Shown here: piece after piece, positions 1 through 64,000 of the stretch | How the letters are laid out: each line of letters begins with the position of its first letter | How positions within the stretch are numbered: the stretch's first letter is position 1 | Assembly (NCBI GenBank): GCA_014874365.1 | Contig: JACWAH010000024.1 | Location: 124,001 to 188,000, forward strand | DNA length: 64,000 nucleotides | DNA from: Thermoplasmatales archaeon | GTDB taxonomy: Archaea; Thermoplasmatota; Thermoplasmata; Thermoplasmatales; Thermoplasmataceae | Direction: 5' to 3' | The notes under the pieces: generated by a model | What the model saw: only the letters and a program-made list of their open reading frames with translations | Databases searched by the model: none | What the model was told of the DNA's origin: nothing | Translations under genes and position numbers: made by a program

Positions 1-394
1 TGCTCTCTGCGGTTTCGGAACCTATCCCCTTAAGGGAAAGCAGGAATTGTTCAGACTCCCTGGCAGGCAATGACCGAAGGAATTGATAGCCGCCACTTCC
101 AGATATGGCTTTTGAAATGCTAACCAATCTCTCTGCTTTCTGGTTGTAGAAACCGGAACTTCTTATCAGTTGCGCCACTGTTTCAGGTTCGGCCAGTGCA
201 AGTTTGTCAATGCTAAGCAATTGTTTCTCCTTTAGCAGGCTTAAACTTCTTTCGACGTTGGACCAGGAAGTATTTTGCGTGAGGATTGCACCAATCAATA
301 TTTCGTCATCAGTATCACCTGGCCACCAGTGTAAGTCTCCGTAGCGTTTTTCAAGCAGTTCATACAGCCTTGAAATCTTGTTTAGTGTTACCAA
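1..394 (-). CDS. Endonuclease III / HhH-GPD family DNA glycosylase, N-terminal part
   Basis: The minus strand reads an open frame that runs off the left edge of the window. It contains the motif LHWWPGDTDDE followed by GAILTQNTSWSNVERS, typical of the MagIII/endonuclease III-like branch of HhH-GPD base-excision DNA glycosylases, and later LLSLKGIGSETAE, the start of the helix-hairpin-helix that holds the DNA backbone. The catalytic Asp and any FeS cysteines would lie beyond the edge. There is no ATG in the open part; a TAA lies just upstream, so the TTG at 392-394 is the likely start. It is divergent from fixC. Confidence 0.75.
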   Translation of the reverse strand, partial: MVTLNKISRLYELLEKRYGDLHWWPGDTDDEILIGAILTQNTSWSNVERSLSLLKEKQLLSIDKLALAEPETVAQLIRSSGFYNQKAERLVSISKAISGSGGYQFLRSLPARESEQFLLSLKGIGSETAES

Positions 395-445
395 TCTGTT
401 AGTCGATTCATGCGTAGCTAATTATGGATTTGTCCTAAGTGAGAA

Positions 446-456
446 GATATATAAGT
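446..456 (+). promoter_or_regulatory. TATA box of the fixCX-etfBA operon
   Basis: The sequence GATATATAAG lies about 27 bases before the ATG at 478. That is the spacing expected if transcription begins at or next to the start codon (leaderless mRNA). It argues for the ATG at 478 over the in-frame GTG at 439, which would lie upstream of the promoter. Confidence 0.6.
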
Positions 457-477
457 TTAGGTAAAATCTCGTGCTGT

Positions 478-1770
478 ATGAGTGAATTCGATGCGATAGT
501 GGTGGGAGCGGGACCTGCAGGCACATCGGCTGCCTCGAAGATGGCAAGCTCGGGATTGAATGTGCTGCTGGTAGAAAGAGGTGACCCGCCGGGAAGCAAA
601 AGCGTATCGGGTGGAATACTCTGGGGGAGGGAACTATCCAACCTGTATCCGGATTGGGAGAAGAGCGCTCCTCTTGAGAGATTCATAAGCAACAAAGTCA
701 CAGGTTTCTTGACCGAGGATTCATACGTTGGAATTGATTTTAAAACCAAGAAGTTTGAGCGGGAAAAAACCGGATATTCAGTTCTCAGAACAAGGCTCGA
801 CGGCTGGATGGCAAAAAAGGCTAAGGAGGCTGGGGCTACTGTAATTACTGGCATAACTGTCGATGGACTTGCCTGGGAAGACAAGAAAGTTGTCGGGATA
901 AGACAGGCGGATGACACCATAACTTCGGACGTCGTGGTACTGGCCGAAGGCGCAAATCCGCGTGTGGCGATTGATGAAGGACTCAGGGCTCCAATAAGTG
1001 ATAAGGATGTTGCAATCGGGATTAAGCAGGTTGTCAAGCTGTCGGAACAGACGATCAACGAGAGATTTAATCTCAGGAATGGCGCTGGACTTGCAGCTGA
1101 ATTTTCCCTTGGCTTCCTGAAAAACGGTGTAATGGCGGGCGGTTTCCTTTATACAAACAAGGACACAATCTCGGCAGGGGTTGTAATCGATATCGCCGGT
1201 CTCAGGAAAGATAACAAGACCTATTCCTTTGACATTATGGATCAATTCATCAATCATCCATATATTGCACCTTATCTGGAAAATGGGCAACTGCAGGAAT
1301 ACAGTGCACACCTTGTCTGTGAGGGTGGCATAAATTACGTACCTAAACTTTACGGAAACGGATACGTCATTGCAGGTGATTCTGCAGGACTGTCATTCAG
1401 CAACGGAATGGTTATTCAGGGCATGAATTATGCCATTGCATCAGGAATATCCGCTGCAAAGGCAGCAGTCAAATGCAAGGAAAAGGGGCACTACGGGGAG
1501 AGCGATCTTGCATATTATGACGAACTAATGCAACATTCACAGGCAATAGAGGATATGAGAAAATTCAAGGGAATAACCGGTGTGACATGGAGTCCGATGA
1601 TCCATGAATTCCTACCAAAGTTTGCTGAAAACGTTTTGCATGACATGTTTTACGAAACAGGTGAACCGAAAAAGCATCTCTTCGAGATTGCAATGGAGAA
1701 CCTGATAGGCAGCCGCTACGACAAAAAGAAACTCCTGCTGGAATCATACAGAATGATGAGGAAGATGTAG
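478..1770 (+). CDS. fixC: FixC-like FAD-dependent electron-transfer flavoprotein:quinone oxidoreductase
   Basis: A 430-residue flavoprotein of the geranylgeranyl reductase/FixC family. Residues 4-20 carry the Rossmann FAD-binding motif DAIVVGAGPAGTSAA, an acidic ribose-binding residue follows in LLVERGD, and GYVIAGDSAGL near residue 300 is the second FAD motif. FixC accepts electrons from Etf (FixAB) and with the ferredoxin FixX passes them to the quinone pool at the membrane. The next gene is fixX, starting directly after the stop, then etfB and etfA, so the whole electron path is one operon. It probably oxidises Etf reduced by acyl-CoA dehydrogenase, such as the one at 48402. A geranylgeranyl reductase role in lipid saturation is the alternative, but the operon favours FixC. 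Confidence 0.85.
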   Translation: MSEFDAIVVGAGPAGTSAASKMASSGLNVLLVERGDPPGSKSVSGGILWGRELSNLYPDWEKSAPLERFISNKVTGFLTEDSYVGIDFKTKKFEREKTGYSVLRTRLDGWMAKKAKEAGATVITGITVDGLAWEDKKVVGIRQADDTITSDVVVLAEGANPRVAIDEGLRAPISDKDVAIGIKQVVKLSEQTINERFNLRNGAGLAAEFSLGFLKNGVMAGGFLYTNKDTISAGVVIDIAGLRKDNKTYSFDIMDQFINHPYIAPYLENGQLQEYSAHLVCEGGINYVPKLYGNGYVIAGDSAGLSFSNGMVIQGMNYAIASGISAAKAAVKCKEKGHYGESDLAYYDELMQHSQAIEDMRKFKGITGVTWSPMIHEFLPKFAENVLHDMFYETGEPKKHLFEIAMENLIGSRYDKKKLLLESYRMMRKM

Positions 1771-2043
1771 ATGAATATCGAGGAAAAGTTATCCGTACTT
1801 AACTACAAGACCGATCCAACGTATGAGCATATAACCGTAAATCCCTCAATCTGCGAAGTATGCCCTGATAATTTCTGTACTTTTGCATGTCCGGCAAGTT
1901 GCTACAAGATGATTGACGGCAAACTGAACTTCAAGTACGAGGACTGCGTTGAGTGCGGTACCTGTTTTGTTGCCTGCTCACATGGAAGCGTCAAATGGAC
2001 CAATCCTAAGGGGAGCCAGGGAATCAAGTACAAACTGGGGTAA
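1771..2043 (+). CDS. fixX: FixX ferredoxin-like protein
   Basis: A 90-residue iron-sulfur protein. Cysteines at 28, 31, 36, 40 and 44 and at 59, 62, 65 and 69 form two cluster motifs, the second being CVECGTCFVAC, which fits a 4Fe-4S cluster. FixX is the small partner of FixC in electron-transfer flavoprotein:quinone oxidoreductases and is equivalent to the C-terminal ferredoxin domain of mitochondrial ETF-QO. Its ATG follows the fixC stop with no gap, so translation is probably coupled. The family and the gene order leave little doubt about the assignment. Confidence 0.87.
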   Translation: MNIEEKLSVLNYKTDPTYEHITVNPSICEVCPDNFCTFACPASCYKMIDGKLNFKYEDCVECGTCFVACSHGSVKWTNPKGSQGIKYKLG

Positions 2044-2048
2044 TCAAG

Positions 2049-2843
2049 ATGGTTCTGGAAATTGTAGTAATGGTGAAACAGGTCCCGGATAGCCAGGAAG
2101 TTGTAATTGACCCCGTTACGATGAATCTTAACAGGAGTCTGACGAGGAATGTTACCAACAAGGCAGATGAAAATGCTCTGGAGGCAGCTTTATCGATCAA
2201 GGACAAGACCCCGGCAAAGATAACAATCGTTTCAATGGGGCCGCCGCAGACCGAGTCGACTATGATTGAATGCCTTGCAAGAGGAGCCGACAGAGCAGTT
2301 CTTGTCTCTGACAGAGCCTTTGGAGGAGCCGACACATACCCTACCGGTTTGACCGTAGCTTCAGCTATTTCCAAGCTCGAACACTTTGACGTTATAATCG
2401 CCGGGGAAGAATCTTCCGATTCCAGTACAGGTCATGTTGGACCCGGAGTTGCAGAGTTTTTGGGAATCGAGCAAATCACATATTGCAGCAAAATAGAATA
2501 CTCAAAGGGCCACATTACCGCAGAAAGGGAACTCGAGGATGGGACAGAAGTTGTTCGTTGTCCAGTACCGGTCCTTATTACAATGCTGCTTGGATCTAAT
2601 TTTCCCAGAAGGCAGTCGCTGAGAAGAAAAATAGATGCGACAAAGAAAGGAATTGAACTCTGGAACCTTGAAAAACTGGGGCTTCAACCTGAATGGGTCG
2701 GCGTCAGGGGATCGCCTACCATTGTTAGAAGGATGCAGTCCATAAAAGAAAGGGAGCGTGCGGGAAAGCGGATCACTATAGAAACTATACCAGAAATGGT
2801 CAAGGAACTTTACGAGAAGAACATCCTGAAGGTGAAAAAGTAA
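2049..2843 (+). CDS. etfB: Electron transfer flavoprotein beta subunit (FixA)
   Basis: A 264-residue protein of the ETF beta/FixA family. The N-terminus VVMVKQVPDSQEV and the central segment IIAGEESSDSSTGHVGPGVAEFLG are characteristic, the second forming part of the nucleotide-binding fold. With EtfA it makes the heterodimer that carries electrons from flavin dehydrogenases to FixCX. The gene starts 5 bases after fixX and ends one base before etfA. Some FixAB-CX systems bifurcate electrons from NADH to ferredoxin and quinone; whether this pair does cannot be decided from the reading done here. Confidence 0.9.
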   Translation: MVLEIVVMVKQVPDSQEVVIDPVTMNLNRSLTRNVTNKADENALEAALSIKDKTPAKITIVSMGPPQTESTMIECLARGADRAVLVSDRAFGGADTYPTGLTVASAISKLEHFDVIIAGEESSDSSTGHVGPGVAEFLGIEQITYCSKIEYSKGHITAERELEDGTEVVRCPVPVLITMLLGSNFPRRQSLRRKIDATKKGIELWNLEKLGLQPEWVGVRGSPTIVRRMQSIKERERAGKRITIETIPEMVKELYEKNILKVKK

Positions 2844-2844
2844 A

Positions 2845-3915
2845 ATGGTTGGCCTTTTATTTGCTAAACCAGTTGATAAGCCTGAAGAGTACAAGAACGT
2901 CTTTGTTTACCTTGAAAACGGACAGGGAAAGCTTAAACGCGTCGCCCTGGAAATGATTGGTATTGGAAAACAACTTGCTTCAAAGGTTAACGAAGAATTA
3001 GTTGGGATCCTGATTGGTAACGATATTGAGGATATGGCCAAGGAGGCTGCATCGTATGGATGCGACAGGGTGATTGGTACGCAGTCCAAAGATCTTGCAG
3101 ACTTCAGGACGGTTCCATACGCCAACATTGTAGGTGATATCGTTTTGAAAGAGAAACCCAATGTCTTCCTGATTCCAGCCACGAGGAACGGAAGGGATCT
3201 TGCCTCAAGGATTGCAGTTAAGTGCCAGGCCGGTGTCACTGCCGATTGCACAGAGCTGGACATAGAAGCAGACACGCACATACTGTCTGCCCACAGACCA
3301 ACATATGGGGAAAGTATGCTCGCAGAAATTTTATGCAGGAAACACAGACCACAGATGGCTACTGCAAGAGCAGGAATATTCAAGGTTCCGGATAGATCCG
3401 GGGAACCCCCAAAGGGCAAGATTGAAATCAATAACGTGAAGATAGATAAGGAATACCTGGTCAAGGAGATACTCGAATTCAGGAAGAAGGAAAAGATTGA
3501 CCTGACTGCCGCAGAGACGGTTGTTTCTGGCGGGTTGGGACTCGGCGGGCCCGAAGGATTCAAGCAGATTGAACAGCTTGCGAAAGTACTTGGCGGAGAA
3601 GTGGGAGCTTCAAGACCCACCGCAGATCTTGGATGGATATCAAGGGATCACCAGGTTGGCCAGACTGGAACTACTGTAAGACCAAAACTATACGTTGCAG
3701 CAGGAATTTCTGGAAAGATCCAGCACATTATGGGAATGAAGAACAGCGAAACAATAATCGCGATAAATACGGACCCGAATGCTGAGATTGTCAAATATTC
3801 AGACTATTTCATAAATGACGATGTAAAGAAGGTCATTCCCGCACTCATTAAGGCCTTAAAAAATTATAAACCGGAAGCAAAGGATGCAGCGAAAGCAGAA
3901 GCGGTTTCAAAGTAA
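2845..3915 (+). CDS. etfA: Electron transfer flavoprotein alpha subunit (FixB)
   Basis: A 356-residue ETF alpha/FixB protein. The C-terminal FAD domain is clear: VSGGLGLGGPEGF, GASRPTADLGWI, then QVGQTGTTVRPKLYVAAGISGKIQH and an INTDPNAEI motif, which together bind FAD. The N-terminal half carries the ETF alpha/beta-like fold shared with EtfB. It is the last gene of the fixCX-etfBA operon, separated from etfB by one base. A convergent hemB gene ends 77 bases downstream. Confidence 0.92.
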   Translation: MVGLLFAKPVDKPEEYKNVFVYLENGQGKLKRVALEMIGIGKQLASKVNEELVGILIGNDIEDMAKEAASYGCDRVIGTQSKDLADFRTVPYANIVGDIVLKEKPNVFLIPATRNGRDLASRIAVKCQAGVTADCTELDIEADTHILSAHRPTYGESMLAEILCRKHRPQMATARAGIFKVPDRSGEPPKGKIEINNVKIDKEYLVKEILEFRKKEKIDLTAAETVVSGGLGLGGPEGFKQIEQLAKVLGGEVGASRPTADLGWISRDHQVGQTGTTVRPKLYVAAGISGKIQHIMGMKNSETIIAINTDPNAEIVKYSDYFINDDVKKVIPALIKALKNYKPEAKDAAKAEAVSK

Positions 3916-3992
3916 TCCTCTTATTCGTTCCCGCAGGAGAGGTAATAACTGCTTTCCGTAATACCCTGGCAGTCCAACCTTCAATTAATTTT

Positions 3993-4967
3993 CTAATTTT
4001 TGGTTTCCTGATATCTTTTTCCGAGTTCAAGCGCGAAATAAGAAATGACAATGTCAGCCCCAGCCCTGAATATTGAGTAAATGTACTCGTCCAGAACCTC
4101 TGCTGGCAGGATTCCTTTTTCCAGGGCGGTCTTCAGCATTGAGTATTCCCCGCTAACGCTGTAAACTGCAAGGGGGAGGCTGAACTTTTGCTTAACGGAT
4201 TTCACAATATCCAGGTAAAACAGGCCTGGTTTCACCATAATTACGTCTGCCCCTTCTTCAACGTCCATCGACGTTTCAAGGATAAACTCTTCAGCACGCC
4301 TGTAGTCCATCTGATAGCTCTTCCTGTCCCCTATTTTTGGTGCAGAATCGGCTGCATCCCTGAACGGGCTATAAAGCGAGGAGGCATACTTGTTGCTATA
4401 TGCCATTATCATCACATTCTGGTAACCGGCGGCATCTAGAGCTTTTCTGATGGACCCAACCTGGCCGTCCATCATTCCGCTGGGCGCTACAAAATCGGCA
4501 CCTGCTTTTGCATAACTTACCGCAATTCTATTGTATACAGAAAGTGTGGAATCGTTGTCAACATAACCATCCTTGATTATTCCGCACTGGCCTGTATCTG
4601 TATATTCACAGAGACACAGATCCACAAAAACATTGACCTTGAATTTTTCCTTGGCGAGTGATATTGCTCTTTGAACTATTCCGTCTTCGGCATAAGACGA
4701 GCTTCCAATGGAATCTTTCTTTCCTGGAATCCCGAATAAAAGGATGTTGGTTATTCCAGAAGAAACGAGATCTTCAAGATGAATTGAAAAAGACTTCAGG
4801 TCATACCTGAATATCCCCGGCATTGATGGAATTTCCCTCTTTCCGTTCAGGCTCTCATCCAGAAAAATTGGCATAACCAGTTTCTTCGTGTTTATTGAAA
4901 ACTCAGACAACATATCTCTGATTAACTGACTGGATCTGCCACGTCTCATTCTCGTTGCTGGGAACAT
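3993..4967 (-). CDS. hemB: Delta-aminolevulinic acid dehydratase (porphobilinogen synthase)
   Basis: A 324-residue enzyme that condenses two 5-aminolevulinate molecules into porphobilinogen in heme and siroheme synthesis. The Schiff-base lysines are Lys193 (in MAYSNKYASS) and Lys246 (in VIMVKPGL). Cys118, Cys120 and Cys128 in DLCLCEYTDTGQCG match the catalytic zinc site of zinc-dependent members. A TATA-like CTTAAATTTGA on the minus strand about 25 bases upstream supports the ATG at 4967 with a leaderless message. No other heme gene is nearby, so it stands alone here. Confidence 0.95.
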   Translation of the reverse strand: MFPATRMRRGRSSQLIRDMLSEFSINTKKLVMPIFLDESLNGKREIPSMPGIFRYDLKSFSIHLEDLVSSGITNILLFGIPGKKDSIGSSSYAEDGIVQRAISLAKEKFKVNVFVDLCLCEYTDTGQCGIIKDGYVDNDSTLSVYNRIAVSYAKAGADFVAPSGMMDGQVGSIRKALDAAGYQNVMIMAYSNKYASSLYSPFRDAADSAPKIGDRKSYQMDYRRAEEFILETSMDVEEGADVIMVKPGLFYLDIVKSVKQKFSLPLAVYSVSGEYSMLKTALEKGILPAEVLDEYIYSIFRAGADIVISYFALELGKRYQETKN

Positions 4968-4969
4968 AA

Positions 4970-4997
4970 GGCATAAATGTTCATCTCAAATTTAAGG
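4970..4997. promoter_or_regulatory. Overlapping divergent promoters of hemB and the gene at 5004
   Basis: Reading left, CTTAAATTTGA near 4986-4996 is about 25 bases from the hemB ATG at 4967. Reading right, GCATAAATG at 4971-4979 is about 28 bases from the ATG at 5004. The two TATA elements are interleaved in fewer than 40 bases, so a pre-initiation complex on one should block the other. This is read from sequence spacing only. Confidence 0.4.
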
Positions 4998-5003
4998 GGT
5001 ACC

Positions 5004-5351
5004 ATGGGAGATATGTTTCAGGTCAGGGCAGCCTCCGAGATTGTCATTCCTGCTGAGCTGATGGAATCCCTGGTAACCAAGCATGATTCTGGCAATGGAA
5101 TTCTTGTGGAGGCCAGCCTGCTGAAACCAGAGACTGGCGTTCTCTCGTACGACATTTCGGGGAACAGGCTCAAGATATTCTATGACTATGAGGGTGAATC
5201 CCGTGAAACTGTGTTTAGACTGGGGCTGGGAACCGTATCAGAGATATCCGTGATGATCCTGACGGAAATACTGAAATCGTTCCACGAAAACGTAAAATAC
5301 CCGTCCATTAAGGGAATTTGGATTGAATGGATCAAGCCGCTTAGGCCATAA
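5004..5351 (+). CDS. Conserved-looking hypothetical protein, 115 residues
   Basis: A small soluble protein beginning MGDMFQVRAASEIVIPAEL and ending WIEWIKPLRP. I do not recognise the family. An upstream in-frame ATG at 4977 exists, but the TATA-like element at about 4971-4979 would overlap it, so ATG 5004 is preferred. There are no cysteines, no membrane segment and no signal peptide; the composition suggests an alpha/beta domain with a long helix (SEISVMILTEILKSFHEN). It overlaps the 3' end of the convergent ATPase gene by 11 bases. Confidence 0.55.
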   Translation: MGDMFQVRAASEIVIPAELMESLVTKHDSGNGILVEASLLKPETGVLSYDISGNRLKIFYDYEGESRETVFRLGLGTVSEISVMILTEILKSFHENVKYPSIKGIWIEWIKPLRP

Positions 5352-6798
5352 AAGAGAGCCTCATTCCAGGCCATTTCTCCTCATCATAGGTAATCGATCC
5401 GATATACATGTTGGCAGAATCGGAGTTAAGCGTTACGTAACCATTGATATCGTTTGCGTGTATGGTAAGGCTGGAATAATGGTACAACTTCCTGTATTCC
5501 TCCTCATCCGCTATGATGATCACAATTCCCGTTGGCCTAATTGCGTTGATGATGGTGGAGAAGTCTCCAGTGAATGCGTCACCGTAAGTGAACTTCAGGA
5601 AGTCAGTGGAAAACACGTAGACAAAAGGTTTCTTGGAATTTGTCATATAATAGTCAATAACCTCTCTTGGGAAATCTTCAATCATATTCTTTCCGCCAAT
5701 GTTAATTACAAAGGGGCTGGATTTCTCCGTCTTTTCGGCTGTAATGTAGTGTTTAAGGAAATCGGGGTCCATGGTACTGACCAGAATTCTTGAAGATTCA
5801 TAATTGCTTGAAGTAACATCAAGAATCCCCCTACCATTAGTTATGCCATACTTTATTACGTTATTCTTGAAGAGATTCACATACTGGTCCACGATATTTG
5901 ACTGAGTCTGCCTGTGAATCATGACTACCGATCCCAATGGTAGTTTATCCGATCCTGCCGGGAATAACTTTGAGAAATCAGGTGTACCGAGCGATACCTC
6001 GAACTGTCTGTCCTCAGCCTTGGCAAATTTCCTCAACCGAACATTCGGGTAAATGATAGGTTCTCTCTTGAAAGATTGGAAGTGACCAGCATCAAGCGAA
6101 TAAAGGTAGATTGGGCTGGATCCAATGGAAACACCCCTCAACTTTTCTATTGTAACTGTCCTTATGACAAAATTATTGAAGTATTCGTACCCCATCTTTA
6201 CTACTCCATCGGAATAATAATCCAGGGCAATTTCCCTGTTTTGCTCCATTACCATAAGGATGTTTGCACCTGACTTTTCTACCAAATCCTTCTGGATAAC
6301 CTGAAACAGAATTTCAGGATCAAGGTCATATTTTTCCGCGAGGGCTTCCACCGAATCGACAACGACCACGGGCTTTGCATTCACGTTCTGGTTTACAAAA
6401 GAATACAGCGACTCGAGCTCAGGCAGAATTTCTTCTATATTAAGTACGATTCCCTGCGATCCCACATTGCCCAGATTTCTGGAAACCTTTCCCTCCTCTA
6501 TCATCCTTTCCAGTCTCTCCAGGTTTTCTCTGAAAGCGTCAGAAAGTGTCTCAGCGTTCCTGTTTCTGCTTTTAGTTCCCGCAGAAACTTCACTCAGCCA
6601 CGGAAATCTCTCGGCGAGAGGATCGTTTGAAAATCGAGTAGTGATATAATAAGAGGGAGAAGTTGCCCTGAGCGAATCCAGTAACTCGAGGGCAAAAGTG
6701 GTCTTTCCAGCACCAGGTTTACCCTTTATGATCAGCGAACTGCCGTATTGCTGGCGTAGGAACTTGGAGAATGTGTTCAGCAACACATCGTTTAGCAT
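5341..6798 (-). CDS. GvpD/KaiC-like RecA-superfamily ATPase
   Basis: A 485-residue protein with a Walker A motif GKPGAGKT at residues 26-33 and a Walker B-like strand PVVVVDSVEAL near residue 145, as in KaiC-like RecA-fold ATPases. The layout, a RecA domain followed by a long C-terminal region with HFQSFKREPIIYPN and a second alpha/beta part, resembles archaeal GvpD-type proteins, named after a gas-vesicle regulator but also common in archaea without gas vesicles, as in Thermoplasmatales. No gas-vesicle genes are in the window, so a signalling or regulatory role is inferred. It is convergent with the small gene at 5004. Confidence 0.7.
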   Translation of the reverse strand: MLNDVLLNTFSKFLRQQYGSSLIIKGKPGAGKTTFALELLDSLRATSPSYYITTRFSNDPLAERFPWLSEVSAGTKSRNRNAETLSDAFRENLERLERMIEEGKVSRNLGNVGSQGIVLNIEEILPELESLYSFVNQNVNAKPVVVVDSVEALAEKYDLDPEILFQVIQKDLVEKSGANILMVMEQNREIALDYYSDGVVKMGYEYFNNFVIRTVTIEKLRGVSIGSSPIYLYSLDAGHFQSFKREPIIYPNVRLRKFAKAEDRQFEVSLGTPDFSKLFPAGSDKLPLGSVVMIHRQTQSNIVDQYVNLFKNNVIKYGITNGRGILDVTSSNYESSRILVSTMDPDFLKHYITAEKTEKSSPFVINIGGKNMIEDFPREVIDYYMTNSKKPFVYVFSTDFLKFTYGDAFTGDFSTIINAIRPTGIVIIIADEEEYRKLYHYSSLTIHANDINGYVTLNSDSANMYIGSITYDEEKWPGMRLSFMA

Positions 6799-7269
6799 TG
6801 ACCTTATATTACACAGAATGTATATATTCCTTTGCTGATTCTAAGCAATGGGACAATTTCTATTTCATGGGAATTATTAAACTTTATCCGACTTTCCCAT
6901 CTGGTAGCCTATCCCTGGTTCATGGCTGCCTAATAACAGGCGATGTGCTCCTGATCACTTTCGGCCTTGCCTTTTCAATTTCAGTGATAAGATGTTCCCC
7001 AGGTCGATAAGAGGAGGCGGTGAGATTCCTTTGGATTATTTTACCTATTCAGTTGAATTGACTGCAATTTAGTCTCAAAGAGCAAACAATACAGAAGTTA
7101 TCGGATTGGGTAATTTTGATCCGGACAACTACAGCAAAAACTGCTTCACTGCCCATTTGGCTTGGTGCAAAGATCATGAACAAAAAACCAGGACTGTTGT
7201 TTACGCAGTTGCGGCAATGGTCATGATTTGCATTGGTTTATATTCCCATTTCTAGTATCTCACAGAACC
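6799..7269. other. Gap with no recognisable gene
   Basis: About 470 bases upstream of the GvpD-like gene. Reading both strands I find only short open stretches without family features, no tRNA and no clear repeat. It leads into the degraded gene that follows. Confidence 0.5.
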
Positions 7270-7863
7270 CAGGGCATGGCAGCCCAATCTAGGTGAGTAC
7301 ACTCGCCTTGGATATTGGGTGGATACGACAATGGCACATACATACCAAACATGATACTCTCGGCCTGCAATTTCACGGAATGGGGAAAAAGTGTAAGCAA
7401 AGGATGTTACCGCTACCCTGCAACCGTTGGGCTGTCAATAAATATCTCCGGTTGGGAAAGTGGTATGGATCGATCACAAAACTTTTTCTGGGTACAAAAT
7501 GAGAAACCCTACGACCAATATACAGGTGTGGCCAGATTATTGACGGCATGACTCTGGCCGTAAACGTACCTTATTTATCAAGAACTCAAGAACATAACTG
7601 ACTTCGCCAAGAATAATATTCTGCAGCATGGTCAACCTTTTGGATACATCGGTCTTGACCCATCAACTTCCATCTATAGCTCAGATTATGGTTTTTTGGG
7701 ACTCTCAAGGCAGCCTTCCTTATGCACTCAGCTTTATCAACACCGGCAATTACATGTTCACTTTCTACGCCACTTTTACACAGGTGTTCGAGATTGGCCC
7801 AAATCATTTTGAAGAGACACAGCCGTTAATCAGATTTCACTATACGATAGATCTCGATAACTG
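7270..7863 (+). pseudogene. Frameshifted remnant of an exported or surface protein gene
   Basis: Protein-like text jumps between frames. One frame gives QPNLGEYTRLGYWV near 7280-7320; another continues YDNGTYIPNMILSACNF through GWESGMDRSQNFFWVQNE to about 7500; a third gives NITDFAKNNILQHGQPFGYIGLDPSTSIYSSDYGF near 7592-7700; a fourth gives GSLPYALSFINTGNYMFTFYA to 7863. Each piece is rich in aromatic residues, Asn, Ser and Gly, like archaeal secreted proteins such as thermopsin-type proteases or lectin-like domains, but I cannot name the family. At least three frame changes are needed, so this is a decayed gene rather than several small ones. Confidence 0.5.
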
Positions 7864-7970
7864 AATAATACATTATCATGAGCTACGCCCCTTAATCCAG
7901 AGACTCTTCAAAGCAAAGCCATCAAAAGCGGTTTTTTGTCGATTTTAGGAGGATGGCCTTATGATGTGGA

Positions 7971-7981
7971 AAAATTAAATA
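7971..7981 (+). promoter_or_regulatory. TATA box of the 5S rRNA gene
   Basis: AAAATTAAATA is centred about 27 bases before the predicted mature 5' end of 5S rRNA at 8003. This fits a dedicated archaeal promoter for the 5S gene and agrees with the rRNA genes being unlinked in Thermoplasmatales. Confidence 0.55.
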
Positions 7982-8002
7982 GCTGTGTTAGATGGGTGGC
8001 TC

Positions 8003-8123
8003 GGTGACGGCCATAACAGTGGAAATACACCTGGTCTCATTCCGAACCCAACGGTGAAGCCCACTGTGTTCTGTACGCGTACTGTCTTCCGCGAGGGGAC
8101 GGAAAATACGGATCGCTGTCGCC
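8003..8123 (+). rRNA. rrf: 5S ribosomal RNA
   Basis: The stretch holds the conserved 5S core, including GGCCATAACAG, the loop CATTCCGAACCCAACGGTGAAGCC, and a 3' arm CGCTGTCGCC that pairs with the 5' end GGTGACGG to form helix I. The length, about 121 bases, and the internal GCCGCGAGGG-like segment (CCGCGAGGGG) match the Thermoplasma 5S type as I recall it. A further outer pairing (GGGTGGC at 7994 with GCCACTC ending 8127) may be a precursor processing stem. No 16S or 23S gene is adjacent. The trpS start is only 26 bases downstream. Confidence 0.9.
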
Positions 8124-8136
8124 ACTCACAATTCTC

Positions 8137-8142
8137 GGAGGT
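8137..8142 (+). promoter_or_regulatory. Shine-Dalgarno site for trpS
   Basis: GGAGGT lies 6 bases before the TTG at 8149. It sets the start codon and shows that trpS is read from a message with a leader, unlike the many leaderless genes here. A separate trpS promoter would have to sit inside the 5S gene, where nothing TATA-like is seen. Confidence 0.65.
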
Positions 8143-8148
8143 TTAGGT

Positions 8149-9294
8149 TTGACCCTGTCGAATTCAGATCATTCTAAGGAAGAGCAGAGAAAGAACGCAG
8201 TCAAGGAACTTCTTGAGGATAACCTGAAACTCGTAGAACAGTTTGGGGCAGAGTACGTTTCATCTATCCCTGATCTGCCGGATTTTTATACCTTTAATAA
8301 CGGTCTTATGTTTTCTCACCGAAACTTTCAGGATTTCCTTCTATCAATCAAGAAAGGCGAGAAAACTGCAATAGTTTCTGGATTGAACGCTAGTTCGTCC
8401 ATGCACATAGCGCATCTCTCTGTTTTTGATACGAATTTGTTCTTTCAGAGGAAATATGGTTCCAGGATTTTCCTGCCAATATCCGATGACGAAAGCTACG
8501 TCACCGGAAAGATAGCCTCCCAGGAAGAGGGGTTAAAGAAATCCCTGGTACTTTGCAAGAGCGTGATCGCATTGGGATTTGACATAAATAAGACGACAGT
8601 AACTATTGATCAAATTTATCCACAGATATACAACCTTGCGATTGCCATCTCAAGACGGATAACGCTTTCCACCGTAAAAGCCACATATGGATACACACCG
8701 GACAAAAATATTGGATTGCACTTTTATCCTGCTGTTCAGGCGGCGCATGTAGTATTTCCCAACCTTTTTGGCATTCCGAACGTGCTTGTTCCGATAGGGC
8801 CTGACGAGGATCCACACCTCAGGATATGCAGAGACGTCGCGGAACTGATGGGATACAGAAAACCTTCTGTGTTACACTCCATATTCCTCCCTGGAACAGA
8901 TGGCAGTAAAATGTCCAAGAGCAAGGATAACGCAATTTACCTGCTTGACAGCAAAAAGGAAGTGAGAAAGAAAATAATGAATGCCTTCAGTGGGGGGCAG
9001 GCGTCAATCGAAGAGCACAGAAAACTTGGCGGAGACCCTGAAATTGATATCCCTTTCACTTACCTGAAGTACTTCTTTTTGTCAAGCGCGGAATCCTTGA
9101 AGTTGGGTGATGAATATAGGAGGGGAGAAATCCTGAGCGGGGAGATGAAAGGGATGCTTCTTGAAAAAATAAACGAAAAACTAGACAAATTCAAGGAAGC
9201 ATATGACAAGGTCACTTACCAGCAGATGGACAAAATAATAATAAAGAATGAAGACGTAGACATCGTCAGTTTGTGTGAGAAATATGCCGTCTAG
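8149..9294 (+). CDS. trpS: Tryptophanyl-tRNA synthetase, archaeal type
   Basis: A 381-residue class I aminoacyl-tRNA synthetase that charges tRNA-Trp. The HIGH signature is HIAH at residues 86-89 and the KMSKS loop is intact at 254-258. The segment GPDEDPHLRICRDVAELMGYRKP is typical of eukaryote/archaeal-type TrpRS and separates it from TyrRS. Translation begins at a TTG behind a strong Shine-Dalgarno site. The gene is only 26 bases from the 5S rRNA and is probably cotranscribed with it. Its TAG stop overlaps the stop of the convergent mtnA gene in a shared CTAG. Confidence 0.92.
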   Translation: MTLSNSDHSKEEQRKNAVKELLEDNLKLVEQFGAEYVSSIPDLPDFYTFNNGLMFSHRNFQDFLLSIKKGEKTAIVSGLNASSSMHIAHLSVFDTNLFFQRKYGSRIFLPISDDESYVTGKIASQEEGLKKSLVLCKSVIALGFDINKTTVTIDQIYPQIYNLAIAISRRITLSTVKATYGYTPDKNIGLHFYPAVQAAHVVFPNLFGIPNVLVPIGPDEDPHLRICRDVAELMGYRKPSVLHSIFLPGTDGSKMSKSKDNAIYLLDSKKEVRKKIMNAFSGGQASIEEHRKLGGDPEIDIPFTYLKYFFLSSAESLKLGDEYRRGEILSGEMKGMLLEKINEKLDKFKEAYDKVTYQQMDKIIIKNEDVDIVSLCEKYAV

Positions 9295-10313
9295 TCCTCA
9301 CGCATAAACATATCTTTCTGTATCATCGACTTTAGGCTCTTTAACTCATTTGGCTTGAATATACCGTATTCGGTAATAAATGCGGTAACGTACTTTGCGG
9401 GTGTTACGTCAAACGCAGGGTTCATCGCCCTACTCTTTTCTGGTGCAATTCTCTTTCCAGCAATAGAAAGTACTTCTTCCTCCCCTCTCTCCTCAATCGG
9501 GATATCGTCCCCGGAATTTAAAGAGAAATCAAAAGTGCTCGCAGGAGCAGCCACAAAGAATGGCACGTCATTTTCATGTGCGACAACAGCTTTTTCGTAA
9601 GTCCCAATCTTATTGGCGAAGTCTCCGCTCGCTGTAATTCTGTCTGCCCCTACAATTGCAAGGTCGACCTGTTTAGTGTGCATAAAATGACCTGCGGCGT
9701 TATCAGCGATAACTGCATGTGATATTCCCTCATTCTGGAGTTCCCAGGCCGTAAGTTTTGATCCCTGCAGTCTGGGCCTGGTTTCGTCCACAAAGACGAA
9801 GATGTCCTTGCCATTGTGTGCTGCGATTCGAATCGGTGCAAGAGCGGTTCCCCACTCGGTCACTGCAAGCGCACCGGCGTTGCAGTGCGTCAGTATCTTT
9901 GCCTTGTGCGGAATCAGGTTATCTCCATATTCTCCTATCTTTCTGCACCTGTTGGTTATTTCCTGGGAATATCTCCTTGCCGCTTCAACTGTAAAGTTAT
10001 TGCTGATCATGAACTTAATTGCTTTAAACAGATCAAATGCTGTTGGCCTAGTGCTCCCTATGAGCTTTGTTGCCGCATCCATATCCTCGTGATTTGATTT
10101 TGCCATAGCAAGACCCCAGGCAGCAGCGATCCCTATAGCGGGAGCGCCTCTCACCACCATTTCTTTTATAGAATAAGCAATGTCCTGCGAATTCTTTGCC
10201 CTGTAAAATTCGACTTTTTCGGGTAGCATCCTCTGGTCAATCATCACTACCTCATTGTTTTCGTACCAAACTGCCTTTAATTTCTTGAGGTTTCCTTCGA
10301 ACTCAAAGTTCAT
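9291..10313 (-). CDS. mtnA: S-methyl-5-thioribose-1-phosphate isomerase (aIF2B-like)
   Basis: A 340-residue member of the eIF2B-alpha/MtnA family. Characteristic motifs are VRGAPAIGIAAAWG, LTHCNAGALA with the catalytic Cys, VDETRPRLQGSKLTAWEL, VGADRITASGDFANKIGTY and the Asp in that loop. It isomerises methylthioribose-1-phosphate to the ribulose form in methionine salvage. Some archaeal relatives instead act on ribose-1,5-bisphosphate or AMP-derived sugars, but the ETRPRLQG motif favours MtnA. It starts at an ATG with an AT-rich element (CTAATTTTAC, minus strand) about 25 bases upstream. Confidence 0.85.
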   Translation of the reverse strand: MNFEFEGNLKKLKAVWYENNEVVMIDQRMLPEKVEFYRAKNSQDIAYSIKEMVVRGAPAIGIAAAWGLAMAKSNHEDMDAATKLIGSTRPTAFDLFKAIKFMISNNFTVEAARRYSQEITNRCRKIGEYGDNLIPHKAKILTHCNAGALAVTEWGTALAPIRIAAHNGKDIFVFVDETRPRLQGSKLTAWELQNEGISHAVIADNAAGHFMHTKQVDLAIVGADRITASGDFANKIGTYEKAVVAHENDVPFFVAAPASTFDFSLNSGDDIPIEERGEEEVLSIAGKRIAPEKSRAMNPAFDVTPAKYVTAFITEYGIFKPNELKSLKSMIQKDMFMRED

Positions 10314-10370
10314 GCAGGTTGATTCCTGAATCGTAAAATTAGTTTTCTATCGCTTTGCCTTAAAAGAATC

Positions 10371-10378
10371 TTTATATT
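10371..10378 (+). promoter_or_regulatory. TATA box of the tRNA-Lys / RNA polymerase operon
   Basis: TTTATATT lies about 34 bases before the first base of tRNA-Lys, giving a start of transcription a few bases ahead of the tRNA. No TATA-like element lies between the tRNA and rpoH. Confidence 0.45.
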
Positions 10379-10408
10379 GAGACAAAATATCGGCGTGCTC
10401 TGGTTGTT

Positions 10409-10482
10409 GGGCCCATAGCTCAGCTAGGTAGAGCATCTGGCTTTTAACCAGGTGGTCGGGGGTCCGAATCCCCCTGGGCCCG
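10409..10482 (+). tRNA. tRNA-Lys (anticodon TTT)
   Basis: A full cloverleaf of 74 bases: acceptor GGGCCCA paired with TGGGCCC, D arm GCTCAGCTAGGTAGAGC, anticodon stem TCTGG/CCAGG around loop CTTTTAA giving anticodon TTT, and T arm GGGGGTCCGAATCCCCC. The discriminator is G and CCA is not encoded. The rpoH start codon is only 13 bases downstream. Confidence 0.95.
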
Positions 10483-10486
10483 CAGT

Positions 10487-10491
10487 GGTGA
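10487..10491 (+). promoter_or_regulatory. Shine-Dalgarno site for rpoH
   Basis: GGTGA lies 4 bases before the rpoH ATG in the 13-base spacer after tRNA-Lys. It implies ribosome loading on a leadered message, either a tRNA-mRNA transcript or its processed 3' product. Confidence 0.5.
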
Positions 10492-10495
10492 AAAA

Positions 10496-10759
10496 ATGAC
10501 GAAGATAAACGTACTCAAACACGATATGGTTCCTGAACACCAAATCGTCGGAAAAGACGAAGAGGAAAGAGTTTTAAAGGAATTAAAGATAGGGAAAGAC
10601 TTGTTACCCAGAATAAATAGATTTGACCCTGCAATTAAGGCTCTTGAAGAAATTAATGGACCGATCGACGATGATACTTTGATCAGGATTACAAGGAAGA
10701 GTCCTACCGCAGGAATATCCGTATATTACAGGGTGGTGGAAGGCGGTTTATTCAAATGA
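10496..10759 (+). CDS. rpoH: RNA polymerase subunit H (Rpo5)
   Basis: An 87-residue protein equal to the C-terminal domain of eukaryotic Rpb5. The N-terminus INVLKHDMVPEHQIV and the segment ITRKSPTAGISVYYRVV are the family signature. It sits in the jaw of RNA polymerase and touches downstream DNA. It opens the rpoH-rpoB-rpoA1-rpoA2-nusA series, and its TGA overlaps the rpoB ATG (ATGA). Confidence 0.95.
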   Translation: MTKINVLKHDMVPEHQIVGKDEEERVLKELKIGKDLLPRINRFDPAIKALEEINGPIDDDTLIRITRKSPTAGISVYYRVVEGGLFK

Positions 10760-13700
10760 AGGAAATTATTGATGCTTTTTTCAGAACTAAAGGGGTTGTA
10801 AACCATCAGATCGAATCCATGAATTATTTTGTTGCAACAAAAGACAATCCAACAAGTGTAATGCAGCAAATTGTTGACGAGACCAAGATTTCTGACGATG
10901 ATGAGCCAGGAATCATTTTACTGGACAAGGCAAAAACAAACGGAAAAGAAATCAAGATTATTTACGGAAGGACTAAAGACAGGAATGGAAAGATTTCGTC
11001 ACCGACCATTTGGGTTGATAAGCCGGAAATCAAGGAAGCATCCGGTGCTGCAAACCAGATAACGCCAAATGAGGCAAGACTAAGGGATCTAAATTATCTT
11101 GCTCCAATCAACCTGAAAGTCAGGATAGTTGAAGACGGAGTTGAAAGAGATTCAGAAACCATCAGGATAGGAGAGCTCCCTGTAATGATACGCTCCAAAA
11201 TATGCACTCTCACCGGGAATGCTCTGGATCAGTATATTGAAAAGAACAACGGTCCTATTAATGGTACCAGGGAAGAGAAACTCCAGTACGTGGGAGAAGA
11301 CCCTATAGACCCGGGAGGATATTTCATTATCGGGGGATCGGAAAGAGCCATTGTGTCCCTCGAAGACCTTGCACCAAACAGGATTCTTGTTGAGTCTGAA
11401 GAGAAATACGAAAGCATGGTGGAAGTAGCCAAGGTATTTTCCCAGAAAGGAGGATTCCGCGCTTTAACCTCGATGGAAAAAGCGAGTGACGGCATAATCA
11501 ACGTAACAATTCCAAGCGTTGCAGGAACTATACCGCTTTCAATTTTGATGAAAGCCCTTGGCATGGACAAAGACTCAGAAATTCACGACGCGATATTCTC
11601 CTCCGCGAGGATGGAACCTATAATTTACGCTAATATCGAGGAGGCAAAAAACCCGAAGCTTCTCCCTCCAAGTGGGATTAACAACACCGAAGAAGGAATA
11701 ATTTACTTAGAAAAGAGATTTGCGTCAGGGCAGGCCAAGGAATACAGGGAGAAAAAGATCTCGCAGATGCTGGACAAATCCCTCTTGCCACATTTGGGGG
11801 ACTCAGCTCAAGAAAGGTACAAGAAAGCCATCTACCTGGGCAGAATGGCCAGGGCACTCCTAGAACTAACTCTGGGAATGAGGAAAGAGGACGATAAGGA
11901 TCACCTGGCGAATAAGAGAATCAAGCTTTCTGGCGATCTTCTCGACGAAATTTTCAGGGGAGCATTCCAATCCGTGATGAAAGATCTGAAATACCAGTTG
12001 GAAAGGACTTACAACAGGAGGAAGGGAATAAAGCTCAAGCCTGCAGTAAGGCAGGATTTACTAACTCAGAAACTGTTGCACGCAATGTCAACTGGAAATT
12101 GGTCCGGCGGAAGAACCGGGATTTCACAGCTTCTCGACAGAGTATCAAACGTTAGCACCTTGAGTCACCTGAGAAGAATTATATCACCACTGACCAGGTC
12201 GCAGCCTCACTTCGAAGCTAGGGACCTTCACCCAACACAATGGGGGAGAATATGCCCAAATGAAACGCCAGAAGGACAGAATTGTGGCTTAGTTAAGAAC
12301 GCTACTCTTGTGATCAACGTAACAGAAGGTGTGGATGAAGCTCCGGTGCTGGATGCTCTTAGCAAGAACGGTGTCGAAGAGAGGCTTGGGAAATCAGTTA
12401 ATGGCAGGGTCTACCTCAACGGTGACCTGATCGGTTACCATAAGGATCTCCCCACCCTGACTGTGAAAATGAGAGAACTTAGAAGAAAAGGGCTTCTCTC
12501 TGACGAAGTCAACATGAGACACGATGAGAATACAGATGAACTAATAATAAACTGCGACAGAGGAAGAATCAGAAGGCCTTTGATTGTTCTGCAGGATGGA
12601 AACACCACTCTTAACTCAAAGGACTTAAAGATGCTGGAAACTGGCGAGAAAACCATAATGGACCTCACCAGGGAAGGAAAATTGGAATGGATTGATGCTG
12701 AAGAAGAGGAAAACCTCCTAATTTCGGTATATGCGTATGCCCATCCTGAGAAATGCAAGAATTGTGGAGAGTTTCTTTCCAGAAGCCAGGTAATTTGGGT
12801 GGATCTTGGAGAAGATCAACGAGCTCCTAAGGAATTCAAAGTCAGATGTGAAAAATGCAAGAACATAATGACTGTTCAAAGTACACTGAGCAAAGATCAT
12901 ACTCACCTGGAAGTGGATCCTTACCTTTTGCTGGGCGTCACCGCTTCAGTTACACCATACCCCGAACACAATTCTTCACCCAGAATAACTATGGCGGCTG
13001 CAATGACTAAGCAATCCATTGGACTTTCATCTTCTAATTTCAGGATCAGAAGCGATACCAGAAGTCACTTTTTGCACTATCCTCAGATCCCTCTTGTTAC
13101 AACAAAAGTAATGGACTATATCAATTACGACAAGAAACCTGCTGGGCAGAACCTGGTAGTCGCAATCCTCTCGTATGAGGGATACAACATTCAGGACGCG
13201 ATTGTCGTAAACAGGGCCGCAGTTGAAAGAGGACTGGGCAGAAGTTCATTTTTCAGGACCTATACAGCTGAAGAAAGGAGATACCCGGGCGGGCAGGAAG
13301 ATAGATTTGAAATTCCAACCCACGACGTTCTAGGGGCAAGAGCTGAAGAATATTACAAGAACTTAGATGAGAACGGGATCATATTCCCAGAATCCTATGT
13401 AGAAGGATCGGATGTGCTTGTAGGTAAAACCTCCCCTCCTAGATTCCTTGAAGAAGGTGCCGAAAAGCTAGGGCCACAGAGGAGAAGGGAATCATCAATT
13501 ACCATCAGGCCCAATGAAAGTGGCTTTGTGGACAATGTAATTCTTACGGTATCTGAAAGCAACAGCAGAGTTGTCAAGATCAGGGTCAGGAGTGACAGAG
13601 TGCCTGAACTGGGGGACAAATTCGCTTCAAGGCATGGGCAAAAAGGAGTTATCGGGGTAATAGTGCCACAGGAAGACATGCCCTTTACGGAAGAAGGAAT

Positions 13701-14351
13701 AATCCCTGATATTATCATCAATCCCCATGGAATTCCATCGCGAATGACAGTAGGACACATCCTCGAAATGATTGGCGGGAAAGTTACATCCATGAAAGGA
13801 GGAAGAATCGATGGAACTATCTTCAGTGGAGACGAGGAACAGTCACTGAGGGAAGAGCTGATCAAATACGGTTTCAGGAGGTCATCTTCTGAAGTAATGT
13901 ATGATGGAATACTCGGTTCTAAATTCAAGACTGACGTTTTCACAGGAATAATCTATTATCAGAAACTGCACCACATGGTGGCAGGGAAATTCCATGCAAG
14001 ATCAAGAGGACCAGTTCAGATACTGACAAGACAGCCCACAGAAGGAAGATCCAGGCAGGGAGGTCTCAGGTTTGGTGAAATGGAAAGGGATACACTGATT
14101 GCCCATGGCGCAGCTATGGTGATTAAAGATAGGTTATTGGACCAGAGTGATGGCACCATTCTTTACGTTTGCGGGAACCCGGCTTGCGGACACCTTGCAG
14201 TGTTTGACAGGAAAAGAGGTAGCATAAAGTGCCCAGTTTGCGGTAATACTGGTAATATACATCCGGTGGAAACCAGCTACGCCTTCAAGCTTATGCGTGA
14301 TGAGTTGAGCACAATGGGTGTAATGATGCGACTTGTTCTGGGTGATCTGCG

Positions 14352-14355
<4 letters not shown>
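10756..14355 (+). CDS. rpoB: RNA polymerase subunit B (Rpo2), undivided
   Basis: A 1199-residue catalytic subunit, homologous to eukaryotic Rpb2 and bacterial beta. It is one chain, not split into B' and B''. GDKFASRHGQKGVIG near residue 953 carries the conserved Lys and His around the active site. A first cysteine group CKNCGEF...CEKCKN lies near residue 660, and a C-terminal zinc ribbon CGNPACGH...CPVCGN near 1140-1165. ATGA overlaps join it to rpoH upstream and rpoA1 downstream, so the subunits are probably made in step. Confidence 0.97.
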
Positions 14356-18541
<4,186 letters not shown>

Positions 18542-18547
18542 TCGGTC

Positions 18548-18979
18548 TTGCCAAACGAGATTACAATAGACAACAAGCTGATGGGTTACATTGCCCTGTT
18601 TGAGAAAGTCACTCACGAATCCTTGAGGGAGTGTCTGGAAACAGAGGATATAGTTCTATTCATAGTAAACGAAAAGAAGATTGGTAACATATTCAAGTAT
18701 AATCCAGAGGTTATCACCATCCTGAAAGAAAGAATAAAAAAGCACATAATTATGGCAGAGGCATCCAGGGACCTTCTCACGATGACCAGGAACATTCTCT
18801 TCAGGTACGGGATCAAAGAGATTCACATCAACTGGAAAGAAGGACAGACTGACATACAGGTTGTTGTGGCCCAGGAAGAGATTGGCAGAGTGATAGGAAA
18901 GGAAGGACGAAACATCAAGCTGTTCAAGGAAGTTCTTGCAAGGTACTTCCCGGTTCATTCACTCTCAGTGAAGCAATAA
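18548..18979 (+). CDS. nusA: NusA-like KH-domain protein
   Basis: A 143-residue archaeal NusA-type protein with KH domains; the signature is EEIGRVIGKEGRNIKLF near residues 112-128. Archaeal NusA lacks the bacterial RNAP-binding and S1 domains and binds RNA; it is normally encoded beside the RNA polymerase genes, as here. It begins at TTG six bases after the rpoA2 stop. The ribosomal L30e gene that often lies between rpoA2 and nusA in archaea is absent, and no rps12 follows. Confidence 0.9.
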   Translation: MPNEITIDNKLMGYIALFEKVTHESLRECLETEDIVLFIVNEKKIGNIFKYNPEVITILKERIKKHIIMAEASRDLLTMTRNILFRYGIKEIHINWKEGQTDIQVVVAQEEIGRVIGKEGRNIKLFKEVLARYFPVHSLSVKQ

Positions 18980-19129
18980 TGCATTTTTTCCTTATAGGAT
19001 TCTTCCAGATTTTAACTGTCAACAGGCCTGTTTATACCAGTGTTGCTTTAATTTTTGTCCAGGAAAAGGCATGGGAAAGAATTAGTTTTCTCGTGCAACT
19101 TTTAAATATTGCAATTAATTCTTCGTAAT

Positions 19130-19936
19130 GTGGCAGATATTTTCGAGGAAGAGCTAGAGTTCACCGGCAGGGATGGCACACAGATCCGATCTTTTATGGC
19201 AGGCCCGAAAGATTCGGATCCTCATCCTGCTATCATTGTGATTCAGGAAATATGGGGACTCACACCTTTCATACGGGACGTTTGCAGGCTGCTGAGCAGG
19301 GAGGGATATTATACAATTGGGCCGCACCTCTACTCCAAGAAAGGCATAGTTGAGCTGCTCACGGAAGAAAACATCATGGACACAATGAGACCGCTATGGT
19401 CCATTTCTGCAGAAGATAGAAGGAAGCAGGAAACACTCGACAATATGATCTCAAAAATGAACGAAACACAAAGGAAGGTTGCGCAAATTTTGATGAAGGA
19501 ACGCGGGTCACTGGAAAAGGATCTCCTTGCGTACATTGAAGACGCTTATGATTTTATAAAGAAAAAGAGAAAAGTCAGCACAATTGGAGTTGTGGGTTTC
19601 TGCATGGGTGGCGGCCTTTCATTTAAAATTTCCACAATGATCCCTTTTGACGCAACTGTCGTGTTTTATGGAGCTAATCCTAGCCCAATAGAAAGCCTTT
19701 CAAATATTAAGGGGGAAGTTCTGGGAATCTATGCAGGGGAAGACAGCGGTATCAACGAGGGGTTGCCCGATCTTCTTTCCGGAGTAGTTAAACACCACGT
19801 GAAATTTCAGTTGAATATTTACCCAGGCTCCCAGCATGCTTTCTTCAATCACAATTCGATGAGTTACAATAAGGGTGCATCTGAACTGGCGAGCCAGCAA
19901 ATGCTATCATTCTTTTCGAGAACCCTGGTGAAATAG
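19130..19936 (+). CDS. Dienelactone hydrolase family protein
   Basis: A 268-residue alpha/beta hydrolase. The triad of the family is visible: Cys158 in GVVGFCMGGGL, Asp205 in AGEDSGI and His236 in GSQHAFFN. Dienelactone hydrolases open lactone or ester rings; the true substrate here is unknown. A TATA-like CTTTTAAATATT about 25 bases upstream supports the GTG at 19130 and rules against the in-frame TTG at 19109, which would lie inside the promoter. An insertion rich in charged residues (about 75-125) between the strands forms a lid-like helical region. Confidence 0.82.
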   Translation: MADIFEEELEFTGRDGTQIRSFMAGPKDSDPHPAIIVIQEIWGLTPFIRDVCRLLSREGYYTIGPHLYSKKGIVELLTEENIMDTMRPLWSISAEDRRKQETLDNMISKMNETQRKVAQILMKERGSLEKDLLAYIEDAYDFIKKKRKVSTIGVVGFCMGGGLSFKISTMIPFDATVVFYGANPSPIESLSNIKGEVLGIYAGEDSGINEGLPDLLSGVVKHHVKFQLNIYPGSQHAFFNHNSMSYNKGASELASQQMLSFFSRTLVK

Positions 19937-20077
19937 TTGGCCGAAACTGAATACGCCGATGGAATAGTCGACGGGTGCTTCCTTACGTGGGTCGAAGTTA
20001 CGGCAAAATACAAAGACAAACTTGGTAAGGAAAATAAAAAGCTCTTTAACAATTACGCAGACGGGAAGGAAAGATGA
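19937..20077 (+). CDS. Small hypothetical protein, 46 residues
   Basis: A TTG-initiated frame, LAETEYADGIVDGCFLTWVE continuing to NNYADGKER, begins on the base after the hydrolase stop and ends 3 bases before the start of the next gene. The tight packing between two real genes and the highly charged, soluble composition argue that it is translated. I do not recognise a family; one Cys, no membrane segment. Confidence 0.5.
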   Translation: MAETEYADGIVDGCFLTWVEVTAKYKDKLGKENKKLFNNYADGKER

Positions 20078-20080
20078 AGT

Positions 20081-21433
20081 TTGCGTGAATTCAACATAAA
20101 TACAAGGAAACTTGAAATCGGCAATATCGGAAATAAGCTTTTTGACGTGATAATCGTAGGAGGCGGGATTACCGGGGCAGGAACTGCAAATGCTCTCTCT
20201 ACAACGGGACTGAAGGTACTGCTGCTCGAGAAGGGCGATTTCGCGTCAGGTACCAGTTCAGCTTCATCAAAATTGATACATGGCGGATTGAGGTATTTGC
20301 AACAGGGGAGGATTTTCCTGACGAAGGATCTTATCAGGGAAAGGGAATATCTCCTCAGAAACACCAGTATAGTGAAGAAAATTGGATTCAGAATTTTAAT
20401 TGACGGGTACTCTCCATCAGGTTTATCCATAAAATTCGGCCTGTTCCTTTATTCAATGCTTTCCGGAAAACCAAGGATTCCTCGGTTTACTGTAAACAAT
20501 GGCGAATTAGTGCCTGAAGTCAAGGGTTACTATTCCTTCTACGACGCAATGACTGATGATTCAACACTGGTAATTCACAACATTGCAAGCGCAACTATGA
20601 GGGGAGTGGTGTGCCTGAATTATTGCAGGGTAACGGGAATCCAGGAGGATGACGCAGTCAGGGTCGAGTTCCTGGACGTTACAACAAACAGGAAAGCATA
20701 CGTCAGCGGCAAACTTATAATTAATTGTGCTGGCCCCTGGGCAGACAATGTTCAGCTACTCGCTGGAAAAGCCAGTAACGGTGCTAAACTTAGTGGGGGA
20801 ACGCATATTGTCGTGGATAAATCTCTATATGAAGGCGAAGATGCGATCGCGTTCTTTTCGCATCTTGATGGGAGGCAGATGTTCATTATTCCGCGCGAGA
20901 AAGTCAACATAATAGGCACAACTGATATACTTACAACTTCGCCTGACAACAATGTGCCAACTGGTGAGGAGATTGAGTATCTGATTAAAAGTGCCCAGAG
21001 ACTGATCCCTCAATTGAAACAGAGTTCAGTGCTTGCGTCTTTTTATGGTACCAGGCCTCTCCTGGGCCATGGGAAAGATCCGGGGAAGGTCACCCGTAAT
21101 TTCAGGATATTAGAGAACGGAAAAATGCTTTCTGTATATGGAGTGAAACTGACGGATTTTCGGAAAGCCTCAAGAAAAGTTGCACAGAGGATTTCAAAGA
21201 AGCTTGGAGCCCCCGCACTGGCAAAAGAAATCCCGACAATTGATTACACCAGGCCCGAAAACCTTACAGTTGAATACATTCTCAATTTTGAATGCCCTTT
21301 GACCGTTGAGGACATTATCCGGAGAAGAATTCCAGTTGAAATCTACGATCCGCTGGGCAAAGAGAAATTGGTTCATGAGTGTGAAGAGTTTGTAAAAGAA
21401 GGGAAGCTGGTTAAGTCAATAATGACTGTATAA
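20081..21433 (+). CDS. glpD: FAD-dependent glycerol-3-phosphate dehydrogenase
   Basis: A 450-residue flavoenzyme that oxidises sn-glycerol-3-phosphate to dihydroxyacetone phosphate and gives electrons to the quinone pool. The FAD motif DVIIVGGGITGAGTA is at about residues 23-37, followed by LLEKGDFASGTSSASSKLIHGGLRYL, the signature of GlpA/GlpD. A second conserved stretch is IIPREKVNIIGTTD. It starts at TTG just after the 46-residue gene. No glycerol kinase is nearby. In archaea the enzyme may also serve lipid breakdown, where sn-G3P comes from bacterial lipids. Confidence 0.88.
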   Translation: MREFNINTRKLEIGNIGNKLFDVIIVGGGITGAGTANALSTTGLKVLLLEKGDFASGTSSASSKLIHGGLRYLQQGRIFLTKDLIREREYLLRNTSIVKKIGFRILIDGYSPSGLSIKFGLFLYSMLSGKPRIPRFTVNNGELVPEVKGYYSFYDAMTDDSTLVIHNIASATMRGVVCLNYCRVTGIQEDDAVRVEFLDVTTNRKAYVSGKLIINCAGPWADNVQLLAGKASNGAKLSGGTHIVVDKSLYEGEDAIAFFSHLDGRQMFIIPREKVNIIGTTDILTTSPDNNVPTGEEIEYLIKSAQRLIPQLKQSSVLASFYGTRPLLGHGKDPGKVTRNFRILENGKMLSVYGVKLTDFRKASRKVAQRISKKLGAPALAKEIPTIDYTRPENLTVEYILNFECPLTVEDIIRRRIPVEIYDPLGKEKLVHECEEFVKEGKLVKSIMTV

Positions 21434-21437
21434 TATA
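21429..21437 (+). promoter_or_regulatory. TATA box of tRNA-Arg overlapping the glpD stop
   Basis: TATAATATA covers the TAA stop of the dehydrogenase gene and is centred about 23 bases before tRNA-Arg. It gives the tRNA its own promoter within the end of the upstream gene. Confidence 0.5.
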
Positions 21438-21455
21438 CCAAACGAATGCTGTAGT

Positions 21456-21529
21456 GGGCTTGTGAGGTAGCCAGGACATCCTGTTGGCCTTCGGAGCCTA
21501 TTACCCGGGTTCGAATCCCGGCAAGCCCG
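21456..21529 (+). tRNA. tRNA-Arg (anticodon TCG)
   Basis: A 74-base cloverleaf: acceptor GGGCTTG/CAAGCCC with discriminator G, D arm with AGG/CCT stem, anticodon stem TTGGC/GCCTA around loop CTTCGGA giving anticodon TCG, and T arm CCGGGTTCGAATCCCGG. The anticodon stem has a T-T mismatch at its second pair (28-42). CCA is not encoded. Confidence 0.85.
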
Positions 21530-21830
21530 TTTCATTAATTGTACGAAGTGATCCCCCGTAAATATCCTGTTTTTCTTAACCAGGTATTGAAACGATGGGC
21601 GGAGATGACGATTTCAGGTAGAACTTGAAAGCCATGTGCAGGTATTGGAATTAGCCGCTATTTTCTAATTTCCACTGCACACACCATTTAGATGACAATT
21701 AAAGACCTCAAAGGCACCATACTTTGAGGATCTGGAAGGTAAAAATCATCAAAAATTCAGGGAACTGTATTAGCATGAGGAATCCAGTACCTTAACAGAA
21801 AAGTTAATTCAAATTAAATAATTTCTAGCA
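21530..21830. other. Intergenic region with a perfect 8-bp hairpin
   Basis: About 300 bases between tRNA-Arg and the methyltransferase. The only structure I see is CCTCAAAG (21706-21713) facing CTTTGAGG (21722-21729) over an 8-base loop. A TATA-like AATTAAATAAT near 21811-21821 serves the next gene. Confidence 0.45.
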
Positions 21831-22517
21831 ATGGACTACAGACCGCATATGACCGCGGATGAGGTGGAGATAAGAAAGCAATGGCATGAGTCCACTTATA
21901 GGAGAATGGAAGAGCTGAAGACAATCCGCAGGCAATATCTCGGCCGAAAAATTATAGTTCCTAAGGAGGTGCCGCCACCCGCTTGGATGAGCAAAGTTCT
22001 GGGAAAAACTATTCTTGAGAATGTAAGAGAAAGTGACAGGGTATTGGACATGGGCACCGGCAGTGGAATCAATGCAATTCTTGCAGCTTCGAAGTCTTCT
22101 AGCGTACTGGCAGTCGACGTGAATCCATACTGCGTGGATATCGGCCGGAGAAATGCAGCCAGGAACGGAGTAGGGGCCAGAATAGAATTCAGGGAAAGCG
22201 ACCTTTTCAGCAGGGTGGATGGCAAGTTCGATCTCATAATCTTTGATCCCCAATTCAGATGGTTTGCTCCAAGGGACATAAGGGAGGTTGCTGTGGCTGA
22301 TGAGAATTTCAGAACCATGACAGCTTTTTTCCACGAAGTTCATAATTACATGAAACCTGAAGGCAGAATCCTGATGTTATATGGGGACTCAGGCGACCCT
22401 AATTATTTTATGAGCCTCATAGACCAAGGCAATTTCAAGAAAACTCTAATGCGCAAAAGATATATTGAGCGCTTTGGCAAGAAATGGGGATATTATGCCT
22501 GGAGACTGACACTTTAA
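21831..22517 (+). CDS. Class I SAM-dependent methyltransferase, PrmC/HemK-like
   Basis: A 228-residue methyltransferase. Motif I is VLDMGTGSGI at residues 71-80 and motif II ends in LAVDVNPYCVDIGRRNA. The post-II position, where PrmC/HemK enzymes have NPPY, reads FDPQFRW, so an amino group on a different substrate or a changed active site is possible. An N-terminal helical segment of about 50 residues precedes the fold. The gene has its own TATA-like element and is probably leaderless. Confidence 0.72.
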   Translation: MDYRPHMTADEVEIRKQWHESTYRRMEELKTIRRQYLGRKIIVPKEVPPPAWMSKVLGKTILENVRESDRVLDMGTGSGINAILAASKSSSVLAVDVNPYCVDIGRRNAARNGVGARIEFRESDLFSRVDGKFDLIIFDPQFRWFAPRDIREVAVADENFRTMTAFFHEVHNYMKPEGRILMLYGDSGDPNYFMSLIDQGNFKKTLMRKRYIERFGKKWGYYAWRLTL

Positions 22518-22908
22518 TATGGGACGTGAAGTGATGAGAACTATTAGTTCCCCAATCAGCTACCATAGGGGAAAGCATTTGTTATCTGAAGTCGGCTTAC
22601 AGCATGGACCAATTAATCTGTTTGGTTCACCAGGCTTTCATATTTTCGTGTAGTTTCATGGAAAAGCAGCAGATTTACGTGCCTTTAGACTGCAAAATAC
22701 TTCAGGCGTTCATCATTTCTGAAAACAGGAGGTATATTCTGTTTTAGTGCAATCTTTAAAGGTTCATCGTACTTTTGTATGGGTTCCAATTGATTGGATA
22801 ACAGAGAACGCCAGTTTTCCAAGGGTTGTGGAAGTTACCGTAAATATGAAGAGGATATTCTCTGAGTGATCAATGGGAAATCCTTAATTTGTTTCTTTGG
22901 ACCGGAGA
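22518..22908. other. Gap with no recognisable gene
   Basis: About 390 bases between the methyltransferase and the convergent 654-residue gene. No long frame, tRNA or clear repeat is visible. Confidence 0.4.
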
Positions 22909-24873
22909 TCAGAATGGCAATGAATTAATCGCAGCCCAGTCTCCTAATCCCTTTATTTCTGAGATGTAATTTATGTGGTCGGCACGAGAAGATCGCTTCC
23001 AGTGTTCATACATGCCCCGAACGAACTGCTGCTCGACCCCGCGTTCCACCACGTAATAATTGGTTACGATTCCGTGCTTTACCGTCAAGCTGTTGAACAA
23101 CGGGCCTGTGTATCTGTTGACAACCTCACTATAAAAATCATTGAAGTAGCTCGTCTCAATAACAAATTCTACTATTTTGTTTGTCTTATTGATAATGGTG
23201 TGCTTGCCTCTTCCCTTAATGTCAAGCGTTGAAAGTTTTGAAACTAGGCGATTTTCCCTGCTGTTCGCCACTGTCTTCGGGATATAAGTTCCTTCGTTTT
23301 GAAAAACGCCCATGACGTCTGTTTCAAGTTGTTTTTTCGTAGGCTCCCACACGGTCTTGATTACTGTAAAATTATTCAGATCGTTTCCAAGACCCTCATA
23401 TTCCTTCAGAAGCAAGGGATAATTCCAAAATCTTTCACCAATGTAAGTGAGTTCCTTTTTGAATGGTATTTCTTCCTGCAGAAATTCTTCTATTATTTTG
23501 TTAGCAATTTCGTTCGTGCTTCGATGAAATTCAATACAAATGTGCAGATCTTCGCCAACTTGAAGAATGTCTGGCACCACTCTGCAACCCGGTGCAGATG
23601 TCACCTTTTCAATCAGTGGTAGAATAAATCTTGGGGCATTCCCGCGAATAATACCGTTCAAAGAAAGAAGCTGCTCGCCGCCTCCCCATGATTTTACGTA
23701 TTTCCTGGCAGATTCGTATTCAAGTTCATTGGGGTGCTGGCCAATATTCTGGGATAGATACCAGCTCCCATTTTCATTGAATAAAAGGTGGAACCGTTCA
23801 CCGGATTTTCTGGGTCTTAAAACGTTTGCCTTGGTTACAGGTGGCAGGAGTCCTTTAACTGAGAGAATGGCACAGTGGTTCAGAGTCCCGCCTGCCATAC
23901 GCTTTTCTTTTGCAGGTAAACTTTCCATTCCAGCTAAGTTGTATTCCAACCACCTCTTATAGTCCGAAAAATAAGTCAATTGGGGTCTCCAATCCGGCAC
24001 GTCCTCTGCGGAGGAGTAGAAAATATTGAGCCAGTCATTGGAGAGAGCCGATGGGATAATCTCAAGAACTCTTAACAATCCATCTTTAAAAGTATGGATT
24101 GCTCCCACAGTAATCACTCTTTTATCGTTCTTTCTATTATTGATATAGGTCAAGTAATCATTCCCGGTTTTAGCGCTATACAGTTCTTGTTCCACAATCG
24201 TATGCAACCTTTCTTCTGTACGGGGGATTTCACTGGGAATGACTATTCCAAAGATATTTTCGCTTCCGTAGGGCAACTTGTTTATCCTGACCCAGTCATT
24301 CCCCATGGGGTTATTTTTCTCAGTCAATTCAATTTTAGGAGGAATCAAGTCGATTATCGCAACTTGCAATCCTATACTGTTGTCAATCTTTGAAAAAATC
24401 TCTGTGAATCCCTCAGAAACGCCCAGGTAATCCAGTGAAAATCCTTCTATTCCGGAAGTTTCAAGAGATATTATATCAGATACGAGCTTAATCTCTGAAT
24501 TATGAAACAGGAACTCCGCATGGAAAATTCCATTCTTGAGCCAGAAGTATGTAAGGGCGACAGAGTTTAACCCGATTAAATTCATCAAAAGTTTGACGTA
24601 ATTGATGGTAAGGTTCTCCTCTACCTTCACTCTCCAGACCCCTTCGGCCTCAACTGCATCGAATTCCCTTAAGAAGATTCTGAGTTCCCTACTCTTTTCA
24701 GAGTTCTCAGGGAAAAAATAAGTGATCTCTGCTTTCTTTTCGGTCAGGCGGAGTCCGCCAGCGGCGCTGATCCCGAACTCTTTTGATAACTCGGAAATCT
24801 TCGTTTTGGCAGTAAACGAAATTCTTAACACTCTGTCAAGTTTGTCGATTTTGCTTAGGATTCCAGGTGTCAA
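22909..24873 (-). CDS. Large hypothetical protein with duplicated domain, paralogue of the upstream gene
   Basis: A 654-residue protein of no family I recognise. Its first ~310 residues match the whole of the upstream 312-residue protein: shared points include GVWR[IV]K, FLFH[HN]S[DE]IK, DY[LF]G.[ST]EG, SKID and IIP..LS..WL. The C-terminal half repeats part of the pattern (ICIEFHRSTNEIANKIIEEF followed by LTYIGERF), so the protein seems built of two related modules. No membrane segment or signal is visible. It starts at TTG behind a G-rich GAGGGG site. The FxFH...I..I pattern recalls the sensor half of Thermoplasmata HTH-10 regulators, but no HTH is present; that link is only a guess. Confidence 0.65.
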   Translation of the reverse strand: MTPGILSKIDKLDRVLRISFTAKTKISELSKEFGISAAGGLRLTEKKAEITYFFPENSEKSRELRIFLREFDAVEAEGVWRVKVEENLTINYVKLLMNLIGLNSVALTYFWLKNGIFHAEFLFHNSEIKLVSDIISLETSGIEGFSLDYLGVSEGFTEIFSKIDNSIGLQVAIIDLIPPKIELTEKNNPMGNDWVRINKLPYGSENIFGIVIPSEIPRTEERLHTIVEQELYSAKTGNDYLTYINNRKNDKRVITVGAIHTFKDGLLRVLEIIPSALSNDWLNIFYSSAEDVPDWRPQLTYFSDYKRWLEYNLAGMESLPAKEKRMAGGTLNHCAILSVKGLLPPVTKANVLRPRKSGERFHLLFNENGSWYLSQNIGQHPNELEYESARKYVKSWGGGEQLLSLNGIIRGNAPRFILPLIEKVTSAPGCRVVPDILQVGEDLHICIEFHRSTNEIANKIIEEFLQEEIPFKKELTYIGERFWNYPLLLKEYEGLGNDLNNFTVIKTVWEPTKKQLETDVMGVFQNEGTYIPKTVANSRENRLVSKLSTLDIKGRGKHTIINKTNKIVEFVIETSYFNDFYSEVVNRYTGPLFNSLTVKHGIVTNYYVVERGVEQQFVRGMYEHWKRSSRADHINYISEIKGLGDWAAINSLPF

Positions 24874-24987
24874 ATTCCCCTCGAATTCAATGCGCCTTCC
24901 TACTTAGATTTATTGGTGGAATCTTCCAACAAGTCGTGGTAAAGAGCCGGCAGGCCATTTTGCATTTTCGAGTAATGGTATTGAACT

Positions 24988-25926
24988 TCAGGACTCCCTT
25001 TTTGCCCAGCTGCTGAATGAGGTGAAACTGGTGAGTACCGGTTTCCAGCTACTGAAGTCATCAACAGTCGCTTTCCACACTGAGAGCCACTCTTGTGATA
25101 AAATCGCCGGAATAATCACGGTTGCATTGAATTTAGGGCTCTTGAATTCATGCATTCTTCCAATGGTAGCGACCCTGGCAGTATTCAATTCTTTGTTCAC
25201 ATAGCTGGAATAGGGGTTTTCGGCAAATCCCTGATAGATCGAGTTTTTTTCTATCATCAGGAAATTTTTCAACTTGGGGGATTTCCCGTTTGTAAAGTAG
25301 ATCCCATTCCCTTTTTCCCCTCCATATGGATTCTTCAAGATTCTTGTCCATGAATCTCCAAAGGGATCAATTTCAGGCTTTAGAGATTCAGGCGGGATTG
25401 TACTTTCTACTTCAGCCACATACAGGCCCATTCTTTCGTCTATTTTTGAAAGCACGGTGAGGTAACCTTCGGTGGGGCCAAAATAATCAATAGTCAGGCT
25501 CATAGGTTTTGAGGAAATGTCCATCACGATATTGGAAACCTTCTTGATGTCAGAATGATGGAAAAGGAAACCCGCCTGGTATTGCCCCTTCTCGAACCAC
25601 AAATCAGTAATGATCGAGGATGGAACTTCAATCAGGTCTTTGACTATCTGTACGGGCTCGCTGGGTTCCGGGATCTCCCTCTTTATTCTCCATACTCCAT
25701 TCTTCTCTATAGCGTTGTACTGACGCAGAAACATTGCAGTATCCCTGCTTATGTTCTGTTTACTCGAAAAGTAGTATGTGCCTTCGGTATATTTGTCACC
25801 GAAATAGAGGCCAAGATACGCACTTATCTTGAATTTCTTCGAATGCTCCCCAAACTTGGTCTCAGACTGCATAGTTAATCTAAGTTCAGTGTCAAGCTTG
25901 TTTAGGGTGTCGGGCAAAGAAGTCAT
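24988..25926 (-). CDS. Hypothetical protein, paralogue of the N-terminal half of the 654-residue neighbour
   Basis: A 312-residue soluble protein beginning MTSLPDTLNKLDTELRL. It aligns along its length with the first ~310 residues of the gene downstream, so the pair arose by duplication, either with loss or gain of the second module. Conserved residues such as those in GFLFHHSDIKKVSNIV and the final aromatic block (SFTSFSSWAKRES) suggest a shared fold. The gap to the neighbour is 114 bases on the same strand and the two may be one transcript. Function unknown. Confidence 0.65.
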   Translation of the reverse strand: MTSLPDTLNKLDTELRLTMQSETKFGEHSKKFKISAYLGLYFGDKYTEGTYYFSSKQNISRDTAMFLRQYNAIEKNGVWRIKREIPEPSEPVQIVKDLIEVPSSIITDLWFEKGQYQAGFLFHHSDIKKVSNIVMDISSKPMSLTIDYFGPTEGYLTVLSKIDERMGLYVAEVESTIPPESLKPEIDPFGDSWTRILKNPYGGEKGNGIYFTNGKSPKLKNFLMIEKNSIYQGFAENPYSSYVNKELNTARVATIGRMHEFKSPKFNATVIIPAILSQEWLSVWKATVDDFSSWKPVLTSFTSFSSWAKRES

Positions 25927-26278
25927 CGAACCACAACCAAATTGTTCAGTCCTGGCGATTTAATCCAGAGGGGAAATGAAAGCTTGAAAGTCTTACCGCA
26001 GGAATAAGGATAATATATTACACGAACCACTAAACCCTCATGATCATTTCTCATAAATCAATTTCCCGTTTTCCTTCTCCGATGCTGAGCACTACTTTTA
26101 CATTTTGTTCCTCATTTTTCGAATTTAATAAAACCTAGCTTTCGAGATAGATACTGGGGAGATGCATATAGCTAATGCTTCAGTCCATTTGCGTTTGTTA
26201 ATTATGACTAAAACTTCCATCATCAGGTGAATTCGCCAAGATTATTAGTTAATGCAAGATTAACTTGAGCAGGGTACC
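25927..26278. other. Intergenic region between divergent genes
   Basis: About 350 AT-rich bases between the paralogue gene and the methyltransferase at 26279. It should hold both promoters. TATTAGTTAATG near 26245-26256 is suitably placed for the right-hand gene. I see no RNA gene. Confidence 0.4.
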
Positions 26279-27037
26279 ATGGAAAAGGAGAAAGACTTAT
26301 TCAGCGGTAAAACAGAGGCTTATGCTAAGCACAGACCTACCTATCCAAAGGAAGTTCTGGAGGTCCTGAGCGACAAATACCAGTTCAATTCGAAAATGTT
26401 CGTAGCGGATATCGGTAGTGGAACTGGTATATTATCAAGAATGTTTCTGGAAAATGGAAACACCGTAACCTGCGTAGATCCCAGCGACGAAATGCTGGAC
26501 AAGGCACGGGAAGAACTGAAGGAGTTTCCAAATGTCCAATTTGTAAGGGGACACGCAGAGAGCACTGGGCTTAAAGATGGCAGCGTTAACCTCATAGCGG
26601 CAGGACAATCATTTCACTGGTTTAAACCCGATAAAGCCAAAGTTGAATTCAAAAGAATACTCAGGGGGCCAAACGTAGTTGCGATGATCTGGAACGACAG
26701 GGAAGAAAGCATCAATAGTTTCAACGCAGAGTATGAAAGAATCTGCAGGAAATATAGCCCTAAATACCATTCTACTGGTAGCATGAGCGTCTCAGAGGAG
26801 GCAATATCGGACTTTTTTGGCTGGTCCCACGACTATTATGAATTCAAGAACAACCAGGAGTTGGACCTGGATGGTATTATTGGAAGGTATTCGTCGGCCT
26901 CGTACAGTATCCCAAAAAGCGATGAAAATTACAGATCCCTGGTAACTGAGTTCACGGAGGCGTTTTCTGCGTTCAGCTCAAATAATAAGGTTACCCTGAA
27001 GTACAACACCAGAATGTTTGTTGGGCACCTTAAATAG
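26279..27037 (+). CDS. Class I SAM-dependent methyltransferase (Methyltransf_11 type)
   Basis: A 252-residue methyltransferase. FSGKTEAYAKHRPTYP at the N-terminus, VADIGSGTGILSRMF as SAM motif I, and CVDPSDEMLDKARE as motif II are typical of the UbiE/trans-aconitate methyltransferase-like group that starts with a RP.YP motif. AAGQSFHWF marks motif post-II. The acceptor substrate is unknown. A second methyltransferase lies just downstream on the other strand. Confidence 0.8.
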   Translation: MEKEKDLFSGKTEAYAKHRPTYPKEVLEVLSDKYQFNSKMFVADIGSGTGILSRMFLENGNTVTCVDPSDEMLDKAREELKEFPNVQFVRGHAESTGLKDGSVNLIAAGQSFHWFKPDKAKVEFKRILRGPNVVAMIWNDREESINSFNAEYERICRKYSPKYHSTGSMSVSEEAISDFFGWSHDYYEFKNNQELDLDGIIGRYSSASYSIPKSDENYRSLVTEFTEAFSAFSSNNKVTLKYNTRMFVGHLK

Positions 27038-27135
27038 CCAAATTTTGATGAAATTTAGCGTGATAATACAGAATGCGGATTCACCAAATTGACTTCTCAA
27101 GTTGGAATCTCTTGAGCAATTTTGGGTAGCTATTA

Positions 27136-27876
27136 TTACGGCTTTCTAGAAATTATGACCCCTCTGGATTTGATAAAGGAATTCCCATCAAAGCCAATCC
27201 TTTCATGAAAATAGCTCTTGTTTTGCTCAAGGAGCTTGACGCAGGCTGTTCCCTCTGCAGATTCCCTCTTAACTGGACTTAGCCACTTTTCAAAGGAAAC
27301 TCTCTCTTCCTGGACTTCACTGAATGTAATTTCGAATCCCGATTCAATAATCAGTTTCTTCCAGGAAATGAAAGATTCCGCCCCCACATGTGATGGATCC
27401 CGTATTATTTCCATTTTGTTGAAAAGGTCCTCAGTATCCATCTCCGGTGCAATCATGTCCACGAAGCCGAAGTACCCGCCGTGCTTGAGTATCCTGAAGG
27501 TTTCGGCCAGAAATCTGGCCTTGTGCTGAAAATGGTGTGCTGCCCGTCGACAGGTTGCAAGGTCAAATGTGTTTGAGAGAAAAGGCACATTCTCTACGTC
27601 CCCAAGAACAAATATTATATTATCAAGGTTTTTGCCAGAAGCAAGCAGTCTCGCCTGGCTCATCATCTCTTCAGTCTTGTCGAAAGCTATTACAAATTTG
27701 GAACGTTCTGAAATTCTAACTGCCGTAAAACCAGTTCCTGTCGCTAGATCTATAGAAGCAGCATTCTTAAGACCTGGAAGGTTTCTCATAAGAGTGAGAA
27801 GGTCCCCCCCCTCCGCGTGAGACTGGCTTTTTGAATAATCGTCGGCATGTTCGGTGAATAAGTCCGGAGACGCCAT
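27136..27876 (-). CDS. Class I SAM-dependent methyltransferase (UbiE/COQ5-like)
   Basis: A 246-residue methyltransferase. SIDLATGTGFTAVRI is SAM motif I, IAFDKTEEMMSQARLLA motif II, and FDLATCRRAAHHFQ with FLAETFRILKHGGYFGFVDM are the later core strands, close to the UbiE/menaquinone methylase group. No quinone genes are adjacent, so the substrate stays open. It is convergent with the methyltransferase at 26279 and does not look like its recent duplicate. Confidence 0.8.
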   Translation of the reverse strand: MASPDLFTEHADDYSKSQSHAEGGDLLTLMRNLPGLKNAASIDLATGTGFTAVRISERSKFVIAFDKTEEMMSQARLLASGKNLDNIIFVLGDVENVPFLSNTFDLATCRRAAHHFQHKARFLAETFRILKHGGYFGFVDMIAPEMDTEDLFNKMEIIRDPSHVGAESFISWKKLIIESGFEITFSEVQEERVSFEKWLSPVKRESAEGTACVKLLEQNKSYFHERIGFDGNSFIKSRGVIISRKP

Positions 27877-27943
27877 GGGAAGGAAATCAGCAATGGCTAT
27901 AAAAGAATGGCTTGGAAATGCATTGGATGGCAGTCTCTGCAGA

Positions 27944-28162
27944 TCAGTCTTTTAAATTAACATCCAGTAGTTTCCTGGATTTTGTGCGACCGGATCGTAT
28001 ACTAATATCCGCTGCTGAAACTCCATAAAAAAGGGCAACCTGTTTTATAACATCCAGATTGGCCCTGTTGTTTTGCCTTTCCACGCTGGTGTAAACTATC
28101 AGGTAGTCACCGGTTTTCTCCGGTTTCCGGTTGCCTTTCTTTACCCGAACCTCAATCTGCAT
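27944..28162 (-). CDS. DUF167 (YggU) family protein
   Basis: A 72-residue protein. EVRVKKGNRKPE, NNRANLDVIKQVALFYGVSAADISI and the C-terminal SGRTKSRKLLDV match the DUF167/YggU fold, a small alpha/beta domain of unknown role found in all domains of life. It lies 12 bases downstream of fhs on the same strand and may share its transcript. Confidence 0.8.
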   Translation of the reverse strand: MQIEVRVKKGNRKPEKTGDYLIVYTSVERQNNRANLDVIKQVALFYGVSAADISIRSGRTKSRKLLDVNLKD

Positions 28163-28174
28163 TCTCTTAATGGA

Positions 28175-29806
28175 TCAGGAGAGTCCTATTATATCCCCTG
28201 ATTCAGTGATGTCTATACCTTCAGACGCAGGTACTCTCGGCAATCCAGGCATTGTCATGACGTCCCCTGTCATGGGCACCAGGAAACCAGCTCCAGAAGA
28301 TATGGCGATTCTTGCAACGTTTAAGGCAAAACCTTCGGGCACATTCAGTAACGCTGGGTTATCACTAAGAGAGTTCTGGGTCTTAGCCATGCAAATAGGC
28401 AGGTCCGCCAAGCCGGTTTTTTCTATTAGCTTAATATCTTTAAGGGCCTGTTTTCCGTATTTTACAGAGCTAGCACCGTAAATTTTTGTTGCTATTTTTT
28501 CAATCTTGGTCTTTATGGGATCATTAAATTCATAGGCATACTTTAATCGAATAGGTTCCTGACTGATATGATTCAAAACTTCTTTGGCAAGTTCTATCCC
28601 ACCGGAACCGCCATCTGTGTAAACGTCTGACATCACTACTGTCACGTTTTTGGATCTAAGCAAGGAAATCAAGGTATCTATCTCTTTTTTGGTGTCCGTA
28701 GGAAACCTGTTCAGTGCGACCACAGGTTCGACTCCAAATGATCTGATGATGGCAACATGCCTGAGCAGGTTTTTAGATCCCTCTTCCACGCCTTTCAGGT
28801 CTTCAGCAGAAAGATCTTTCACTCCCGCGTGATGTTTCATTGCCCTGAGGGTACCCACGATTACTATTGCATTTACCGGCATCGATCCAACTCTGGAGAC
28901 CAAATCAAGGAATTTTTCAGCACCAAGGTCGGATCCAAACCCGGCTTCAGTGACAAGGTAATCGGATGTTTTCAGGGCGAGATCATCCGCCATCATACTT
29001 GAAGTACCATGTGCAATGTTTCCGAATGGCCCAGAATGTATGAAAGCTGGTACACCTTCGGTGGTTTGCGCTATGTTTGGTTTCAGGGCATCAACAAGCA
29101 GGGCAGACATCGCGCCATGGGCATTGATCTGGGAAGCGAATATGGGTTCACCTGTGTAACTTCTTGCAACCATCATTTTCCCCAATCTTTCCTTAAGATC
29201 TGAATAAGACCTGCTTAGTCCCAATATTGCCATGATTTCGGAAGCCGGCGTTATGACAAATCTGTCCATTGCGATAGCACCAAAGTCTTTCCCTCCGACT
29301 CCAACAGCAATTGATCTAAGGGATCTATCATTCATATCAATGGTTCTTGGAAAAAGAATCTCTTTTGGGTCTATGTTCAGCTTGTTCCCAAAATACATGT
29401 GGTTGTTGATTAAGGCGGAAAGCAGATTATGGGCGGCAGATACTGCTGGAAAATCGCCTGTGAAAATGAGATTAATTTTATCACTTGGTTCAACCTTGGA
29501 CTTGCCTCCACCCGTTGCACCTCCTTTGACCCCAAAACATGGCCCAAGCGACGGTTCACGAATTGCAATACAGACTTTCTTTCCGAGTTGCTGAAGTGCC
29601 TGCCCAAGCCCAATCACTGTAGTGGTCTTGCCTTCGCCTGCAGGGGTCGGGGTCATGGCCGTTACCAGAATCAACTTTCCCTTTCTTTCTCTCTTAAATG
29701 CAGGATTATCAAGGGGAATCTTGGCAATATGTTTGCCATAGGGCTCTATGGAATCCACGGGAATATCAAGTTTGCCAACAATCTCAGAAATGTGCCTGAA
29801 AGCCAT
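28175..29806 (-). CDS. fhs: Formate--tetrahydrofolate ligase
   Basis: A 543-residue enzyme that makes 10-formyltetrahydrofolate from formate, ATP and tetrahydrofolate. The P-loop TPTPAGEGKTTTVIGLGQAL is near residue 52, followed by GVKGGATGGGKS and later EAGFGSDLGAEKF, all diagnostic. It supplies one-carbon units for purines and thymidylate, in keeping with folate (not tetrahydromethanopterin) use reported in Thermoplasma relatives. The length matches the family. Confidence 0.95.
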   Translation of the reverse strand: MAFRHISEIVGKLDIPVDSIEPYGKHIAKIPLDNPAFKRERKGKLILVTAMTPTPAGEGKTTTVIGLGQALQQLGKKVCIAIREPSLGPCFGVKGGATGGGKSKVEPSDKINLIFTGDFPAVSAAHNLLSALINNHMYFGNKLNIDPKEILFPRTIDMNDRSLRSIAVGVGGKDFGAIAMDRFVITPASEIMAILGLSRSYSDLKERLGKMMVARSYTGEPIFASQINAHGAMSALLVDALKPNIAQTTEGVPAFIHSGPFGNIAHGTSSMMADDLALKTSDYLVTEAGFGSDLGAEKFLDLVSRVGSMPVNAIVIVGTLRAMKHHAGVKDLSAEDLKGVEEGSKNLLRHVAIIRSFGVEPVVALNRFPTDTKKEIDTLISLLRSKNVTVVMSDVYTDGGSGGIELAKEVLNHISQEPIRLKYAYEFNDPIKTKIEKIATKIYGASSVKYGKQALKDIKLIEKTGLADLPICMAKTQNSLSDNPALLNVPEGFALNVARIAISSGAGFLVPMTGDVMTMPGLPRVPASEGIDITESGDIIGLS

Positions 29807-29988
29807 TTAAATCAACCGGGAACCGCAACTTCAAAAATAACCCTTGCCATTAACATATTCGTGTATCAGCTTATATCGGTCAACATAACACTGCAAGTAA
29901 TCGAGTCAAATTGAGCGCTATACCTTGTGGGTGAGGCGCCCAATTTAAGCATGACTTACAAAGCTTGCTTGATCAGCGGGGTCTTTTT

Positions 29989-30001
29989 ACCTCACGGGTA
30001 A
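29989..30001. promoter_or_regulatory. Short inverted repeat upstream of the sulfur operon
   Basis: TTACC and GGTAA face each other around a TCACG centre, about 50 bases before the first gene of the DsrE-TusA-SQR operon and just upstream of its likely TATA (AATAAAAG near 30012-30019). It could be an operator; the match is short. Confidence 0.25.
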
Positions 30002-30048
30002 GGTAACACCAATAAAAGCAATCAGTCGATCATGCACTTGGTGGAAAC

Positions 30049-30462
30049 ATGTCCAACAAGGTATCTTTAATACTGTTTTCCGGAAACATTGACAAACTGA
30101 TGGCAGGATCCATAATCGCTTCTGGTGCAGTTGCAAATGAGATGGAGGTTAACATATTCGTTACATTCTGGGCTTTGCTGCAACTGAAGAAGAATGGTGC
30201 CCCTCCTCCGACATTGAGTCCGGAAGCTGGTAAAATGGCTCCTCAGATAATGAAGGTAATGAAAGAAAAGAAAATCCCTTCATGGCTTGACACGATAAAA
30301 CAAATCAGCGAGATAGGAAAAGTCAACGTATATGGCTGCTCAATGTTTGCAGACCTCCTGGAAATGAATAAGGATGAGTTTGATCCGATCATGAAAGACC
30401 TGATAGGTGTTTCACAGTTCGTGGATATGTCAAAAGATTCCAGCATGACCCTGTTTCTCTAA
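30049..30462 (+). CDS. DsrE/DsrF-like sulfur-transfer family protein
   Basis: A 137-residue protein of the DsrE2-like group. KVSLILFSGNIDKLMAGSIIASGAVANEMEVNIFVTFWAL is the classic start and VNVYGCSMFADLL contains Cys97, the position that carries persulfide in active members. It heads an operon with TusA, an SQR-like oxidoreductase and DUF1641, a setting linked to handling of sulfane sulfur or thiosulfate in archaea and bacteria. Confidence 0.82.
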   Translation: MSNKVSLILFSGNIDKLMAGSIIASGAVANEMEVNIFVTFWALLQLKKNGAPPPTLSPEAGKMAPQIMKVMKEKKIPSWLDTIKQISEIGKVNVYGCSMFADLLEMNKDEFDPIMKDLIGVSQFVDMSKDSSMTLFL

Positions 30463-30477
30463 TCAAGAGGTGAAAAT

Positions 30478-30717
30478 ATGGATGAAGTAAAACCAACCAA
30501 AGTGATAGATGCGAGAGGAAGTTTCTGTCCCGGGCCGCTGATGGAATTGATAAAGGCGTACAAGCAGGGTAAGGTAGGCGATGTGATCTCAGTGTATTCT
30601 ACAGACAATGGAACCAAGAAAGACGCGCCTGAATGGATTAAGAAATCAGGCAACGAACTAATAGGAATATTTGATCGCAGCGGATACTTCGAAATCGTGA
30701 TGAGAAAGTCCAAGTAG
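30478..30717 (+). CDS. tusA: TusA-family sulfur carrier
   Basis: A 79-residue protein with the motif [17 protein letters not shown]; Cys17 in CPGP is the sulfur-carrying residue. TusA proteins shuttle persulfide sulfur between enzymes, and in sulfur oxidisers partner DsrE proteins. A Shine-Dalgarno site GAGGTGA precedes the ATG, so this internal gene is read from a polycistronic message. Confidence 0.88.
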
Positions 30718-30725
30718 TGGAATTC

Positions 30726-31871
30726 ATGGCAATTAATAGAAAAAGAGTCGTGATTGTAGGGGATGGTGCCGCAGGTACCATAATGGCCAACAAACTGAGA
30801 TTTCATTCTACCCCGGAAGAAATTGAAATAGACGTCTTCGGTAACTCCGAGAGGCACTACTTTAAACCGGATGGGGTGCAGATCCCATTTGGTTTCAAGG
30901 ATCCTGCTAACAGCTTTAAGCCTACACAGTCACTTTTCAACTATGGAATCAACTACCTGAAGGCCAATATCCGGAAATTTGACCTTGAAAATTCAACAGT
31001 AACTTGTGAAAAGAATAGGACGTTCAAGTATGACTACCTCATCATAGCAACAGGTGATAGATTTTCGACGGAAGAACTTCCTGGATATGATAAAGCAGCT
31101 TCCCATTTCTATAGTCTTGAGGCATCCATGGAGCTCAGGCAGAAGCTGAGAGATTTTAAGGGAGGCAAGATTGTTATCGGACAGGCGAGCATACCAATTC
31201 AGTGTCCACCTGCGCCCTATGAATTCACTTTCCAGCTGGATCAATACCTTAAGCTGAAAGGGATAAGAGATAAGACGGAAATTCACTATATTTATCCATT
31301 GAACAGGGTCTTCACAATCCCAAATGTGTCTGACTTTATTGAAAGACTTATGGAAGAAAGAGGAATTGTCATCCACAAAATGTTCAACGTCGATTCGCTC
31401 GACCCTATGGGAAAGAAGATAAACTCCCTGGAGGGGGAAACTCTGGATTACGATCTTCTGATTCTTGTTCCTCCCCACAGTGGTCAAAAGATAATCACTG
31501 AGAACGGACTTGCGGATAATAGTGGATATATAGCGGTCGACAGAAACCATCTCAACTACAAAGATTATGACAATGTTTTCGCAATTGGAGATGCGACAGA
31601 TTTACCCATTTCAAAAGCGGGAGCCACCGCCCATTTCCAGTCTGAATACCTCGCAAATAGAATATCAAACGAGGTCAACGGAAACGCATACTTCGAGGCT
31701 TATAATGGAGATGTTGCCTGCACCACAATAACTGGTGGCAATGAAGCCATTACACTATTTTTTAGCTATACCAGGCCACCGAAGGCAAATTTTGAGAGTA
31801 AGGCGGATTATTTCCTGAAATGGACCTCGTCCGATACCTACTTTTCAGCTATGCTGAGAGGGATAATGTAA
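30726..31871 (+). CDS. Sulfide:quinone oxidoreductase-like FAD enzyme
   Basis: A 381-residue two-dinucleotide-binding flavoprotein (VVIVGDGAAGTIMAN at the N-terminus, VFAIGDATDLP near residue 287). Cys160 in IQCPPAPYE and Cys332 in VACTTITGG align with two of the redox cysteines of sulfide:quinone oxidoreductases; the third (Cys128 type) is not seen, as in some SQR subgroups. It probably oxidises sulfide or a persulfide carried by TusA/DsrE and reduces quinone. The ATG at 30726 is preferred to the GTG overlapping the tusA stop. Confidence 0.8.
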   Translation: MAINRKRVVIVGDGAAGTIMANKLRFHSTPEEIEIDVFGNSERHYFKPDGVQIPFGFKDPANSFKPTQSLFNYGINYLKANIRKFDLENSTVTCEKNRTFKYDYLIIATGDRFSTEELPGYDKAASHFYSLEASMELRQKLRDFKGGKIVIGQASIPIQCPPAPYEFTFQLDQYLKLKGIRDKTEIHYIYPLNRVFTIPNVSDFIERLMEERGIVIHKMFNVDSLDPMGKKINSLEGETLDYDLLILVPPHSGQKIITENGLADNSGYIAVDRNHLNYKDYDNVFAIGDATDLPISKAGATAHFQSEYLANRISNEVNGNAYFEAYNGDVACTTITGGNEAITLFFSYTRPPKANFESKADYFLKWTSSDTYFSAMLRGIM

Positions 31872-31880
31872 GGTGAAACA

Positions 31881-32369
31881 ATGATGGAAACAACAGATGA
31901 AAAAGACAAGCTTGAAGAGATAATCACAGAAGTAGTAGACAATTCCGATGTTCTACTTTCCTTCCTGCCGTTGCTGAAGAGGCTTAAAGAAGCTGGTATA
32001 CTGAATCTTTTCGCAGACATTTCAAAAGATTACATGCCTACTGACATTGAATTTCTTGGACATTTTTTCTCCTCAAGAGAATTCACCTATTCGATCCTGA
32101 AGAGCGCGAACCTTATGCTAAGTGTGCTGTACGCCATGGCAGACGAAAAAGTTTCTGATACTGTCAAGAACTTAATGTTCAATATGCGCGGGATTATGGA
32201 TGGTATCTCCGAGAGCCAGAAGGATGAATCACCTCTTTCGCTGCTTGATATTTACAGGTTGTCAAAAGACAAAAACGCTGCCAGAGGGATCAGGATCTAT
32301 GTTGCCGTTATGCGTGCAATCGGTGAGATATTCGAAAGAACCGGAAAAAAGTGCGAAACAGCAAAGTAA
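31881..32369 (+). CDS. DUF1641 protein
   Basis: A 162-residue, mostly helical soluble protein. LLSFLPLLKRLKEAGILNLFAD with RGIRIYVAVMRAIGEIF and the preceding LLDIYRLSKDKNAARGI are the marks of DUF1641, a family often next to SQR-like oxidoreductases and thought to help them or attach them to the membrane. GGTGA lies a few bases before the ATG. It closes the operon; a hairpin follows. Confidence 0.78.
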   Translation: MMETTDEKDKLEEIITEVVDNSDVLLSFLPLLKRLKEAGILNLFADISKDYMPTDIEFLGHFFSSREFTYSILKSANLMLSVLYAMADEKVSDTVKNLMFNMRGIMDGISESQKDESPLSLLDIYRLSKDKNAARGIRIYVAVMRAIGEIFERTGKKCETAK

Positions 32370-32391
32370 ATTTCACGTTTAATGATTAAAA

Positions 32392-32419
32392 GCAAGCCCT
32401 GAAATGAAAAAGGGCTTGC
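32392..32419. terminator. Perfect 9-bp hairpin between convergent operons
   Basis: GCAAGCCCT (32392-32400) pairs exactly with AGGGCTTGC (32411-32419) over a 10-base A-rich loop. It lies between the end of the DUF1641 gene and the end of yceI, which converge. It could halt transcription from either side, though archaeal termination mostly relies on T-runs. Confidence 0.5.
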
Positions 32420-32442
32420 ACACAAATATTAAATCCGTAAAT

Positions 32443-32994
32443 TCAAGAAACTGGCTTTGCAGGTTCCGGAGTTCTGTATGCTTCAAGCTGCAGGTAAAGA
32501 GTCACTTTCTCTCCTAGCATTACTCCGCCGCCCTCAAGAAGCATGTTCCACTTTACCCCAAAGTCGCTTCTCATGATCGTGGATGATGCAGAAAGCCCGA
32601 ACCTGTCGTTTCCATACGGATCCTTGACTCTTCCACCGTATTCGCCCTTAAATGTAACTTCTTTGGTAATCCCCCTGATAGTCAAGTCTCCCACAATATC
32701 TACGTCTTCTCCACTGCCTTTTACGGACCTGGTATTGAATATTATTGAAGGATTCGTTCTCATCGCGAGTATTTCGTCAGACCTGAGGTGTTTATCCCTG
32801 TCAGGCTCACCGGTATCAATGCTCCCGACATTGATGGTAAATTCCGCTGATACGCTATTAAAATCGTCCGGGTTACCGTTTATCTGGGCATCAAATTCCT
32901 TAAATTTACCTCTTACTGTAGTGATCATCATGTGCCTAACGCCAAACTCAACGCTCGAGTGCGCTTTATCCAAAATCCATTTGTTTTGTGCCAT
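32443..32994 (-). CDS. YceI-family protein
   Basis: A 183-residue lipocalin-like protein. WILDKAHSSVEFGVRHMMITTVRGKF, GSIDTGEPDRDKHLRSDEIL and VGDLTIRGITKEVTF are the YceI signature; members bind polyisoprenoids or other amphiphiles. There is no signal peptide here, so it is cytoplasmic. It is divergent from an HxlR regulator and shares a repeated motif with it, so it is a likely target. Confidence 0.9.
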   Translation of the reverse strand: MAQNKWILDKAHSSVEFGVRHMMITTVRGKFKEFDAQINGNPDDFNSVSAEFTINVGSIDTGEPDRDKHLRSDEILAMRTNPSIIFNTRSVKGSGEDVDIVGDLTIRGITKEVTFKGEYGGRVKDPYGNDRFGLSASSTIMRSDFGVKWNMLLEGGGVMLGEKVTLYLQLEAYRTPEPAKPVS

Positions 32995-33005
32995 CTAAAT
33001 TCCTC

Positions 33006-33016
33006 ACTTACTTAAC
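33006..33016 (+). promoter_or_regulatory. Putative HxlR operator at the yceI promoter
   Basis: ACTTACTTAAC lies between the yceI TATA-like element (minus strand, about 33017-33027) and the yceI start at 32994. The same 11-mer, differing in one base, occurs at the hxlR promoter in the mirrored position. Confidence 0.5.
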
Positions 33017-33073
33017 GCAATTTACTTGTGTATTGTTATCAGGTATAGACACCACATTTAAATAATATTGGTA

Positions 33074-33084
33074 ACTTACTTTAC
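33074..33084 (+). promoter_or_regulatory. Putative HxlR operator at its own promoter
   Basis: ACTTACTTTAC lies between the TATA (TTTAAATAA, about 33057-33065) and the ATG at 33090. Occupation here would block initiation and suggests autoregulation. Confidence 0.5.
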
Positions 33085-33089
33085 ATAAG

Positions 33090-33446
33090 ATGGCACAACG
33101 GAAAGTAAGTGAAACAGTTGAGGAACCGAGCCCCGATATTCAATTGTGTCCTATAGTGGAAGCGATTAAAGAAATAGGCGGCGAGTGGAAGTTGATTGTC
33201 ATTCGATATTTATGGGAAAAGCCAATGGGATTCAATGAATTACTGAAATCTGTAAATGGATTGAACTCGAAGACTCTTTCTTCAGCATTAAAATATCTGG
33301 AGATACATGGAGTTATATCCCGCATTGTGGAAAACACCCGCCCCTTTAGGGTGCGATATTCACTAACCGAAAAAGGAAGGGCACTGGAGGAACCCCTAAA
33401 AGGCTTGCAGAAATGGGGAGAGGAATGGGTAATACATCACGCATAA
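33090..33446 (+). CDS. HxlR-family transcription regulator
   Basis: A 118-residue winged helix protein. Cys20 in QLCPIVEAIKEIGGEWKLIVI is the conserved cysteine of redox-sensing HxlR proteins such as HypR and YodB. PMGFNELLKSVNGLNSKTLSSALKYLE is the recognition helix region and the C-terminus YSLTEKGRALEEPL the wing and dimer helix. The gene is leaderless from the spacing and is divergent from yceI, the probable target. Confidence 0.88.
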   Translation: MAQRKVSETVEEPSPDIQLCPIVEAIKEIGGEWKLIVIRYLWEKPMGFNELLKSVNGLNSKTLSSALKYLEIHGVISRIVENTRPFRVRYSLTEKGRALEEPLKGLQKWGEEWVIHHA

Positions 33447-33554
33447 GAGATGCGGCTTTGTAATCACTTAATTTGCTTTTTTACTTGATTTTTTTGCAAT
33501 CACAAAAGAATATACCCCTATGCCATCTGATCTATTCCAGCAAGTAACCGTAAC

Positions 33555-34028
33555 CTATTTCCTGCCCGGTACCAAACAGTTGATCGTCTTAAGTATCGAA
33601 TCAAAGTGGCTCCCTTCCCAGTAGACTTTCCCGCATTTTGAGCAGACATAAATGCTTGTAAAGTGGTTTTTAACGCCTTCAGGAAGAACTCCATTGTAAG
33701 ACCCGGTATCTCGCTTTTCAGTTCTTCCATTACACAGGGGGCATCTGGTAAAATATAGTTCCTTCTCCGGTTTAATAACTGAAAGAAATGCAGAAAGCTG
33801 CTCCAGATGATTATCAGATGAGAAATACATTGAGGGTTTATATCTAGAGTAAAGCTCTTTATCTCTGGTGAGCAGGAATAACTTCGTTTTCCTGCATAAC
33901 TCAATTACTTCATTGTCGGATTTGTTGGAGGCCGCATATTCAACTGAAAACCCCATCAATCTGAGCCACCTTGCAAGCTTTCCAAGCATGCTGTCTGCGA
34001 GGAATCCTGTTGTACCCTGTACTGCCAT
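33555..34028 (-). CDS. Mut7-C RNase-domain protein with zinc ribbon
   Basis: A 157-residue protein of the Mut7-C (DUF82) family. FLADSMLGKLARWLRLMGFSVEYA and LLTRDKELYSR are the PIN-like nuclease motifs with conserved Asp residues, and CPLCNG...CSKCGKVYWEGSH is the zinc ribbon. It is predicted to cut RNA. The ATG at 34028 is chosen because a TATA-like element lies about 25 bases further upstream; the earlier in-frame start would add four residues. Confidence 0.85.
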   Translation of the reverse strand: MAVQGTTGFLADSMLGKLARWLRLMGFSVEYAASNKSDNEVIELCRKTKLFLLTRDKELYSRYKPSMYFSSDNHLEQLSAFLSVIKPEKELYFTRCPLCNGRTEKRDTGSYNGVLPEGVKNHFTSIYVCSKCGKVYWEGSHFDSILKTINCLVPGRK

Positions 34029-34197
34029 GAATCTTCCCAATGGTTCGGAACTAAATTACACCACATTTATTCACTCTTATCGACTATTTTTGTTTTCTCT
34101 TTTAGGAATTATATCATGCGAATTTTGATCTAATCCATTCGCACTAAAGCCGAAAAGGAAACGGGTTTATCAACTTCCAAGCGTTACATTGTTGAAA

Positions 34198-34911
34198 ATG
34201 GAAATCAGTTATGTCAGGAAGGCGACGAAAGGTGATTGGTCATGTATTTCCAATGTATCCCGGAGATCAGGATACTCAGATTACATCAACGAAATAGGCG
34301 AGAAATACCTGGACATGGGTGAAACAATTGTCTATGATAAAGAGGGAATTCATGGATTCCTTAAGTCGCAACTAATGCCTGACAATTCTGTCTACCTAAG
34401 CGGTCTTAGGGTCGACCCTGAAAGTAGAAGGCAAGGTATTGGCGAAATGCTAACTAATTCCATGATTTCGGAATCAAGGATGAAAGGGGTGACAAGAGCC
34501 AGGATACTCGTTGAACCAAGTAATGTCGCGAGTCTTTCCCTTGCACATAAGATGAGGTTTAAAGATATCGAGCAATTCCACTTCTATCTGGGTAGCATTG
34601 ATACCGGGGGCTTCAAAGAATTTGGTGAATGGCCAGAGAGGGTTGTTGACCTTGGATTTGAATATTCACTACCTGTCACAGATTTCCCGGCTACTCTATT
34701 GAAAAGTGGCCACAACCTTGTGTCAGTTTCGAATACGATTCCTGTGTGGGATAACCATGCGTATACTATTATGGGAAAAGGGCCGTTCATTTTTGAGGAA
34801 GGAGAATCATTAATATCGGTACCCGAAGAGTTCATGTCCGACTCTTTAAAAAACCTGAAACCTGTGGAAGGGTTCGAAACCGCCATTCTTTTGGAAAAAG
34901 CTATCGTGTAA
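34198..34911 (+). CDS. GNAT-family N-acetyltransferase
   Basis: A 237-residue acetyltransferase. YLSGLRVDPESRRQGIGEMLTNSMI is the acetyl-CoA-binding motif A and ILVEPSNVASLSLAHKMRFKDIEQF motif B, both near residues 60-125. A C-terminal part of about 110 residues is unlike plain GNAT proteins and may bind the acceptor. A TATA-like GTTTATCA sits about 27 bases before the ATG at 34198. Confidence 0.8.
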   Translation: MEISYVRKATKGDWSCISNVSRRSGYSDYINEIGEKYLDMGETIVYDKEGIHGFLKSQLMPDNSVYLSGLRVDPESRRQGIGEMLTNSMISESRMKGVTRARILVEPSNVASLSLAHKMRFKDIEQFHFYLGSIDTGGFKEFGEWPERVVDLGFEYSLPVTDFPATLLKSGHNLVSVSNTIPVWDNHAYTIMGKGPFIFEEGESLISVPEEFMSDSLKNLKPVEGFETAILLEKAIV

Positions 34912-35041
34912 TTCCGCTTAGCCATCAAATACCAATTTTCGCCCCATCCAAGGTGTCGGTTTAATCAAAACCTCATTTTGCCAAAACAATACGCAAAATA
35001 TACATAGTGGTGTTTATTATCGTATCGCTTTGTTGAGTACC

Positions 35042-35218
35042 ATGCCCTTAACTAAATTTGAAAAGGCCAGAATTATAGGTGCGAGGGCTCTTCAAATATC
35101 AATGGGCGCCCCAGTCGTTATAGATGTGCCATCAAACATGATTGATCCAGTAGACATTGCGATGCTCGAATACGATAATGGCTTTGTTCCAATTACTATC
35201 CGAAAGATAGGAAAGTAA
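35042..35218 (+). CDS. rpoK: RNA polymerase subunit K (Rpo6)
   Basis: A 58-residue protein with LTKFEKARIIGARALQISMGAPVVID and the C-terminal NGFVPITIRKIGK, the Rpb6/omega signature. It folds around the C-terminal tail of the largest subunit and helps polymerase assembly. A TATA-like element about 27 bases upstream supports the ATG at 35042. It stands alone here, 24 kb from the main RNA polymerase operon. Confidence 0.92.
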   Translation: MPLTKFEKARIIGARALQISMGAPVVIDVPSNMIDPVDIAMLEYDNGFVPITIRKIGK

Positions 35219-35219
35219 T

Positions 35220-35807
35220 CTATCTGGCAGTTTTTCTTTTCTCTGAGAATATGACCCTGAAAAGTAAGAGGTAGATTATGCCAAAAGTGATTACAGCAGG
35301 GAAGAACCCTATGCTCACCTGAGGAAGCACAGATATCAGCAGATACCCAGATACCGCCAGTATAAGTGCGGAGAAACCTATTATCATCATATTGGTATTG
35401 AAAGATGAAACCGCACTCTTGAGTTCCATTTCGTCAAATCCCGCGTAGCTCATCTCCCTTATCATGGACTTTCCTGTTCCTGAAGTCATGGAGAGGAAAA
35501 TGCCCAAAACCATGAATACCAGCAAAAAGGCAATATCATTGTCATAAACAGATGGGACAACAGGGGCTAATGAAAACAATCTCTGGAAATATCCCTGCGA
35601 TACCATCAGGGCAGATGCGATAATCAGGAAAGGGAAATATCGGCCTACCCCTTTCCCCCTGTCTGAGGGAAGAAAAGACACTGCAGCAGCAGACCCTATT
35701 TCTATTATACCAACAATTGCTGCCAAGGCGTATCCAGAATCGAGCAGCAGTAATCCTGGAAGTATCAAGAGCAAAAACGATACAATCGATAACGAGTAGC
35801 GGTTCAA
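35220..35807 (-). CDS. Membrane protein at the end of the MoxR-DUF58 cluster
   Basis: A 195-residue protein with about six hydrophobic segments (for example LSIVSFLLLILPGLLLLDSG at the N-terminus and PAVITFGIIYLLLFRVI at the end). It begins at a TTG that overlaps the DUF58 gene's stop. I do not know a family. By position it is an accessory membrane part of the cluster. Confidence 0.6.
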   Translation of the reverse strand: MNRYSLSIVSFLLLILPGLLLLDSGYALAAIVGIIEIGSAAAVSFLPSDRGKGVGRYFPFLIIASALMVSQGYFQRLFSLAPVVPSVYDNDIAFLLVFMVLGIFLSMTSGTGKSMIREMSYAGFDEMELKSAVSSFNTNMMIIGFSALILAVSGYLLISVLPQVSIGFFPAVITFGIIYLLLFRVIFSEKRKTAR

Positions 35808-37108
35808 ATCCCGATCACCCTGGATAGAGTCGTTACGACAAAGCCAAGAGATTCTGAAGACGGGTCCCAGTCTATTCTCCTTGTGCGTGGAATGCGTTCA
35901 ATATAACTGTGAGCAAGTTTCAGGGAAGCCCTTTTTCCAGAGAATAATTCAATTCCAGTCAGCAAATGTTTCATAATTATCCCCTGGGAAATTACGTTTA
36001 CCAAAACTATATTTCTTGAATATTTTCGTACCCTTTTTACAAGATTGGCCAATTCCGCTGAATTTTCTTTCCACACAGATGTGATAAGGACTACTGTGGC
36101 AGATGTTTCCCTCAGAATAGTAAAGAACTTGGGTTCTACCTGGTATACTACAAAGTTGGAACCTGTCGGCTCGACCCTAAGGAGTGCCCTACGAAACCTG
36201 TTTTCATTTTCCACTCCGGATGAAGGCATTACGGAAGGGGAATGGAAGCCATGTCCGGACTGTGCTGTCCAGAAACCGGTGTTGATGTTTTCCCTCATAA
36301 GTGTTCTTGAGTGCGCGAATATGAACGAAATGCTGTACTCAAGAGGGTTCTCTTCAGTTGTTCCCCTTGACATGGTCAAGCTCCTGTCCAGAAGATAGAG
36401 GACGGTTTTTTCCCCCTCTTTCAGGTATTGATTCACCATTATTCTTGAAGGAGCGCTTCTCGCAGTTGCTTTCCAGTTTATTTCCCGGTAGGAATCCCCA
36501 GTCTGGTACTCCCTCACCGACTCAAAATCTGAGGATGCAGGGCCAATCCTCGAAATTGTGTTTCTGGGAGTATTCTCGTTGCTTCTCATTCGCCTGAGCT
36601 TTACATTGGGGATGGCAACTTTTGGGAGTATCTCAATCTCTCCGCCTGTGGTTATCTTCCCGTCTTTCTTGTTTATAACGCCCATTGCCGGGTAGTAGGT
36701 GAAATTTAACCTGTCGAGCAGGAAAGTCCCTCTGCGCATCCCTGCCGCCTTGAAAACGAAATTCTTCTCCCTTGCTGAAAATCCCTTGAAAAAAACATGA
36801 ATGTTTGTATCCTCTTTCAATAAGAAAGCGTCCGGAAGCGGGAATTCCATAACGTAGAATCCAAAGCCTCCTTTTGCATTAACGAGTAAGGAAAAATCAA
36901 CAATTTCTTCTGCTTTAGCCCTTGCGGGAAATTCAGCATTGACAGTTATTACGCCTTCCTTATCCAGGCTGTAAAGCATGATGAGGAGAAAAATCACGAA
37001 CAAAATTGACATTGCAAGATAACGATTGGTCGTGGCGACGGCAGTTATGCCAGAAACTCCGCCAATCAGGATCATTGCAAGGAGACTTTTACTCCACTTC
37101 TTTACCAT
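35804..37108 (-). CDS. DUF58 family protein
   Basis: A 434-residue protein with two N-terminal membrane segments (about residues 8-45) and the DUF58 core ESVREYQTGDSYREINWKATARS near residue 205, followed by a von Willebrand A-like region (VLYLLDRSLTMSRG). DUF58 proteins are encoded beside MoxR AAA ATPases, as here, and are thought to link the ATPase to membrane or envelope protein assembly. The gap to moxR is 6 bases. Confidence 0.88.
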   Translation of the reverse strand: MVKKWSKSLLAMILIGGVSGITAVATTNRYLAMSILFVIFLLIMLYSLDKEGVITVNAEFPARAKAEEIVDFSLLVNAKGGFGFYVMEFPLPDAFLLKEDTNIHVFFKGFSAREKNFVFKAAGMRRGTFLLDRLNFTYYPAMGVINKKDGKITTGGEIEILPKVAIPNVKLRRMRSNENTPRNTISRIGPASSDFESVREYQTGDSYREINWKATARSAPSRIMVNQYLKEGEKTVLYLLDRSLTMSRGTTEENPLEYSISFIFAHSRTLMRENINTGFWTAQSGHGFHSPSVMPSSGVENENRFRRALLRVEPTGSNFVVYQVEPKFFTILRETSATVVLITSVWKENSAELANLVKRVRKYSRNIVLVNVISQGIIMKHLLTGIELFSGKRASLKLAHSYIERIPRTRRIDWDPSSESLGFVVTTLSRVIGI

Positions 37109-37114
37109 GGCAAT

Positions 37115-38068
37115 CTATTTAGGAACCTGGATTTTTCCAATATATTCGTCCACTATCGCGACTCCGGAGATGTCCTCAAGCGTTAATTCAGGTTTCAAAA
37201 TTATTCTGTGGCCCAATACGTCCCTTGCGACCTTTTTGATATCATCCGGAATGACAAAATCTCTGCCATCCAGGAAAGCAATAGCCTTCGAAATTCTCAT
37301 TAGCGAGATCAATCCTCTCGGGCTCGGGCCTGCGAGCACTCTCTGATCGCTCCTGCATTTTGCAAATTCAGAAATATATTCCACGATGTCTTTATCAATC
37401 TTGATTTCCAGCTCAATGAATTGCTGTATCTCCATAAGTTCGGCCGAGTCAAGTATTACCTTCGCCTCTGAGCTGGGGTCATCATTCCTCCAGGAAATTC
37501 TCCTGTTAAGGACCTCTTCATCGTTTAATGGATATCCAAGTGTCAGTTCAATCATGAACCTGTCCATCTGGGCTTCCGGCAGGGGGTAAGTGCCTTCGAG
37601 TTCAACAGGGTTCTGGGTAGCCAGCACAATGAACGGCTTTTCAAGCAATATTGTATCACCCTCAATAGTGACCTGGCGTTCCTCCATTGCCTCCAGCAAA
37701 GCAGACTGCGTTTTAGGCGGGGCCCTGTTAATCTCATCAGCAAGAATTAAATTTGAGAATATTGGTCCCTTGATTGTCTGAAAGTCGCCAACGTTGGGTT
37801 TCCATACTTTCGTCCCAACAATATCGGATGGCAGGAGATCGGGGGTGAACTGTATCCTTTTGCTCGATATCCCAAGTACTCTCGCAAAAAGCTTCACGAT
37901 AAACGTTTTTCCAATCCCGGGAAAATCCTTTAGCAGGACATGGCCAGACGAAAGTATTGAAGCCATTACCTTTACGACTGTTTCAGGATTACCAACATAA
38001 TAACTAGAAATCTCGTTTATTGCATCCATTATACTGTTTCTGTAAACATCTTTTTGATCCGTGTTCAT
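37115..38068 (-). CDS. MoxR-family AAA ATPase
   Basis: A 317-residue AAA+ ATPase. Walker A DFPGIGKT near residues 40-47, Walker B LADEINRAPPKTQSALLEAMEE near 108-130 and sensor 1 VLATQNPVE place it in the MoxR group, chaperone-like motors that mature partner complexes with VWA/DUF58 proteins. It overlaps the upstream membrane protein gene by 4 bases (ATGA) and DUF58 follows. Confidence 0.93.
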   Translation of the reverse strand: MNTDQKDVYRNSIMDAINEISSYYVGNPETVVKVMASILSSGHVLLKDFPGIGKTFIVKLFARVLGISSKRIQFTPDLLPSDIVGTKVWKPNVGDFQTIKGPIFSNLILADEINRAPPKTQSALLEAMEERQVTIEGDTILLEKPFIVLATQNPVELEGTYPLPEAQMDRFMIELTLGYPLNDEEVLNRRISWRNDDPSSEAKVILDSAELMEIQQFIELEIKIDKDIVEYISEFAKCRSDQRVLAGPSPRGLISLMRISKAIAFLDGRDFVIPDDIKKVARDVLGHRIILKPELTLEDISGVAIVDEYIGKIQVPK

Positions 38069-39183
38069 ATTTTTTCCTCCAGCCTTTTTCTCATAACAAT
38101 CGCTATGCTGTTAACAGTATCGACTCTCTTCTCTATCTCCTTGCTTATAGTTCTCGCGCTGAACGCAGGGTTGTTAAGCTCAGTCTGTTCCCCTCCGTAG
38201 ATTCTTAGCCTCTCCAATATTGCCAGGGAATCTTCCAGGTCGACGTCGTTGGACCCAAGCAGGTGCGAGAGTGTGACCAGCAACTCCCCTTTTTTTCCAC
38301 GAACGACAAATTCCTTGACAGAGTTGGCGAACAGGTCCGACTGGTCATCAGACACTATTTTTGGTGTATGCCTGTGAGCAAGGTACATCGTGTTATACAA
38401 ACTTTCAATTCTGCCAGTCCCGATGCTGTACCATCTCCAGAAAGCAAATAAAATCATCACGATTGTCCCGAGCAGTAAAAAGAACAGGATGAACTCATTA
38501 GCAACGTAAGGTTTTGGTATCTGGAGGACTGAAAACGCCAGGCCCAGCAAAAAGAACCCGGTCAAATAGCTGGAGGAGCTATCCCTAATGTATGTAGATA
38601 ATTCCTTAATCTGCCTGTTTCTGGATAATTCCAGCAACGGGTGCAATGAAAAAGGTATGTTTCCTATTCCGGCAAAAAGGAATGGATATCCCACATAATA
38701 GTAACCTCCAAGGATGAAAGAAGCGAAATAGGCAGAGATAAGCAGTGGAGACCAGGCCAGTCTATACAGCCATCCTCCTACTTGGGCCCTTGGTCCATTT
38801 TTTATTAGGGCAGATGCTGTAAATCTCAAGGAAACAAATATCAAGAGGAAAAGGAATGCAAGAAAAACACCCTCGGCTGAGAACCCACCCAGTGGAGCAT
38901 ACAAGATGCTATAAATCGCGAGACTCAATACAAATTCAAGGGGCATCCAGGCAAGGAAGCGCTTAGTGATTACTCCCGAATAGGTCCGGTTCCTGTCAGT
39001 CAGAAGCTTGCCTGCAAGCGCTATTGGAGCGGAAATCGCAGCGATAAGCAGTATCTCCCCAATTATTCCTGAGAAAGAAAGTAAAACAGTGCCTGCAATT
39101 ACCAGTATAAGTGTGGTGATCATGTATTTGAGCAAGGCCGACAGAGTCTCTCCCTGATAAACTTTCAAATCAGTTTTCCCCAT
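38065..39183 (-). CDS. Multi-pass membrane protein of the MoxR-DUF58 cluster
   Basis: A 372-residue protein. The first ~270 residues hold about eight hydrophobic segments (for example LKYMITTLILVIAGTVLLSF and FILFFLLLGTIVMILFAFWR), and the last ~100 are soluble and helical. Its start overlaps the end of the DUF4129-type gene by 14 bases. I do not recognise the family; the operon suggests it is a membrane anchor or substrate of the MoxR-DUF58 machine. Confidence 0.65.
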   Translation of the reverse strand: MGKTDLKVYQGETLSALLKYMITTLILVIAGTVLLSFSGIIGEILLIAAISAPIALAGKLLTDRNRTYSGVITKRFLAWMPLEFVLSLAIYSILYAPLGGFSAEGVFLAFLFLLIFVSLRFTASALIKNGPRAQVGGWLYRLAWSPLLISAYFASFILGGYYYVGYPFLFAGIGNIPFSLHPLLELSRNRQIKELSTYIRDSSSSYLTGFFLLGLAFSVLQIPKPYVANEFILFFLLLGTIVMILFAFWRWYSIGTGRIESLYNTMYLAHRHTPKIVSDDQSDLFANSVKEFVVRGKKGELLVTLSHLLGSNDVDLEDSLAILERLRIYGGEQTELNNPAFSARTISKEIEKRVDTVNSIAIVMRKRLEEKI

Positions 39184-40288
39184 TGCAGGTAATGACCAAG
39201 GGGTTCGTCAGCGACTGCCTCAGGCTGTCCAGATAAGAATGAAAATTGTCAACACCAAGTTCTCCTTTACCATACCTGGCAATCTCGAACATCCTAACCA
39301 GTTGATTTGCTTCAAGTGGGTTCATAATCCTATCCTTCACAGCCTGGCTTTCAAGTAACTCCCTAACTGTAAGGGAATTTTGGGACCCATTAACTATATT
39401 TGCCTGGGTGAGCCTTATGATCTCATCCTTGTATCTAACTCCTCGAATGTAAAGAAGATCACTTTCATTCTTCAACTTCCCTTCTAAAAGGTTGCATCCT
39501 TCTTTCGCATTTATCGCGGCTCTCTCTGATTCAGCGCTGACCAAGTCGGTAGTCTGGCTTTCCAGCAGGGTTCCAGGCGGAAAATGGACTTCCAGTTTGG
39601 TTCCCGTTCCAACTATCAGGGGATAAGTTTCAGAAATTTCCGGTTGAAGAAAATGCTCGTTCTTGGCCCATCCCGGATAGTCCGCTGTCTGGAACTCAAA
39701 ATTAGTGGTGCCTACATCTTTTTCAGTATCATTGGCACCCAGCAGGACCATTTCTGACCCTTCACCCTTTTCATCTTTCTTGTTACGATCGCGTCTTATC
39801 ACGGAAACAACTGCTCCGGAAATTAGCAAGGCTGCTATGAGCGCGAAAATAAGGTATAACAGAACAGCAGGAATTTGCAGCAAATTTTGCAGACTTCCTC
39901 CTGCACTGCCCGAAGACGGGAACTTCCAGGATTGACCGTCGTTCTGGTTATTATGGAGGAAATTAAACAGATTGCCAAAAGAATTGGTAAGCGGACTGAA
40001 TAAAGAACTGCTTAAGTTTAACGAGCCAAGATGAAGATTGAAAGAGGGGAAATTAAAGTTAAAAATATTTGTAAAACTTGGAAGACTCATTGAAAAAGGA
40101 ATAGTAAATCCCGGTATGGAAAACCAGGAAAACTGGGATCCAGAGCCTTGCCCGCTTGATCCGCCGTTAAAATTCCCGACTCCTCCCCCCTGAAGTGCAG
40201 GGGAGTCTATCTGTCCTATGGAGGAAATGAGCAGCCAGGTCACTATGACCGCCAGAACTACAAGCACTGCAGTGGATTTCGAAAGCAC
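39170..40288 (-). CDS. DUF4129-type membrane protein with low-complexity outer domain
   Basis: A 372-residue protein starting at GTG. It has an N-terminal signal/anchor (STAVLVVLAVIVTWLLISS), then a long segment (about residues 30-135) rich in Ser, Phe, Asn and Gly with repeated SFN/LFN-like motifs, a second membrane helix (about 145-167), and a soluble tail with VRELLESQAV and VRMFEIARYGKGEL, the DUF4129 mark. It likely places the Phe-rich part outside the cell. A TATA-like ATTAAATATTCC upstream supports the GTG. First gene of the cluster. Confidence 0.72.
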   Translation of the reverse strand: MLSKSTAVLVVLAVIVTWLLISSIGQIDSPALQGGGVGNFNGGSSGQGSGSQFSWFSIPGFTIPFSMSLPSFTNIFNFNFPSFNLHLGSLNLSSSLFSPLTNSFGNLFNFLHNNQNDGQSWKFPSSGSAGGSLQNLLQIPAVLLYLIFALIAALLISGAVVSVIRRDRNKKDEKGEGSEMVLLGANDTEKDVGTTNFEFQTADYPGWAKNEHFLQPEISETYPLIVGTGTKLEVHFPPGTLLESQTTDLVSAESERAAINAKEGCNLLEGKLKNESDLLYIRGVRYKDEIIRLTQANIVNGSQNSLTVRELLESQAVKDRIMNPLEANQLVRMFEIARYGKGELGVDNFHSYLDSLRQSLTNPLVITCNGEN

Positions 40289-40414
40289 AATTACTAAGCT
40301 AAAGCGGAATATTTAATGATTTCCTCTCAAAAACGTGGAACAATTACCATCCATGTTCACCAGTCTTGGCAAGCTGGATGGAATTGTTTTTAGTATGTTA
40401 AGGATGAATGTCCG

Positions 40415-41263
40415 TTGGAAAAGGACGAACTAAAGGAAATATTGGCACAAGTGCTTGCAACCTATAGAAGGGACAGCCCTGTAAGGGCTGGGCTCGTAAT
40501 GAGCACCGGAGGCCATTTCACCCCGAAACTTATTCCTGAGTTTTTTGAAAGAGTAACATTCGTTCCTTACAGGAAAAATTTTCGGGTTGTCATGGGGCAG
40601 CTGAATGAGAATGAATACGAAACTTTCAAGAAGCAGTATTATGACAGATTGCTATTCTTTACGATTCCCATCTCAACGTTCCTTGATGTACCTGAGAAAC
40701 TTATCAACTACGGAATGGTTCTTTCCTCCTTCATATCCAGGGGTTCGGGAAGAATCACCATGAGGGGCGTTAACAAGAGCATGGTATCAGAAACATTTAA
40801 TTCGTTCCGGAAAAAAGGGTTCCTGCCGACTTCCCTGGAATTCGAGGGAAATCGGTCGTTTGTTACAATAAAGAGGGATTGTTCACTCAGAGTGAGGGGA
40901 GATCCAATGTCTGTTGCCGGGGAAATTTCAGCCATTTTTGAAGTAATTCTTGAGTCATCCGGGAAGCTAATGGAAAAGTTATCAGAGATGAGGCTGAAAG
41001 CCGGAAGTTTCGGATACCTGGAAAACTTCGTGCTGCATAGAGTCCAGACCGCACAGGAATTATTCCTTAAGAAAGTAGCCGCAGAATTTTCCCTGGTAAA
41101 GGTTGTCGATGATCAGGATTTCAAGCAGTACCTGGTTTCAGGAAGAATGAATGGTTTTGTTCCTTTGATAAAAGGGGTACACGTAAGGATGGTTCCCGAT
41201 TCCCTATTTTCACCCGAGATAGCGACCAGGCTTATTGAAATATCAGAGTCAATGGGTGCTTGA
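40415..41263 (+). CDS. Hypothetical protein, 282 residues
   Basis: A soluble protein starting at TTG (EKDELKEILAQVLATYRRD). I do not recognise a family. It has a mixed alpha/beta composition with a C-terminal helical part (EVILESSGKLMEKLSEMRLKAG). Its stop is two bases before the next gene's TTG, so the two are probably coupled. It is divergent from the MoxR-DUF58 cluster and could be regulated with it. Confidence 0.6.
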   Translation: MEKDELKEILAQVLATYRRDSPVRAGLVMSTGGHFTPKLIPEFFERVTFVPYRKNFRVVMGQLNENEYETFKKQYYDRLLFFTIPISTFLDVPEKLINYGMVLSSFISRGSGRITMRGVNKSMVSETFNSFRKKGFLPTSLEFEGNRSFVTIKRDCSLRVRGDPMSVAGEISAIFEVILESSGKLMEKLSEMRLKAGSFGYLENFVLHRVQTAQELFLKKVAAEFSLVKVVDDQDFKQYLVSGRMNGFVPLIKGVHVRMVPDSLFSPEIATRLIEISESMGA

Positions 41264-41264
41264 T

Positions 41265-41999
41265 TTGACCTTCGATGCCAGATTGTTTAATTCATATGTC
41301 AGGAGCGTTAAAAGGATTAAGAGCAGGCACATTCTCGTCTCGTGCATAGACTCACGCATTAGATCCCTGGCACTCAAAGTGGTATTCAGGGATGTCAAAG
41401 ACTCTGAATATATGGTCGTAGTCAGAAATTCCCCCGATGGTAATGACATAGTGCTTGGATTTAGTGGAGTTAAGAATGCTTTTCGTACTTACGCAGAAAT
41501 TAACGAGCATGTCCTCTACATTTCAGAGGGACAGGAAGAGGGAGATGAGAAGTCGGACATTGTGATAACACCTTTCGATGGCAAAGTAGTACTGAAAAAT
41601 GAAGTCGCGGTAAAGGCACTAGGTGAAATTTTTCCAGAAGGGACTTTTGTTTTTCCAAATTTTCCTGCCCCATATTTCACAGGCCTTCATCCTCTGATAA
41701 AGTCGCATTTTATTATCAGATATCTTTACCCCGGCAGATCAAGAAGTATTGCGGACGTCGTGGAAGAAGCTACCAATTTCGCAGTAGCAAATTCAGAGAC
41801 GAGCGAAATATCCCTGATACGGTCTGATTTTACTCTCCTATTGAGAAACATGATATCCGCGAGGGTCCTGCGGGGAGATTCCGTTACGGTTAGTGGGCCG
41901 AAATCGGTTTCGTCTTTTGAAAGAAGGTTTTTAAAATATTATTACAGGAAATACGTCATGGTGAGTCCTTCCACATTATTTGACTATGAAGCGCTTTAA
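41265..41999 (+). CDS. Hypothetical protein, 244 residues
   Basis: A soluble protein of unknown family, starting at TTG right after the stop of the 282-residue gene (LTFDARLFNSYVRSVKRIK). Several strand-like segments (YMVVVRNSPDGNDIVLGFSG) and a basic C-terminus (FERRFLKYYYRKYVM) are visible. An in-frame ATG-less extension into the upstream gene is possible but unlikely. The pair appears to be a unit. Confidence 0.6.
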   Translation: MTFDARLFNSYVRSVKRIKSRHILVSCIDSRIRSLALKVVFRDVKDSEYMVVVRNSPDGNDIVLGFSGVKNAFRTYAEINEHVLYISEGQEEGDEKSDIVITPFDGKVVLKNEVAVKALGEIFPEGTFVFPNFPAPYFTGLHPLIKSHFIIRYLYPGRSRSIADVVEEATNFAVANSETSEISLIRSDFTLLLRNMISARVLRGDSVTVSGPKSVSSFERRFLKYYYRKYVMVSPSTLFDYEAL

Positions 42000-42150
42000 C
42001 CGCTGGTGAATATGATTAACTGCTCACGCCAAAGCCCTAGGAACGGATGGCCATGAGACTTACAACAGTGCAATTTCAAGCAGCATGGATTTATGTTTGA
42101 CCATGGAAACAGGACCGATTACATTTTTAACGTTAAACAGTTGATCCATT

Positions 42151-42582
42151 GTGGCAAGTTCCAAAGATTGTATTTTCTGTAGTATTGCTCGAAATGAAAT
42201 AGGAGCGAGAAAGATAAAAGAGACAGGCAATGCAGTGGCTTTCCTAGATGTCAATCCTCTCGCTGAAGGACACACGCTTGTAATTCCAAAGGTTCATTAT
42301 GCGGACATCTTCGAAGTGCCCGACAAAACTCTCTCCGAGGTTATTGCATTATCAAAGAAGATTTCCTTTGCATTAATGAAAGCTGAGCTTGCAGGTGGAA
42401 TTAACCTGCTCAGTGCTAACAGGGAGGTAGCAGATCAGTCTGTGTTTCATTTCCACATTCATGTTATTCCCAGAAAGAAGGATGATGGTTTATCCGTTAG
42501 TAGCTGGTGGAATCCAGTTAGGGTGGATGAAAAAACCTTTGACTGGATAGAGGAAAAGATGAAGCAAAACCTCATAGGGTGA
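42151..42582 (+). CDS. HIT-family nucleotide hydrolase/transferase
   Basis: A 143-residue protein. The histidine triad HFHIHVIP (His100, His102, His104) is the nucleotide-binding and catalytic loop; Cys7 and Cys10 with two later positions may bind zinc as in many HIT proteins. LVIPKVHYADIFEVPD is the conserved start. It likely removes AMP or another group from nucleotidyl compounds. It begins at GTG with a TATA-like ATTTTTAA about 27 bases upstream. Confidence 0.92.
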   Translation: MASSKDCIFCSIARNEIGARKIKETGNAVAFLDVNPLAEGHTLVIPKVHYADIFEVPDKTLSEVIALSKKISFALMKAELAGGINLLSANREVADQSVFHFHIHVIPRKKDDGLSVSSWWNPVRVDEKTFDWIEEKMKQNLIG

Positions 42583-42685
42583 CATTGTCCACCGGCTTTG
42601 GCAGTGACATTCCCGTTTCATTCCTCTCTGACAGAGCCTCTTCTGGCCTGTACTCCTTTCCGTCCTGAGGTACTTTGCTGTCCAT
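42572..42685 (-). CDS. Possible small protein, 37 residues
   Basis: A minus-strand frame MDSKVPQDGKEYRPEEALSE ending KPVDNVTL. It is charged and free of membrane segments. It overlaps the end of the HIT gene by 11 bases. The start has no clear TATA or Shine-Dalgarno at good spacing, so it may be chance. Confidence 0.25.
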   Translation of the reverse strand: MDSKVPQDGKEYRPEEALSERNETGMSLPKPVDNVTL

Positions 42686-42883
42686 GCTAAGCCGCCCGCC
42701 TCCACGGATACATGCATGCATTAAGCAATATGAAGCCCGGAATTCTTACATTCTGTCTGCAAGCGAATAAAATATACGCGATAAGCAGCAGAAAGAGGCT
42801 AACATTCATCCTTCGTCACACGAAATGGAAATTTCCGCTCGCAATGTTAAAAGTACAGGAAAGTCATTAACCGCAGGTATTGA
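42686..42883. other. Intergenic stretch before the membrane protein gene
   Basis: Together with the doubtful small frame before it, about 300 bases separate the HIT gene and the next plus-strand gene. It holds no recognisable RNA or repeat; its promoter for the right-hand gene is likely the AT-rich end. Confidence 0.35.
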
Positions 42884-43561
42884 ATGTTTAACATTGCAAT
42901 TTTCTTAGCTGCTGCAGGCATCACCATACTGGAGATGTCTGAGGCTTCTGCAGTGGGAATCGCTCTATATGCCGACACCAAAAGAAAAGTCGTGTTTGGC
43001 TTTCTTGCTGCCGGCGTATTAGTGGTTCTTTTTCCAACAGCATTGATTGGGCAACTTATAGAGCTAGTTCCGATAGTACTGGTAAGATTATTTTCTGCAA
43101 CTCTACTATTGTACTTCGGGCAGAGGCTCCTTAAGAGCGCAGCGAGATCTTTCATGTTCCAGAGGATTGGTTTTCCAAAGGGGGATGAGGAGCGGGAAAA
43201 AGGTGCTGGATTCACGGCGTTTTCAGTGGGAACTGTTGAGGCATTCGAAGCTGCAATAGTGCTGGTTGCCCTTTATCCTAATGGCTACCTGGCCACTCTG
43301 GTGGGGCTCATATCGGGAATTCTGGTGGTTATCATCTTCTCCATAATACTGCACTCACAGATTCGGAAGATAAAACAGGCAATAATGAAAGCTTCCGTTT
43401 CAAGCCTGCTGTTCACCTTCTCCGCTTTCTGGTACGCAGAAACATTCTATAATCTGGATGATCTTTTCCTGATCCCCATATTTATAGTGACATTTATTGC
43501 AGTTTATTATGGAGCTAACATGATTTCCAGGAAAATGGAGAGAAAAAGGACGGCGGCGTAA
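42884..43561 (+). CDS. Seven-helix-type membrane protein with twofold ExxEA motif (FTR1-like)
   Basis: A 225-residue integral membrane protein with about seven hydrophobic segments. Two helices carry the same motif: ILEMSEASAV (Glu17, Glu20) and TVEAFEAAIV (Glu119, Glu122). Paired ExxE motifs in related half-molecules are the mark of metal transporters such as FTR1 iron permeases, and uncharacterised relatives of them exist in archaea. A role in iron or other cation transport is inferred; no oxidase partner is next to it. Confidence 0.6.
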   Translation: MFNIAIFLAAAGITILEMSEASAVGIALYADTKRKVVFGFLAAGVLVVLFPTALIGQLIELVPIVLVRLFSATLLLYFGQRLLKSAARSFMFQRIGFPKGDEEREKGAGFTAFSVGTVEAFEAAIVLVALYPNGYLATLVGLISGILVVIIFSIILHSQIRKIKQAIMKASVSSLLFTFSAFWYAETFYNLDDLFLIPIFIVTFIAVYYGANMISRKMERKRTAA

Positions 43562-43564
43562 AAG

Positions 43565-44041
43565 TTAATTCTGCCTGTCGATCCATTTTCCATATATGCT
43601 TATTAATTGCCTGAATTCAGCTTTTTCATAGAAGTTTCTCGCAATCATGTTGGAAGAAGGAAACTCTGAAGAAATAAGCGTTATTTTCTTCTTCCTGAGT
43701 TCTTTGATCAGTTCATTCATCATTTTCTTTCCAAGGCCAAGCATCCTGTACTCCGGCATAACGTAGAATTCCATTATCCTGGCTTCCTGCGAAGGAGAAT
43801 AATATATTCTCTTCCTGAAAAGAATTTCCATGAAAGCCTGAACTTTGCCACCATTGTCAGCAACCAGGAACAACTTATTTTCGTGATCGTTGAGATTTTT
43901 ATTCAGATACTCGGTTGCGTTCTTCTCAATTTCCTTTGATATCGAAAAATGAGTATCAAATTCCTGGTTCAACCTTTTCAGTCTCTTCAACATGTCGACT
44001 ATCGCTGGAATATCCTGCTCTTTAGCTGCCCTGACTACCAT
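43565..44041 (-). CDS. GNAT-family N-acetyltransferase
   Basis: A 158-residue acetyltransferase. VVRAAKEQDIPAIVDMLKRL starts the fold and EFYVMPEYRMLGLGKKMMNELI is the acetyl-CoA loop; SSEFPSSNMIARNFYEKAEF is motif B. A Shine-Dalgarno GGAGAT six bases before the ATG at 44041 fixes the start, so the gene is read with the upstream malic enzyme, whose end it nearly touches. Acceptor unknown. Confidence 0.8.
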   Translation of the reverse strand: MVVRAAKEQDIPAIVDMLKRLKRLNQEFDTHFSISKEIEKNATEYLNKNLNDHENKLFLVADNGGKVQAFMEILFRKRIYYSPSQEARIMEFYVMPEYRMLGLGKKMMNELIKELRKKKITLISSEFPSSNMIARNFYEKAEFRQLISIYGKWIDRQN

Positions 44042-44051
44042 TTTATCTCCT

Positions 44052-45383
44052 TTATCCAATTTCATCCGCCCCTTTTATCATTCCCGAATCCAGAAGTTTG
44101 GAATACCTTTGCCTATTGGTATCGATTATTTCTTTTGCAGTTCTATAGAACCCCTGCCTGGAATCTGTCTTCCTGGCTAATTTCTCCTGAACTGTAGTGT
44201 ACGCCACCGCGGCAGCGACCTTTGGGAACAAATCCAAATCCTGCATTGATGGCACAATGTGATCTGCAGTCGGATTTTCCACATAAGCTGCAACCTCTTC
44301 CGACGCAGTTACCATGACCTTGAAATTCACACCCTTTGACCTGGCGTCCAGAACCCCCCTGAACACCGCTGGAAAAATCAGGCTGTTGTTTATCTGGTTG
44401 GGGAAGTCACTCCTTCCGGTTGCAACTATCTTTGCCCCGGCTTCTATCGCCTTTTCGGGCCATATTTCTGGTGAGGGGTTGGCTAACGCGAAAACTATGG
44501 GGTCTTTTCCCATTGTCCTTATCCAGTCCTGTTTCATGAAATTTGGATCTGATCTTGAGGCGGAAATGACTGCATCAACTCCTTTAAAGGCCTTTTCAAT
44601 CCCTCCTTTAATTCTCTGGGAGTTTGTGCGCATCGCGAGTTTGTACTTCCATGGATTCGTCAGCATAAGCTGATCCATGTCCTCTCTTTCCGGTTGCAAT
44701 ATTCCCTTGGAATCTACCATTATAATATTGCCTGACTTGAACCCAGCTGCTTCCAGGAGGTGAGCAGTCGCAATATTAGCCGCTCCTGAACCAACCAAAG
44801 CAATTGTCACATCCTCTCTTTTCTTGCCAACAATCTTGAGCGAATTGACCAATCCTGCAAGAATAACGGAAGCGGTCCCCAATTGATCATCATGCCAAAC
44901 AGGTATGCTCAACGCCTTTTGAAGCGATTCCAGCAGGAAAAAGCATTTGGGACTTTCAATATCCTCAAGATTAAACCCGCCGAATGCAGATTCCAGTGCA
45001 GATGCCACCTTGAAGAATTCTTCCTGCGATGATATCCGTATCGGGATGGGCACGGCATTGACGCCTCCCAGATAGTTAAAAATAAGGGCTTTCCCCTCCA
45101 TTACCGGCATCGCGGCTTCCGGCCCAACATTTCCAAGTCCCAGTACCCTGGTTCCGTCAGTGAGAATAGCTACTGAATTCCACCTGCCAGTCAGCTCAAA
45201 CGACTCATCCTTGTTAGCTGCAATATCAAGGGAAACCTTGGCTATACCGGGGGTATACCAAACTGAGAAATCGGAAAGTTTCTTTATTGGAACGTTAGGG
45301 ATAGAATTGATCTTGCCTTTGTAAAATCTCGCAAGCTTGACCGAAAGATCACCAAGCATCTTTGTTCTCTCTTGTTGATCCAT
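44052..45383 (-). CDS. Malic enzyme (NAD(P)-dependent malate dehydrogenase, decarboxylating)
   Basis: A 443-residue enzyme converting malate to pyruvate and CO2. VWYTPGIAKVSLDIA, ILTDGTRVLGLGNVGPEAAMPVMEGKALIF and the NAD-binding ALVGSGAANIATAHLL are family motifs; IPVWHDDQLGTASVILAGL carries metal-binding Asp residues. No PTA domain is fused, as usual in archaea. A TATA-like element (about 45405-45415) is shared with the divergent gene at 45440. It links the C4 pool to pyruvate, useful in growth on fatty acids or peptides. Confidence 0.93.
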   Translation of the reverse strand: MDQQERTKMLGDLSVKLARFYKGKINSIPNVPIKKLSDFSVWYTPGIAKVSLDIAANKDESFELTGRWNSVAILTDGTRVLGLGNVGPEAAMPVMEGKALIFNYLGGVNAVPIPIRISSQEEFFKVASALESAFGGFNLEDIESPKCFFLLESLQKALSIPVWHDDQLGTASVILAGLVNSLKIVGKKREDVTIALVGSGAANIATAHLLEAAGFKSGNIIMVDSKGILQPEREDMDQLMLTNPWKYKLAMRTNSQRIKGGIEKAFKGVDAVISASRSDPNFMKQDWIRTMGKDPIVFALANPSPEIWPEKAIEAGAKIVATGRSDFPNQINNSLIFPAVFRGVLDARSKGVNFKVMVTASEEVAAYVENPTADHIVPSMQDLDLFPKVAAAVAYTTVQEKLARKTDSRQGFYRTAKEIIDTNRQRYSKLLDSGMIKGADEIG

Positions 45384-45439
45384 ATAGGCCTATGATGCCA
45401 TCGCAATTAATATAGCTGACAACTTACTTATGAGCCTGT

Positions 45440-46387
45440 ATGGAAATAAACAACGTAAAGCTTGACTGGGGAACTATTCTGACTCCGTACATCAGGCATC
45501 TTGAGGAGCAAATGCCAGGTGAAAACCTGAGGGAAAGGTTCACACCTATTATCAATGACCTCAACGCCAACAGAACAAAGTCGAGAGTAATATTTTCATC
45601 TGCGAAACCAGCAGCTTATGCGTTTTTCATCTTTCCCAGATTCAACGGCGATCGTATATATTCTAACATCGGCTTTACCGAAAAAGAGAATTTTACAGAA
45701 GAAAGGTTCAGGAATCTTGTAGAATGGCTGTTCAATGAAGCTGAAACTGCAAAGAGATTTCTTGCAATCGATGCCCCATTCAACGTTCCCGAAGAAGAAA
45801 TAGGCATTCTGAAGGAAAAGTACAATTTGCAGAAAGTGGAGAGGATTTCCCTTTCGCTATCACTTGAGTCATTCACCAGTGACAAAACACTGATCCCCGG
45901 AGGATACACTGTTCAACCGTTAAGCGCAATCTCGCTGGCTGAATACTCTGAAATTGAATACAATTCCTTTAGGGAATCTAACGAAGGCATCCTGTTTTCT
46001 TCTTCCAGGGAAGATCGAATTGCTTTCACGGAGGCAGTATTTCGGGAAAGGCTGTTTGGTGAGGTCTTGGCAAAGCCCTCTTTTTTGCTTTACAAGGGAA
46101 GTGAGATTGCGGGATCCATTTTTTACACCGACATGGCGGCATCTGGAGCCAGAAATAGTGCTCTCCTTGCCAGTATATTCGTTATTGGAAAATTCAGGAG
46201 AATGGGAATTGCCAGGTCAATGCTAGGGAGTTCTCTGGAGATTCTGCGAAATTTGGGTTTTGGAACAGTGATCCTCTACACCAATTCTGAGAACGATGCT
46301 TCACTAAAACTTTACAGGGAATTTGGATTCACGCTTCGGGAGGTACCACATGAAATATTCTATCACAATATCAAATCTGGCAGCTGA
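45440..46387 (+). CDS. Double GNAT-domain acetyltransferase
   Basis: A 315-residue protein. The C-terminal half is a clear GNAT domain: ASIFVIGKFRRMGIARSMLGSSLEIL is the acetyl-CoA motif and VILYTNSENDASLKLYREFGFTLREV motif B. The N-terminal half has GNAT-like strands without a clear acetyl-CoA loop and may be an inactive twin that shapes the site. Substrate unknown. Its 3' end overlaps the convergent hypothetical gene by 25 bases. Confidence 0.72.
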   Translation: MEINNVKLDWGTILTPYIRHLEEQMPGENLRERFTPIINDLNANRTKSRVIFSSAKPAAYAFFIFPRFNGDRIYSNIGFTEKENFTEERFRNLVEWLFNEAETAKRFLAIDAPFNVPEEEIGILKEKYNLQKVERISLSLSLESFTSDKTLIPGGYTVQPLSAISLAEYSEIEYNSFRESNEGILFSSSREDRIAFTEAVFRERLFGEVLAKPSFLLYKGSEIAGSIFYTDMAASGARNSALLASIFVIGKFRRMGIARSMLGSSLEILRNLGFGTVILYTNSENDASLKLYREFGFTLREVPHEIFYHNIKSGS

Positions 46388-47343
46388 ACTTCTTCATTTA
46401 ACCAGTCATTCGCCAGCTTTTCGCTATATTTCTCTGCCTCTCTGTTGATGGACTTAATGTAATCTATACCCTTATCTTCCTTAATTTTTGGTACCTGGTC
46501 ACTATAATCTACAAGGTTGTGTTCGTCAAGAATTTTTACGTAAGTGTCAGTGAATAATGGTGGCCTCAGTGTTTTGCTGTTTTTCCTGGAGAGCTGGTAC
46601 AAAACTGAGCGAGTGATTCTTCCAAATTGAAAATTTCGATACCAGGGGGTGAGTTCCATATCAGTTATCTGTTTCGACATAAAGTTACCTAGTTGCATCA
46701 AAAGAGTCTCCGGGTCTTTTTTTAGATTGACATGTAGAGGAACCAAATTTACCCATTCTTTTACTTCATTTCCACAAACTTTTCCAATGCCTAGAATTAC
46801 TGGAATTTTGGCAAAAGGTTGTATGCCTTTCAGGGTCAAGATAGGATCGTAACATAATGACCCTTCTACCAACTGCATAAGCTCATGTGGTACAAAATCG
46901 TCAGCAAGAGAAAGGTCATTTTTTACTGGAAAAATGCTTTCCTGGGGAGTTGGAAATTTACCTGTTCTGTTATGGAAAATCAATGAGTTAAGGTAAATCA
47001 AGAACTTCACCAGGTCACTTCTTTTCATGGTTAAAGGAATTTCGAGATTAATTGGAATCGGTTTAGTAATCGCTGACTTCTTTAGCCTTATGTAATTAGA
47101 GGTTGCATTGCTTTCAGTCACGTGAAAATGCTCACTTTCAAAAGTATCAACCCATTCATTGTATTGTTCGCCAAAGAAGCTCCTAAAATTTGCCATCAGG
47201 TTGGCCAAATGATAAGGGTCAGTTACGCAAATTGAATTTTTTCCTTGCGCAATCTCAACTGATGTTCCAGGAAATTCAGGATGGTCTTTAACCAGGTCAA
47301 GATACGACATAACCACTTTTCCCATTTCTTCCGGTTCAGTCAT
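46363..47343 (-). CDS. Hypothetical protein next to tRNA-Pro, 326 residues
   Basis: A soluble protein (MTEPEEMGKVVMSYLDLVKDHPE at the start) of no family I recognise. A TATA-like CTTTATCTTAC about 27 bases upstream supports the ATG at 47343. It contains a hydrophobic core (PVILGIGKVCGNEVKEWVNLVP) but no membrane segment. It lies between the acetyltransferase and tRNA-Pro on the opposite strand; no integrase is seen. Confidence 0.5.
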   Translation of the reverse strand: MTEPEEMGKVVMSYLDLVKDHPEFPGTSVEIAQGKNSICVTDPYHLANLMANFRSFFGEQYNEWVDTFESEHFHVTESNATSNYIRLKKSAITKPIPINLEIPLTMKRSDLVKFLIYLNSLIFHNRTGKFPTPQESIFPVKNDLSLADDFVPHELMQLVEGSLCYDPILTLKGIQPFAKIPVILGIGKVCGNEVKEWVNLVPLHVNLKKDPETLLMQLGNFMSKQITDMELTPWYRNFQFGRITRSVLYQLSRKNSKTLRPPLFTDTYVKILDEHNLVDYSDQVPKIKEDKGIDYIKSINREAEKYSEKLANDWLNEEVQLPDLIL

Positions 47344-47470
47344 CACTTTTGATGTTCTTTTGTAAGATAAAGAGTTGCTTAGGAATTTAGCTAATTACAA
47401 CTTCTATTGGACTGCAGGCTTAAATAAAACTTAAAAGAAATTTTATCTAACAACTCTCTATCTGCCCTCA

Positions 47471-47543
47471 GGGTCTGTGGGGTAGCCTGGCATCCTTCCA
47501 GCTTCGGGAGTTGGTGACTCCGGTTCAAATCCGGACAGACCCA
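47471..47543 (+). tRNA. tRNA-Pro (anticodon CGG)
   Basis: A 73-base cloverleaf: acceptor GGGTCTG/CAGACCC with discriminator A, D arm GGGTAGCCTGGCATCC, anticodon stem CCAGC/GTTGG around loop TTCGGGA giving anticodon CGG, and T arm CTCCGGTTCAAATCCGGA. A TATA-like AATTTTATC lies about 30 bases upstream. CCA is not encoded. Confidence 0.9.
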
Positions 47544-48401
47544 TTAAGAGTCGGGGGATATAAATAAAACCGAAAAACGTGCCACAATTTTAATTCTCTG
47601 TGAATGGGCTTTCAAACTTATAGCTTTCAATGAGAACTCTGATAATATTTGATCTGTTCTTCAATCCTTTCCCATCGATGAAAGTCTTCGAGCTATTGCA
47701 TTTATTTCCTCCTGATCAGTATGCCGCTGCCAGTGTTTAGATACTTTCTCGCGGGCTCATTCAACTTCATCACATCAGTGATTTGCTCTAACTTTGCCTC
47801 CACTTGCACTGACTTCTCAAAGAATCTTCACTGTTCCCTCTGCCCACGCTCCATATCTAGGAAGTGAATGTAATGCATATCGATGCCATCGGTATGCATT
47901 GTACCGGAATTCACGAAGTGGTTCTTGCCTTAGTGCATTCTGGCGTTCTCCCTGTGGGAGCGCCTGCAGATCCTTATGATCTTAGATGTTGTGTTTCCCC
48001 CTTGAAAGGTGAATGTGTGGAAAGGCTGAATTTCTTTAAAGCTCGGGGTTGTATGTTACGTACAAACGTGGTGCAGTATAGGAATCGGCTGTGAACTATG
48101 TTTTTTGGCATCTCCAACTTTCGGATCAGGATCTTCGATTACCATATTGATTCAGGATAGAACTCAAAGAATAGTGGTTTCATTGATCAGTCCACCGATG
48201 ATTCCGAGATTGATCTGTTTCTTGTCTTTTCAGGAGGGAGAATAATGATCTCAGCCATCGATTCTTATCTGCACCACTTCCAACACCTTTGAAAAAACAC
48301 CTTAAAACATCCAGACGAACCAAAGAAAATATATGAGAAACTGAACATTTTAATGCAGGGACTGTAGAGCTCCAGAATCCCAATTTAGATTTACTGTCAA
48401 T
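47544..48401. other. Gap of 858 bases without an intact gene
   Basis: Both strands show only short frames. The longest on the plus strand, near 47864-48094, is 76 codons with no motif, and a further protein-like stretch (SGFIDQSTDDSEIDLFLVFSGG) appears near 48177-48240. These may be remnants of a decayed gene, but I cannot name one. The region lies between tRNA-Pro and the beta-oxidation genes. Confidence 0.4.
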
Positions 48402-49559
48402 TTAGGGCGAATACTCTTTTCCAAGTAAATTCCTTGCAATAATCAATTTCTGTATATCCGGTGTACCATCCCCAATAAGGAAGCCTCTTGAAGACCGGAA
48501 CTTGCGTTCCAGAGGGGAAGACTTAACGTACCCTGTTGCTCCCATCGTTTGCAATGCATGGCTGGCTGCATCGAATGCGGCTTCGCAGCCAAACCATTTT
48601 ACGCCTGAACTTTCTGAAGAACTGTCAAGACCCATATCCTTCATGGCCAATGCTTTATATGCCAGCAGTTTTGCGGCTTCAAGTTTAGTCCAGTCTTCCG
48701 CTAACCTGAATGATACAGCCTGAAATTTAGAAATTGGAGAACCGAAGGCCACCCTATTCTTGGAGTATTCCAGAGCCTCCTGTAAGCAACTTTCGGCCAG
48801 TCCTATGGAATAAAGCGCAACATGCACCCTCTGTATTCCAAGTACCTTCATCAGAATCTCAAAACCAGTATTGAGCGAACCCACGAGGTTCTCCTTCGGA
48901 ACCCTGACCTCATCGAACCTTATGCCACCAAAATCACCGCGGTACATTGATGCCATATTCTCTGTTTCGTAGGCTTCCAGCCCATCCGCATCCATATCAA
49001 CCGCCAGGAGGCTTATCCCTTTGCTCTTCCTGTTTCCTGCCGGTTCACCAGATCTAACAGAAGCTATGCAAACATCTGCAATACTAGGGGAACTTAAGAA
49101 GGCCTTTTCACCAGTAAGTATGAGGGTTTCATCGTTTTGATCCAGTCTTGTTGATATCGAAGCTGCATCGGAACCATGTCCTGGCTCAGTGAATGCCCCA
49201 CAAATAACCATGTTTCCTTTGACATACCTGCCTATATAGTTATTTCTGGTCTCAACATCATTTATGAAGGGAAACAGTTTCGAAAAGTGCATTGTCAGAA
49301 AGGCAGGTACGGGGAATTCATACTTACCCATAGTTTCCGAGAGCAGCCCCTGCGATACTTCACTGATTGGTTGCTTGAACCCTTCATGGGCTATAGTGGC
49401 AGGCAGCAGGAACTCAGACAGATCCTTCATTATCTTTCCAGGGAATTGTTTCTTCAGGATCCATTTTTCGATATTTGGCGTAACTTCCCTCTGGCAGTAA
49501 CTTTCAAGCGTTCCCCTGATTAAATTCTCTTCTTCATTAAGAATTCCTGATAAATTCAT
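48402..49559 (-). CDS. Acyl-CoA dehydrogenase
   Basis: A 385-residue flavoenzyme that introduces a double bond into acyl-CoA and passes electrons to Etf. AFTEPGHGSDAASISTRL is the FAD/substrate motif, and ALQTMGATGYVKSSPLERKFRSSRG the C-terminal helices. The residue that serves as catalytic base in MCAD (Glu in YEGT) is replaced here by Asp364 in IGDGTPDIQ. Either Asp acts as base or another Glu does, as in isovaleryl-CoA dehydrogenase types. Its neighbours are the next two beta-oxidation genes; the Etf pair at 2049-3915 is its likely acceptor. Confidence 0.92.
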   Translation of the reverse strand: MNLSGILNEEENLIRGTLESYCQREVTPNIEKWILKKQFPGKIMKDLSEFLLPATIAHEGFKQPISEVSQGLLSETMGKYEFPVPAFLTMHFSKLFPFINDVETRNNYIGRYVKGNMVICGAFTEPGHGSDAASISTRLDQNDETLILTGEKAFLSSPSIADVCIASVRSGEPAGNRKSKGISLLAVDMDADGLEAYETENMASMYRGDFGGIRFDEVRVPKENLVGSLNTGFEILMKVLGIQRVHVALYSIGLAESCLQEALEYSKNRVAFGSPISKFQAVSFRLAEDWTKLEAAKLLAYKALAMKDMGLDSSSESSGVKWFGCEAAFDAASHALQTMGATGYVKSSPLERKFRSSRGFLIGDGTPDIQKLIIARNLLGKEYSP

Positions 49560-49571
49560 TCAATCACCCTT

Positions 49572-51539
49572 TTATTTCCCCTTCCAAATTGGAGATCGTT
49601 TTTTCAGGAAAGCTTTTTGTCCCTCTTTAAAATCGGTTGTGCCTGTTAATTCCGTCAGTGCTTCTTCTGCCGCCCGGATGTTAACAGCCTGTGCCTGTTT
49701 AATGCTGTTGGCAGCCTCCTTAATTTTCCTGCTGGATAATGGGGCGATGCGGGAGAGTTTTTCGGAGAGTTCAACCATCACCACTGAGAGTTGATCCGGG
49801 GGTACTACTATGTCAACAAGGCCAAGATCTTGTGCATCTCCGGGCGATAACGATTCACCGGTGAGAGCGTATCTCAGTATCCTCCTGTCAATATTTGCCA
49901 GTCCTATTGAGGATGCTATGGGTGGAATTGCTCCGATACTGCCTTCCGGGATGGAAAATATGGCATCATCACTGGCAACAACAATATCGGCAAGCATATT
50001 CAACTCACACCCGCCTCCAAAAGCAAGTCCATTTACCAGGGTTATGATTGGCTTGGGGAAATCTATCATTAAGTCTACCAGCGGTTTTGCGTAGGTGGCC
50101 ATCCAGTCCTTTGCATCATCTATTTTTTCCCATTTTGCCATCATGCTTATGTCGTCTCCTGCACTGAACGCTCTGCCATTCCCTGTAATGAAAACGTTTC
50201 TAACGGCATCATCATCCAAAGCGGTTTTCATGGCCAGGGCTAGCTCTTTCCAGACATTTTCATTCAGGGCGTTGAGTCTTTCCGGGCGGTTAATGGATAT
50301 CAGTGCAAAGTCCACAATGCGAAGATAGCGAAGGGATTCGAACTGTGTTGTAGAAGTTTCCCAGTGGAAAAAACCTGTTCCTGATCTCATACCAGTGTTT
50401 TTCTTTTCAATCATCTCCATCAGAAGCGGGTCAGGAATGTATCTGGATTCTCCAGATAGGGCAAGCCTGCTTTTCAGGCTGTTAACCACAACTTCTATTC
50501 CGAACCTGTCAGCAAGCTCCAGCGGGCCATGAGGCCAGTTCATCCCCTTTTTCATGGCTCTTTCTATATCCTCATTTGAAGCTACGTTGTTCCTGATCAT
50601 CCAGGCAGCTTCATTAATTACTGAAGCCAGTATTCGAACAGGATTTATCCTGTACATCTTTTTTCCAGGTTGTATTGTCGGCCGGACATAGACATTCGGC
50701 GTGGGATAGGTATAGAATCCGCGTCCGCTTTTCATTCCAGTTCTGCCGGAATTGACCATCTCTTCAAGAATTTTCGATGGCCGTGTGTTAAATCCATGCT
50801 TTATCATTTCTCTATTTGCAAAATATACCGTATCGATGCCAACAAAGTCTAATAGCTCGCAGATTCCCATGGGAAATCCAAGCCTGAATCGGGCCATGGA
50901 ATCAATATCCATGGGCTCTGCGCCTTCTTGAAGCAGTATCAGAGCCTCAAGTATCATTCTGTCGTTTAGCCTGTTTACCAAGAATCCGGGGATATCCTTG
51001 TTTACAATCACCGATTCTTTCTTCAATCTTTCTGAAAGAACCTTGATCTTGAGTAAAGTGGAATCGTTTGTCTTCTCGCCCCTGATGATTTCCACAATCG
51101 GCATTACAGCTGGTGGGTTGAAAAAATGCAATCCTGCGAATTTTTGAGGATTTTTATTCATCAGGGAAAGTTCGGTGATGGGTATGGTGGAAGTGTTTGA
51201 CACAACAACGCAATCGTCACTTACCACCTGATTCAGTTTTTCATAAACAGATCTTTTCACTTCGGAGTCTTCTTTCACTGCTTCAACTATGAAGCTAGCT
51301 GATCCAAGGGCAGTGAATTCGGTAGTCTTAGTGATACGGGCCAAAACACCTTCCACTGATTCCTTCAGCATTCCTCTATCCAACAGGCTCTTCAAACTCC
51401 ATCTTATTTTTTCAATTGCAGCTGACAGTATACTGTCATCGACATCGCACAAAATCACATGGTACCCTGCAATGGCGCAAGTTTCGGCTATTCCGTGTCC
51501 CATCACTCCCGCACCGATTACTCCAACCTGATCATCCAT
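49572..51539 (-). CDS. Fused 3-hydroxyacyl-CoA dehydrogenase / enoyl-CoA hydratase
   Basis: A 655-residue bifunctional beta-oxidation protein. Residues 1 to about 390 are a 3-hydroxyacyl-CoA dehydrogenase: VGVIGAGVMGHGIAETCAIAG binds NAD, then VSNTSTIPITELS and FAGLHFFNPPAVMPIVEI. From about 400 comes a crotonase domain with FSAGDDISMM and GLAFGGGCELNMLADIVVAS. The fusion order is like that of archaeal and Archaeoglobus-type enzymes, the reverse of bacterial FadB. ATG at 51539 is chosen because it puts the start just before the Rossmann motif. It follows the acyl-CoA dehydrogenase gene's promoter side. Confidence 0.93.
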   Translation of the reverse strand: MDDQVGVIGAGVMGHGIAETCAIAGYHVILCDVDDSILSAAIEKIRWSLKSLLDRGMLKESVEGVLARITKTTEFTALGSASFIVEAVKEDSEVKRSVYEKLNQVVSDDCVVVSNTSTIPITELSLMNKNPQKFAGLHFFNPPAVMPIVEIIRGEKTNDSTLLKIKVLSERLKKESVIVNKDIPGFLVNRLNDRMILEALILLQEGAEPMDIDSMARFRLGFPMGICELLDFVGIDTVYFANREMIKHGFNTRPSKILEEMVNSGRTGMKSGRGFYTYPTPNVYVRPTIQPGKKMYRINPVRILASVINEAAWMIRNNVASNEDIERAMKKGMNWPHGPLELADRFGIEVVVNSLKSRLALSGESRYIPDPLLMEMIEKKNTGMRSGTGFFHWETSTTQFESLRYLRIVDFALISINRPERLNALNENVWKELALAMKTALDDDAVRNVFITGNGRAFSAGDDISMMAKWEKIDDAKDWMATYAKPLVDLMIDFPKPIITLVNGLAFGGGCELNMLADIVVASDDAIFSIPEGSIGAIPPIASSIGLANIDRRILRYALTGESLSPGDAQDLGLVDIVVPPDQLSVVMVELSEKLSRIAPLSSRKIKEAANSIKQAQAVNIRAAEEALTELTGTTDFKEGQKAFLKKRSPIWKGK

Positions 51540-51681
51540 CAACTCACTTCGGAAATAATCCAACATGTATTACTTAACACTTTCAGGTCAGCTGCTTTGC
51601 GCTCAAAATTCTGTTACGACCGAATTCAGGTGAAAAGCCTTTACACCGGAAAAATATTAAGTGCCGTTCTATCTTGTAATT

Positions 51682-52863
51682 GTGAAAGTTCCACCTAATG
51701 ATGCATACATTGTAAGCGCCACCAGGACTCCATTGGGGAAAAAGAACGGTTCCCTCAAGAACATCCACCCGGTTGACCTGCTTGCAGGCTTATTGAAGAA
51801 TCTAACAGATACTGCAAAGGTAGATCCCGGAAACATAGAGGACGTGTTAGCTGGCTGTGTTACCCAGATAGGTGAGCAGGGGGCAAATATTGCAAGAAAT
51901 GCAATCCTGTCTGCAGGATTCCCTGAATCCGTACCCGGTACCACCGTTGACAGGCAGTGTGGATCAAGCCTGCAGGCGGCTCAATTTGCAGCCCAGGGAG
52001 TGCAATCAGGGTTTTACGATCTGGTAATCGCAGGGGGAGTGGAATCAATGAGTCGTGAAACAATCGGGAGCAATATATTCCCTGATAGAAACCCAATTAC
52101 AAAATCAATCGAGGATCGCTATTCGCTGGAAGGAAACTGGTTTAGCCAGGCATTTGGTGCTGAGCAGATTGCAAAAACTTACAAACTAACGAGGGACAAT
52201 CTCGATGAATTCGGATTTAGAAGCCACAAGCTGGCATTCAAGTCGCGCGATCACTTCAGGAATGAGATCACTCCGGTTAAAGTAACAAAGGAAGTAGAGG
52301 GCCAGACCGTCGAACTCGATCTGGATTACGACGAGGGGCCCAGGGAGAATGCGAACCTGGAAAAAATGAGAAGCCTTCCGCTCGCATTCAATGGGCTGGA
52401 ACTAATCACTGCCGGAAACTCAAGCCAAATAACCGACGGAGCAAGTGCAGTCATGATTGCATCTGCCGATGGATTGGATAAATTTGACCTTAAACCTGTT
52501 GCCAGGTTCAGGTCTTTTTCGGTGGTCGGGGTCGACCCGATTACAATGCTGACCGGTCCAATTCCAGCGACCAGGGCTGCAATTAAAAGAGCAGGCATGG
52601 ATATCGACGAGATTGACTTCTTCGAAGTGAACGAGGCTTTTGCACCGGTGCCTCTGGCCTGGCTAAAGGAGTTTGAAGTGGCCGAGGAGAAACTCAATCC
52701 TCATGGTGGTGCAATCGCCCTGGGGCATCCACTGGGTGCTACAGGGGGACGCATAATTGCTACCATGATTAACACTCTGAAATCCGCGGGGAAGAAAAGA
52801 GGGCTAATAGCGATATGTGAAGGTGGAGGCATGGCGAATTCTGCGGTTATCGAACTCGTATAA
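51682..52863 (+). CDS. Acetyl-CoA acetyltransferase / 3-ketoacyl-CoA thiolase
   Basis: A 393-residue thiolase with the full catalytic set: Cys93 in DRQCGSSLQA, His349 in LGHPLGATGGR and Cys379 in ICEGGGMANS. It ends beta-oxidation by cutting 3-ketoacyl-CoA or, in reverse, makes acetoacetyl-CoA. A TATA-like AAAAATATTAAG lies about 25 bases before the GTG at 51682, so it is preferred to the GTG at 51661. It is divergent from the hydroxyacyl-CoA dehydrogenase/hydratase gene. Confidence 0.92.
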   Translation: MKVPPNDAYIVSATRTPLGKKNGSLKNIHPVDLLAGLLKNLTDTAKVDPGNIEDVLAGCVTQIGEQGANIARNAILSAGFPESVPGTTVDRQCGSSLQAAQFAAQGVQSGFYDLVIAGGVESMSRETIGSNIFPDRNPITKSIEDRYSLEGNWFSQAFGAEQIAKTYKLTRDNLDEFGFRSHKLAFKSRDHFRNEITPVKVTKEVEGQTVELDLDYDEGPRENANLEKMRSLPLAFNGLELITAGNSSQITDGASAVMIASADGLDKFDLKPVARFRSFSVVGVDPITMLTGPIPATRAAIKRAGMDIDEIDFFEVNEAFAPVPLAWLKEFEVAEEKLNPHGGAIALGHPLGATGGRIIATMINTLKSAGKKRGLIAICEGGGMANSAVIELV

Positions 52864-53391
52864 CATTCAAAAGCCAACAATTCGTTTAAATCTAAGAAAT
52901 AGTAGCTTCCCATTGAATGTTCGTCATTAATAAAATTAATGGCAGACTGGAATACTGCATGGATGCCGGCAGGACCGAAGTCGATCTCGCCCAATCTTGA
53001 TGCTATCATTGAATCTGACGGGGCCAGCCATGGATATAATATTCATCAATACCTTTCAATTAAATTCTTTTGAGCATGCCCAGTTAATGCGGTAAGTCTA
53101 ATTTTTCACCTGCCTATGAAAAATGCTATTTTTATAAGAAAGGTTACAACCATCCGATATTTCAGCAAAGAATGCACCCGAACTATTCATCTAAAGCCCT
53201 GCAACTCCCCAGAAGCGATTAAATAAGGGGGGATATCGCTTGCAAGCTATGCAAAGCCCACCGCTCAATTTTTATTCCAAAACGGATTTTCCTGTCTTGC
53301 ATGTTCTGTCGTTCGGCTTTAGAGCTTAAATAACGCAATAATAGAATAATTATTAAAGAAAAATTGATATACCACAATAAATTTCAGCAAT
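52864..53391. other. Gap of 528 bases, possibly with small genes
   Basis: Two small plus-strand frames lie here: one of 27 residues from the ATG at 52917 (MFVINKINGRLEYCMDAGR) with a TATA-like TCGTTTAAATC at good spacing, and one of 44 residues from the ATG at 52939 in another frame. They overlap each other and neither has a recognisable motif. Otherwise the region is AT-rich and plain. Confidence 0.35.
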
Positions 53392-53949
53392 ATGGCAATG
53401 AAAAAAGGGGTCAAGATCGCAATCCCAGTAGTTGTAATCGCTGTTGTCGTGATAGTGGTCCTGGGGTATTTCGGATACCTTCCGTTTTTAAACAGCCCTC
53501 ATTATGGATTTCCTTCCTCCCAGCAAATGAGTAACGCTGCTGGAAATGGTAAAACATATAATCAAACTGGTTCACCCACCCAACAAAGTGGTTCTTCGTC
53601 CAACTATTCCGGTGCCTCTTCCTATGAAATGCTAGATTACAGCAGTGGGATAACCACGGAATCCAGTATTATTGTCATTGAGGTTCAGTTCTCAAGCAGC
53701 AGTGACGCGCAATCAGCTTATGCTGAGTTGTCAGGCAACGCAGCTATTCTAGCCGCCCATCTATCAGTAACTGTATCGTCAAACGCAAGCTACCGCGGAT
53801 TCACATACTTTTACTACAATTACAGCGGAATAGAAATTGGCGTGGGCTACGACTCATCCTATATTTTCGTGGTCACGGCGATCGATGGCTCGGCAGGGTC
53901 AATCTCCATTACTGCAACTTCACACGCAGTAATTGATGCAATGTATTGA
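53392..53949 (+). CDS. Exported or anchored protein with Ser-rich linker
   Basis: A 185-residue protein. Residues 6-30 are one hydrophobic segment (signal anchor), then a linker rich in Ser, Gln, Gly and Asn (about 40-75), then a domain with EVQFSSSSDAQSAYAELSG and YRGFTYFYYNYSGIEIGVGYDSS. The outer domain probably folds as an alpha/beta unit with several N-x-S/T sites. Family unknown. Confidence 0.6.
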   Translation: MAMKKGVKIAIPVVVIAVVVIVVLGYFGYLPFLNSPHYGFPSSQQMSNAAGNGKTYNQTGSPTQQSGSSSNYSGASSYEMLDYSSGITTESSIIVIEVQFSSSSDAQSAYAELSGNAAILAAHLSVTVSSNASYRGFTYFYYNYSGIEIGVGYDSSYIFVVTAIDGSAGSISITATSHAVIDAMY

Positions 53950-54009
53950 GGGTCGTTATATGGGATAAGCCCACTATCCCAGTTTATTTAGATTGATATG
54001 CGCTGAGGG

Positions 54010-54219
54010 ATGATATCAGGGGCTCAAAACAATATGTCAAAAGCTGTAATGAGATGCATATCATGCGGGAATTTGTTCCTGGCAGACCTTGGAGATAATG
54101 AAGTTCGCAGGATCGACCTTAACTCACGAACCCAGATGGTATGTCCTTCATGTCGAAGCATACAAAAAGATCAGCCGCAGAAAATGAAACGAATGGACAG
54201 GCCCCGGAATGGGCTCTAG
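54010..54219 (+). CDS. Small zinc-ribbon protein
   Basis: A 69-residue protein with CISCGNLF and CPSCRS, a four-cysteine zinc ribbon, and a basic tail (KMKRMDRPRNG). A TATA-like TTTATTTAG lies about 25 bases before the ATG at 54010; a second in-frame ATG at 54034 is possible. Role unknown; zinc ribbons often bind nucleic acid or protein. Confidence 0.55.
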   Translation: MISGAQNNMSKAVMRCISCGNLFLADLGDNEVRRIDLNSRTQMVCPSCRSIQKDQPQKMKRMDRPRNGL

Positions 54220-54321
54220 GAGAGAAGCATTTCTGACCTTGATTTACGAATAACCTGAAAATCTGCATGCAACAATTAATAGGTTGGCTTCCCTGGCAAT
54301 AACTGGCTGCTATAATGCGAT

Positions 54322-54684
54322 TCAACTGCCAAGCATTTCCCTAGCTACTTTTACGGGTACCACACAGATCAGTTTTGCATCTCTTACTGCTTTCATTCCA
54401 TGGAAAGCATTTGGAGGAATAAAGAGAAAATCTCCCTTGATTGCATTGCATTTCAAATCACCAATCGTTGCTTCAATTTCTCCTTCAATCAGGAATATTT
54501 CATGTTCATAATCGTGTGAATGAAAAGGGGTGCTTTTCCCCACTGGAATGTTTATATGACGCATTGAAAACGTGGGTGCCCCATCTCTGTGCGTTATCAG
54601 CCATCTTATCCTTGCACCTCCATCCATCTCCTTTTCACTGATATCAGAGGTGTGTCTCACAAATCCTGGAATTTTTTCTTCCAT
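54322..54684 (-). CDS. Cupin-domain protein
   Basis: A 120-residue single cupin. His55, His57 and His61 in FHSHDYEHEIFLIEGE with His94 in PPNAFHGM are the metal-binding residues of cupin motifs 1 and 2. Small archaeal cupins of this type bind metal and may be isomerases or oxygenases; substrate unknown. No operon partner. Confidence 0.85.
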   Translation of the reverse strand: MEEKIPGFVRHTSDISEKEMDGGARIRWLITHRDGAPTFSMRHINIPVGKSTPFHSHDYEHEIFLIEGEIEATIGDLKCNAIKGDFLFIPPNAFHGMKAVRDAKLICVVPVKVAREMLGS

Positions 54685-54836
54685 TATGAAATAGCGTGGA
54701 GTTCATTATAACACTTTTCAGACCTTATTTGTCGTTAAGAATTGCCTTAAGAGATGTGAGGTCGCAGCGCATATCGAACTTGTCAAAACTGTAACAGCAA
54801 ATTCAATTCATTAAAGCACTATTACGGGAAGAAAGA

Positions 54837-55991
54837 ATGAACTATCGGACCGTCGCAATTCATTCCACCAGAGCGGTATACGCCATAAGCTGGTACAACA
54901 TTGCACCCGGACTGCTGTTCATTGAAAGCGACTTATCGCTTACATCGGTTCAGATTGGGTTACTTGTAACCTCTTTCTATATAGGTGTGGGGATATTCCA
55001 GATACCTGCAGGTTATCTTGCTACTAAATTTGGAAATAGGAATATTGCCAGTTTAGGGATACTTATACTCGGAATTTCCGGTATCTTTTCATTTTTGTCA
55101 CCAAATTATGAGTTCCTTTTAGCATCAAGAGCTTTAGGAGGGGTAGCCTCTGCCATGTTCTTTTCTCCGGCAATGGGTACTTTAAGAAGTGTAACTGACG
55201 ACAAGACATATGGATTTCATGTCAACGTATTCAATGGTGCTTTTGAGGGTGGTGCTGCTGCAGGAATAGTAGGATGGGGAGTACTTGATGTCTACGCAGG
55301 ATGGAGGCTAGGCTTCTTTATCGCTGGTTTGATAACTATTGCTTTTTCATTGATCTATTTCTATGCACTGAGGCGGGTGAAGGAGGAAAGATCGGTAAAA
55401 TCTGCGTTTAGCGTAATGAAAAGTGTAATCCTGAACAAGAAGGTGTGGCTGCTGGGATTTGCCGGAACTGCAGCAGTCACAGCTGAAAACGTCGCAGCTG
55501 TATTCATTGTTTATTATCTTGAAAAGGCTTTTGGCATTGGATCTTCACTTGCTTCCCTCTCAGGAACGCTTTTCATGGTTTTCGGATTTTTCGGTGGTAT
55601 TGTGGGTGGATTCGCAATAGGCAGATCAATCGGGGTCAAAAAGTTGTTTTACTTCACAGTTTTAATTGCATCCCTTTCTATGTCGGTGATTGCCTTCATT
55701 CAAAACATAGTGTTGATTTACGTGTTAATCTGCCTGTTAGGGGCAATGACCGCACCAGTATTTTCAGCAATGTACGTCCTTATCACCAAATCCCTTTCAG
55801 AAAAGGCTGAGACCACTGCTTCAATGTCTGTAGTCAATGGAATCCAGGAGATACCAGGCTCTATTTGGCCATACGCTTTCACGTTTGTGTATGCAGCATA
55901 TTCATTTGCAGCTGCGTGGATATTTATTGGGGCTATTTCATTAGGATTCCTCGCACTGATGTTTCTGCCATCTATTCGGAAATTGTCATAA
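54837..55991 (+). CDS. Major facilitator superfamily transporter
   Basis: A 384-residue protein with about 12 membrane segments. The segment PAGYLATKFGNRNIASLGI follows the first pair of helices as the MFS loop 2-3 motif (G-x-x-x-D/K-R type), and a long central loop (LRRVKEERSVKSAF) splits the two halves. Substrate unknown; the family includes exporters of drugs, sugars and organic acids. It stands alone. Confidence 0.85.
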   Translation: MNYRTVAIHSTRAVYAISWYNIAPGLLFIESDLSLTSVQIGLLVTSFYIGVGIFQIPAGYLATKFGNRNIASLGILILGISGIFSFLSPNYEFLLASRALGGVASAMFFSPAMGTLRSVTDDKTYGFHVNVFNGAFEGGAAAGIVGWGVLDVYAGWRLGFFIAGLITIAFSLIYFYALRRVKEERSVKSAFSVMKSVILNKKVWLLGFAGTAAVTAENVAAVFIVYYLEKAFGIGSSLASLSGTLFMVFGFFGGIVGGFAIGRSIGVKKLFYFTVLIASLSMSVIAFIQNIVLIYVLICLLGAMTAPVFSAMYVLITKSLSEKAETTASMSVVNGIQEIPGSIWPYAFTFVYAAYSFAAAWIFIGAISLGFLALMFLPSIRKLS

Positions 55992-56139
55992 TTTAAAGAA
56001 GTAACCCACTCAATTCAGTGCAATTGAGCATGTCGACAATTTCGTGGATATCTTTGTTTAGAAGATCTAATCTTCAAAAAAACAACTACCTTCTACTCTT
56101 CGCGCTTCTGCAAAGCTGGCTGTGTTCCTGGCACAGGGA

Positions 56140-56559
56140 TTATAGGTTGTTTGCACTCGTTATGGTTTTGTTCCTCAGAGAATCCCTGATCTTAATCCAT
56201 GCAATTATAATTAAAATCCCAGGAATAAATCCACCAATCAGGAGCTGGAGAATTCCCAAAATAATAGCTGGCGACTCCGTACTCCTGACATTACCTTCTC
56301 CAAGCGGCTTATAAATCAGAAAATAGTCCAAAAGAATCCAGAAAAGACCTATAAGAGAAATTATCCCAATGACTACAATATAAATCCCGGCAGGATTGAA
56401 GCCAGCAGGTGTTCCATTGACTGGAACTGTAAAAAAGGAGGAAGTTAAAACCATATCGATCAAAAATAAGAATATTCCAACCAAGACGAAGAAGATAAGT
56501 TGAATGATGATCGCAACAAGGGTCAAAGTTCTTGCAGTTTGTGCATCGGGATCTATCAT
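56140..56559 (-). CDS. Small membrane protein
   Basis: A 139-residue protein with four hydrophobic segments (for example IIIQLIFFVLVGIFLFLID and AIILGILQLLIGGFIPGIL). A TATA-like AATTTATATC on the minus strand lies about 25 bases before the ATG at 56559, so the 13 residues before it in the same frame are probably not translated. Family unknown. Confidence 0.6.
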   Translation of the reverse strand: MIDPDAQTARTLTLVAIIIQLIFFVLVGIFLFLIDMVLTSSFFTVPVNGTPAGFNPAGIYIVVIGIISLIGLFWILLDYFLIYKPLGEGNVRSTESPAIILGILQLLIGGFIPGILIIIAWIKIRDSLRNKTITSANNL

Positions 56560-56599
56560 AATATGCAATAATGTGTATTGATATAAATTTTCCCCCATC

Positions 56600-57416
56600 T
56601 TTGGCTGTCATTTACAGGTCCTTTTCTAGGCCCCATTATCCAGTTACCAAATCCATCGATAATGGTGCGGGCAGGGATTTCCATGTTCAAGCAGCTGCAT
56701 TTATAAACAAGTTCTAGTCAATCCCTTCGCCATCCAGTTAACCGTTAATACAGGCACTCTGCACTGGAGGTTGCGGACAGCTTCGAATCCCTATTTTTAA
56801 AACAGGAGCCCACTCGCAACATCCCAGGTACTTGGCAAAATCAGTGCTTTTCCCTTGATAAAATGGAAGGGGCTTGACTGTTTTAACTGTTCAGCCTATT
56901 CCCCTTGACGGTTAATATCCAATCTTACCAGGAAAAATGAAGCGGCCAATCTGTATCGTTCTTTTCTACCCTATTTTGCCTGGCACCAAAGGGACAATTA
57001 AACTCTCATATCCCTTATAAGGTAATCGTGGAGATAGCACTCATCATTTCCATGCACAAATGTATTCAAAATGGCCTATTTCCCTCCATATCTCAGAGCA
57101 TTTACGCAAAATGCTCGAATACTTCAAGCATTTTCCTTGCAGCACCTATAACCCAGACTTACTCTTACAATAATTCGAATGCTCCATTATAATCCTGTCA
57201 GCCCAGAGAAATAATATATGCTAAAACAACCTTCTTTTTCTTTCTATTGAAAATGGTAAATGCATTCTCCTCTGATCCATCAAGAATTGACTTTTCAATT
57301 GTGTACATGCAAAACCGATCCATTACCAAATTTTTAAAGAAAAATGTCTGTACACATATTTAATAAAAACCAGAAGAAAAATTCAATATTAAAAAAATTT
57401 AAAACTGGAACCAGTG
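56600..57416. other. Gap of about 800 bases with one inverted repeat
   Basis: No gene is visible. CCATTATC (56633-56640) faces GATAATGG (56658-56665), a perfect 8-base inverted repeat with a 17-base spacer. The right half is AT-rich and should hold the promoters of nearby genes. No RNA gene found by eye. Confidence 0.4.
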
Positions 57417-57914
57417 TTATGAAACCACCATACTCGCCGTGGGGGTGAACATTTCGGAAACCATATTCAGGTCCTGTGTTAGATTGAATTCAATGACCAG
57501 ATTAGTTGTTGTGTGTGCAGATACATTGAAAGGAGTATGGATATCGACATAACCATTACTGGATGTGAAATTCAACCTGGAACCCCCCATTACCACGGTG
57601 ACGTTGACAATCCCAAGTTCAATGCCAGTGTACATCCCGGCCTTAAGGGATATGGACGAGAATAGTGCTGCGTTAGTAGTCGTGAGGTTAAGAATGTTGA
57701 TTGTCCTGGAAGAAACGCTAAAATTATGCCATCCTGAGGACGTACTGTGGACATATACGTTGTTAAAAGTGATGAATACTGCCGAAGCTCCAACCGGAGC
57801 ATCTGCCACCTTAACGTTCACATTTCCTCCGTTATCGACGAACTCATAATATACGAGAAAACCTGCTGAAATTATTATGGCAGCCACTACGGCGCCTATT
57901 ATTTTCTTGTTCAC
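57417..57914 (-). CDS. DUF4382 exported protein
   Basis: A 165-residue protein with an N-terminal membrane segment (residues 5-22) as signal anchor. VNVKVADAPVGASAVFITFNNVYVHSTSSGWHNF is the DUF4382 signature, a beta-sandwich domain found on archaeal and bacterial surfaces. Several N-x-S/T sites suggest glycosylation outside the cell. Confidence 0.75.
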   Translation of the reverse strand: MNKKIIGAVVAAIIISAGFLVYYEFVDNGGNVNVKVADAPVGASAVFITFNNVYVHSTSSGWHNFSVSSRTINILNLTTTNAALFSSISLKAGMYTGIELGIVNVTVVMGGSRLNFTSSNGYVDIHTPFNVSAHTTTNLVIEFNLTQDLNMVSEMFTPTASMVVS

Positions 57915-58017
57915 AAATGTTGAACATGAATTTTATTAATTTGAATTGTGGTACAAACAATAAGCAAGCACCCATATAGTTGAAATATTCAAATAGTCCC
58001 TGGCCTATCTAACTGCA

Positions 58018-58353
58018 TTGGAAGGAACGGGGGCAAGGCTGATCTTCGAAAAGCTGCTGGCCCATCTGGGAGAAACTTTCACACTTCTCTTTGGAATACA
58101 GGAAGTTGAGAATGTAAAGCTCTCCCTTGTAGATATTTATGGCAAAAGGATATATTTCACGGTCGGGACTCAATCCTTCTCTGTTTTCTTTGGAATGTTT
58201 GGCTCGTTCTCTGACTCTGTCAACGCAGTAAATAAAGTGCCAACTTTAAGACTGAAAAGCAAAACCTCGATGCTTTCATTTTACAAGGTATCGAGCAAGA
58301 AAGCTCCCGCCTTCAGGGAGGAGATGAATTGCGAAGAAAACAATATATACTAA
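58018..58353 (+). pseudogene. Host gene cut by the IS element, left part
   Basis: A TTG-initiated frame (EGTGARLIFEKLLAHLGETF) with a TATA-like element about 27 bases upstream. Protein-like text stops at TSMLSFY near 58284; from there the frame runs through the IS200/IS605 left end, whose hairpin gives KAPAFREE, and ends at 58353. The rest of the gene seems to lie beyond the IS (59852-59905). Family unknown, though the regular helices and strands suggest a small soluble domain. Confidence 0.5.
58304..58320 (+). repeat. IS left-end hairpin
   Basis: CTCCC (58304-58308) pairs with GGGAG (58316-58320) around a 7-base loop containing CCTTCA. TnpA of this family binds such imperfect single-strand hairpins to recognise the ends. 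Confidence 0.55.
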
Positions 58354-58377
58354 AACAATACATACGTAAATAGAAAT

Positions 58378-58791
58378 ATGGAGATAAGAAACAGTGAAAA
58401 AGAATATCATCGCATACCAAATCTGGTATACAGTTGCCAGTATCATGTGATATTCTGCCCTAAATACAGGAGGAGTGTGCTGAAAGACGGAATAGATACA
58501 CGCCTGAAGGAGTTGATCAGGGAAAAACAGGATGAATATGAGTACAGGGTGCTTGAGATGGAGATCATGCCGGATCATGTGCATCTTCTCCTGGATGTAA
58601 ATCCCAAACTCGGCGTGTATCATGTTGTCAACCGGATCAAGGGCTACAGTTCCTTTGTCCTCAGGAATGAGTTTCCCTCGTTAAAACGGAAACTCCCGAC
58701 GCTGTGGACACGCTCAAAATTCATATCCTCCGTTGGTGCTGTAACCCTTGAAGCTGTCAGGAAGTACATAGAGGATCAGAAGAACGTATGA
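58378..58791 (+). CDS. tnpA: IS200/IS605 transposase TnpA (Y1 HUH)
   Basis: A 137-residue single-strand transposase. MPDHVHLLL holds the HUH metal-binding pair His67 and His69 and AVRKYIEDQ the catalytic Tyr130. VYSCQYHVIFCPKYRR is the usual N-terminus. All active-site residues are present and the length is complete, so it is probably functional. The stop overlaps the tnpB start (ATGA). Confidence 0.95.
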   Translation: MEIRNSEKEYHRIPNLVYSCQYHVIFCPKYRRSVLKDGIDTRLKELIREKQDEYEYRVLEMEIMPDHVHLLLDVNPKLGVYHVVNRIKGYSSFVLRNEFPSLKRKLPTLWTRSKFISSVGAVTLEAVRKYIEDQKNV

Positions 58792-59804
58792 TACTCACCT
58801 ACAAGATCAGGCATGGCAAGGACTTCTCCGAAGAATTAAAAAAGGCTGAGCAGATTGCAAGGTTTGCCATAAAAACCAGGACCATTTCATCCAGGGATGT
58901 CAGGCAGTTTGGGCTTAAATCGGCTATTTCAAACCAGATACTCAGGAAATATTCCAGAGACCGGAAAGCAAGGAATGTCCACAATGTAAAATTAACCATA
59001 CCTGCTCAGGGGATACATTATAACCATGAAGGCAGGATCATAACCATACCATGCCTGAAACTAACCTTAAACTACTATTTCAGGAATGATTTTGAGAAAA
59101 TAAACCAGATTGAACTCGATAATAAATTTGCATACATATCTGCGACCGTACCCGAAAGCGCCTTGATCGAACCGGAGGGATATCTCGGAGTGGACAGGAA
59201 TACAACAGGGCATATTGCCGTGGTTGCAGACCCCATGACCGGAAAGGTCCTGAAGTTCGGAAAGAGTGCTGAACACATCCACAGGAAATACAGGAATACC
59301 AGGAAAAATCTCCAGAAAAAGGGAAAATACCGGAAGGTGAAGGAAACAAGGAATAAAGAAAACAGGATTGTAAAGGCCATAAACCATAAAGTATCGAAGA
59401 AGATAGTGCAGGAAGCAAAGAATAGTGGGATGGGAATAAAGCTCGAATATCTAAATGGAATAAGGAATGCAAAGTCGGGCAGGAATTTCAGGTATTCCCT
59501 GAATAGCTGGTCATTCTATCAGCTCCAGATTATGATAGAATACAAAGCCAGGCTACTCGGAATACCCGTTGTCTATGTCGATCCATATAACACCTCAAGG
59601 GAATGCAGCAGATGTGGACAGATAGGCAGCCGTTCAGAAAAATCATTTAAGTGCCCCAATTGCGGGCACGTTGATCATGCCGATGCCAATGCTTCGTTCA
59701 ACATAGCATTGCGTCCGGTATTTGAGGAAGGCATTGATCGATTGCATGCAGACAGGGATGCATGCAAGGGGAGCACTGATACCCACAGAGAGGCAACGTC
59801 ATGA
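58788..59804 (+). CDS. tnpB: TnpB RNA-guided nuclease, compact
   Basis: A 338-residue TnpB, at the short end of the family (often 370-400). The RuvC residues are Asp136 in YLGVDRNTTG, Glu220 in GIKLEYLNG and Asp299 in HADANASFN, and the zinc finger is CSRCG...CPNCG (Cys273, 276, 289, 292). TnpB is the ancestor of Cas12 and, guided by an RNA from the IS right end, cuts DNA beside the transposon target motif. All catalytic residues are intact. Confidence 0.93.
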   Translation: MILTYKIRHGKDFSEELKKAEQIARFAIKTRTISSRDVRQFGLKSAISNQILRKYSRDRKARNVHNVKLTIPAQGIHYNHEGRIITIPCLKLTLNYYFRNDFEKINQIELDNKFAYISATVPESALIEPEGYLGVDRNTTGHIAVVADPMTGKVLKFGKSAEHIHRKYRNTRKNLQKKGKYRKVKETRNKENRIVKAINHKVSKKIVQEAKNSGMGIKLEYLNGIRNAKSGRNFRYSLNSWSFYQLQIMIEYKARLLGIPVVYVDPYNTSRECSRCGQIGSRSEKSFKCPNCGHVDHADANASFNIALRPVFEEGIDRLHADRDACKGSTDTHREATS

Positions 59805-59853
59805 ACGATGGCGACCTTAGAACCTCCGAACCTTCAGCGGGGAGAGTATGTCA
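59700..59853 (+). ncRNA. Predicted omega (right-end) guide RNA scaffold
   Basis: In this family the guide RNA overlaps the 3' end of tnpB and stops at the IS right end. Here that covers the last part of tnpB and the hairpin at about 59823-59845. The guide would be the bases just after about 59853. Exact ends are inferred from family knowledge, not seen. Confidence 0.4.
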
Positions 59854-59905
59854 GACCTTATTAGATCAGCTGAGGGCATTCTATAATTTTTGGCGCGTCA
59901 TATGA
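59852..59905 (+). pseudogene. Right part of the IS-interrupted host gene
   Basis: Joining the host frame at TTAC (58284) to 59852 gives a continuous C-terminus FYQTLLDQLRAFYNFWRVI ending in TGA at 59903. The fit depends on the exact IS right end, and one shift would break it. The TATA of the HTH-10 gene lies just past this piece. Confidence 0.35.
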
Positions 59906-59943
59906 CGCCCAAATGTATAAAATACAGGACCCAATTCTTCGCC

Positions 59944-60681
59944 ATGGAGCTATGGGAAGCCATTTTCAGGTCGAGCATGGACACTGCTCACACGAGTTTA
60001 TCGAAACAGTTTCCAGACAGGTTCTTTGTGATGTGGTACATATGGAATCGTCAGGTACTGAAATTCTCACCAGTCAACGGAGAACAGTTCAACGAGGTAA
60101 TAGATTTCCTCAGGGGCAGGCATATTCTTCTGGAGAAGCAATTAAGGTTCCAGGATGGAGTATTCTTGCTGATGAGGGAGGAGGGAAACGATAAATTTGA
60201 TGTCTGGAGCATTGCCGAAAGAAACCAATGCATAGAGTTACCTCCGGCCACTTTCTCAGGCGGAACTGGCGTCTTCAGATTTGCTGGTTTTGATGAAAAG
60301 AGCATCAACAATCTTATAGCTGAAGTGGAGGCATTTGGGGAGGTCAAATTGGTTTCCAAGAAAAAACTGCCAGTAAACATTCTTAGGTCGAGCATTTGGG
60401 TAAACTCCATATTTTCCGCCTTGACAGAAAGGCAGGCAGAGTGCTTGATCAGGGCACAGGCAGAGGGATACTACATACTTCCTCGAAGGACCCGGACAGA
60501 AGACATAGCCAGGAATATTGGATTAAGCAGATCTACATTTGAAGCTCACTTGCGAAAGGCTGAAAACGCAATCATCAACTCGTTTGTTCCCTATTTGCAA
60601 TTGTTCAGTTCCACTTCAACGGACCAGTCGTTTCACCACCAGACGATAGACATCGCCATCTCCAGTGCAAGCGAGATTTAG
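59944..60681 (+). CDS. HTH-10 (bacterio-opsin activator-like) transcription regulator
   Basis: A 245-residue protein. The C-terminal HTH_10 domain is clear: LTERQAECLIRAQAEGYYILPRRTRTEDIARNIGLSRSTFEAHLRKAENAII. The first ~150 residues are a sensor-type domain without a known ligand. A TATA-like TGTATAAAATAC about 27 bases before the ATG at 59944 supports that start; the in-frame TTG at 59890 lies upstream of it. It is followed directly by an MFS transporter gene it may control. Confidence 0.85.
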   Translation: MELWEAIFRSSMDTAHTSLSKQFPDRFFVMWYIWNRQVLKFSPVNGEQFNEVIDFLRGRHILLEKQLRFQDGVFLLMREEGNDKFDVWSIAERNQCIELPPATFSGGTGVFRFAGFDEKSINNLIAEVEAFGEVKLVSKKKLPVNILRSSIWVNSIFSALTERQAECLIRAQAEGYYILPRRTRTEDIARNIGLSRSTFEAHLRKAENAIINSFVPYLQLFSSTSTDQSFHHQTIDIAISSASEI

Positions 60682-60682
60682 G

Positions 60683-61855
60683 TTGAAGAATACTGGTTTT
60701 CTTAATAGAAACATTCTGCTAATTTCGTTTTCAGCTTTCTTCGCTGACATGGGGTATCAGGCCATTGTTGCTGGTTTCCCAATATTTCTCGTAATAATCA
60801 TGAAAGCTCCCACCTATGTTCTTGGAGTCGCGGAGGCCCTCAGCTATGGAGTGGGCGCCATATTTGCCTTCTATGGCGGCAAGATTTCAGACAAAGCCGG
60901 GCTGAAGAAAACTGCAATTATTGGAAACGCCTTGATTCCAATACTTTCCTTCACAGGTTTTGCAGCCACGGTTCCTGAAGCAGTTTCGTTAAGGGTATCT
61001 GGATGGTGGGCGAGGAATTACAGAACACCAGCCAGAAGGGCCCTGTTTTCAGGGTCAGTGGATCAATATAACAGGTCGCGTGCATTTGGCCTTCTCCATG
61101 CATTGGACGTAGGCGGAGGACTCATCTCAACGGCGATTTTGCTTACTTTACTTTTTTACCACTGGCCCTTAAAATTCATTTTTCTTGTTACTATCTTTCC
61201 ACTGACCATCTCCACGCTTTTGCTGCTGAAAATTCATACGCCGGAAAGTGAAATATATGCAGCCAGACCGGAAGTGGACAAAGGAGGCAAATCAGTCAAG
61301 ACCGGGGTGCTTGTTGCAACTTCGCTTTATGGATTCAGCTCCTTCAGTTTAGCATTTCCAATACTGACTGTTGCGGAGAAAACAAGTAACATTTCACTTG
61401 GAATCTTCAGTTATGCGGTCTTCATGGCAGTTTCCTCCTTCTCCGGCCTGATTTATGGTCACAAGAAGATCAAGAAGGAAGTTAAGGTGATAGGATATCT
61501 GGGATATCTCCTGTCTGCACTCGGATCTCTTGGATTTGTAATCACTCTTCAATTTGACCAGAGTTATCTCTTCATGTTTCTATCCGTAGCCCTACTGGGA
61601 TTTGCTCTGGGTTCCATAGAAACCTTTGAACCAACCATCATCTCGAGAGTTACACCCAGTAATCGTTCCGGAGCTGGAATGGGTTACCTTTCGTCAGCGA
61701 GAAGCACTGGATTATTCATGGGTAATCTCTTGATGGGTGCTCTATTTTATTTTAACGCCGAATATTCCTATGTCTATGCATTTGTAGTATCTCTCTTGGC
61801 AGGGGTAATTATGCTTTCCTCAGGTAGAGCATACGAACGGGCAACCTCAACATAA
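60683..61855 (+). CDS. Major facilitator superfamily transporter, likely HTH-10 target
   Basis: A 390-residue MFS protein with about 12 membrane segments. FYGGKISDKAGLKKTAIIGN is the loop 2-3 motif, and a basic central loop (residues 195-215) separates the halves. A TTG at 60683 just after the regulator stop is taken as start; a GTG at 60665 overlapping it is the alternative. Being in tandem with the HTH-10 regulator it is probably under its control. Substrate unknown. Confidence 0.8.
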   Translation: MKNTGFLNRNILLISFSAFFADMGYQAIVAGFPIFLVIIMKAPTYVLGVAEALSYGVGAIFAFYGGKISDKAGLKKTAIIGNALIPILSFTGFAATVPEAVSLRVSGWWARNYRTPARRALFSGSVDQYNRSRAFGLLHALDVGGGLISTAILLTLLFYHWPLKFIFLVTIFPLTISTLLLLKIHTPESEIYAARPEVDKGGKSVKTGVLVATSLYGFSSFSLAFPILTVAEKTSNISLGIFSYAVFMAVSSFSGLIYGHKKIKKEVKVIGYLGYLLSALGSLGFVITLQFDQSYLFMFLSVALLGFALGSIETFEPTIISRVTPSNRSGAGMGYLSSARSTGLFMGNLLMGALFYFNAEYSYVYAFVVSLLAGVIMLSSGRAYERATST

Positions 61856-62082
61856 CTTTACTCTCTATTATTCTATAATAGGCACTCGATTAGAACCGGA
61901 GTTTACAAGCTAGGTAAATGATCGGGCCAGCATACAACTACCATAATCATTTGAATTCTTTGCTCAATGAGCAAGGAAAGCAGAATAGATGAATCCTGGG
62001 GATTTATAAAGAGATTCCAATTTCAATCAATAATTTAAAAATCTTAAGTAAGACGGCATTTGCACTTAAATCAAAACAAGGA

Positions 62083-62167
62083 TGCGGAGGGCCGGATTTG
62101 AACCGGCGCACCCCTACGGGAATGGACCCTAAATCCATCGCCTTTAACCTAGCTCGACAACCTCCGC
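62083..62167 (-). tRNA. tRNA-Leu (anticodon TAG)
   Basis: An 85-base class II tRNA: acceptor GCGGAGG/CCTCCGC with discriminator A, anticodon stem ATGGA/TCCAT around loop TTTAGGG giving anticodon TAG, a long variable arm, and T arm GCCGGTTCAAATCCGGC. A TATA-like TTTTTAATATAATG lies upstream on its strand. The 215-base stretch to 62377 holds only its and the next gene's promoters. Confidence 0.92.
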
Positions 62168-62376
62168 CTGGCCCATAATTCCTAACATTATATTAAAAAC
62201 GGCGTTAGTAAGGTTTCTAGCTTGCCAGTTTAGAAATAGCTATGCTTGGCCGGTAGAACGCTACCCGAACAGGGATTCGCTATTTCCAGACTTAAAATAT
62301 TTTGGATTGCTAGAGGTATATGGCAATTTGCTGCAATAGAACTTTAAAGTAGTCCGGTAAATTCACGTATTCGGCT

Positions 62377-64000
62377 ATGAAATTTTTCGCAACAGTGCTT
62401 ATTTTTATACTCCTTTTATCATCTTTCTCGCTCGCTGCACCTAACTTCAACGCCCTACAAAACAGCAATGCGATTTCAAACCACACTTACGAAAACAAGG
62501 CAGCGGGGCAGTTGTCTCAGCCTGGAAACAATACCACTATAGGAAGCAATAATGAAAATTCAACGTATCATATAGAAAACAATCTTACAGTTGCAAGGAA
62601 CCAGTCTTTAACTTTCCTAAGTTGTATTGTAACCGTCTCTGGGAACACGACAATAAATGTTGCCGGTAGCCTTATACTGGAAAATTCAAGTCTATTGCAG
62701 TCTCAATCGAACGACTCATCGCACTCAATAAATTTGATCGTAAATGGAACCCCTACCTCAAGAGCATCTATTGCGTTGATGCAATCTACAGTAAAAATTA
62801 ACGGTAACATAACGACCAACAACTCTAAGATAGTAATCTTGAATTCGACTGTCAGTTCAAATTCCGAAGATTCATGGATTAGGTATTCTTTTCAAAACAG
62901 CTTCCTTGACATCAACGGCTCCGCCGTAACAGGATTACACGGGGAGGATGAAAATTTCGAAGTTACAACCGGCCTGGCAAATTCAACTGGTTATCCTATT
63001 GCAAAGAGCACATATCTCAAGCTGAATGGATTTGCTTTGCAAAACCTCCCGGTCACATCAGTGAAAGTAAATGTTCTGGTTTCGGGAATTGATCCCAAAG
63101 GCATGGATTTTCTCAACCTCACTATTCCAGGAGACCCGGTGTATAAGATTGCCTTTAGTTCGACCAGTTCTGTTTACGATAAGTCCTGGGAAAATTTTTC
63201 GATAAATCTGAGCAACCCGGTTTCAATCCGTGGAATACTTGGAAACCTTAGTTCTGCGATCTTCTATAATTTCTCCTATTATACAGGTTCTAATCTCACC
63301 TTATGGAATGTTTCCGTCGATTTCATGAGCAACGATATTGTAGACTACCTTGGAAATAGTTCATTCAACTATCTTCTTAGAAATACCACGCTATTGTCTT
63401 TCAACTCGACATTTGAATTATCAAAAGAAGGTGGAACTTCCCTGGTCCCTAATCCAAATAATCATTTGCTTATCCTGAATCGTGGTTCAAAGGCTGTCCT
63501 GGAAACCAAAACCCATGGATTAACCGGGATGCCATTTTCCATCGATTCGACTTCCCAGGTTAACATTTATGGCATGATCAATGTGTATCTTGAATCGTCT
63601 GGGAGGGAGGTGGAAGCATTCAACATCACTGTTTTACCATATGTTCCTGTGGGTAACATAGAAAACCAATTCGGCCAGATAATCCACGGAGGAAACAGGA
63701 GTCAATTTCAGACTCTTTTCCTTTTGTCTGAAGTAGCTGGATCAGGCGGTACAGTTTATTACGGAGATTATCGAATGGCAGCCTACGGATATAACAAGAC
63801 AATATCGATGCAAACTGGTACTGATTTGTTGAACAACCCTGAACAAAATGTCACCATAGAGATGTCCCTGCCCAGAATTGATTTATCAGTTGCTTCATTC
63901 GGGATTTCAAACGATGGCCACGCCTACTTAAATATACAGTATAACGGAACGCTTCCCCCGAATGGTACTTCGACTCTTTTTTTGGAGCTTGACGGTTACG
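62377..64000 (+). CDS. Large secreted surface protein, N-terminal part
   Basis: An open frame that runs off the right edge; 541 codons with no stop. It begins with a signal peptide (MKFFATVLIFILLLSSFSLA, cleavage near AAP) and continues with a Ser/Asn/Thr-rich chain holding very many N-x-S/T glycosylation sequons and repeated strand patterns (for example NGNITTNNSKIVILNSTV). It resembles archaeal S-layer or other beta-rich cell-surface glycoproteins. A TATA-like CTTTAAAGTAG about 30 bases upstream supports the ATG. The family cannot be named from this part. Confidence 0.7.
   Translation, partial: MKFFATVLIFILLLSSFSLAAPNFNALQNSNAISNHTYENKAAGQLSQPGNNTTIGSNNENSTYHIENNLTVARNQSLTFLSCIVTVSGNTTINVAGSLILENSSLLQSQSNDSSHSINLIVNGTPTSRASIALMQSTVKINGNITTNNSKIVILNSTVSSNSEDSWIRYSFQNSFLDINGSAVTGLHGEDENFEVTTGLANSTGYPIAKSTYLKLNGFALQNLPVTSVKVNVLVSGIDPKGMDFLNLTIPGDPVYKIAFSSTSSVYDKSWENFSINLSNPVSIRGILGNLSSAIFYNFSYYTGSNLTLWNVSVDFMSNDIVDYLGNSSFNYLLRNTTLLSFNSTFELSKEGGTSLVPNPNNHLLILNRGSKAVLETKTHGLTGMPFSIDSTSQVNIYGMINVYLESSGREVEAFNITVLPYVPVGNIENQFGQIIHGGNRSQFQTLFLLSEVAGSGGTVYYGDYRMAAYGYNKTISMQTGTDLLNNPEQNVTIEMSLPRIDLSVASFGISNDGHAYLNIQYNGTLPPNGTSTLFLELDGY

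Follow-up and report, generated by a model that had tools for sequence, protein, structure and literature searches.

We analyzed a window of 64,000 nucleotides of DNA, positions 124,001 to 188,000 of the forward strand of contig JACWAH010000024.1, from the Thermoplasmatales archaeon assembly GCA_014874365.1. Two related genes are neighbors on the minus strand of the window. The upstream gene (24988 to 25926, minus strand) encodes a 312-residue protein, and the downstream gene (22909 to 24873, minus strand), which begins with a TTG start codon, encodes a 654-residue protein; 114 bp separate the two open reading frames (ORFs). A search for DNA-level repeats in the stretch between both genes found just short matches. 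The larger protein has two modules, which we call N-type (residues 1 to 309; 23947 to 24873, minus strand) and C-type (residues 310 to 654, with the linker at its start; 22912 to 23946, minus strand); the smaller protein is a stand-alone N-type module. As an earlier note on this DNA had claimed, the genes are an adjacent paralogous pair, and the small protein, over its full length, resembles the N-terminal half of the large protein. BLASTP aligned residues 7 to 306 of the 312-residue protein with residues 8 to 307 of the 654-residue protein without gaps; 108 of the 300 positions (36%) were identical (E = 2e-63), and thus the significant similarity whose absence would have counted against the note is present. 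Just upstream of the pair are two related genes resembling SAM-methyltransferase genes, which face each other (26279 to 27037, plus strand; 27136 to 27876, minus strand). Elsewhere in the window (30049 to 31871, plus strand), a DsrE-like gene is followed after about 250 bp by a gene for a Pyr_redox_2 flavoprotein, which has a weak match, below the cutoff, to the central domain of sulfide dehydrogenase; these two genes are perhaps involved in sulfur redox chemistry.

The earlier note considered the family apparently undescribed, and it named a strong match to a described family as a sign against that view. Such a match was found for both proteins: each fits the Pfam family PF19020 (Ta1207), whose founding member has a crystal structure (5M86), far above the curated cutoff of 26.3 bits. 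On the PF19020 profile, which is 277 positions long, the 312-residue protein covered positions 2 to 275 (E = 2.4e-61; 207.6 bits), and residues 16 to 289 of the N-type module of the 654-residue protein covered positions 2 to 276 (E = 3.2e-54; 184.3 bits). Neither protein matched any other Pfam family at E ≤ 10 or any NCBIfam family at E ≤ 10, and 36 family members gave just scattered single matches to NCBIfam, with E values of 0.014 or worse. Membrane or secretion features were not apparent in the two proteins. A literature search on Ta1207, PF19020, and 5M86 found no paper on the family and no stated function.

Structure prediction, which the note had proposed, gave a fold match to 5M86 for both proteins. 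The AlphaFold2 models had pLDDT values of 88.4 for the 312-residue protein (pTM, 0.88; 14 rows) and 88.0 for the 654-residue protein (pTM, 0.87; 31 rows). Foldseek returned a single solved structure at E ≤ 0.001, 5M86 (E = 1.8e-21; TM, 0.81); the next best match had an E value of 0.0084. By VIA-align, the 312-residue model matched 5M86 with a Z score of 27.4 (rmsd, 3.1; 301 aligned positions). The corresponding values for the 654-residue model were a Z score of 29.2, an rmsd of 2.8, and 296 aligned positions, but these refer to the best placement only, which is on the N-type module (residues 3 to 306), the C-type module having been folded only as part of the whole protein. All other listed chains had Z scores of 6.5 or less, a range that the tool calls common. 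We do not claim a fold like that of bacterial microcompartment shell proteins, as shell-protein and designed-cage chains scored within that range (Z scores of 5.1 to 6.5; for shell-protein chains against the 312-residue model, 5.1 to 6.0 over 73 to 87 residues); neither protein matched the microcompartment shell-protein families in Pfam. A PDB search by sequence with a single protein as the query missed 5M86 (best E = 0.7), but the fold searches and the Ta1207 family profile found it, the latter at 5.4e-14 (10 chains in one entry).

5M86 is the Ta1207 protein of Thermoplasma acidophilum, and it shares fold and family with the 312-residue protein and the N-type module at 14% identity in the structural alignments. 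With 333 residues, it has just one module, whereas the window encodes a two-module protein as well as a single-module protein. The oligomeric state of 5M86 is probably a ring-shaped pentamer. Genome G151 and the window share a taxonomic family. Because a G151 protein (L148) matches 5M86 at 9.2e-219, this genome is that of T. acidophilum or a very near relative. From the way in which helices and strands follow one another in the model, we read the N-type module as three successive α/β units that appear to be of the ferredoxin-like type.

The second half of the 654-residue protein had been described as repeating part of the pattern of the first. Pairwise BLASTP found no significant repeat there (the best further piece scored 16 bits; E = 2.2), and the repeat became visible in profile-profile comparisons. 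An N-type alignment of 36 rows (A1) matched an alignment of 25 relatives of the second half over 196 columns (E = 2.4e-7; probability, 93%). With only 4 relatives, the values were 1.9e-5 and 77%, and control profiles that were reversed (n = 1) or column shuffled (n = 8) gave E values of 0.21 to 0.65. The FxFH and Y-x-G pattern that the note had pointed out in the second half lies within the aligned stretch. On our reading of the AlphaFold2 model, the order of helices and strands is similar in both halves. All three modules, the 312-residue protein and the two halves of the 654-residue protein, descend from one ancestral Ta1207-fold domain. The Ta1207 family was thus already named and structurally solved; what is new is the two-module variant and a conserved C-type partner to which Pfam is largely blind.

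Of the profile searches that the note had suggested for each module, those with the N-type modules found the Pfam family, and the C-type module of the window alone found none: it had no Pfam match at E ≤ 1 and did not reach the PF19020 cutoff. For this reason, we refer to it as a homologous C-type module and not as a PF19020 member in its own right. PF19020 matched 21 of 25 C-type members at E ≤ 1, and 4 of the 10 C-type relatives scanned in detail passed the cutoff; the top-scoring one did so at 2.5e-38 and covered nearly the full profile. As judged by these profile matches, the C-type is homologous to the N-type/Ta1207 profile family. A C-type profile found no chain in the PDB at E ≤ 10. Among 117 genomes of the order, a C-type profile matched 49, 45 in family-level group f1 and 4 in group f3. 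Of 77 f1 genomes, 45 encode a C-type relative, and 40 of these 45 have one copy. There was no match in G003, a genome of the same genus as the window.

Most C-type relatives are genes of their own; examples are L117:7995-8969 (Thermoplasmatales archaeon E-plasma) and L132:1503-2516 (G151). The products of these separate genes are homologs of the C-terminal half of the 654-residue protein (19 to 42% identity) and share its conserved signature, which is described below. They occur with or without an upstream N-type gene, and some exceed the Ta1207 cutoff, unlike the C-type module of the window. In genome G328 (L145), a C-type gene whose product is about 125 residues longer at the N terminus (2202 to 3581, plus strand) faces an N-type gene (4254 to 5162, minus strand), with one ORF between them. 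In the f3 genome G058 (L135), two C-type genes, the second much diverged, lie head to head (1469 to 2515, minus strand; 2701 to 3717, plus strand).

Relatives, for which the note had advised looking, were found in other archaeal genomes. Of the 61 related genomes searched, 46 had a Ta1207 match at E ≤ 0.001, and in 44 of these the match exceeded the cutoff. Matches were present in all 37 f1 genomes (1 to 14 copies, some in tandem clusters), in 9 of 9 f3 genomes, and in 0 of 15 genomes from other families of the order. A phylum-wide draw gave matches in 28 of 292 genomes, all f1, and 14 control genomes gave none. In the genomes searched, the family did not occur outside two groups of family rank within a single order. 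We rejected viral or plasmid cargo: neither the 312-residue protein nor a C-type alignment (A4) found a relative in the viral_contigs set, the 312-residue protein, used alone, had no match among plasmids and phages, a fold search with the 312-residue model found nothing viral at E ≤ 0.001, and PHROGs gave a best E value of 0.02 for the 654-residue protein and none for the 312-residue protein. A defense system was also rejected, PADLOC having matched neither the two proteins nor two of the small upstream ORFs described below.

In the genome of the window, 5 contigs together carry 8 Ta1207 matches, including the 312- and 654-residue genes. The remaining six copies are not next to this pair; one is on the contig of the window at a distance of about 46 kb. 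The view that the expansion is local is not supported. A tree in which the small protein and the N-type module of the large one are each other's closest kin was weakly rejected (AU test, P = 0.033). In a careful tree, the 312-residue protein was separate from the N-type module of the 654-residue protein; it grouped (98/93 support) with its counterpart in genome G002 and with three proteins of genus g3 that have a single module. The small-then-large gene order is kept in G002. The two genes probably became neighbors before the species arose, and not by a recent tandem duplication.

To describe how N-type and C-type modules are associated, we used 30 C-type loci from the best-scoring genomes among the 45. 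The N-type is fused to the C-type in 4 of these loci, from three genomes of the window's genus (g1) and from G343. In 9 more, an N-type gene is directly upstream on the same strand; these are from six genera (g3, g11, g13, g15, g16, and g17). The predicted gaps between the paired genes range from −86 to +39 bp and include two 4-bp overlaps; the −86-bp value is probably due to a start codon predicted too far upstream. At 15 of the 30 loci there is no adjoining N-type gene, and therefore the C-type does not need an adjacent partner; at the remaining 2, the upstream sequence was too short. Five of the 15 unpaired loci, in five genomes, have an ORF of 128 to 175 codons in the upstream place (L077:940-1464, L078:1084-1467, L079:1037-1489, L080:1430-1903, and L081:2462-2845). 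Four copies of this small ORF (from L107 to L110) had no Pfam match above the cutoff; it is possibly an alternative partner of the C-type. Except for the N-type gene and this small ORF, no neighbor was conserved beyond close relatives, and we therefore gave up assigning a function from neighbors.

The modules of the gene pairs and of the g1 fusions did not form one clade either for the C-type (AU test, P = 0.000175) or for the N-type (P = 0.0186), with test groups set by gene order and, for the N-type test, a quick tree already seen. It follows that N-type and C-type modules were joined at least twice. The G343 fusion (L085 and L112; 677 residues) resembles that of the window in having an N-type and then a C-type module in one open frame, but both of its modules belong to the gene-pair clade, and the two fusions therefore have separate origins. 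The G343 fusion may be due to a recent loss of the stop codon between two genes.

Independent association on at least two occasions points to a working N/C complex, and the joining of both types in one chain suggests that they work together. The pTM of 0.87 over 654 residues would fit halves that have a defined position relative to each other. We consider it probable that N-type and C-type modules assemble into a heteromeric complex of which the 654-residue protein would be the single-chain version. The strongest competing explanation is that frequent duplication in a growing family produced the fusion and the neighboring copy incidentally and that the modules do no joint work. The copy numbers and tandem clusters in f1 genomes would agree with this, as would the half of the C-type loci that are unpaired; however, the N-then-C order is constant in six genera, and separate C-type and N-type lineages became associated more than once. 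We think this explanation rather unlikely.

In a 24-row C-type alignment that includes f1 and f3 members with identities to the window's copy as low as 19%, W509, G522, F524, N526, and N635 (numbering of the 654-residue protein) are present in every row; 23 rows have K533 and R630, and 22 have D579 and H633. The codons for these residues span 22969 to 23349 (minus strand). The predicted order of the strands would place D579, R630, H633, and N635 together at an edge of the final unit. In the N-type alignment of 36 rows, S103 is the single invariant residue, but many paralogs are mixed there, so that a comparison of N-type with C-type within the same loci is fairer than one of alignment-wide invariance. 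Within the pair clade (10 loci), the C-type was more similar than the N-type in 43 of 45 comparisons (mean identities, 58% versus 49%), and with all 13 loci this was true of 73 of 78 comparisons. The three g1 fusions showed the reverse, with the N-type half better conserved in all 3 comparisons.

We tentatively suggest that the C-type module holds the working site, a pocket whose near-invariant residues (Asn, Lys, Asp, Arg, and His) would bind or convert a small ligand, and that the N-type modules would serve as structural (scaffold) partners that have been multiplied and varied. The ligand-binding or catalytic site is a prediction from conserved residues; no neighbor, family name, or structural match names a ligand or a reaction. 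A different division of labor would make the C-type an enzyme and the N-type a catalytically dead regulatory copy. The near-invariant polar residues of the C-type, set against the one invariant residue of the paralog-mixing N-type alignment, would be expected of such a pair, but no enzyme family was matched by the two proteins, the C-type module, or the C-type members, and the structural matches other than 5M86 were all in the common range. We find this unlikely, a little more so than duplication without joint work.

Descent of all three modules from one domain (two as N-type members, the second half of the 654-residue protein as a C-type member), together with N/C assembly and a C-type working site, is the best overall explanation, and we give it a probability of about one-half. 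Points against it are the unpaired C-type loci, the better conserved N-type half of the g1 fusions, and the absence of a C-type match in G003. Its fullest form is more doubtful: the C-type, with a single conserved putative ligand-binding or catalytic site, may be the functional core of a so far unstudied complex in acidophilic archaea and may have gained N-type partners independently at least twice, as adjacent or overlapping gene pairs and by covalent fusion. For a family with a solved structure, no stated function that we could find, and up to 14 copies in small archaeal genomes, the C-type signature and the recurrent pairing are handles, providing residues to mutate and a partner to copurify. 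The natural 654-residue fusion should give a stoichiometric complex for structural work.

We consider it very improbable that the modules are ligand-sensing domains akin to those of archaeal HTH_10 (Bat-type) regulators that have lost the DNA-binding part: a resemblance of motifs, no more than a lead, and 7 HTH_10 matches in the genome speak for it, but neither protein had an HTH_10 match in Pfam, and the profiles of both module types scored at background against 21 long ORFs of the HTH_10 loci (best E = 0.06). One of the 7 HTH_10 matches is in the window itself, in a gene for a Bat-type regulator at 59890 to 60681 (plus strand).
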